12,408 nucleotides of DNA from assembly GCA_017963875.1 (NCBI GenBank), contig JAGCTA010000004.1, positions 1-12,408 on the forward strand. Reading direction: 5' to 3'. Of this stretch, positions 1-12,408 are shown piece after piece. The position numbers were made by a program, and so were the translations under genes. Origin of the DNA: Victivallales bacterium. Lineage in GTDB: Bacteria; Verrucomicrobiota; Lentisphaeria; Oligosphaerales; Oligosphaeraceae. Numbering within the stretch: the first letter of the stretch is position 1; each line of letters opens with the position of its first letter. The notes below the pieces were generated by a model. The model did no database searches, was not told the DNA's origin, and saw nothing but the letters and a program-made list of their open reading frames with translations.

Positions 1-582
1 TGCCATACAGCGGGTCAGATTACCGTCGGCTTCGAGCAGGCTGCCAACGACCTCTCCATCGCCTTCGACCTGCCAATACAATATGCGCGAAACCTGCTGA
101 AGAAATTCGATTCATTGAACCTGAGTGTCATATCGGCCAATGACGGGCGCACGCGCTTCATAGACGTTGAACGCGGACCAGGCACACGCCCGCGCCGCAT
201 CGCGGCATCCAGCATTGAGCAAGTCGTCCAGGTGCGTTTCAGCGAACTGTTCCAAATCATAAAAGAACGGTTGCAACAGGACAATGCATGGCAACTTGCG
301 ACTGGCAGCGTTCGTCTTTCAGGCGGGGCAGCCTTACTCCCAGGCATGACGGCTCTGGCGCATGATATCCTCGCGCACGACGCATTGATCGCTCGGCCTT
401 TCAATGTCACGGCACCAAAGGAAATTATCACAAATCCCGCATTCATTGTTCCCATCGGCGCGTTGAGAAACGCCAAGGAAGCATTGGACAGTTACAATCA
501 GCAGATACAGGCTTCAGGAGGAACACAAGAATCAGCCACTACGAATATCCTGAAAGCCCTAGGTAAAATTCTGAACTTCTAA
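1..582 (+). CDS. ftsA: Cell division protein FtsA, C-terminal part (5' end outside window)
   Basis: The frame is open from the first base to the TAA at 580-582 and gives 193 residues; a TTG at 115 is internal, not a start. FtsA is the actin-like protein that tethers FtsZ to the membrane. The segment matches the last half of FtsA: HTAGQITVGFEQAANDLSIA corresponds to the AGN.VTSDIA block (subdomain 2A), the RPRR region and RFSELFQIIKERL match the VIEPRYTELL helix, and SVRLSGGAALLPGM matches the nucleotide-binding IVLTGGAA..EGL block. The last residues, NILKALGKILNF, form an amphipathic basic helix like the FtsA membrane-targeting sequence. The ftsZ gene starts 20 bp downstream, the usual ftsA-ftsZ order. 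Identification rests on these motifs and on the neighbour; the N-terminal half cannot be judged. Confidence 0.9.
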   Translation, partial: CHTAGQITVGFEQAANDLSIAFDLPIQYARNLLKKFDSLNLSVISANDGRTRFIDVERGPGTRPRRIAASSIEQVVQVRFSELFQIIKERLQQDNAWQLATGSVRLSGGAALLPGMTALAHDILAHDALIARPFNVTAPKEIITNPAFIVPIGALRNAKEALDSYNQQIQASGGTQESATTNILKALGKILNF

Positions 583-602
583 GCCAAAACAGTTTTCCCT
601 TC

Positions 603-1721
603 ATGAAAAAGTCCCCCAAAGTCATGTTCGCAGGTCTCGGCCACGCAGGCATTAAGGCTATGCTGACTGCTGCAGGGCAGTTTGATTCGCAGTATTACTC
701 ATTTGTCGCCATTGACACGCCAAATGAAATCATCAATCTGGACGCCAAATGTTTTGACCACGCATTTCCAACGGAGGCAGGTTGGGAAAATGCGTTTGGC
801 AATTCCCTTCAAGGGCTTCAAATGCTTGCATTGTTTATGGGCCTAGGAGGCAAAACCGCGCCTGATGCCGCTAAACTCGCCATCGCGGCGGCTTCCGCAA
901 AAAACATTCCTGTTGTCGCATTTGCGACATTGCCTTTTTCCTTTGAAGGCGAACAGCGTAAAATCGCTGCATCACATGCGGTGACTGCGCTTAGGCAAGG
1001 AACCAATGCGACTATTATTTTACCCAATGACCTACTTTTCTCGCAGTTTCCAAAGGATTCCAACGCCATGGCGGCATTTGAGCGTGCAGACGAATGGATT
1101 GCGGAAGTTGCCTGTAGCGTACTCAAGCCTTTCACGTTCGCCAATATCATCAATGTCCGTCCTGAAAATCTCGCATGGTTGTTGACACGTAAAAACGCCA
1201 CTGTTTCTGTAGGCATTGGATGGGGCGAAGGCGATGATGCCATTGAAGAAGCCGTCCAGGAACTGTCGGCAAGTCCTTTTCTGAAACAGCAGACTGGCAT
1301 CGCCCAGGCGGATGCGGCACTAGTCATGGTTTCCCTGCCTGACGATGCTTCAATCGGGCAACTTACGGGGTGCCTGACGGCGGTCAAACGACTTTTTGCG
1401 CCTCACCTGAAACTTGAAATCGGCGTCTGCCAAGACGATACGTTGGCTGAAGGAATCCGCATTGTCGCATTGATGCGATTTCCTGGACGTCAGCCACGCC
1501 GCCAGCAGGACGAGGAAGACGCACAATCCGCAGACAATCCCCCGCCACAGCCCTCAGTCGCTGAACATTCGGAGCAGGAACGCCAACTCACGCTCCCAAT
1601 GTCCGACATCATGGAGTACAAGACTGGTATTTTCAATAAAAACGAGCCGACAAAGCATAATTTTGAAAATCTGGATGTTCCGACGTTCATCCGCAGAAAC
1701 ATCCCAATTGACACGCAGTAA
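603..1721 (+). CDS. ftsZ: Divergent FtsZ-like cell division protein lacking the canonical GTPase motifs
   Basis: 372 residues, ATG start 20 bp after ftsA, no clear Shine-Dalgarno. The fold is recognisable as FtsZ: an N-terminal Gly-rich strand-loop (GLGHAGIKA, 11-19), PFSFEGEQR (111-119, like PFxFEGxxR), IILPNDLLF (138-146, like IPNDKLL), VSVGIGWGEGDDAIEEA (like MMGxGxAxGEDRAxEA) and SPFL. Key GTPase elements are altered. The tubulin signature GGGTGTG is GGKTAPD (82-88), the T3-loop GLGAGxxP region is missing from a shortened 40-75 segment, and the T7 NxDxxD is NVRPEN (184-189), losing both aspartates. After a Pro/Glu/Gln-rich linker (about 296-335) the tail keeps LDVPTFIRR (357-365), like the LDIPAFLRK peptide that binds FtsA. 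FtsZ normally polymerises with GTP as the division ring; GTP hydrolysis here is doubtful. The ORF is intact, so this is not an obvious pseudogene. Confidence 0.85.
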   Translation: MKKSPKVMFAGLGHAGIKAMLTAAGQFDSQYYSFVAIDTPNEIINLDAKCFDHAFPTEAGWENAFGNSLQGLQMLALFMGLGGKTAPDAAKLAIAAASAKNIPVVAFATLPFSFEGEQRKIAASHAVTALRQGTNATIILPNDLLFSQFPKDSNAMAAFERADEWIAEVACSVLKPFTFANIINVRPENLAWLLTRKNATVSVGIGWGEGDDAIEEAVQELSASPFLKQQTGIAQADAALVMVSLPDDASIGQLTGCLTAVKRLFAPHLKLEIGVCQDDTLAEGIRIVALMRFPGRQPRRQQDEEDAQSADNPPPQPSVAEHSEQERQLTLPMSDIMEYKTGIFNKNEPTKHNFENLDVPTFIRRNIPIDTQ

Positions 1722-1769
1722 TCATCACATATTTCCATAATAATTTCCCAAAAAGTTTCAACCCAAATC

Positions 1770-1777
1770 AAAGGTGA
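1770..1777 (+). promoter_or_regulatory. Ribosome binding site that decides the aldolase-SDR start
   Basis: AAAGGTGA matches the anti-Shine-Dalgarno complement (AGGTGA) and lies 5 nt before ATG 1783. A GTG three codons upstream (1774) lies inside this motif and would leave that start without its own site, so ATG 1783 is preferred. Confidence 0.55.
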
Positions 1778-1782
1778 AGAAA

Positions 1783-3705
1783 ATGCAGGAAAAACTCAAA
1801 GCCATTGCCGAACTCTCACAATTCTATGGGGCAAATCCCGATTTCGTGTTTCTGGGCGGCGGAAACACATCAGTCAAAAACGATTCCACGCTTTACATCA
1901 AGCCTTCTGGCTGCGCATTGGCAACCATCAAGCCTGAGCAATTCCTGGCTATCGACCGTGCCCAACTCAACAAGTTGTTTGAATTCCCCATTCCTGAAAA
2001 TGTCCAGATACGTGAAGAAATCGCCAAAAACATGCTCGCAGCAGCCGTTCGCCCCATTGGTGCAGGGCGGCCATCCGTCGAAACGCCACTTCATAATATT
2101 ATCAATTATACATACATTGTTCATCTCCATCCTGCACTGGTCAATGGTCTGACATGTGCCTCCAACGGCAAAGCCGCCTGCGCACGCCTCTTCCCTAATG
2201 CATTGTGGATCGATTACTGCGACCCAGGCTCGACGCTTGCATTTGTCGCCAAGAAGGCATTGGATGCCGATACGGCCCAGCGCGGTTCACAGGCAAAAGT
2301 CATCTTCTTGCAGAATCACGGCGTATTCGTCGGAGCGGACACACCAGAAGAAGTCAAGGCAATCTATGACGATATCACCTCAAAACTCATCGCCGCCTAT
2401 CAACAAGCAGACATCCCCACAGGCTCATTTGACCTTGGAACCGTCGATATGGATAATGTCCTTGAAGTCGCTCCTGTTTTGAGGCAACTGTTGGCAGATG
2501 CGGACGGCAACCGCCCGATTGTCCATGCAGCAGGCAGTGTCATGCCGTTTGAAGGACCGCTGACCCCCGACCACGTCGTCTATGCAAAATCATTTGCGTT
2601 CTGCGGAGAAGCCACCGAGGAAGCCATCGCGGATTTCAAGGCAACACATGGCTATCTTCCCAAAGTCGTCGGCATTCCAGGGAAAGGCCTCTTCACTTCA
2701 GCCGACAACCTGAAGGATGCCAAGGCTATTGTCATCGCCGTCGCCAACGCCCTGCAAGTCCAACGCCTTTCTCAGGCATTCGGCGGGCCGAAATTCCTGA
2801 CAGAGCGTGAATACAAGTTCATTGAGAACTGGGAAGTCGAATCCTATCGGCGTAGCGTGAGCATGGCGGCAGGCGGCGCAGGCCGTTTGGCGAACCGCGT
2901 TGCCGTCGTAACGGGCGGAGCACAAGGTTTCGGGCTTGGGATTGCAGAATCGCTGGCAAAGAACGGTGCCATCATTGTCATTGCCGATATGAATGTCGAT
3001 GGAGCAAAAGCCACGGCAGAAAAACTGTGCGAAACGTATGGCAAGGACCGTGCATTCGCCGTCGGAGTAAATGTCTCCGACGAAGAATCGGTTGCCAACA
3101 TGATGACAGAAATCACCTGTATGTGCGGTGGACTTGATTTGTTCGTCGCGAACGCGGGCGTTGTCAGGGCGGGGTCAGTCAAGGATATCACTCTGAAGGA
3201 TTGGGAATTCGTCACAAACATCAATTACAACGGATATTTCCTCTGTGTCAAGCACGCCGCCCGCATCATGGCACGCCAGATTGTCAATGGTAAAGGACGC
3301 TGGACAGACATTGTGCAGGTAAATTCCAAGTCTGGCCTTGAGGGCTCCATCAAAAATGGCGCATATGCTGGCTCCAAGTTCGGCGGCATCGGCCTGACAC
3401 AGTCATTCGCGAAGGAACTGGTCGAGGATTCCATCAAAGTCAACAGCGTCTGCCCTGGAAACTATCTGGATGGACCGTTGTGGAGCCATCCTGAGAAGGG
3501 GCTTTTCGTGCAGTATCTGAACGCAGGGAAAGTCCCAGGGGCCAAAACAGTCGATGATGTCCGCAAATTCTATGAAGCCAAGGTGCCGATGCGTCGTGGC
3601 TGTCTGCCAGAGGATGTCGCCAAGGCCATCATGTACTGCGTCGAACAAGATTATGAAACAGGCCAAGCAATCCCTGTCACGGGTGGTCAGGTAATGCTCC
3701 ATTGA
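1783..3705 (+). CDS. Bifunctional class II aldolase / short-chain dehydrogenase (SrlD-like C-terminus)
   Basis: 640 residues from ATG 1783. Residues about 1-240 form a class II (zinc-dependent, RhaD/FucA type) aldolase/epimerase domain: GGGNTS at 25-30 for the phosphate site, E100 in SVETPLHN as candidate catalytic acid, and zinc ligands H114 and H116 (VHLHP) and H179 (LQNHG). From about 368 there is a classical short-chain dehydrogenase: TGGAQGFGLG (377-386, NAD(P)-binding TGxxxGxG), NAG (457-459), and catalytic S515, Y528 and K532 (NSKSG, then YAGSK). The blocks QVNSKSG, SKFGGIGLTQS, KVPMRRGC and VTGGQVM are what I remember of sorbitol-6-phosphate 2-dehydrogenase SrlD. By family knowledge, such fusions cleave a ketose phosphate and oxidise or reduce a polyol or aldehyde; the substrate here is unknown. 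It probably acts in the cytosol. It follows ftsZ by 61 bp and is closed by a terminator at 3727. Confidence 0.88.
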   Translation: MQEKLKAIAELSQFYGANPDFVFLGGGNTSVKNDSTLYIKPSGCALATIKPEQFLAIDRAQLNKLFEFPIPENVQIREEIAKNMLAAAVRPIGAGRPSVETPLHNIINYTYIVHLHPALVNGLTCASNGKAACARLFPNALWIDYCDPGSTLAFVAKKALDADTAQRGSQAKVIFLQNHGVFVGADTPEEVKAIYDDITSKLIAAYQQADIPTGSFDLGTVDMDNVLEVAPVLRQLLADADGNRPIVHAAGSVMPFEGPLTPDHVVYAKSFAFCGEATEEAIADFKATHGYLPKVVGIPGKGLFTSADNLKDAKAIVIAVANALQVQRLSQAFGGPKFLTEREYKFIENWEVESYRRSVSMAAGGAGRLANRVAVVTGGAQGFGLGIAESLAKNGAIIVIADMNVDGAKATAEKLCETYGKDRAFAVGVNVSDEESVANMMTEITCMCGGLDLFVANAGVVRAGSVKDITLKDWEFVTNINYNGYFLCVKHAARIMARQIVNGKGRWTDIVQVNSKSGLEGSIKNGAYAGSKFGGIGLTQSFAKELVEDSIKVNSVCPGNYLDGPLWSHPEKGLFVQYLNAGKVPGAKTVDDVRKFYEAKVPMRRGCLPEDVAKAIMYCVEQDYETGQAIPVTGGQVMLH

Positions 3706-3726
3706 TTTCTCAAAATCAGTAGAATT

Positions 3727-3760
3727 CCACAGCGGCTCGCCGCTGTGGATGTTATTTTTT
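3727..3760 (+). terminator. Rho-independent terminator after the aldolase-SDR gene
   Basis: CCACAGCGG and CCGCTGTGG form a perfect 9-bp GC-rich stem with a CTCG loop at 3727-3748, followed by a T-rich tail with six consecutive T at 3755-3760. It starts 21 bp after the aldolase-SDR stop and ends before the next gene's ribosome binding site. It separates the ftsA-ftsZ-aldolase side from the phosphodiesterase-mannosidase side. Confidence 0.9.
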
Positions 3761-3770
3761 GCAAATTGAC

Positions 3771-3776
3771 AAAGGA
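3771..3776 (+). promoter_or_regulatory. Ribosome binding site of the phosphodiesterase gene
   Basis: AAAGGA lies 10 nt before ATG 3787. It supports that start over an in-frame GTG at 3745, which lies inside the terminator stem. Confidence 0.5.
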
Positions 3777-3786
3777 ATATCACAAA

Positions 3787-4569
3787 ATGTCAAAGGAATT
3801 GTTTAACAAGGCGAATGCTGGCGTCCATGAGTTTCCACGGATTCTTGCGCACCGCGGAATGAGAGATGTCTATACGGAAAATGGCATCATGGCTTTCCAA
3901 TACGCGCTGGATCACGGTCTCACTGGTTTTGAAACCGATTTCCGCATGACTGCCGACGGCGTTATCGTCGTCATGCATGACAGCGATATCAAACGCACGA
4001 CAACAGGCGAAGGCGTTATCGAAAAAATGACGCTGGCACAACTCAAACAGGTAAAACTGAACAACTCCGATGAAACTGTCCCAACTGCTGATGAACTCCT
4101 TAGCCTCTTCGACAATCGAAAGGATTTCTACATTGAACTGGAAATGAAGGCACGCTACGGCGAATTGTACAGCACCGAACGCATGGATGATTATCTGAAG
4201 AAACTCCACGCCATCGCTGAAAAACATCTTTCCAAGGGCTTCTACCTCTTGACATGTTTCGATCACGACGTTCTTCGGCATGCGAAAGAACTTTTCCCCG
4301 AAGTCAACACAGGCCTTATCTGCGGTGGACTGCGCCAAGAGGACATCGATGCCGCCATCAATCTTGGATGCTTCGGTCTATCCCCGACATTCGAGGGCAC
4401 GGACCAGGCACTTGTCGAGAAGGCAATCGCCGCAGGACTCGCCATCAATCTCTGGCACTCCGAAACTCTGGACCTCTGGAAAGAGGCAAAAGCCAGAGGT
4501 GCCGTCGTATCGACGAATAACCACCCCGTCGATGTTCTTCAGGCAATCAAGGCGAATGGCCTCTATTGA
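3787..4569 (+). CDS. Glycerophosphodiester phosphodiesterase family protein (GDPD)
   Basis: 260 residues, the usual size of a single-domain bacterial GDPD. These TIM-barrel enzymes cut glycerophosphodiesters into glycerol-3-phosphate and an alcohol, or related phosphodiesters. The signature is clear: ILAHRG with catalytic H22 and R23, TENGIMAF (30-37, like the PENT..AF block), metal ligands E49 and D51 in GFETDFRMTADG, and H64 in VVMHD. YIELEMK (115-121) supplies the further metal glutamate. INLWHSE followed by VSTNNHPVD near the end matches the usual W.vn and tD.P blocks only loosely. There is no signal peptide, so it is probably cytosolic. The start at ATG 3787 has AAAGGA upstream; an in-frame GTG at 3745 lies within the terminator and is rejected. 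The mannosidase gene follows by 32 bp, so the two are probably co-transcribed. Substrate not determinable. Confidence 0.9.
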   Translation: MSKELFNKANAGVHEFPRILAHRGMRDVYTENGIMAFQYALDHGLTGFETDFRMTADGVIVVMHDSDIKRTTTGEGVIEKMTLAQLKQVKLNNSDETVPTADELLSLFDNRKDFYIELEMKARYGELYSTERMDDYLKKLHAIAEKHLSKGFYLLTCFDHDVLRHAKELFPEVNTGLICGGLRQEDIDAAINLGCFGLSPTFEGTDQALVEKAIAAGLAINLWHSETLDLWKEAKARGAVVSTNNHPVDVLQAIKANGLY

Positions 4570-4601
4570 ACCGAATATAATCAAAAAAAAACAAAACTCC
4601 T

Positions 4602-6716
4602 ATGCCTAAAAAGTTAACTGTACACGTAATTCTGAATTCGCATCTCGATCCGATTTGGCTTTGGGGATATGGCAACGGCATTGACGAGGTCGTCGCCACA
4701 GCACGAAGTGCCTGTGATTTGCTGGACGATTATCCAGAAATCCATATCACCCGTGGAGAGGCATGGTTTTATGAGATGCTTGAAATGCATGACCCGATAA
4801 CTTTCAAAAGGGTTCAGGAGCATGTCCGCAACGGCCATTGGCATATTGTCGGCGGCTGGTACGTCCAGCCTGACTGCAACCTGGCATCCCCTGAGACATA
4901 CGCCATGCATGCGAAAATCTCGGGTAAATATTTCAAGCAGAAATTCGGCATCGAACAATGCGAAACTGGCTACAATGTGGATAGTTTTGGGCATGGGGCC
5001 TATTTGCCAGACTTCTATACCGCCGCAGGCATGACGAACTACCTTTTCATGAGACCTGGTGAACATGAGAAATCCCTGCGGGGCAACCTCTTCCGTTGGC
5101 GTTCGCCAAACGGGAACGAACTTCTGGCTTCTCGAATCTTCCCATCATATTCTTCCAATCCGAATTCCGTGCTAAAACTCCTTCAAATGCACATCGACAG
5201 TGCTGACCGCTCGGTCGGACACAGTTGTTTCTTCTGCGGTGTCGGCGATCATGGCGCGGGGCCAAGCAGAAAGGAAATCGCCATTCTGAAGGAACATTGG
5301 AACGATTGGGAAAAAGACAATGTCGAACTCATTTTCAGCCACCCAGATGCCTATTTCAATGCTCTCAGGCCGCATCTTGAGAAACTGCCTGTTGTCGAAG
5401 GAGAACTTCAGTTCCACGCCATTGGCTGCTACACAGCCACAACGGAAATCAAACGCTCCATTCGTGCAACTGAAAATATGCTTATTGAGTTCGGGCACCT
5501 TCTCAAGCCAGCAGAACGTGAAAACTGCTGGAAGCGCGTGCTCTTCGCAACGTTTCATGATGTTCTTGCTGGCTCATCCATATCCAGTGCCATGTCTTTC
5601 ATATATGACAGTCTGGCTTTTGTCCGTGCGACAGTCGCGGAAGCCAGATTGCGCGCTTCACGTAAGGAAAGCCTCAGCCTGCCGCCAGCCGACCGCCAGC
5701 GCATCGTATTGTCAAACCAAGGCGGCCGACCCTACAGAGGCCTTTTCAGCGTCGAGCCATGGGTTTCCGTCCAATGCGACTATGGCAAGCACGCGCCCAA
5801 TGCCATCCAGTTCCACGATGAAAAAGGCCAGATAGTTTTGACTCAGGCTATCCCACCTGAATGCATTGTCGGTGGCCGTGCCGCACAGTTGTTCGATATT
5901 GCCATACCAGCGCATTCCAGCCGCGTGATTTCATTCAGTTACAATGAGTCTCCGCAAAAATCACGTCCTTTCACTTCAAGAGACATCAACTTGAAGGTTC
6001 TGCCTGCGCTTCAATATGAAGGGAAAGTGTTTTTCGAAGCGCCATATTATGAACTCTACAACGACAGTACCGACACATGGAGCCATCGTGTCCCGTCGTT
6101 TCCGACGGAAAACCCAATAGCCGTTGCCAAAACAACTGCCCATTCTTCAACAATATTCAATGGTCCTATTGCCATTCAAAAGCAATTCAAGGCAACGCTT
6201 CGGAATGTCTCCACAATAGAAAACAATATCACCATCTCAAAAGGCTTGAACGGCATTCATTGCCAAGTCACGGTCCTTTCGTCAATCGGTCCAAGGAAAA
6301 TCCTGAAGATGTGCTTGAAGCCCGCATTCAAAGTCGTCAAACGTCTTGACGGAGTTTCAGGTGGCATGCTGGAACGTCAATGCGACGGGCGAGAATATCC
6401 TGTATTCAATGTCATCCAATTGCATGGTGAAAATGGCGAAACAGCCACCATCATCTCAAAGGATGTTTTTGCATGTGACGTCCAGCCCGACGGAACTGTC
6501 CGACTGACTCTTCTGCGGACGCCATACGCCGCCCACCATGATCCCACCGCAGTCCCCCAAAACAATGCCAGACATGCCCTTGACCAACGGCTGATGACAT
6601 ACGACATCACCTTGCTATGCAATGCATCGCGCAGTCAGATTCAGGATGAAATCTATCGCCAGAAAAATCCGCTTATTGTCTCAGAGACAACTTACGGAAT
6701 GAACCGCGAGTCATAA
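4602..6716 (+). CDS. GH38 family alpha-mannosidase
   Basis: 704 residues. GH38 enzymes are zinc-dependent retaining alpha-mannosidases. Motifs appear in the family order. SHLDPIWLW at the N-terminus carries metal ligands H14 and D16. GGWYVQPDCN is the substrate-side VGG..V.PD.N block. YNVDSFGHG (124-132) places D127 as both nucleophile and metal ligand. GVGDHGAGPS follows, and TFHDVLAGSS (317 onward) carries metal-binding H319. The C-terminal beta-sandwich region is present, ending in a DQRLMTYDITLL block like the family's DQG.H.F.Y.L. The protein is shorter than many members (800-1000 residues), but all motifs and the C-terminal block are there, so I do not call it truncated. There is no signal peptide, which points to cytosolic action on imported mannosides. 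No clear ribosome binding site is seen; an A9 run at 4583-4591 lies upstream. It is probably in an operon with the phosphodiesterase gene. Confidence 0.92.
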   Translation: MPKKLTVHVILNSHLDPIWLWGYGNGIDEVVATARSACDLLDDYPEIHITRGEAWFYEMLEMHDPITFKRVQEHVRNGHWHIVGGWYVQPDCNLASPETYAMHAKISGKYFKQKFGIEQCETGYNVDSFGHGAYLPDFYTAAGMTNYLFMRPGEHEKSLRGNLFRWRSPNGNELLASRIFPSYSSNPNSVLKLLQMHIDSADRSVGHSCFFCGVGDHGAGPSRKEIAILKEHWNDWEKDNVELIFSHPDAYFNALRPHLEKLPVVEGELQFHAIGCYTATTEIKRSIRATENMLIEFGHLLKPAERENCWKRVLFATFHDVLAGSSISSAMSFIYDSLAFVRATVAEARLRASRKESLSLPPADRQRIVLSNQGGRPYRGLFSVEPWVSVQCDYGKHAPNAIQFHDEKGQIVLTQAIPPECIVGGRAAQLFDIAIPAHSSRVISFSYNESPQKSRPFTSRDINLKVLPALQYEGKVFFEAPYYELYNDSTDTWSHRVPSFPTENPIAVAKTTAHSSTIFNGPIAIQKQFKATLRNVSTIENNITISKGLNGIHCQVTVLSSIGPRKILKMCLKPAFKVVKRLDGVSGGMLERQCDGREYPVFNVIQLHGENGETATIISKDVFACDVQPDGTVRLTLLRTPYAAHHDPTAVPQNNARHALDQRLMTYDITLLCNASRSQIQDEIYRQKNPLIVSETTYGMNRES

Positions 6717-6790
6717 GATATCCTTCTTCCATCAAAGAGCATGCCAAGCATACTGGACAGCAAAGACACATTAAAATGATATATTCATAA

Positions 6791-8656
6791 TCATTTACCT
6801 TTCTGTAAATTCAATAAATAATCTGCTAATTTGGGATTTTTCTCTCTTATCCATTTGATCAATTCCAAAGCCCTAGCCCTGTCTTTTGGAATGCTTCCAT
6901 AACAATTGACTACCTGATAACCACATCCGTCCTGACCAGGCTCTCCATAGCCGACAATATATGCAATTGTCAATAACGCAGCGGCTTTCAGACTTCCCTT
7001 CCTGTATGCTTTTTCAAGCCAGTATCTTGCCTTTTGGAAATTATGGATACTCGTGGCTAAAGGATCATCAGACGCTTGCCCAGTGTGTCTGCTTTTATAA
7101 AGCCTCGTCTTTAAATCAATAAGTTTTGTTTTTCCATCGTCAAAACCACGGTCAAAAATGCATAGTTCCGCCACTTTACATTGCGCCTCGACAATACCGC
7201 CCTCTGCGGCTCTTTCATAATACCTGCATTTTAAAATGAATTCCTTTGAACTCTCCCTGCCAGTGCTGGAAGTTGGTGGAAAACCCTCATAGTATTTGGC
7301 CATGACCAAATATCCCAACGAAATATCACTGTTTATTGCTTTTTGAGCCAATTGTACCGCTCTTTCGACATTTTTTACCACACCCTCACCATGAAAATAG
7401 GCGTATGCAAGCATACCTTGAACCTGTGGCTCATCTTGATTCGCCTTTTGAGCCAATGCAACGGCCTGTTGATGGTCGCCACTATTCCAGGCGATGATTG
7501 CCTTGTCCAGATACGCCTTTTGTTTCGCCTTGTGTTCAAGTTCAAGTCGAAGTTGTTCTTCATGCCTAACCAGCCAAGTACTTGCAGCATTGGAACCATT
7601 TTGGGCCGCTTTCCGATACCACTGTTCCGCCTTGCCAATGTCCTTATCCCCCCCCAAACCATATACATACATTCTTGCAATAGCCACCTGAGCAACGGCA
7701 TTTCCCATTTTTGCCGCTAAAAGATACCATTCTTTCGCCTTCGCAGAATGCCATTGTGGATTATTGGGATTGCTGAAGATTTCCCCCATGGCCAGTTGCG
7801 CATCCACATCGCCTAGATGAGCCAATGGTTCATATAACTTTATTGCCTTGTCAATGTCCCTGGCAACTCCCCGTCCCTCATAATACATCTTCGCAAGGCC
7901 TTTCTGGGCCGCTGGCAACTTTAGTTCATGCGCCTTGGACATCCATTCAAACGCCTCTTTCGTGACATCGGCCTTGTCCAGCATCTCAGCCAAAAGATAC
8001 GCCGCCTCATCAATGCCGTGCTCCAATGCCTTCTTATACCATTTTTTCGCATCCTCCACAGAAGATTTATAGGATTTGGCTGCTGGATCATATAGTTTCC
8101 CCAATTCAAGCATCGCTTGCGACATGCCATTTCGTGCAGAATACAGCAGCATTCTCTCTCCATTTGTGAAGTGAGAGACCTTGTCCCTGCCCCGAGACAA
8201 GGATTTCAAGCCCAGAATAAGCGATATATGTGGATTCTGCGAATCTGCTGATTCCACGACTTGAAATGCCTTCTCAATTTCCCCTTTCTCAAAGAGTCTG
8301 ATTGCCTCTTGGGTCTGCATCTCAATGTATTTTCTGCGAGCGTTTTCAATGTTTTCCCGTATGGAGGAAACCTTGCTATATGTTGGGTAACGGTCAACGA
8401 TTGTCTCTAACTGAACTTGCGCCTGATCAAAATCATTGCTGACAACCAGTTCATCGATTTTCTGACACGTCTTCTGTAGATTTTTGTCCATCTCAATGGC
8501 ACGCTGATAAAAAAACGTGCTCGCTGTCAGAAAAGTCGTTCGCTGCCCCCGCAAGGCGTTGGAAAGTTCCAGACACGCTTCTGGGGAATGGGGTGTACAT
8601 AGATAATACACCACCCACAAGAAAAGGATATTCACTATAACAAGCAATGTTTTCAT
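6791..8656 (-). CDS. Membrane-anchored Sel1-like repeat (SLR/TPR) protein
   Basis: 621 residues, read leftward. Residues about 3-20 form one hydrophobic segment (LLVIVNILFLWVVYYL), either a signal anchor or an uncleaved signal; YYLC is a poor lipobox. Residues about 25-160 look like TPR-type helical pairs. From about 170 to the end there are eight or nine Sel1-like repeats with the A..LG.(M/L)Y..G.G...D..KA..WY.KAA..G pattern, for example AAQKGLAKMYYEGRGV, AQVAIARMYVYGLGGD and AYAYFHGEGVVKNVERAV. The array is interrupted by a Lys/Glu-rich helix near 360-390. Sel1 repeats form superhelical protein-binding scaffolds; no catalytic domain is seen. It is the last gene of a three-gene leftward cluster, 16 bp after the upstream gene, with a short-spaced AAAAGG before the ATG. 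It contains a G8 run (positions 7648-7655). Partner and function are unknown. Confidence 0.85.
   Translation of the reverse strand: MKTLLVIVNILFLWVVYYLCTPHSPEACLELSNALRGQRTTFLTASTFFYQRAIEMDKNLQKTCQKIDELVVSNDFDQAQVQLETIVDRYPTYSKVSSIRENIENARRKYIEMQTQEAIRLFEKGEIEKAFQVVESADSQNPHISLILGLKSLSRGRDKVSHFTNGERMLLYSARNGMSQAMLELGKLYDPAAKSYKSSVEDAKKWYKKALEHGIDEAAYLLAEMLDKADVTKEAFEWMSKAHELKLPAAQKGLAKMYYEGRGVARDIDKAIKLYEPLAHLGDVDAQLAMGEIFSNPNNPQWHSAKAKEWYLLAAKMGNAVAQVAIARMYVYGLGGDKDIGKAEQWYRKAAQNGSNAASTWLVRHEEQLRLELEHKAKQKAYLDKAIIAWNSGDHQQAVALAQKANQDEPQVQGMLAYAYFHGEGVVKNVERAVQLAQKAINSDISLGYLVMAKYYEGFPPTSSTGRESSKEFILKCRYYERAAEGGIVEAQCKVAELCIFDRGFDDGKTKLIDLKTRLYKSRHTGQASDDPLATSIHNFQKARYWLEKAYRKGSLKAAALLTIAYIVGYGEPGQDGCGYQVVNCYGSIPKDRARALELIKWIREKNPKLADYLLNLQKGK
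7648..7655 (-). repeat. G8 homopolymer inside the Sel1-repeat gene
   Basis: Eight consecutive C on the plus strand (G on the coding strand) encode part of the YGLGGDKD turn of a Sel1 repeat. Such tracts can slip; in this copy the frame is intact. Confidence 0.7.
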
Positions 8657-8672
8657 GGGCCTTTTCTATTCC

Positions 8673-11084
8673 CTAGATTCTTCGTGCAAGATCTCGTGCG
8701 CAATGCCTATGACAGAAAAACATCACAAACATATAGATGCTGTATATCCCAATGGCAAACAGATAGTTCAAGCGAGTCAGGCTCGTCAGGAAAAATGTAT
8801 AGCCGAAAAACATGACTCCCAGACAACCATGGACTATTCCAAGAAATCTTGAAAGTCTTTCTTTTCCGCAGTATTCATGGAGTCTCGCCTGAATAAAACT
8901 CCATAGCAATCCATATATTATGTAGCCATACATCGCCATCCTCGCCATCTGTGGATGCTCTACGCGGAATGACTTGTAGCCGCATTCACCATAATACAAA
9001 TACCACCAGCCCAAAATAAACATGAATGCCTGCGTGACAAACAGCCTGTAAAATGCCACCTTATGACGTAGTTCCTCTACTCCATAATATCTGAAGCCTA
9101 TGCAATCCAGAAAATTTAATGAAAAATAAGACTTGAATTTTGGGTAGGCCTCTGGATGAGCCGTCAAAACTCCGCTGATGGTATCATGGGTAAGGAGTTT
9201 TCTGATGTTTTCGGCTTTGTCATCATTGCCTTTGGCCTTTTCCAGACAGAAATCCATAAACTCGGCAGATGCACTAAGGAGTTGGGCCATTTCCTTGTCG
9301 CTGATTTTTTCAAAACCATACTTTTCCAGTATTTCTGGGTGTTTTTTTGCAACCAGCAGAATCTGCTCTCTTGTCAGAGCCTTCCATGAAAAATGCCTGT
9401 CCCACTCCCAATCCATAAAATCAATCAGCGTATAAAAATCTTCAGCGGACAAATGCGTTATCTCCAGGCAATTAGCAGATTCTAGAATCGTAATCCTGTT
9501 ATTCCATAATTCTTGACTGAAGTTTTTCACAGAACGTCTTTGCTCCAAGGGGAGCAAACGAATATACTCAACAATTTTGCTCCAATGCTTACATGTACAT
9601 CGTGATGCATAGGAAGCGTTTTTGGAAAGGCATGACAGCCATTCTTCACCGCTGATTTTATCCCATTGAAGATATTTCGATACATACTCTGGAAAATTGC
9701 TTATTGCTTCGCATACTCTCTTGGCATTCAACATGTTAAAAATCGCCAGATATTCTGGATGTTTCATATCGGCGTAATTAAATGTTTTTTCCCATGAAAT
9801 GCCGCTTCCATGATTTTGAATCAAATATGCATCTTTGTCTTTCAAATCGTCAGTCAATATCTGTTTCCAGTCACTGGAGACAATGCATTCCCAATGACAG
9901 TGTTTTGAAAATTCAGGGTATTTTTCAACTATTTTTACCCAGTCGCCTGAACTGAATATCCTCCAATCGCAATTCTGAGAGTAATCAATATTTAAACTGA
10001 ATAATTTCATCCAGGCGTCAAAATTGAAAACGCCCCATGGACAGTGTGAGGCATATTCTGGCTTTTCCTGAATAATCACAAGCCACTCTTTTGCATCAAA
10101 GACATTCCACGGACAATGAGCAACCCAATTCGGAGATTTGAGTATAATATTCATCCAGTCCTTTGAGGAAATCCTATCCCATGCGCAATAATTCTCCCAT
10201 TGAGGATTTTCATTCAGAATTTTAACAACATCCTTTCCCAAAACCAAAGAATGGATTTTTAGCAAAGGAGATGTTTTGGGAAGACCTTGGATTCCAATTG
10301 CCCAGTCTTTTAACGTGTAGTTCTTCCAGTCAAAAGAGGTTACATTGGATTTTGTAAACGGATAATGTCCCAAAAGTTCAGGACACATTTGAAAGGATGT
10401 AAAAATCTCATTGCTTTTAAAGGCCTTCCAGTTCAAATGGTTAGACCAGCCCAGTTTCTGTGCAAAAAGAATGGGAAAAGTCAGATTATAATTTTCTTGC
10501 TTTGCCTTGACAGAAAACTTTTTATCTGCATCCAACCCACTGTTTGAAAAAATAAGTTCTTTGTTTTGCAGAAAAGTATCTGGTATTGATACTGTTGCAT
10601 CAACAACATATCGTGAAAATCTTTCCCAAGGGCATTTGGAGGCATAACTTGGCTCTCGAGACAACAGTTCGAGCCAATGTGAAATTGGCAAGACCGAGCA
10701 GTCAAAGGATTGCGCAAAACTTGCATCTGTCGCAAGCAATTTGAGAATTACGTTAATGGGTTTTTTTTTGACAGGAAATAATTGCCAATATTGAGGGTTT
10801 TCCAAAAGCAATTCACACAAAAACGCTTCAGACGGACAGTTTCCTCCAGCATACAGATATGCATAGAGCACTTTCATCATATTAAACAACTGCATCTCCG
10901 TTACCGAGAAGCGGCCATGCGTTGCATTGGCCAACCATGCTGGATACAGAGTACCCTGGAATTCGCATCCACATGACTCGCACAGAAAGAATTGATTTTC
11001 CAAAATCATCCGAATGCTGCACGATACGGCAATTTGCCCACATTCTTCAGGACAAGTAACTATCAATTCCTTATCGATATTCAT
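8673..11084 (-). CDS. Uncharacterised membrane protein with zinc-ribbon-like start and 24-residue Trp/Cys repeats
   Basis: 803 residues; I do not recognise a named family. Residues 11-40 hold CPEEC then CESCGC, a CxxxC...CxxC pattern suggesting a small metal-binding finger. Residues about 90-640 are rich in a Trp/Cys repeat, best in 283-402, where five exact 24-residue units occur; degenerate units lie on both sides (e.g. REPSYASKCPW near 145, NFPEYVSKYLQW, NASYASRC and KKHPEILEKYGF later). Residues about 679-791 contain four hydrophobic segments, probably membrane helices, with a basic tail (HRHCARDLARRI). Repeats with the pattern DW..LL...PQFA..CDW occur, as I remember, in unannotated proteins of gut Lentisphaerota; I could not check this. 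It lies 6 bp after the phosphatase gene and 16 bp before the Sel1 gene. A likely topology is a large cytosolic repeat domain anchored by the C-terminal helices. Confidence 0.75.
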   Translation of the reverse strand: MNIDKELIVTCPEECGQIAVSCSIRMILENQFFLCESCGCEFQGTLYPAWLANATHGRFSVTEMQLFNMMKVLYAYLYAGGNCPSEAFLCELLLENPQYWQLFPVKKKPINVILKLLATDASFAQSFDCSVLPISHWLELLSREPSYASKCPWERFSRYVVDATVSIPDTFLQNKELIFSNSGLDADKKFSVKAKQENYNLTFPILFAQKLGWSNHLNWKAFKSNEIFTSFQMCPELLGHYPFTKSNVTSFDWKNYTLKDWAIGIQGLPKTSPLLKIHSLVLGKDVVKILNENPQWENYCAWDRISSKDWMNIILKSPNWVAHCPWNVFDAKEWLVIIQEKPEYASHCPWGVFNFDAWMKLFSLNIDYSQNCDWRIFSSGDWVKIVEKYPEFSKHCHWECIVSSDWKQILTDDLKDKDAYLIQNHGSGISWEKTFNYADMKHPEYLAIFNMLNAKRVCEAISNFPEYVSKYLQWDKISGEEWLSCLSKNASYASRCTCKHWSKIVEYIRLLPLEQRRSVKNFSQELWNNRITILESANCLEITHLSAEDFYTLIDFMDWEWDRHFSWKALTREQILLVAKKHPEILEKYGFEKISDKEMAQLLSASAEFMDFCLEKAKGNDDKAENIRKLLTHDTISGVLTAHPEAYPKFKSYFSLNFLDCIGFRYYGVEELRHKVAFYRLFVTQAFMFILGWWYLYYGECGYKSFRVEHPQMARMAMYGYIIYGLLWSFIQARLHEYCGKERLSRFLGIVHGCLGVMFFGYTFFLTSLTRLNYLFAIGIYSIYMFVMFFCHRHCARDLARRI
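9879..10238 (-). repeat. Five tandem 72-bp units encoding a 24-residue W/C/W repeat
   Basis: Residues 283-402 divide exactly into five units of 24. The consensus is x-x-D/E-W-x-x-I-I/V/L-x-x-x-P-x-Y/F/W-x-x-H-C-x-W-x-x-F/I-S/D. Cysteines fall at 300, 324, 348, 372 and 396, and the second Trp at 302, 326, 350, 374 and 398. The first Trp is at 310, 334, 358 and 382, with V286 in the first unit. The spacing is exact but the DNA has diverged, so the array is old rather than a recent expansion. Confidence 0.9.
10761..10769 (-). repeat. A9 homopolymer inside the W/C/W-repeat gene
   Basis: Nine T on the plus strand are AAA AAA AAA on the coding strand, giving Lys-Lys-Lys in PVKKKPIN (about residue 106). 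Runs of nine A are known sites of polymerase slippage; the reading frame is intact here. Confidence 0.7.
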
Positions 11085-11090
11085 TTCACT

Positions 11091-12408
11091 TTACTTTTGA
11101 CTCGGCAGGTCTTCCACTTTATGAAATTGCTGGACAACCGACAAGGGAATGTCAATTGTAAATACTTCTGGCAATTTTCCAGATTTAAAACGTGCAACAG
11201 ATGGAGTCGTTATAGTTTTTTTGCGCAATGATATATTGAGTTCTGGCGCAAAATCTTCGGTTCCAAGATACCAGGCAGACATTGTCGTGATTGTCAAAAC
11301 GGGTGCCTGTGGGTAATAACTCTCGAAAAACTCATGTCGCGTTTCCTTGCAATGATCATGTCCCCTCAACATTCGTTTGACTGGATTTCCTGTGAGTTTT
11401 TCCATTTTTTCCATAAAATGAATCAAATCATTTTTCCCTACTTCTGGTTCTGATTTGTCATCTTGACCTGGAATCAAACGGTTCCAGATAAAGGAACGAA
11501 GGTACTTTTCATTCTCCAAATCCTGCAGTTTTGAAACGTCATCGATGGAATAGGCAAATGTATTCATATCGAATGATGGACATCCGCCATGGGCCACAAA
11601 CAAGCCATCAGGCAAAAACAGCGCACGGGGCAAAATCTTGCAGAAGTCAATAAGCCATCTGCCAAATTCTTCGTATTCTTTATGTCGATTCAGGAAAAGA
11701 CAAAACTCAGATGGCATGACTTTCGATCCAAATTCGCCATTTTCATAGAATAAACCGTCATCATGATTGCCAGCAATCCATAATATCCTCCCAGGACGTT
11801 CATTGATTAACGCTATCACGCGCATTACAACATCCAATCCGTATTCAAAACGATCAAATAGATCACCAAGAAAAACAATAGTCGCCTGGGAGGTTTGGGA
11901 ATCAATAAAGGAAAGAGCCGCATCAAGCGCAAGTATATCACCATGAACATCACCTATGAACCACAGGTTTTCTGGTATTTCACCATCATCATATACAACA
12001 TGAACACGATTCTGCCCTGCAACATAATTAAAGGCAAAATCGAACTGGTCGAATTTACGTCCATAAATCCTTATCCATTCCTGGACAGTTTTTTCTGCTT
12101 GGAAAGTCTTTCTCAATATGGATTCTCTAGGCCAAGTAATACAATCAAATGAATTCCAAGGCCTTTCGTGTTTTTTTGATGCATCCTCGGACACTTCCTT
12201 CACAGATGCGTCCTCAGACACATCCTGCGAGAACATTTCAACGGACTTTTCGCTTGCGGACATCTCCTCTGCGATGCCTATTGCCGTTGCATCTTCTGAC
12301 TCAACCTTCGCAGATAAACCATCGAGCACTTCTTTCACAGACCTCTCCTCTGGCCTGCCTGTCGCTGATACTTCATTGGACATTTCCTTCATTGAAGTCT
12401 CCCCTGAA
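11091..12408 (-). CDS. PPP-type metallophosphatase with Ser/Glu-rich N-terminal repeats (5' end probably beyond window)
   Basis: At least 433 residues counted from ATG 12392. The catalytic core is a calcineurin-like/PPP phosphatase: IGDVHGD (D148, H150), LGDLFDRFE (D177, D180, R181), AGNHDD (N209, H210), LFVAHGGCP (H268) and RGHDH (H345). These are the di-metal ligands and the RGH/HGG blocks of PPP serine/threonine and related phosphatases, with GNHD in place of GNHE. It may remove phosphate from proteins or small molecules; the substrate is unknown. Residues 1-75 are a low-complexity Ser/Glu/Asp/Val repeat, probably unstructured. No signal peptide or membrane segment is seen. The frame stays open upstream of ATG 12392 to the edge, and the repeat continues through that ATG, so the true start is probably outside. 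However, GGGGAG lies 6 nt before ATG 12392, so a start there is possible. It is the first visible gene of the leftward cluster, with its stop 6 bp before the next start. Confidence 0.85.
   Translation of the reverse strand, partial: SGETSMKEMSNEVSATGRPEERSVKEVLDGLSAKVESEDATAIGIAEEMSASEKSVEMFSQDVSEDASVKEVSEDASKKHERPWNSFDCITWPRESILRKTFQAEKTVQEWIRIYGRKFDQFDFAFNYVAGQNRVHVVYDDGEIPENLWFIGDVHGDILALDAALSFIDSQTSQATIVFLGDLFDRFEYGLDVVMRVIALINERPGRILWIAGNHDDGLFYENGEFGSKVMPSEFCLFLNRHKEYEEFGRWLIDFCKILPRALFLPDGLFVAHGGCPSFDMNTFAYSIDDVSKLQDLENEKYLRSFIWNRLIPGQDDKSEPEVGKNDLIHFMEKMEKLTGNPVKRMLRGHDHCKETRHEFFESYYPQAPVLTITTMSAWYLGTEDFAPELNISLRKKTITTPSVARFKSGKLPEVFTIDIPLSVVQQFHKVEDLPSQK
12178..12408 (-). repeat. Degenerate coding repeat at the phosphatase N-terminus
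   Basis: Units follow S-(V/M)-(K/E)-(E/M)-(V/M/F)-(S/L)-x-(D/E/G)-(V/L/A)-S. The two rightmost visible copies are 54 bp (18 codons) apart (12407 and 12353) and match at DNA level, e.g. GAGGAGAGGTCTGTGAAAGA against GGGGAGACTTCAATGAAGGA. Later units are shorter (14 and 13 residues). GATGCATCCTCGGACAC at 12178 recurs as GATGCGTCCTCAGACAC 27 bp away. Confidence 0.75.

Follow-up and report, generated by a model that had tools for sequence, protein, structure and literature searches.

A strongly altered, conserved FtsZ encoded beside ftsA, with a putatively remodelled nucleotide pocket

GTP hydrolysis at the interface of the T7 and T4 loops drives the treadmilling of FtsZ (PMC8936486), with GGGTG[T/S]G given as the GTP-binding motif and NxDxx[D/E] in T7 as the hydrolysis motif (PMC12583498). 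In the Staphylococcus aureus protein D210 swings and places the catalytic water together with D213 and G72 of the T3 loop, and D46 of the T2 loop helps to hold both the Mg2+ waters and T7; the exchanges D46A, R143Q, N208L, D210N and D213N suppress assembly, and R143K and Q48A lower GTPase activity about 6-fold and stabilise the filaments (PMC8936486). The FtsZs of Verrucomicrobiota are described as among the most divergent (PMC9871819), and an older review names Verrucomicrobia and Omnitrophica as the only PVC groups with FtsZ (PMC5945725), disagreeing on Lentisphaerota with PMC12283558. Elsewhere in the superfamily, the tubulin N-site holds GTP at a longitudinal interface, bound and unhydrolysed (PMC13095656), and the divergent proteins FtsZl1 and FtsZl2 were found partly via the GGGTG(S/T)G motif, FtsZl1 in operons of the vWA type (PMC2875224).

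The gene studied here lies in a window of 12,408 nucleotides, the whole stretch of DNA that was analysed, and starts 20 bases after a partial ftsA (Table 1), a place behind ftsA in a division cluster that was observed in the window itself. The FtsA piece, a partial protein, scores 63.1 bits against TIGR01174 (cut-off 175.85) and aligns with Escherichia coli FtsA at 25% identity (BLASTP, E 8e-14). In a MAFFT alignment it keeps the residues that align with R286, R300 and E303 of E. coli FtsA, which we take to be contacts to the FtsZ tail, and its C-terminus is possibly amphipathic, as judged by eye. The FtsZ that follows matches the Pfam Tubulin family PF00091 barely above the gathering score (33.7 bits vs 33), stays below the cut-off for FtsZ_C (22.1 bits vs 27) and fails the FtsZ equivalog test TIGR00065 (79.8 bits vs 295.2). 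Nine further proteins were scanned with TIGR00065: P0009 (75.6 bits), P0007 (105.0 bits) and five of the sister sequences described below (140.2-206.3 bits) fail too, and P0071 (316.3 bits) and E. coli FtsZ (471.7 bits) pass. Matches in the PDB at E <=1 comprise 51 distinct sequences, 50 of them FtsZ and one an acetylglutamate kinase (E 0.51); Pseudomonas aeruginosa FtsZ ranks first (E 1.1e-20). The predicted fold is that of FtsZ/tubulin, comprising a nucleotide-binding and a GTPase-activating domain.

Table 1. Coordinates of the FtsA piece, the FtsZ gene and its sequence elements in the window
Feature	Positions	Strand	Remarks
FtsA C-terminal part	1..582	+	gene entered mid-way by the window start
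Divergent FtsZ, 372 aa	603..1721	+	
T1 loop GLGHAGIK	633..656	+	Lys18 in place of T1 Asn (E. coli N24)
T2 loop DTPNE	714..728	+	Asp38 = N43, Pro40 = D45, Glu42 = Q47 (E. coli)
T3 deletion site	783..794	+	adjoins conserved Trp61-Glu62; lies somewhere from residue 61 to 64, depending on the alignment
T4 loop GLGGKTAPD for GMGGGTGTG	840..866	+	GGKTAPD = residues 82-88, nt 846-866
T5 loop TLPFSFEGEQR, retained (E138 and R142 in E. coli)	927..959	+	
Residues N142-D163, with retained base/ribose contacts (N165, F182 and position 186 in E. coli)	1026..1091	+	
T7 loop NVRPEN	1152..1169	+	residues 184-189; Arg186 for catalytic D209, Asn189 at D212
Conserved C-terminal peptide NLDVPTFIRR, a binding tail of the FtsA/ZipA type	1668..1697	+	

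A search of 5.8 billion proteins returned close relatives (P0001-P0010) at reported identities of 43-73%, after which identity falls to about 30%. Repeating the search with a family profile added no further members among the 120 matches listed, ten of which reach at least 451 bits and the next 176; both searches scored only the candidates sharing most words (7,998 and 7,994). P0010, whose N-terminus is unlike P0009 and whose remainder matches it, is probably an assembly or gene-call chimera and was excluded from the family counts. In the following, the family denotes the window FtsZ and P0001-P0009 (10 rows), the latter being 45-74% identical to the window protein and all sharing its T3, T4 and T7 changes, and the others are 166 rows (P0011-P0176) that represent the surroundings of the query rather than FtsZ at large. 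PF00091 matches all ten family members at E <=0.01. A scan of viral contigs revealed no relative of the window FtsZ, and a scan of genome contigs with the single window protein had as its sole match a Pelagibacteraceae contig (24% identity); distant FtsZ matches were present in 81 of 101 genomes, namely the genome of that contig and its relatives.

The changes extend over five loops (positions in E. coli numbering). In T1, position 24 is Lys in all family members and Asn in 148 of the 166 others, with Arg in eight and Lys in three of the 11 sister rows. The T2 Asp at position 45, present in 165/166 others, is replaced by Pro (6), Ala (2), Gly (1) or Ser (1), and position 43 is Asp in 10/10 family and 11/11 sister rows and position 47 Glu in 9/10 family rows. 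T3 falls into a gap of about 20 residues, E. coli 70-72 being gapped in the whole family vs a single other row, the partial P0154. G107 of T4, invariant in the 166 others, is Lys in nine family members and His in one. Finally, the catalytic T7 Asp D209, found in 164/166 others, is Arg (8) or Lys (2), and position 212 is Asn (8), Lys (1) or His (1). The family thus has neither GGGTG[T/S]G nor NxDxx[D/E] in T7, and a GLGAG-type T3 is deleted in 10/10. On the other side of the pocket E138, N165, Asp at position 186, T108 and N207 are kept in all ten, R142 in nine (His in one) and F182 in nine (Tyr in one). The C-terminal peptide, the counterpart of LDIPAFLR in E. coli, has N, LD, PT and R invariant across the family and is, by its sequence, of the type that binds FtsA/ZipA-type partners. 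Further states that are near-invariant in the family include K18, D38, E62, K84 (9/10), R/K186, E188 (9/10), W192 and W207.

As predicted from these alignments, the pocket retains its guanosine half and has had its phosphate and catalytic half exchanged. We compared two sets of positions, which were picked after the residue counts had been seen, so that the contrast is descriptive and not a test, and P0027 and P0154 were omitted from both tallies. In the phosphate/catalytic set (24, 43, 45, 71, 72, 107, 209 and 212, with Asn or Asp taken as canonical at 43) seven positions are non-canonical in 10/10 family members, two in 10/11 sister rows and three in the remaining one; among the other 153 rows, 146 differ at one position, six at two and one at none. 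In the base/ribose/other set (22, 108, 138, 142, 165, 182, 186 and 207) nine family members differ nowhere and one at a single position, the sister rows differ at one to three positions, and 148 of the 153 remaining rows show no difference.

A sequence-only reading of this DNA had assigned GGKTAPD to T4 and NVRPEN to T7 of an FtsZ beside ftsA, and both assignments hold. Two printed PDB alignments, both with P. aeruginosa FtsZ, set GLGGKT on GMGGGT and NVRPEN on NVDFAD, and a profile-profile comparison by hhalign of the ten family members with the 166 others, each set having been aligned separately beforehand, gave the same register, with T3 again in a gap of about 20 residues (probability 100, E 1.9e-60). 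Canonical motifs in another register, which that reading had named as a possible objection, are ruled out, as the window FtsZ contains neither GGGTG nor N.D..[DE], and hhalign concurs. An N.D..[DE] string does occur near residue 45, that is in the T2 region and not in T7, in four of the ten family members (P0001, P0002, P0004 and P0005), and it is present in only 7/166 related FtsZs. We also considered GLGGKT as a Walker A motif and rejected this, G....GK[ST] being absent from all ten members. The absence of the T3 loop and the retention of the FEGxxR Glu and Arg and of the IPN Asn, likewise part of the earlier reading, are borne out by the counts above, as is retention of the F182 and position 186 equivalents and the C-terminal peptide; the replacement of the T1 Asn and the T2 Asp goes beyond it.

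The same reading had stressed the loss of both T7 aspartates, which is correct for the protein; the second loss, however, is nothing special to it. D212 is absent in 164/166 neighbouring FtsZs, where the position is Thr (86), Ser (58), Ala (15), Arg (2), Asn (2) or Lys (1), with Asp only in P0046 and P0127, and it is absent in all 16 organism-named rows that were checked (Opitutia, Verrucomicrobiota, Kiritimatiellaeota). The loss of the second Asp therefore predates the family and extends beyond it, and this wide absence offers a testable exception to a residue called conserved across species (PMC8936486). Typical of the family, judging from the aligned residues, are the losses of the first T7 Asp (also lost in 2/166 others), of T3, of the T4 motif and of the T2 Asp.

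To place the family we computed a maximum-likelihood tree of 40 rows, comprising the window FtsZ, 35 hits, E. coli FtsZ and three FtsZs of the Pelagibacter type. The family groups as a single clade (100/100), whose stem measures 1.71 changes per column, and is sister (100/99) to 11 FtsZs, one of which (P0021) is named Kiritimatiellaeota. Without the T1, T2, T3, T4 and T7 columns the family (100/100), the 11 sister sequences (97/90) and their union (99/99) are still single clades, although long branches can still mislead this tree. The Kiritimatiellota-type sister group shares with the family Asp at 43 and Arg or Lys at 24 (21/21 rows each), a GIF/GMF..LD(V/I)P-type tail and, in 21/21 rows in two of three alignments, Trp at 64; in the third alignment the Trp residues do not form one column, so that a shared Trp before T3 is alignment-dependent. 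It differs in keeping T3 (GCGG), G107 (11/11) and D209 (9/11), P0127 (SLSDV) and P0173 (NFASF) being the two sister rows without the first T7 Asp, and in having lost N207 in all 11 rows. As this sister group retains T3 and T4, the basic T1 residue and Asp38 of T2 are not linked to catalytic loss. The Opitutia/Verrucomicrobiota-type FtsZs (155 rows) resemble the family in that only one row has the second T7 Asp, and differ from it by N24 in 148, D45 in 154 and G107 and D209 in 155 of 155 rows as well as by a retained T3. A simple stepwise decay from Opitutia via the sister group to the family was rejected in this form because N207, kept by 10/10 family members, is lost in the sister group and R142 is changed in 3/11 sister rows.

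The gene for an aldolase/dehydrogenase at 1774-3705 adjoins ftsZ. Among its 120 listed matches 15 are organism-named, 14 as Lentisphaeria, Lentisphaerae or Victivallales and one as Kiritimatiellaeota; since metabolic genes can move, this affinity to Lentisphaerota is a pointer only. P0178, the second-best among the matches listed (91% identity), and the FtsZ relative P0003 both come from contigs of 7,376 bases, an equal size that points to a shared ftsZ-aldolase neighbourhood. FtsZ apparently changes more quickly than this neighbour (P0003 71% vs P0178 91%, possibly on one contig). Three further genes occupy 6791-12392 on the minus strand and encode a Sel1-repeat protein, a protein of 803 aa (8673-11084) and a metallophosphatase. 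The 803-aa protein has no Pfam match above the cut-off and carries C.W..[FI] motifs at 300, 324, 348, 372 and 396, i.e. with a 24-residue period. Third-position GC is 0.38-0.45 in these minus-strand genes vs 0.51-0.58 in the five plus-strand genes.

Canonical FtsZ (E. coli, S. aureus; TIGR00065, PF00091 plus PF12327) shares with the family the predicted fold, the order of elements, the T5/T6 pocket residues, N207, the C-terminal peptide and the place after ftsA, whereas the family lacks GGGTG[T/S]G, NxDxx[D/E] and T3 and has Lys for the T1 Asn and, typically, Pro for the T2 Asp. The plastid protein ARC3 contains an FtsZ-derived domain thought to be without GTPase function; unlike the family protein, it has additional plant domains and coexists with canonical FtsZ1 and FtsZ2. 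An analogy in working is offered by the N-site of alpha-tubulin at the alpha/beta intradimer interface, a longitudinal interface without hydrolysis, tubulin being a heterodimer. There, the T7/H8 region of beta-tubulin that faces the N-site carries a basic residue, Lys, and T3 and T4 are intact in tubulin. FtsZl1 and FtsZl2, as described in PMC2875224, are like the family divergent members of the FtsZ/tubulin superfamily.

We consider it rather probable, for the explanation as a whole and with its proposed working included, that the protein is a vertically inherited, ftsA-linked division FtsZ of an uncultured bacterium of Lentisphaerota/Kiritimatiellota type, remodelled in the phosphate and catalytic half of its pocket and preserved in its fold, guanosine half and FtsA tether. 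Membrane-bound FtsA would hold the FtsZ tail, and monomers would line up head to tail in the manner of FtsZ. The T7 loop reaching into the pocket of the neighbouring subunit would present Arg or Lys in place of the water-positioning Asp, and T4 and T1 carry Lys. Either a guanine nucleotide would be clamped permanently and unhydrolysed by Arg/Lys186 from one subunit together with Lys84 and Lys18 from the adjoining one, or the interface would be free of nucleotide and held by salt bridges from the T7 Arg to Asp38 and Glu42 of T2. Such a ring would act as a scaffold that is static or remodelled from outside, not one that treadmills on GTP. The equivalents of S. aureus D46, D210, D213 and G72 are replaced or deleted in the family, that of Q48 is Glu in 9/10, and R143 (9/10) and N208 (10/10) are kept; given these replacements the canonical two-metal GTP interface is unlikely to arise in its known form, and since single exchanges abolish assembly in S. 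aureus, the protein might not polymerise via the canonical interface. The suggestion of the earlier reading that GTP is probably not hydrolysed in the usual way gains support from the family-wide loss of T3, T4 and T7 residues. We infer that filaments may form and serve division.

How many FtsZs the cell has bears on the role of the protein. That it is the only one of its lineage, forming an FtsA-tethered tubulin-family filament that lacks GTP hydrolysis, with the nucleotide clamped or replaced by charged residues, is a serious candidate that we put forward tentatively; GTP-driven treadmilling would then be lost along with hydrolysis. It is rather unlikely, in our view, that a canonical FtsZ encoded elsewhere makes the treadmilling ring and that this copy is a specialised partner or regulator that caps, stabilises or tethers it. 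FtsZ-like proteins of the ARC3 type are partners of this sort in plastids, and regulatory paralogues typically lack catalysis; in addition, some CPR genomes hold a divergent FtsZ copy that usually branches with Verrucomicrobiota (PMC9871819). A mere partner, however, fits poorly with the occupied ftsA-ftsZ position in the window, with the retained FtsA-binding peptide, with a sister relation to Kiritimatiellota-type FtsZ, where the FtsZ of the lineage itself could stand, and with the high conservation of dcw genes in Lentisphaerota and Kiritimatiellota (PMC12283558). The position beside ftsA, the peptide and the tree favour a division FtsZ, short of proof.

Division might also be canonical in kind, with GTP still hydrolysed, slowly or by a rerouted mechanism in which, for instance, E188 of T7 or D38 or E42 of T2 provides an acidic group. 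The equivalents of the T4 Thr, the T5 Glu and Arg (9/10), N165, F182 (9/10) and N207 are kept for such an activity, and residue 188 is Glu in 9/10. Moreover, Asp is found at 212 in only 1/155 non-sister relatives and the ftsZ gene is an essential one in Verrucomicrobium spinosum (PMC12283558), whose T7 sequence lies outside this comparison, so FtsZ may tolerate the loss of the second Asp. Against this, Arg or Lys for the catalytic Asp, the missing T3 and Lys for the T4 Gly jointly remove the known water-positioning and gamma-phosphate contacts (PMC8936486), and we regard residual hydrolysis as improbable. The score far under the equivalog cut-off could finally reflect a decaying gene or an error of assembly or frame, to which we give next to no credence. 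The ORF is intact, and its codon usage correlates with the pooled other window genes at 0.62 in frame vs 0.37 and 0.50 in the other frames, within the range of those genes (0.52-0.80, each itself within the pool). Nine database proteins carry the same changes, which argues against chance, and the near-invariant replacement residues, together with the preserved base/ribose side, predicted fold and FtsA-binding peptide, argue against decay.

On the strength of these alignments we regard the strongly altered, conserved FtsZ in this division locus as real. No title or abstract describing such an FtsZ clade was found in the literature searched, a body of text thin in subscription journals. Because the changes are shared by a clade of ten members, these bacteria may build their division filament without normal GTP cutting. 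With the locus, the predicted fold and the tether in place and the hydrolytic machinery replaced, the clade would allow a direct test of whether bacterial cytokinesis needs GTP turnover, and would offer a natural intermediate for asking how relatives in its superphylum came to lose FtsZ. If true, the tentative reading as the only FtsZ of its lineage would make it a stage that has survived between division by canonical FtsZ and the division without FtsZ in Planctomycetota and Chlamydiota, which belong to the same superphylum.
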